From positions 1 through 13,425 of the forward strand of contig JAGWST010000007.1 of NCBI GenBank assembly GCA_028869325.1: DNA of 13,425 bases, in the 5' to 3' direction. The stretch comes from a bacterium. Lineage in GTDB: Bacteria > Vulcanimicrobiota > Vulcanimicrobiia > Vulcanimicrobiales > SCRA01. Made by a program: the position numbers and the translations under genes. The notes beneath the pieces are model-generated. The model did not search any database, was not told the origin of the DNA, and was given only the letters and a program-made list of their open reading frames with translations. Below are positions 1-13,425 of the stretch, piece after piece; the first letter of the stretch is position 1, and each line of letters opens with the position of its first letter.

Positions 1-631
1 AGACGTCGGCGGCGTCGAGGATCGGTACCTTCGAGGCGGTGACGGTGTTGATCACGTGCGCGCCATGGATCGCCGCGGTCACCTCACCGACGGCGCGAGC
101 GGGCAGGCCCTGCTCGCGCGCCCATGCGGCCATCTCCTCCGCGCGCTCGAGACTGCGCCCCCAGATGCGCAGCTCCTCCAGCGCCATCGCCTCGCGCATC
201 GCCAGCGCGTGCGAGCGCGCCAGCACGCCGGTGCCGAGGATAGCGGCCACGTGCGCCTGGGCAATGGCCAGCAGGCGCGTGGCCACCGCCGAGACTGCGG
301 CGGTGCGCACCTCGGTGACGTAGCGCGCGTCGAGCAGGGCCTCCGGCGTGCCCGTCTGGGGGTTGAAGAGGATCACCGCGCCTTGGTGCGTGGGGAGCCG
401 GCATTCCACGTTACCCTCGAAGACGGTCACCAGCTTCGCGCCCAGCGCACTGCCGTCGGTGATCAGCGAGCCCGGCATGGCAGCCAAGATACCGGCGTGC
501 GCCGGCACGCCAACGCGCAGCGGCATGCGGGCCGTGCCGTCGGCCTGCGCGCGAAGGGCGCGCTCCACGGCGCGCACGGCGTCGGGCATGGTCAGCAGCG
601 GTACGATCTGATCTTCGCGCAGGACCAACAT
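1..631 (-). CDS. Ornithine cyclodeaminase / mu-crystallin family protein, C-terminal part outside the window
   Basis: This NAD(P)-dependent family includes ornithine cyclodeaminase, alanine dehydrogenase and ketimine reductase; the exact substrate cannot be told here. The first 210 residues are present. The family core is clear: GAKLVTVF around residues 64-71 with the conserved Lys66, DARYVTEVRTAAVSAVAT at 101-118 with Arg109-Thr110, and a Rossmann fingerprint AILGTGVLARSHA at 130-142. The ATG at 631 is preceded by a strong ribosome-binding site, GGAGG, about 8 bases upstream. The gene follows the Fic gene on the same strand with a gap of about 26 bp, so the two may share a transcript, although no functional link is evident. 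The remaining third, including the rest of the dinucleotide-binding domain, lies beyond the left edge. Family assignment is confident; substrate is unknown. Confidence 0.9.
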   Translation of the reverse strand, partial: MLVLREDQIVPLLTMPDAVRAVERALRAQADGTARMPLRVGVPAHAGILAAMPGSLITDGSALGAKLVTVFEGNVECRLPTHQGAVILFNPQTGTPEALLDARYVTEVRTAAVSAVATRLLAIAQAHVAAILGTGVLARSHALAMREAMALEELRIWGRSLERAEEMAAWAREQGLPARAVGEVTAAIHGAHVINTVTASKVPILDAADV

Positions 632-657
632 GAGGTTTCCTCCGTAGAATTCGGGCG

Positions 658-1824
658 TTACCGCGGCGGAAGCGGCTCGGTCCCTTCGTCGAGAACGTCG
701 AGGTAGGCACGGTACACGAACAGCCGATCGCGCTTGCGGCCGGTCATTTCGTGCAAGATGCCGAGCGATCGCAGATGGTCGACGGCGCTGCGCACGGTTG
801 GCGCCGAGAGGCCTAAACGCCCTGTCAGCTTCGTAACCGAGAGGACCGGATGGCGCTGAAACGTATGGTGCACGCGCAGCATGGAGCCCGCCTTGCGGCC
901 GAGCACGCCGATGCGATCGCGATCGGCGGCGAAGAGTTCGAGGATGCGTTCCGCCGTCGCCGCAGCCTGCTCGGCGGTCGTCGCGACGCCGGTCAGAAAG
1001 AAGCGCAGCCATCGCTCCCAGTCGCCCTCCGTGCGCACGGCTTGCAGTAGTTCGTAGTAGCGTTGACGATGCGTCTTGAAATAGAGGCTGAGGTAGAGCA
1101 GGGGCGTTCGCAAGACGCCCTCAGCGCAGAGCAGCAGGGTGATCAGTAATCGTCCGACGCGCCCGTTGCCGTCGAGGAACGGGTGGATGCTCTCGAATTG
1201 GACGTGCGCGAGCGCGGCTCTCAGCAGCAACGGGACGCGCTGCGGTTGACCGTGAAGAAAGCTCTCGAGTTCGCCCATGCACTCCATGACGCGATCCGGT
1301 GGGGGCGGAACGTATGCCGCGTTACCCGGGCGCGTTCCGCCGATCCAGTTCTGCGTGCGGCGAAACTCGCCGGGAGCCTTCTCGTTGCCGCGGCCCCTCG
1401 CCAAGAGCACGCCATGGATCTCTTGGATGAGACGCAACGAGATCGGCAGCGTTTCGAGCCGTTTCAGACCGTAATCGAGCGCGGAGACGTAATGCGAAAC
1501 CTCGCGTACGTCGTCGAGTGGAATGCCGCGCAGCTCGTCGTCCTCGAAGAGCAGAAGATCGGAGAGCGAGGACTGCGTGCCCTCGATCTGCGAGGAGAGC
1601 AGGGCCTCCTTGCGCACGTACATGGAGAGAAAGAGCGAACTGTCCGGCAAGACACTGGCGGCGCCGTCCAATCGGCCGAGCGCAAAGTTGGCCTGGTCGA
1701 GCAGCGCCTGGAGTGCTGCATCGAGCTGAAGCGGCGGCTCGGGAGGCAATGGCTTCGGAACGAAGGCCCGAAAGGGCTCCGGTGGCGTATCGACCCGGAC
1801 GTGGGTCCCACTCTCTCTGCGCAT
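658..1824 (-). CDS. Fic family protein (class II, self-inhibited AMPylase) with C-terminal winged helix
   Basis: Fic enzymes transfer AMP, or another nucleotide part, from a nucleoside triphosphate to a protein hydroxyl. The 388-residue protein has an N-terminal Fic_N region with the inhibitory motif SSQIEG at 77-82 (pattern S/T-xxx-E-G/N), which blocks ATP in class II Fic proteins. The beta-hairpin flap is near 157-179 and the complete catalytic motif HPFLDGNGRVGR is at 214-225, with His214, Asp218, Gly219, Asn220 and both arginines intact. Residues about 315-375 form a winged-helix-like segment (LTGRLGLSAPTVRSAVDHL), as in SoFic-type proteins. The ATG at 1824 has GGAGG upstream with 5 bases spacing. 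Because the inhibitor is fused, no separate antitoxin is needed. The upstream spacer carries repeated TAAGAAAGG sites that could be an autoregulatory operator. The target protein is unknown. Confidence 0.95.
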   Translation of the reverse strand: MRRESGTHVRVDTPPEPFRAFVPKPLPPEPPLQLDAALQALLDQANFALGRLDGAASVLPDSSLFLSMYVRKEALLSSQIEGTQSSLSDLLLFEDDELRGIPLDDVREVSHYVSALDYGLKRLETLPISLRLIQEIHGVLLARGRGNEKAPGEFRRTQNWIGGTRPGNAAYVPPPPDRVMECMGELESFLHGQPQRVPLLLRAALAHVQFESIHPFLDGNGRVGRLLITLLLCAEGVLRTPLLYLSLYFKTHRQRYYELLQAVRTEGDWERWLRFFLTGVATTAEQAAATAERILELFAADRDRIGVLGRKAGSMLRVHHTFQRHPVLSVTKLTGRLGLSAPTVRSAVDHLRSLGILHEMTGRKRDRLFVYRAYLDVLDEGTEPLPPR

Positions 1825-1846
1825 GAGGCCTCCGCCTAACGCAAGG

Positions 1847-1898
1847 ATCCTTTCTTAACGGCAGTTCTTAAGAAAGGGAAAGGCCTTATCCTTTCTTA
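1847..1898. promoter_or_regulatory. Putative operator/promoter of the Fic gene: three phased copies of TAAGAAAGG
   Basis: An AT-rich patch in GC-rich DNA lies just upstream of the Fic start. CCTTTCTTAA at 1849-1858 and TTAAGAAAGG at 1868-1877 form a perfect 10-bp inverted repeat with a 9-base loop. A third copy, in the same orientation as the first, sits at 1890-1898; the first and third share the 11-mer ATCCTTTCTTA. Left edges at 1849, 1869 and 1890 are 20 and 21 bp apart, about two helical turns. The third copy overlaps the last codons of the upstream dehydrogenase gene. No T-run follows the dyad, so a protein-binding site fits better than a terminator. The binding protein is not known; the winged helix of the Fic protein is the obvious candidate. 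Confidence 0.5.
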
Positions 1899-2968
1899 GC
1901 GCCGGCGTAACGGATGCGCCAGATGCTCCCCGAGTCGTCATCGGCTAGGAAGAGGTCGCCGTCGGGCGCCTCGGCGATGCCCGTCGGCCGCGCGGAGCGC
2001 ACGCCGATCTCATTCTGGAAGCCCCCCGCGAAGGGCTGCCACTGCGTGGTGGGATCGTTCCAGTCCACAGGCCGCGGCGGCTCGTCGCCGCGCATCGGGA
2101 CAAAGACCACGCGCGGTGGCACCAGCGGCAGGTGCCACGAGCCGTGGAGCGTGACGAAGGCGCCGTCCCAGTATTGCCGCGGGAAGGGGTGGGCGCCGCT
2201 GCCGGTGGGCCGCTGGTAGAACGTCGCCCCGATCGGCGTGGTGTAGGCCGGAAAGACCACGCGTGGCACCACCTGACTCCTACAGTCGACGCCGCCGCGC
2301 GTCGGCACGTGGTTTTCCACGCAGAGCGGCCAGCCGTAGTCGGCCGGGGGCGGGTGCGCCGTCACCGGATCGAAGATCTCGTACGGGTGGCCGTGCGCCA
2401 ATTCGTCCTGCCCCGCGTCGCCCGCCCAGAGGCTGCCCGTTGCGGGATTCACCGCCAGCGCGATGGCGTTACGGATGTGGATGGCGATGGGGTGCATGCC
2501 GCCGCCGCTGGGCGACATCGCCTGGACGGTAGCGCGCGTCGCGTCCAGCTCGGGCCGGCAGTTGTTGCACGAGGAGCCGACGCTGGCGTAGAGCACGCCC
2601 TTCGAGAAGGCCAGTGTTACGGTCTTATGGTCGCGCGATTCGCCGCTGGTGCGCACGTGCGCGATCGCTTGCGGCTGCGCGCGCGGCGTGAGATCGCCCG
2701 TACGGTAGGGAATGCGCCAGATGTGAAACTGCCCGCCGACGTACAGCACGTCATCGGCCAGCAGCACGCCGGCGGTCGGGGCGTCGGCGATGCGCACGAA
2801 GAGGCGCGGCGCGCCCGGCGTCTCGGAGTCCGCGTGCGGGACGACGGCCACCTCATCGTCGTAGGTGCCGACGAAGAGATCGCCGTTGGGGGCCACGGCC
2901 AACTCGCGCGCACGATCGACGTGGGCGACCACCGTGGCCGTGAAGCCGGGCGGTAGGGTTGGGATCAT
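1886..2968 (-). CDS. Sorbosone/aldose sugar dehydrogenase-like beta-propeller protein
   Basis: The protein belongs to the glucose/sorbosone dehydrogenase beta-propeller family, whose members such as YliI oxidise aldoses with PQQ. The family is shown by repeated blade motifs (APNGDLFVGTYDD near the start, APDGDLFLADDDSGSIWRI at the end), a cysteine pair in VGSSCNNCRPE, the segment RNAIALAVNPATGSLWAGDAGQDEL, and FPRQYWDGAFVTLHGSWH. From the ATG at 2968 it has 360 residues. A TTG at 3046 would add 26 residues, but that start overlaps the divergent carbonic anhydrase, so 2968 is preferred; the ribosome-binding site there is weak. Related enzymes are usually periplasmic, yet neither start gives a visible signal peptide. 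Whether it binds PQQ and which sugar it uses cannot be decided here. Confidence 0.85.
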   Translation of the reverse strand: MIPTLPPGFTATVVAHVDRARELAVAPNGDLFVGTYDDEVAVVPHADSETPGAPRLFVRIADAPTAGVLLADDVLYVGGQFHIWRIPYRTGDLTPRAQPQAIAHVRTSGESRDHKTVTLAFSKGVLYASVGSSCNNCRPELDATRATVQAMSPSGGGMHPIAIHIRNAIALAVNPATGSLWAGDAGQDELAHGHPYEIFDPVTAHPPPADYGWPLCVENHVPTRGGVDCRSQVVPRVVFPAYTTPIGATFYQRPTGSGAHPFPRQYWDGAFVTLHGSWHLPLVPPRVVFVPMRGDEPPRPVDWNDPTTQWQPFAGGFQNEIGVRSARPTGIAEAPDGDLFLADDDSGSIWRIRYAGAKKG

Positions 2969-3030
2969 GACGTGTCGTCTCTTGCTCTTCGGCAGGGCCC
3001 TCTCGCTGCCCTCGGCGAAGCCGCCGATCC

Positions 3031-3618
3031 ATGGTCTCCGCGGCAACGGCTCTGACGCACTTGAAAGAGGGTAATCGGCGCTTCGTGAGCGGCGCGCCCA
3101 CGCATCCGCGGCGCGATGATACGCGGCGCGCCGCGCAGGCGGAGAGACAGACGCCCTTTGCCGCCGTCTTGGGCTGCTCCGACTCGCGTGTGCCGCCGGA
3201 GATGCTCTTCGATCAGGGCATCGGCGACCTGTTCGTCGTGCGTAACGCCGGCAACATCGCCGACGACGTTGCGTTGGGCAGTATCGAATACGCGGCGCGG
3301 TATCTGCAGGTGCCGCTCATCCTCGTGCTGGGCCACGAGCGATGCGGCGCGGTCACGGCGGCGGTCGAGTCCGTCGAGAGCGGTGTGCAGGTGGGACCGC
3401 ATATCGACCGCTTGGTGGATGCCATCACACCGGCCGTTGCGAAGGCGCGTAGCGAGAGCGGCGGTCTGCTGGAGAACGCGATTCGCGAGAACGTGAGAGC
3501 GATGGTCGCGAAGGTGGCATCCTCCGCTCCCGTGCTCGCGCCGTTGGTGCAGGCGGGCAAGGTGCGCGTCGCCGGAGCCGTCTACGGGTTGAAGAGCGGC
3601 GCGGTGACCTGGCTGTAG
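3031..3618 (+). CDS. Beta-class carbonic anhydrase
   Basis: This zinc enzyme interconverts CO2 and bicarbonate in the cytoplasm. The 195-residue length is normal for the compact bacterial beta class. Zinc ligands are Cys49 in the CSDSR motif (49-53), His102 and Cys105 in GHERCGA; the Asp51-Arg53 dyad is intact, and the conserved FVVRNAGNIADD follows at about 68-79. The ATG at 3031 agrees with the usual N-terminal start a short distance before the LKEGNRRFVSG motif; no strong ribosome-binding site is visible. It is divergent from the sorbosone dehydrogenase-like gene, with 62 bp between starts, and convergent with the solute-binding protein gene, with a 10-bp gap. All catalytic residues are present, so the enzyme is probably active. 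Its physiological partner is not evident from the neighbours. Confidence 0.95.
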   Translation: MVSAATALTHLKEGNRRFVSGAPTHPRRDDTRRAAQAERQTPFAAVLGCSDSRVPPEMLFDQGIGDLFVVRNAGNIADDVALGSIEYAARYLQVPLILVLGHERCGAVTAAVESVESGVQVGPHIDRLVDAITPAVAKARSESGGLLENAIRENVRAMVAKVASSAPVLAPLVQAGKVRVAGAVYGLKSGAVTWL

Positions 3619-3628
3619 TTTCAGCCCC

Positions 3629-5089
3629 TCAGTGCAGGCTCCACTCGTTGCAGAAGTACGTGATCGGCACATAGTTTTGTACGTGGAAGTTCTTCACGCG
3701 CGGTCCTAGGCCGATACAATTCACCAACTGGGCGAGCGGCATCGTCACCGCGTTTTTCCACAGTATGCGGCTTGCCAGCTCAAAATCGTTGCTCGCAAGG
3801 GCTCGATCCAACTGCGGGCTGCAGAAACGCGAGAAGTTCTCTCCCTGATCGATGGCCGCACAGGAGAACGAGTCAGCGAGGCCCGGATCGCGGTTGTACG
3901 AAGCGCCGTCGAGCGCGAGATCGAAATGTCCGCCGTGCAAGGGACCGTTGGGCGCAAAGTACTCCTGCGGAGAAAACGTCTTGACTTCGAGGTCGATGCC
4001 GGCGGATCGAAGCTGCGCTTGCAAGAGCAGACCGATGTTATCTCCGAGTCCCGGCAGGCCCGCAAAGGTCAATTGAACGCTCTTGGGATAGAGTGACTGG
4101 AGCCTTTGTCGCACGCGTTCGGGGTCTGGTCTAATCTCCGGAACGCGAAGTGCGCCGGAGAGTTCCGGCGCGACGATCGTATTCGCCGGGAGGCCCCAGT
4201 CCCCGAGCGCCTTCCTGCGTAGCGCTTCGCGATTGATCGCGGAGAACGTCAATTCGCGCAGCCGAGCATCGGAGAGCACTCCGGAAACATTCGCGAACAG
4301 CATGAGCGCACCGCCGGTGTAGCGTGCGAAACGCAAGTGTCGAGACTCTACGAAGGCATGCGGAACGATCAGCGCGATGTCGTATTCGCCCGCCGCAAAG
4401 CCAACGGCCTCCGTATTCTGATCCGGGACGAAGGTATAACGGATTTCCGCTACGCTGCTAGGTCCCCGTGGCGATGACGACCAGGATTGCAGCGTGTAGG
4501 CCCCGGTTGAATTCGAGAAACCGCGGATGGCGAACGGGCCTGTACCTACCGGAGATCGCCCAGCGCGAACGAGCGGAAGATTTGGCTCGCCGTACGCCGA
4601 GAAGAAGCCAAACGGGAAGAGGGGGTCCGGGCGCTCGAGTGAGACGCGCACTCGATGGGGAGAAAGGGCTTCGACGCTGCGCACCAGCGAATATGGACGG
4701 TTGCCCCTCCAGCCGGAATCCTGGACGCGCTGGAAGGCAGCCACCACATCCCCGGCGGTGAAGGCAAGGCCGTCGTGCCAACGGACCCCACGCCGCAGTG
4801 TGTACGTTACCGCCAAGCCGTCCGGGCTGATCCCACCGTTTCTCGTCGTAGGAACTTGCTCGGCGAGCAGTCCTACCGGGCCGTGCCTGCCAACCCCAAC
4901 CAGGCCATCCGCGTAGAGCCAGGCCATGTCGCTCACAGCCGGCGTCTGAGTAGTGTACGGGTCCAGTACTGAGGAGTGCGCAAAGCCAGCCAGTCGCAAA
5001 ATGCTTCGCTCGGCCGCGCTGGCAGGCAATGAGGATCTCAGAGAAAGAGCGAACGCAGTGCACGCGGTCAGGAGCCGCCCGCGTGTCAT
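3629..5089 (-). CDS. ABC transporter substrate-binding protein, family 5 (peptide/opine/nickel type)
   Basis: The protein resembles extracellular solute-binding proteins of the SBP_bac_5 family, which capture oligopeptides and related ligands outside the membrane. Starting at the ATG at 5089 it has 486 residues and begins with an export signal: MTRGR, a hydrophobic stretch (LLTACTAFALSL) and a cleavage site near LPASAA. A longer frame from 5194 puts this signal 35 residues inside the protein and overlaps the divergent promoter region, so it is rejected. Family signatures include VTYTLRRGVRWHDG, FTAGDVVAAFQRV and VGTGPFAI. GGAAG lies about 5 bases before the ATG. No permease or ATPase gene is nearby, so it is an orphan and must share a transporter encoded elsewhere or act as a sensor. 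It is divergent from the methyltransferase gene of the YcaO/TfuA block. Confidence 0.88.
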   Translation of the reverse strand: MTRGRLLTACTAFALSLRSSLPASAAERSILRLAGFAHSSVLDPYTTQTPAVSDMAWLYADGLVGVGRHGPVGLLAEQVPTTRNGGISPDGLAVTYTLRRGVRWHDGLAFTAGDVVAAFQRVQDSGWRGNRPYSLVRSVEALSPHRVRVSLERPDPLFPFGFFSAYGEPNLPLVRAGRSPVGTGPFAIRGFSNSTGAYTLQSWSSSPRGPSSVAEIRYTFVPDQNTEAVGFAAGEYDIALIVPHAFVESRHLRFARYTGGALMLFANVSGVLSDARLRELTFSAINREALRRKALGDWGLPANTIVAPELSGALRVPEIRPDPERVRQRLQSLYPKSVQLTFAGLPGLGDNIGLLLQAQLRSAGIDLEVKTFSPQEYFAPNGPLHGGHFDLALDGASYNRDPGLADSFSCAAIDQGENFSRFCSPQLDRALASNDFELASRILWKNAVTMPLAQLVNCIGLGPRVKNFHVQNYVPITYFCNEWSLH

Positions 5090-5196
5090 TGGGCTTCCGG
5101 TCGTCGCAAGCGCGCGCGTGCGATCTAGCGCGATGTGCGGCGCGAGGTGGCGCAGTAGAGGTCCTTTTGAGTAGCGATCTAAAGGCTCTGGCACTT

Positions 5197-5928
5197 ATGG
5201 GCTCGTCCAACTCTGGGGAGCGCAAGTTGTACTTCGAATCTCTGCACCAGCAGATCGACGACCGGCGTATCGACGCATACGCGCGCGCGATGGGATTCGT
5301 CTCGGGGATCGGCCGTCTCTCTCATCTGACAGACGATGTGCTCATCGATATTCTAAAGAAAGTCCATATCAGAAACGGTTTGAGGGTTCTCGATCTCGGA
5401 GCGGGCCGTGGTTTCCTGCCAAGATGGTTGAGCTGGCGCGGTATTGACATCGATTATGTCGGCATCGACTTCAGCGAATCGGCCATCGCCGCCGCGCGGC
5501 GGAATGCCCCCGGGAGCAGATTCGTTCAGACGGACTTCTTCGAACGACCTCAATTGGGCACCTTTGATTTAGTGTTTGCAATCGAGGCGACGGGGGATGG
5601 GTATGTTACCCCGGGTCTCGCGAATGTCATGCTCGAAGCACTACGGCCGGGTGGCATTGCTATTGCGACGATCGTGACCATTCGAGCGGGGTTCGACGAT
5701 GCGCTGGCCGACAGCCGCTCGGCGTTCGAAGCCCGCGGGGGCCGCGTCGTGCTCCGGGACTATACAGCCAAAACGGAGCCCTTCGTGAAGCGACTATGCG
5801 AGCTTGTGCTGGCCGACCCCGCCGGGCCGGGAGATCTGCGCGAAAAGTCCCAGACGGAGTCCTCGATGTTTCTTGCCTCTATCGAGAAAGGAACCTATGG
5901 CTACGCCGTGGCTATGGCGACGAAGTAA
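5197..5928 (+). CDS. Class I SAM-dependent methyltransferase
   Basis: The 243-residue protein has a Rossmann-type methyltransferase fold. Motif I, VLDLGAGRG, is at 64-72; the acidic residue at the end of strand 2 is Asp91 in YVGIDFSES; QTDFFE at 111-116 and FDLVFAIEA at 123-131 follow, then LRPGGIAIAT. An N-terminal helical extension of about 60 residues may bind substrate. The open frame extends to 5029, but that reaches into the divergent solute-binding gene; the ATG at 5197 with AAAGG about 12 bases upstream gives a normal N-terminus. The gene is convergent with ycaO, with a 17-bp gap. Its place beside YcaO and TfuA suggests it may methylate the modified peptide or its leader-derived terminus, but the acceptor (O, N, C or S) cannot be read from sequence. 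Confidence 0.88.
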   Translation: MGSSNSGERKLYFESLHQQIDDRRIDAYARAMGFVSGIGRLSHLTDDVLIDILKKVHIRNGLRVLDLGAGRGFLPRWLSWRGIDIDYVGIDFSESAIAAARRNAPGSRFVQTDFFERPQLGTFDLVFAIEATGDGYVTPGLANVMLEALRPGGIAIATIVTIRAGFDDALADSRSAFEARGGRVVLRDYTAKTEPFVKRLCELVLADPAGPGDLREKSQTESSMFLASIEKGTYGYAVAMATK

Positions 5929-5945
5929 CCGGCGTGCAGCGAGAA

Positions 5946-7223
5946 TCAGGCGCCGATGATCGATCTGATCGTCTTGCCGATGTGACCGTCGACGAGCGTT
6001 GATTCGAGATCCGGGACGAGGACGCGTGCGACCGAAACCGGGAGGTCCCGGGGCGAGATGTCGACCACAACCGCGCGCCGGATTCCCGCGTGCCTAAAGG
6101 CTTCGAGAACATCTCGAAGCTCCGCGGCGAGGCATGGCCGCGAACGGTCGCTTAGCGCGGAGTACGGCCGGCACGGTATCGGGGCATCGTAGTACCAGCG
6201 CCCCGAAGGCGCCACGGTCCTCCTTCGACCGTGGTGCCCAAACGCTTCGGAGGTCTCGCCTGGCCGAAGGAGATCCTCTCGGGCGCCTTGGATGTCGACC
6301 GATCGCGTCTGCGCCGCCTCGGTTATCGCTCGAAGCGCGGCCTGTCTTGGAGACCATGAGGCTCCGAGCCCGAAATGGCTCATTACGGGCTCCGTGCTTT
6401 CCTCATTGATACTTGCCATCATCACGGTGGGGAGGTTCGAGTCTTCTTGGGCCACGAGCCTCAAATCTAGCCCCGCTCGGCGGATCCTTTCGTACAGGTC
6501 GTCGAGAAGGTTGTCACCGGTTGGGAACGGCACGCGGTCGACCGCTGGATCGTCGACCATTTGTGAGACGTCGATCCGTTCGCCGATTCCGCGAGCCAAA
6601 GCCTCGAGAACCAAGCGCGGCCTGACGTGGGCCCTGGTGTGCGCGATTGCCCAGCCATGACGCTCAATGTATTCCATCAGCGCATGGTAAACTGCCTCTA
6701 GGAGGTTGTTGCCGGAAGCGAGGCCGTTGCTCGAACTCATGAGAAAGATGCGCTCGCCGTGCCAAGGGGATTTGACGGCAGCAAACGGCACGAGCACTCT
6801 CTGCTCGGAGAGCACATCGAGGCCTTCGACGAAATCGACCTCCTGGTCATAAACCGATTCGAGCATTCCCAAGCCCGAGAAGCCGATGTCCGGGCTGACT
6901 TCACGGGGCCTCAAACGGATCGTGGCAAGTTCGGCGTAGGCTCCGCATTGACGCTCGACGGCCTCCATGATCGCGCTGCACATCGCGTGATCGCGCGTGG
7001 GGCCCTTGCCGTTGTAGACGCTGATCGCGTCGGCGGAGTCCGGCACCACGGCGCAGAACGTCGGGATGCCGATACGGTCGAGTTCGGTGGTGTCACCGAT
7101 CCGGGTGATCCCGAAGCGTTGCCGGATCTGTGGCAACAGCTCCAGCGTCTCGATGAGAGGGCAGGTTCTGTCCTCCGAGTTGGCGGTTTTGGGCGCCGAC
7201 TCCGGGAGCCAAGGGATGGCCAT
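5946..7223 (-). CDS. ycaO: YcaO-domain protein, probable TfuA-dependent thioamide synthetase
   Basis: YcaO enzymes use ATP to activate a peptide backbone amide, giving azolines, amidines or, with TfuA, thioamides. The 425-residue protein shows the YcaO ATP-binding signatures: YNGKGPT at 70-76, SAIMEAVER at 83-91, NGLASGNN at 166-173 and EAVYHALMEYIER at 176-188, with all key glutamates kept. It ends in IIGA and lacks the proline-rich PxPxP tail of azoline-forming YcaOs, which fits a TfuA partner rather than a cyclodehydratase. No E1-like or F-protein gene for azole formation is in the window, while a TfuA homologue lies 3 kb away. The ATG at 7223 gives a normal N-terminus; its ribosome-binding site is weak. 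It is divergent from the LuxR ATPase regulator. Thioamidation is inferred from the YcaO-TfuA pairing. Confidence 0.92.
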   Translation of the reverse strand: MAIPWLPESAPKTANSEDRTCPLIETLELLPQIRQRFGITRIGDTTELDRIGIPTFCAVVPDSADAISVYNGKGPTRDHAMCSAIMEAVERQCGAYAELATIRLRPREVSPDIGFSGLGMLESVYDQEVDFVEGLDVLSEQRVLVPFAAVKSPWHGERIFLMSSSNGLASGNNLLEAVYHALMEYIERHGWAIAHTRAHVRPRLVLEALARGIGERIDVSQMVDDPAVDRVPFPTGDNLLDDLYERIRRAGLDLRLVAQEDSNLPTVMMASINEESTEPVMSHFGLGASWSPRQAALRAITEAAQTRSVDIQGAREDLLRPGETSEAFGHHGRRRTVAPSGRWYYDAPIPCRPYSALSDRSRPCLAAELRDVLEAFRHAGIRRAVVVDISPRDLPVSVARVLVPDLESTLVDGHIGKTIRSIIGA

Positions 7224-7335
7224 GCGGTTTGGTTCTCACGCCTTGGCGACCCGCCTGCTTGAGCCCGGCAGCCCTAGTCACAAAGCGGGATGCCCGCATT
7301 GCCCGCTCGAATCACTGCTCGGAGAGGAATCATAC
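7224..7335. promoter_or_regulatory. Divergent promoter region between ycaO and the LuxR ATPase gene, with a short dyad
   Basis: This 112-bp spacer separates the ATG of ycaO (7223, minus) from the preferred GTG of the regulator (7336, plus). It contains the inverted repeat GCGGG-ATG-CCCGC at 7285-7297 and a direct repeat TGCCCGC at 7291-7297 and 7300-7306, set 9 bp apart. GGAGAGG at 7321-7327 is a strong ribosome-binding site for the GTG at 7336. No convincing -35/-10 pair was recognised. That the repeats bind the adjacent regulator is inference. Confidence 0.4.
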
Positions 7336-10056
7336 GTGATCGTTGGCTCTCAACAGAGACTCATCGGTCGGAATCGTGAGGTGGCATGGGTCACCTCAGA
7401 GGTACGCCGATCGTGGGTGGAAAGAAGGGCTCGCGTCACCGGAATCGACGGGGCATCCGGCATCGGTAAGACCGCGCTTCTCAACGCAGTCATCGGTGAA
7501 CTTTGTTCCGAGCAAGCCTTGACGCTACGAGTGACCTGTTACGAGGGGCAGGCGACGGCGCCACGCGCCGCCCTAGATCGCTTGATCGCCTCCGGACTCG
7601 CTGAGCTCGACGCCCCCATCCGCTCGCGCTACGCTGGAGGGCTTGAGGGCCCGTTGGCGTCGCTGGGGCTTGCATCGCAGCGGATACTGAATTACGAGCC
7701 TGCCGGTACAACCGTTGACGCAGATCTCTCGGATCGTGCATCTCTTCGCCTGCTCGACGGTCTGTTGCTGGACTACGCTGTGCTGGTCGTCCTCGACGAT
7801 GCGCAGTGGCTCGATCCGGAGACGGCACGCTTTCTCACGCGTCTGCCCGTTGGCCGAGAGGAAAGGCCGCTCCACATGCTGATCTCGGAGCGAGAGCGAG
7901 GTACCGCGCCGTTCAATCTGTTGACCCGTCACACGCAGTTTCACATTGGGGAGCTCGATCCCGATGCTTCAGCGATTCTGGTCAAAAGTGTCTACGGTGA
8001 GTGCAGCGATGACGTAATCGCCGCAATCGTATCGTATGGGCAGGGCATTCCGGTGCAGATCGTCGCCATTGCCTCTCAAGCCGCTCAAGACCACGCTACG
8101 CAGGCAGACGATATCGCACGGAGCGTCGGCGCCGTGTGTCAACGCGAGATTAACGCCATGCCAGAGAACGCGCGAGCGTTTCTCCAGCTATGTGCGCTCC
8201 TTATGCAGCCTGTTGAGTATAGGGTTTTGCGGTCATTGTTCAACTCGGATCTGGAGGCCGCAAGCGCCATTTCGCCGCTTATGGGCCGGTACTTGGAGGT
8301 GAAAGACGGCTGGTTTCAATTCTGCCACGACGCAGTACAACAGGCGATCCAACAGACGATCGTCCTACCTTCCGTTCACCAATCCCGAATCTTGGAGGCG
8401 ATACTACGCATCGAGGGGGACTCACCGGAGCTGTGGCGGCGCATCGTCTACCACGCCAGGGAGTGCGGTCGACGCGACCTTGAACGCAGTTTCGTCCTCA
8501 AGATCGCGGAGGATGCGCTCGATGCGTCAGCATGGGACGCTGCAGTCGCGAGCTACGAGAGGGCGCTGGCCATTCGTGAACCGGAGGCGGCGGAGCACGT
8601 CGCGTTCTATACCGGGTATGGCCAGGCTCTACGGGCTCAACTTCGGCTCTCGGATAGTCAAACGGTTCTTGAGCGCGCGATCATGCGGGGGCGGCGGATC
8701 GGCCTCAGTGCCGGCTTCGGCCCGCTTGCCGTCTCGCTGGTTGCTACGGCCGCGACGTTGAGCGACTTTGACTTTGCCGAGCATGTCTACCGAGACGTGA
8801 CAGCGCTTTTGGCCAATGCTCGGGAAAGACTCGATATGACCGCCGTCATGGCGGTTATGTACGCGCTCGAATTCCGCGAAGAGCAGTATCTCGAGGTTCG
8901 CGCGATCCTGGATCGCAACGTGGACGTACTCTCCGACATGGCCGCGACGTACGCGACGATCGCGGAGGCGATTGTGTCCTGCCGGTCAGGGGACTTCGAT
9001 CGCGCGCGCCAATTGTTTCGTGTGGCGAAGCTACGCGCCGATACGAAGAGGTCTGTTCAGGCGTTGGGAATTGAGAGCCAGATGATCATCGAAGCAGCGG
9101 TGACGACCGGCTGGGCGAGTGCTCGGGAGCGGCTGACGGCGTTCCTCAGCCGATATGGAACTCCGAGCCGCAGATTGGTTGGAACGATCGAAGTGCTGCT
9201 TGACTTCATGAGTGGAGCTTGGGATGCAGCGCGCGCGGCAATCGGGGAGGCCGATCAAACGAAGATAGATCGGGCGGAGCCCGGTTTCCTTAGCGTCGGG
9301 CTCGCTATCGATACGCTGACGGGAAATTCGACAATCGATCTGGCGGCGGCTGAGTTGAGTTGGCGGCAAGAGCTGGAATACGGCCGCTGGAATTCCGCCG
9401 CGCTGCTGGGTTCGTGGCTGCTCGCTGTCCGCGGTGAGAGAAACGACGCCGCTGTCACTCGAGTCTTGGAGGCGCTTGGCAGAGTCGGAGCGGGGTCACT
9501 TGCGTGGAATCTGTCGTTTGGCGCGACGGCGCCCTTGGCTCTGGCCCTCTACGTAGACTTGGCTAACGACGAAGCTGTCCGTGGGTGGGTTAGGCGGCAG
9601 CCGGAGCCAAGAGACCGGACTCCCTGGTATCGCGCGAATTATCTCCTTGCCCAAGGGATCGTTCGCGCACCAGGCCAGAAACCAGAAGCGCTTGCGCTGA
9701 TCCATGAAGCGGAAGACATCTTCCGCTCTTTGCAAGCAGCTCCGCTTGCGGCTATTGCAGCGGAGCGCGGCGGGCACGCGACCGGGCAGGAGCGAGCGCT
9801 CCTGCGAGAACTAGGCGTCCTCGGGAACTCCAAGTCGAAGCGACGCGGAAAAGGAGCGGGGACCGCGACGCGCGAGATCCTCTCGCGGAGAGAGCTGGAG
9901 ATCGCAGAGTTGGTCGCCTCCGGCGCCGCGAACCGCGAGATCGCTAGTTCTCTCTTCCTTAGCGAGCGTACCGTCGAGGCACACCTCGGGAACATCTTCC
10001 GCAAGATCGAGGTCAATTCGAGGGCCCAGCTTACGCGCTGGTTCGTCTTGCGGTAG
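7336..10056 (+). CDS. Large ATP-binding LuxR-family transcriptional regulator (AAA ATPase + TPR-like middle + GerE helix-turn-helix)
   Basis: This 906-residue protein has the MalT/LAL layout: an N-terminal AAA ATPase, a long helical TPR-like sensor region and a C-terminal LuxR DNA-binding domain. Walker A is GASGIGKT at 39-46, Walker B VLVVLDDAQW at 149-158, and the GerE-type domain occupies 849-906 (SRRELEIAELVASG, NREIASSLFLSERTVEAHL). The open frame reaches back to 7066, inside the opposing ycaO gene. The GTG at 7336 has GGAGAGG 8 bases upstream and places the usual LIGRNREV segment at the N-terminus, so it is preferred; ATGs at 7216 or 7222 would add about 40 residues containing CPHC. Such regulators bind ATP and an inducer, then activate transcription. 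Sitting between ycaO and the tfuA unit, it is the likely pathway-specific activator, though the inducer is unknown. Confidence 0.92.
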   Translation: MIVGSQQRLIGRNREVAWVTSEVRRSWVERRARVTGIDGASGIGKTALLNAVIGELCSEQALTLRVTCYEGQATAPRAALDRLIASGLAELDAPIRSRYAGGLEGPLASLGLASQRILNYEPAGTTVDADLSDRASLRLLDGLLLDYAVLVVLDDAQWLDPETARFLTRLPVGREERPLHMLISERERGTAPFNLLTRHTQFHIGELDPDASAILVKSVYGECSDDVIAAIVSYGQGIPVQIVAIASQAAQDHATQADDIARSVGAVCQREINAMPENARAFLQLCALLMQPVEYRVLRSLFNSDLEAASAISPLMGRYLEVKDGWFQFCHDAVQQAIQQTIVLPSVHQSRILEAILRIEGDSPELWRRIVYHARECGRRDLERSFVLKIAEDALDASAWDAAVASYERALAIREPEAAEHVAFYTGYGQALRAQLRLSDSQTVLERAIMRGRRIGLSAGFGPLAVSLVATAATLSDFDFAEHVYRDVTALLANARERLDMTAVMAVMYALEFREEQYLEVRAILDRNVDVLSDMAATYATIAEAIVSCRSGDFDRARQLFRVAKLRADTKRSVQALGIESQMIIEAAVTTGWASARERLTAFLSRYGTPSRRLVGTIEVLLDFMSGAWDAARAAIGEADQTKIDRAEPGFLSVGLAIDTLTGNSTIDLAAAELSWRQELEYGRWNSAALLGSWLLAVRGERNDAAVTRVLEALGRVGAGSLAWNLSFGATAPLALALYVDLANDEAVRGWVRRQPEPRDRTPWYRANYLLAQGIVRAPGQKPEALALIHEAEDIFRSLQAAPLAAIAAERGGHATGQERALLRELGVLGNSKSKRRGKGAGTATREILSRRELEIAELVASGAANREIASSLFLSERTVEAHLGNIFRKIEVNSRAQLTRWFVLR

Positions 10057-10065
10057 GTCTGCGGC

Positions 10066-10359
10066 CTACTTGTTGAAAGACCCGATGATGACGCCCGCGA
10101 GCATCATCTCATAGTGTTCGGGAGAATGCTGCTTCATCGCATCGAGGAGGGGTTTGACGAGCTCCTCGCCATGCTGAAGCATGCCGCGGACGTCGTCCTT
10201 GGTAGGAGCTTGTGGAAGGCCGAGATGCTTCTGCACGAGTTGAGCGATAGCGCTGTAGTCGCTCTTATCGACTGCTGTATACTCCGCTCGCGCTTGAGGA
10301 TTCGTCATCAGATGTCCGAGATACCGCGTCGCAAGCTCGTGAAGCTCGTCGTTTGTCAT
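10066..10359 (-). CDS. Small cysteine-free protein, candidate RiPP precursor for the YcaO/TfuA pair
   Basis: I do not recognise a named family. The 97-residue protein begins MTNDELHELATRYLGHLMTN and is mostly charged and helical through about residue 84, then ends in a short hydrophobic, glycine-containing tail (MMLAGVIIGSFNK). It has no cysteine, so YcaO thiazoline chemistry on cysteine is impossible, but backbone thioamidation would not need one. The middle (NPQARAEY, SDYSAIAQLVQKHLGL, then PTKDDVRGML) loosely resembles Nif11-type leaders, and LAG before the tail resembles a GG-type leader end; both are impressions by eye. The ATG at 10359 has GGGAG 8 bases upstream. The gene follows tfuA on the same strand by 56 bp and is convergent with the regulator, with a 9-bp gap. 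It could instead be an accessory binding protein. Coding is likely; the role is inferred. Confidence 0.8.
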   Translation of the reverse strand: MTNDELHELATRYLGHLMTNPQARAEYTAVDKSDYSAIAQLVQKHLGLPQAPTKDDVRGMLQHGEELVKPLLDAMKQHSPEHYEMMLAGVIIGSFNK

Positions 10360-10415
10360 AGTGATGGCTCCCGTCGTTACTGAGCAGGCACCAGGGCTAA
10401 GATTGCCCAGATATT

Positions 10416-11066
10416 CTACGCCACAATAGGGCCCCCTCCGGCGAATCGTTCGTTGCGGGAGAGGTATCTGAGTGTCGCGCGCGCGTCCCAGCGTTTGAGG
10501 TCACCTTCGTTATGTGCAATGGCGCCAAGCAAATGCCGTGCGGCAGACGGGGCATGTTCGAGTGCTGTATCCCATGACCGTTCCATATAGTAGACGCTGC
10601 GCGCTCCGGTAATGAAGGCATCGCTCTCCGCGGCAGTGAGGAGTCCGCGGCGCCTGGCGAGCCAGGCCACGTATCGCACGTTTACGGAAGGCACGGTCAG
10701 CGCGCGGTGGCTCTCGGGGTGTACGAGCACCGCTACCTCATCGTCGCCGTCGATCACCTCGTGGATGTACCAGCGTGCGATCGCGCCCACCGGCCGTAAC
10801 CCGTACGGCCAGCACTCGGCCGCCCGCAGTGCCCCCATGCTTGCCGCGCCGATCATCGGCACGCGCCGGCAAGCGGCAAGGCACTCCTTCGGCGAGGGGG
10901 CGAGGTCGTGGTGAAAGACACCATCGATCAAAACGATGGCGTCGTAGGCTTCCGCGGCCGCCGCGACATCACCACGGCTTGCCGGTAAGAGATACTCCAC
11001 GCCCGGGGCTTCGATCCGATCATCCGGCGGCAGAGAAGGGCCCGCAAAGACTGCAATTCGCTTCAG
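10416..11066 (-). CDS. tfuA: TfuA-like protein, partner of YcaO in thioamidation
   Basis: TfuA-like proteins work with YcaO to put sulfur into peptide backbones, probably by delivering or releasing sulfide; the name comes from the Rhizobium trifolitoxin locus. Hallmarks are IVLIDGVFHHDLAPSPKE, the core VPMIGAASMGALRAAE and DGDDEVAVLVHPE. The first ordinary start is GTG at 11000 (194 residues), but the reading frame upstream still encodes the typical N-terminal strand RIAVFAGPSLPPDD. No ATG, GTG or TTG lies between the upstream stop and 11000. A CTG at 11066-11064 has GAGGT (11077-11073) 6 bases upstream and would give 216 residues, so this extent is used here; ATT at 11057 is an alternative. 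A TATGAT box at 11101-11096 fits as its -10. The gene leads a two-gene unit with the 97-residue protein. Confidence 0.9.
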   Translation of the reverse strand: MKRIAVFAGPSLPPDDRIEAPGVEYLLPASRGDVAAAAEAYDAIVLIDGVFHHDLAPSPKECLAACRRVPMIGAASMGALRAAECWPYGLRPVGAIARWYIHEVIDGDDEVAVLVHPESHRALTVPSVNVRYVAWLARRRGLLTAAESDAFITGARSVYYMERSWDTALEHAPSAARHLLGAIAHNEGDLKRWDARATLRYLSRNERFAGGGPIVA

Positions 11067-11087
11067 GAGCGCACCTCTACGCCGGCC

Positions 11088-11133
11088 GTGTCGCCATCAT
11101 ACATCTCTCGCCGGGCTTTCAGAGAGGCGACAC
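11088..11133 (-). promoter_or_regulatory. Probable tfuA promoter enclosed by an 8-bp inverted repeat
   Basis: On the minus strand TATGAT at 11101-11096 is one base from the consensus -10 TATAAT. The predicted transcript start near 11089 lies 12 bases before the GAGGT ribosome-binding site of tfuA. GTGTCGCC at 11088-11095 and GGCGACAC at 11126-11133 are perfect inverted arms 30 bp apart flanking the -10, with a nested TCTCT/AGAGA pair at 11104-11108 and 11121-11125. The -35 is not convincing, as expected for an activator-dependent promoter. Because the dyad also starts right after the stop of the TPR gene, it could act as that gene's hairpin terminator, although no T-run follows. Confidence 0.5.
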
Positions 11134-11134
11134 T

Positions 11135-11650
11135 TTAGGCCTTGCGGGCGGTGCGTAGCTTCGCCAGCACGCGGCGCGCGCGCTCGGCTGCCAAATACTG
11201 CTCCACGGTGTGCCGCTGCTCGTCAGTCAGCAACTTCAGCGCCTGCTCGGGGTTGGCGCCGGGGATGGCGGCGCGGGTCGCCGTCCAAAACTCCGGCTCG
11301 CCGCCGGGGAAGCTCTTGGCTACTTGCTCCAAGTTCACCACATACGCGGGATTGGGATTCAGCGCAAGCGCCTTCTCGTAGGCGTCCACAGCGGCGCCCA
11401 TGTTGCGTGTCTGCGCGTGGGCGCGGCCCAGCGCGTTCAACGGCTCCGGCCGCTCGGTGTCCAGGCAGTGCGCTGCCTCGGCAAGGGCTCGGGCCGCCTG
11501 TGGCTGGAGCTTGTCAACCAGATGGTTGGCCAGCGCCACCAGCATGGTGACCGTCTCACCGAGCGTGAGCTGCTTGTGCTTCCAGTTCCGCAGATCGGCC
11601 AGAAAGCGTGAGAACTCCTCGGCGGAGGGATATGTCTGTTGAGCGCCCAT
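11135..11650 (-). CDS. TPR-containing protein of unknown function
   Basis: The 171-residue protein has no signal peptide or membrane segment. Helical tetratricopeptide-like repeats fill its middle, clearest at about 88-121 (EPLNALGRAHAQTRNMGAAV, then DAYEKALALNPNP), with a preceding repeat-like helix pair rich in alanine (QPQAARALAEAAHCLD). Both ends are charged; the C-terminus is helical and basic. TPR proteins bind other proteins, but nothing shows the partner here. The start is the ATG at 11650, preceded by a weak GAAG. It is divergent from the hsp20-lon unit, sharing a 137-bp spacer with it. The repeat layout recalls small TPR chaperone-like proteins such as those of secretion systems, but no secretion gene is nearby, so this is only a resemblance. 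Confidence 0.8.
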   Translation of the reverse strand: MGAQQTYPSAEEFSRFLADLRNWKHKQLTLGETVTMLVALANHLVDKLQPQAARALAEAAHCLDTERPEPLNALGRAHAQTRNMGAAVDAYEKALALNPNPAYVVNLEQVAKSFPGGEPEFWTATRAAIPGANPEQALKLLTDEQRHTVEQYLAAERARRVLAKLRTARKA

Positions 11651-11664
11651 ATCTGTTATCTTCG

Positions 11665-11683
11665 GCCGCCGGCGGCCGGCGGC
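11665..11683. repeat. Perfect GC-only inverted repeat in the TPR/hsp20 spacer
   Basis: GCCGCCGGC at 11665-11673 and GCCGGCGGC at 11675-11683 are perfect inverted arms around one central G. More CCGGC/GCCGG copies follow up to about 11728. The cluster lies just upstream of the TPR gene start and could fold in a transcript or simply reflect GC-rich low-complexity DNA. No function is assigned. Confidence 0.45.
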
Positions 11684-11746
11684 CCAGCCGGCGGGCGGCA
11701 GCCAGCTTGGGGTGCATCCGCCGGCCGGCAGACGGGGTTCTGAAGC

Positions 11747-11773
11747 CTATCACTCGAATAAGGTGAGTGCTAA
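11747..11773 (+). promoter_or_regulatory. CIRCE operator (HrcA-binding site) upstream of hsp20-lon
   Basis: The CIRCE consensus is TTAGCACTC, nine bases, GAGTGCTAA. Here the left arm is CTATCACTC (7 of 9 matches, 11747-11755), the spacer is exactly nine bases (11756-11764), and the right arm GAGTGCTAA is perfect (11765-11773). It sits 14 bases before the ATG of a small heat-shock protein gene, the expected place. HrcA binds CIRCE as a repressor and leaves it on heat shock, so hsp20 and lon are probably under HrcA control. Confidence 0.88.
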
Positions 11774-11787
11774 CCGCTGTGAGTCAG

Positions 11788-12219
11788 ATGAGCCACGACG
11801 ATTTCTTCCGCGAGTTCGACACGCTGTTCTCGGCCATGGCCCGCCGGGCGCGCTTTGGGGGCTTCGTCCCCAATGCCGACGCCTCGCTGGCCGAGGATGG
11901 CCGATCCGTGATCGTGGAGGTAGAGCTGGCCGGCGTCCAGCCGGAGCGCATCCGCGTCGCCGTCGAGGGGCGGCGGCTCTACATCGCTGGACGGCGTGAG
12001 GTCGCGCCGAAGGCGCGTGGGGGCACCGTACTGCTGAAGGAGATTCCCCACGGCGATTTTGCCAAAGAGATTGCCCTGCCCGTCCCCATCCAACGGGGCG
12101 ACGTGACGGCCACCTACCGCGACGGGCTGCTGACCATCAACTTGCCGATCGACCGGGACGAGCCCGCCCTCTACGCCCAAGCCGAACTCCGCATGATCAT
12201 TCGAAGGATGCCGGTCTAG
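11788..12219 (+). CDS. hsp20: Small heat-shock protein, Hsp20/alpha-crystallin family
   Basis: An ATP-independent chaperone that holds unfolding proteins in the cytoplasm. The 143-residue protein has an N-terminal arm (MSHDDFFREFDTLFSAMARR), an alpha-crystallin domain from about residue 27 to 125 (VIVEVELAGVQPERIRVAVE, then LYIAGRRE) and the family motif near its end in the form ATYRDGLLTINLP. The C-terminal tail is arginine-rich and lacks an obvious I-x-I motif. A GTG at 11767 extends the frame, but it lies inside the right arm of the CIRCE operator, so the ATG at 11788 is preferred; the ribosome-binding site is weak. Lon starts 6 bp after the stop, so the two are very likely one transcript that couples holding and degradation of damaged proteins. 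Confidence 0.93.
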   Translation: MSHDDFFREFDTLFSAMARRARFGGFVPNADASLAEDGRSVIVEVELAGVQPERIRVAVEGRRLYIAGRREVAPKARGGTVLLKEIPHGDFAKEIALPVPIQRGDVTATYRDGLLTINLPIDRDEPALYAQAELRMIIRRMPV

Positions 12220-12225
12220 AACTAC

Positions 12226-13425
12226 ATGCCAGTCAAGAACGAAGCGACGCAAACCCTCGCCATCCTGCCGCTGCAGGAGGCCGTCCTCTTTCCCAACACC
12301 GTCCTACCCTTGGCGGTGGTGAAGAAGGCGGGCATCCAGTTGGTGGAAGAGGCGATCAAGGACGGCCGTCCCATCGGTCTGGTCGCGCTCAAGGATCGCG
12401 AGGTGGAGAATCCTACCGCCGACGACCTGCGCCGCACCGGCACCATCGGCGTGATCCAGAAGATGCTCAAAGTGCCCGACGGGACGCTGCGCTGCATCGT
12501 GGGCGGCACGCAGGCCTTCGAGATCGAGCGCATTACCCAGGTCGAGCCCTACTTCACCGCCGAGGTGGGCGAGCTGCCCGACAAGACGCGCGACTCCGAC
12601 GAGCTGGTGGCGATGCACCGCAACCTCACCACGCTCTTCCAAAAGCTGCTCAGTTACCTGCCGCAGGTTCCGCGCGAGATGGAGATGGAGGTCCAGAACA
12701 TCGGGGACCCCAACCTCCTGACGTACTTCATCGCCTCGACGATGCGCTTGGACGTGGCCGAGAAGCAGGCAATCCTCGAAGAGCGCAACACCGAGAAGCG
12801 CATGCGCAAGCTCACCCTCCTGCTCACCAAGGAGCTGGAGGTGGTGGAGCTGGGCCACAAGATCCAGAGCGACATCCAGAAGGAGATGGAGAAGAACCAG
12901 CGCGAGTTCTATCTCCGTCAACAGTTGCGCGCCATCCAGGAGGAGCTGGGCGAGGTCGATCCGCAGCAGGCCGAGACCAACGAGCTTCGCAAGAAGATCG
13001 ACGAAGCCGGCATGCCGGAGGAGGTTCACAAGGCCGCGGAGCGTGAGCTGGAGCGCCTGACGCGCGTGCCCAGCGCCTCGCCCGAGTACAGCGTGGTGCG
13101 CACCTACCTCGATTGGCTGACGCAGTTGCCGTGGAGCGTGCAGACCACCGATCAGATCGACATCCCGCAGGCGCGCAAGATCCTGGACGAGGACCACTAC
13201 GACCTGGAGAAAGTCAAGGATCGCATCGTCGAGTATCTGGCCGTCGGCAAGCTCAAGAAGAAGATGACTGGCCCGATCCTCTGCTTTGTCGGACCGCCGG
13301 GTGTGGGCAAGACCTCGCTTGGTCAATCGATCGCCAAGGCGATGGGGCGCAAGTTCGTGCGCCTCTCCGTAGGCGGCGTGCGCGACGAGGCCGAGATTCG
13401 CGGCCATCGCCGCACCTACATCGGC
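12226..13425 (+). CDS. lon: ATP-dependent protease Lon, N-terminal half, cut by the window edge
   Basis: Lon unfolds and degrades damaged and regulatory proteins in the cytoplasm as an ATP-driven hexamer. The first 400 residues are present: the N-terminal substrate-binding domain (LAILPLQEAVLFPNTVLPL near the start), a long coiled coil with the Lon-typical EKNQREFYLRQQLRAIQEEL, SPEYSVVRTYLDWLTQLPW, and the Walker A motif GPPGVGKT at 356-363, the same position as in E. coli Lon. The sequence stops just after GGVRDEAEIRGHRRTYIG, before Walker B and the Ser-Lys protease domain. The ATG at 12226 follows the hsp20 stop by 6 bp; the ribosome-binding site must lie inside the hsp20 end (GAAGGATG region at 12203-12210). 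Co-transcription with hsp20 places it under the CIRCE operator. Confidence 0.97.
   Translation, partial: MPVKNEATQTLAILPLQEAVLFPNTVLPLAVVKKAGIQLVEEAIKDGRPIGLVALKDREVENPTADDLRRTGTIGVIQKMLKVPDGTLRCIVGGTQAFEIERITQVEPYFTAEVGELPDKTRDSDELVAMHRNLTTLFQKLLSYLPQVPREMEMEVQNIGDPNLLTYFIASTMRLDVAEKQAILEERNTEKRMRKLTLLLTKELEVVELGHKIQSDIQKEMEKNQREFYLRQQLRAIQEELGEVDPQQAETNELRKKIDEAGMPEEVHKAAERELERLTRVPSASPEYSVVRTYLDWLTQLPWSVQTTDQIDIPQARKILDEDHYDLEKVKDRIVEYLAVGKLKKKMTGPILCFVGPPGVGKTSLGQSIAKAMGRKFVRLSVGGVRDEAEIRGHRRTYIG

What the first reader, a model, noticed from the sequence alone, without database searches (positions are those of the whole stretch)
5197..11066. Small YcaO/TfuA locus that reads as an undescribed thioamide-type RiPP system
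Seen: a YcaO protein with all ATP-binding motifs, a TfuA-like protein, a SAM methyltransferase, a LuxR ATPase regulator and a small helical protein sit together in about 6 kb. Known: YcaO with TfuA installs backbone thioamides, for example the thioglycine of methanogen methyl-CoM reductase and thioviridamide-type peptides. Inferred: with no methyl-CoM reductase gene here, a peptide substrate is likely. The usual extra genes (decarboxylase, kinase/lyase, protease, exporter) are absent, so the architecture differs from known thioamitide clusters.
Basis: partly seen in the sequence, partly recalled or inferred. Interest (0 to 1): 0.78.

Follow-up and report, generated by a model that had tools for sequence, protein, structure and literature searches.

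The report
Candidate thioamide peptide locus in Eremiobacterota
This DNA from an uncultured bacterium carries a conserved set of genes that most likely makes a small peptide with sulfur built into its backbone, and comparison with relatives points to the gene for the peptide itself.

Summary
In detail: YcaO, TfuA, a SAM methyltransferase, a STAND-type LuxR regulator and a small helical protein lie where stated. The window is one whole contig of an Eremiobacterota MAG. The gene set is conserved. In 28 genomes with the small protein ("F1"), YcaO is on the same contig in 28, TfuA in 24, LuxR in 25 and a methyltransferase in 22, in shuffled order. F1 looks like a RiPP precursor: AlphaFold gives a confident helical domain and a disordered C-terminal tail, and a relative has an F1 leader followed by five tandem near-identical cores, between TfuA and YcaO. 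Twelve of 33 tails lack Cys, Ser and Thr in the last nine residues, which favours thioamides over azoles. The YcaO is sister to archaeal McrA-thioamidating YcaOs and far from E. coli YcaO. No curated family covers F1 and I found no report of it. An orthologous periplasmic peptide-binding protein borders the set in 4 genomes. Best reading: a new thioamidated-RiPP family; the chemistry is unproven.

The parts
10066..10359 (-). F1, candidate RiPP precursor (97 aa): helical leader followed by a short C-terminal tail
   Evidence: Family of at least 33 complete members in 28 Eremiobacterota genomes, each genome with YcaO on the same contig; AF2 five helices, last six residues pLDDT under 50; multi-core relatives
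10069..10101 (-). Probable core, LAGVIIGSFNK (boundary inferred from alignment)
   Evidence: Aligned with the VG-containing tails and with the repeated cores of the G022 relative
10416..11066 (-). TfuA, CTG start at 11066
   Evidence: PF07812 1.8e-29; 6xp8 2.8e-24; start read from sequence
5946..7223 (-). YcaO
   Evidence: PF02624 4.6e-51; 6pe3 1.6e-31; tree
5197..5928 (+). Class I SAM methyltransferase
   Evidence: Pfam methyltransferase families; orthologues beside the cassette in G002, G018, G025, G112
7219..10056 (+). STAND-ATPase LuxR regulator; true start may be GTG at 7336, since homologues align from about residue 45 of this frame
   Evidence: AAA_16 and GerE; LuxR convergent with F1 at 10-156 bp in 25 of 28 genomes
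3629..5089 (-). SBP_bac_5 oligopeptide-type binding protein with a likely signal peptide (read from sequence); possible capture of the product
   Evidence: PF00496; orthologous clade 100/99 with SBPs beside the cassette in G001, G002, G018
11072..11077 (-). GAGGTG, ribosome-binding-site-like, before the TfuA CTG
   Evidence: Read from sequence

Best explanation
The locus makes a thioamidated RiPP. F1 is the precursor: its folded helical part is the leader, bound by the YcaO-TfuA pair. YcaO activates a backbone amide of the short C-terminal core with ATP, and TfuA supplies sulfur (probably from a ThiS-type carrier encoded elsewhere), replacing O by S, most plausibly at the conserved glycine position (VG in most relatives, AG in the window). 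The methyltransferase, where present, methylates the core. The convergent STAND-type LuxR protein controls expression. Cleavage and export use genes outside the locus. Shown: gene identities, conserved linkage, leader and tail anatomy, tandem cores in a relative. Inferred: the modification, its site, the order of steps and the product's role.
For: F1 linkage: YcaO on the same contig in 28 of 28 genomes with F1, TfuA in 24 of 28, with gene order reshuffled. Co-occurrence in 149 genomes: F1 27, TfuA 29, both 25; Fisher p 4.8e-22, kinship ignored. Five-core precursor between TfuA and YcaO in G022 and a two-core member in G102. Folded leader and disordered tail or repeats in AF2 models. 12 of 33 tails lack C, S and T in the last nine residues, so azolines cannot form there. 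YcaO is closest to McrA-thioamidating YcaOs and TfuA scores best with the McrA-linked TfuA model, though both are below the cut-offs. varA, varY and varT alone make thiovarsolin B (PMC6511847 passages).
Against: No thioamide was observed; the work is by sequence only. The core does not change faster than the leader under selection: pN/pS 0.20 against 0.17 in 8 close relatives. No protease or exporter family recurs among those identified. The closest solved YcaOs act on a protein. Seven of 33 members lack the aligned glycine, and G018, G025 and G112 have tails of another type. Because F1 was defined from TfuA neighbourhoods, co-occurrence is partly built in, although the genome search could have found F1 without TfuA and did so only in G059 and G103, whose contigs end inside YcaO.
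Confidence: 0.75

Rival explanations
1. F1 is a stable small protein rather than a processed precursor: YcaO-TfuA thioamidates its tail and the modified protein itself acts, for example as ligand or partner of the adjacent LuxR ATPase.
For: F1 is folded with high confidence; the convergent regulator is always next to it where the contig allows (25 LuxR, 2 XRE-type); no linked protease or exporter recurs; the closest YcaOs modify a protein; purifying selection on leader and tail alike.
Against: Five tandem cores in G022 and two in G102 make sense for released peptides; tails differ strongly between genera while the leader is kept.
Confidence: 0.12
2. YcaO-TfuA here installs azol(in)es or another YcaO product rather than thioamides.
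For: 21 of 33 tails have C, S or T in the last nine residues, the window's among them. YcaO enzymes also make azolines and amidines (recalled).
Against: 12 of 33 lack all three there. The SagD-type model scores 92 bits against a cut-off of 219. No E1-like partner or dehydrogenase among the nine window proteins scanned. YcaO-TfuA is the pair linked to thioamides (PMC8120280 sections, PMC6511847 passages).
Confidence: 0.05
3. YcaO-TfuA modifies a housekeeping protein encoded elsewhere, and F1 only travels with it as a regulator or helper.
For: E. coli YcaO thioamidates ribosomal protein uL16 and archaeal YcaO acts on McrA (PMC13063428 and PMC5589413 passages).
Against: The cassette is in a minority of the phylum, F1 in 27 of 149 genomes, unlike a core housekeeping modification; no MCR gene in the own genome; E. 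coli-type model only 18 bits; F1 has members with tandem cores.
Confidence: 0.06

Closest known systems
Thiovarsolins (varA-varY-varT, Streptomyces varsoviensis; PMC6511847, passages seen)
   Same: YcaO-TfuA pair, small gene set, precursor family ranging from a single core to five imperfect repeats
   Different: VarO heme-oxygenase-like enzyme not among the nine window proteins scanned; precursor sequences not compared here; other phylum; a STAND-type regulator, an F1 leader of about 80 residues and an optional MTase here
McrA thioglycine YcaO-TfuA of methanogens (TIGR03266, NF033432; PMC5589413, passages seen)
   Same: Closest YcaO and TfuA relatives by model and tree
   Different: Below both curated cut-offs (209 of 365 and 150 of 235 bits); no MCR gene detected; linked precursor family instead
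Thioamitides (thioviridamide type; features recalled)
   Same: YcaO-TfuA thioamidation; methyltransferase
   Different: No decarboxylase or kinase among the nine window proteins scanned; no Cys in the window core
TfuA-YcaO clusters on Streptomyces and Rhizobium plasmids (L111, L112, L110, L113)
   Same: Adjacent TfuA and YcaO; in both Streptomyces plasmids a class I SAM methyltransferase follows
   Different: YcaOs outside the clade of this cassette; the Rhizobium johnstonii cluster has a gene annotated as Nif11-like precursor

Membership tests
YcaO-TfuA thioamidated RiPP clusters | YcaO with ATP-binding motifs | tested here: met
   PF02624 4.6e-51; alignment with 6pe3
YcaO-TfuA thioamidated RiPP clusters | TfuA encoded nearby | tested here: met
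   10416-11066, PF07812 1.8e-29; same contig as F1 in 24 of 28 genomes
YcaO-TfuA thioamidated RiPP clusters | Linked precursor with leader and variable core | tested here: met
   F1 family by sequence criteria, with tandem-core members; not tested biochemically
YcaO-TfuA thioamidated RiPP clusters | Backbone thioamide in the product | not testable with these tools
   Needs mass spectrometry
Thioamitides (thioviridamide type) | Decarboxylase and kinase/lyase genes; C-terminal Cys for the AviCys-type ring (recalled) | tested here: not met
   None among nine window proteins scanned against Pfam; window core LAGVIIGSFNK has no Cys
Thiovarsolin type | Precursor homologous to VarA | not tested
   VarA sequence was not fetched
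McrA-glycine thioamidation YcaO (TIGR03266) | Score above the curated cut-off | tested here: not met
   208.9 bits against 365
E. coli YcaO / uL16 group | Match to NF040716 and place near E. coli YcaO in the tree | tested here: not met
   18.3 bits against 700; far apart in the tree, where the E. coli row is very long
Azole-forming TOMM cyclodehydratase (TIGR03604) | Score above the curated cut-off | tested here: not met
   92.2 bits against 219
Nif11-type precursors (PF07862) | Nif11 leader domain | tested here: inconclusive
   One of 24 members at E 0.0089; hhalign probability 35% against seven Nif11 proteins; own genome has no Nif11 match

The most novel reading that the evidence does not exclude
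The product is a thioamidated peptide signal or metal-binding peptide that is taken back up: the cassette-linked periplasmic oligopeptide-binding protein captures it and the neighbouring STAND-type LuxR ATPase reads it, giving an autoinduction circuit built on a backbone-thioamidated RiPP with a helical leader family not described before.
Probability: 0.15. Interest if true: 0.78.

Novelty: new variant of a known kind. Interest (0 to 1): 0.57.

Why it matters
A 2026 preprint counts four characterised classes of YcaO-TfuA-modified RiPPs and adds a new one (PMC13174530, passages). This locus offers a further family with a precursor that can be cloned at once, including a five-core relative whose products should be easy to see by mass. 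It puts a thioamide pathway in an uncultured phylum for which I found no such report. It would also show YcaOs closest to the McrA type acting on small peptides, which bears on how protein and peptide thioamidation are related.

Tried and rejected
Peroxiredoxin (F4) and thioredoxin-like protein (F3), found in 15 and 17 of 27 gathered loci: not counted as cassette members, because the thioredoxin-like protein has a match in 58 of 61 relatives, including strong ones in genomes where TfuA was not found.

OPT peptide transporter beside the cassette in 7 of the 28 genomes: not counted, because 46 of 61 relatives have one and the own genome has none.

Faster evolution of the core under selection: not found.

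F1 outside the phylum: two profile searches of 5.8 billion proteins gave 25 and 15 hits, the window's own protein included in each. The five hits that carry an organism name are three 'Dormibacteraeota' entries (two with a longest contig of 26607 bases, the size of G023's contig), one Vulcanimicrobiaceae and one Baltobacteraceae.

Literature: no paper holds 'Eremiobacter'+'RiPP'+'YcaO' or 'Vulcanimicrobi'+'thioamid'. Of the 15 papers listed, I searched two for thioamide terms (PMC9259500, PMC11834409): none. Most subscription journals are not in the library.
Full report
WHAT IS THERE. The window is contig C515 (13425 bases) of a 2.53-Mb MAG, 82% complete. Named relatives found by TfuA include 'FW021' bins and 'Candidatus Eremiobacterota' MAGs. 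ORF, Pfam and NCBIfam scans confirm the five genes. Flanks: Fic, a sorbosone-dehydrogenase-like protein and SBP_bac_5 on one side, a TPR protein on the other; ornithine-cyclodeaminase-like, carbonic anhydrase, HSP20 and Lon were named from sequence, not scanned. TPR, HSP20 and Lon also sit beside TfuA in G001 and G002. TfuA starts at CTG 11066 after GAGGTG.

CONSERVATION. In 27 loci gathered by TfuA (26 Eremiobacterota genomes and one alphaproteobacterium), a family of about 95 aa, F1, which includes the window's small protein, lies in the neighbourhood in 23. The four without are G018 and G025, where TfuA is on another contig but YcaO, F1, MTase and LuxR are together elsewhere (L099, L100), and two of other TfuA types (G050 and alphaproteobacterium L057). 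In the phylum search F1 occurs in 27 of 149 genomes, TfuA in 29 of 149 and both in 25 (Fisher p 4.8e-22, kinship ignored). All 11 genera with F1 are among the 15 with TfuA. F1 without TfuA: G059 and G103, whose contigs end inside YcaO. TfuA without F1: G050, G065, G132 and G112. G112 has a weaker F1 (1.3e-6) 800 bp from TfuA; the wider model contains that sequence, so its better score there is by construction. Since F1 was defined from TfuA neighbourhoods, some co-occurrence is built in.

Counting G112, 28 genomes have F1. On the same contig as F1: YcaO in 28 of 28 (43-4183 bp), TfuA in 24 of 28 (up to 2.3 kb), LuxR in 25 of 28 (10-156 bp), MTase in 22 of 28; no MTase was found in the fetched stretches of G001, G008, G023, G042, G097 and G098. 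In G098 (read on L055) an XRE-type STAND regulator stands in the LuxR place; G097 has a homologue of it by clustering (L053); in G056 the contig ends. TfuA and YcaO share one open frame in 11 genomes; such fusions are reported in Burkholderia thailandensis (PMC8120280 passage). Order and strand vary while the set stays together, which argues for function.

THE PRECURSOR. F1 has a conserved helical part and a short C-terminal tail. AF2 on the window F1: five helices, mean pLDDT 87.3, last six residues under 50. The key relative is L023:9597-10061 in G022, on the same strand between TfuA and YcaO: an F1 leader, then five units of the type SHVGxxFVVQxDAP (TRF period 42, 3.9-4.7 copies). AF2 gives a helical leader and a repeat region with pLDDT 29-47 per block of ten. 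G102 has a two-core member (L098:3144-3515), and G023 has three F1 genes in a row. By my reading of the 33 complete proteins, 26 have Gly at the aligned core position (23 as V/I/L-G, two as A-G in the window and G002, one as N-G); seven do not (G001, G018, two in G025, G097, G098, G112). Twelve of 33 lack C, S and T in the last nine residues (G098 has a Cys just before). Against a textbook RiPP picture: pN/pS is 0.20 in the core and 0.17 in the leader over 8 close relatives, 0.16 and 0.13 without L043, so no sign of diversifying selection, and I saw no recurrent protease or exporter among the families identified (not every neighbour was scanned).

THE ENZYMES. The best PDB hits of YcaO are 6pe3 (M. 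jannaschii, 1.6e-31) and 6ci7. M. jannaschii and Methanopyrus kandleri carry the McrA thioglycine although they lack TfuA (PMC5589413 passages; that 6ci7 is the M. kandleri protein is recalled). In a 52-row tree the cassette YcaOs with 16 database relatives form one clade of 40 rows (100/100), sister to these two (93/84), apart from YcaOs linked to TfuA in Rhizobium, Streptomyces, the alphaproteobacterium, G050, G065 and G132, and from E. coli YcaO. Long branches and the partial archaeal rows make the sister relation tentative. The MTase has only general class I hits. TfuA matches 6xp8 (2.8e-24). PMC13063428 says that thioamide-forming YcaOs outside high-sulfide settings tend to use a thiocarboxylated ThiS-type carrier and TfuA hydrolase (passage); the own genome has two ThiS-family genes elsewhere.

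REGULATION AND CAPTURE. A STAND-type regulator converges on F1 in the 27 of 28 genomes where that side is on the contig: 25 LuxR, two XRE type. A ~120-aa protein (F7) without Pfam match lies near the cassette in 17 of the 28 genomes (distinct genomes counted by me). The SBP_bac_5 protein bordering the window cassette groups with those beside the cassette in G001, G002 and G018 (100/99), to the exclusion of ten own-genome paralogues and of the SBP beside the cassette in G042. None was found in L100 (G025) or L116 (G112). The own genome has 14 SBP_bac_5 matches, so one near the cassette could be chance, but the orthology in four genomes argues against that. Peptide capture is suggested, not shown.

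MECHANISM. As under best explanation. Established elsewhere: backbone thioamidation by YcaO-TfuA (PMC5589413, PMC6511847 and PMC13174530, passages). Inferred here: F1 as substrate, the glycine as site, methylation, processing and role.

NOVELTY. A survey of RefSeq genomes of April 2020 found 613 TfuA cluster families and 797 precursor families; 70% of the unique clusters were from Proteobacteria and 24% from Actinobacteria, and its main text does not name Eremiobacter- or WPS-2 (PMC8120280, passages and two of six parts; supplements not seen). RiPP-rich marine Eremiobacterota are known, but the main text of that paper holds no thioamide, YcaO or TfuA term (PMC9259500, passages). So this is a new family within a known kind of pathway, with its own precursor family, regulator and, in one branch, binding protein.

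Noticed in passing
L023 (G022): 8908-13849: One locus with two YcaO genes and two precursors, one of them with five cores; the two YcaOs fall in different branches of the tree.
   Followed up: partly
L024:3336-3716, L030:8480-8737 and other loci: A ~120-aa protein (F7) without Pfam match lies near the cassette in 17 of 28 genomes; it looks PAS-like by eye and may be a sensor.
   Followed up: partly
window 3629-5089; L028:1793-3433; L032:13987-15555; L099:8503-10389: Orthologous SBP_bac_5 peptide-binding proteins border the cassette in four genomes.
   Followed up: partly
L055:12150-14639 (G098); L053:9029-11509 (G097): An XRE-type STAND ATPase regulator replaces the LuxR protein in the same convergent place.
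   Followed up: partly
G065:C3:327084-327956 (L121, L115): Another TfuA locus in the phylum with a Nif11-domain gene some 370 bp before TfuA: a separate candidate thioamide cluster.
   Followed up: no
P0110, P0137 (database proteins): YcaOs labelled Verrucomicrobiae fall inside the cassette clade: transfer or mislabelled MAGs.
   Followed up: no
L111 and L112 (Streptomyces plasmids): TfuA, YcaO and a class I SAM methyltransferase in a row, with small hypothetical genes before TfuA.
   Followed up: no
window 11064-11077: TfuA most likely starts at CTG; ORF callers limited to ATG/GTG/TTG would shorten it by 22 residues.
   Followed up: partly
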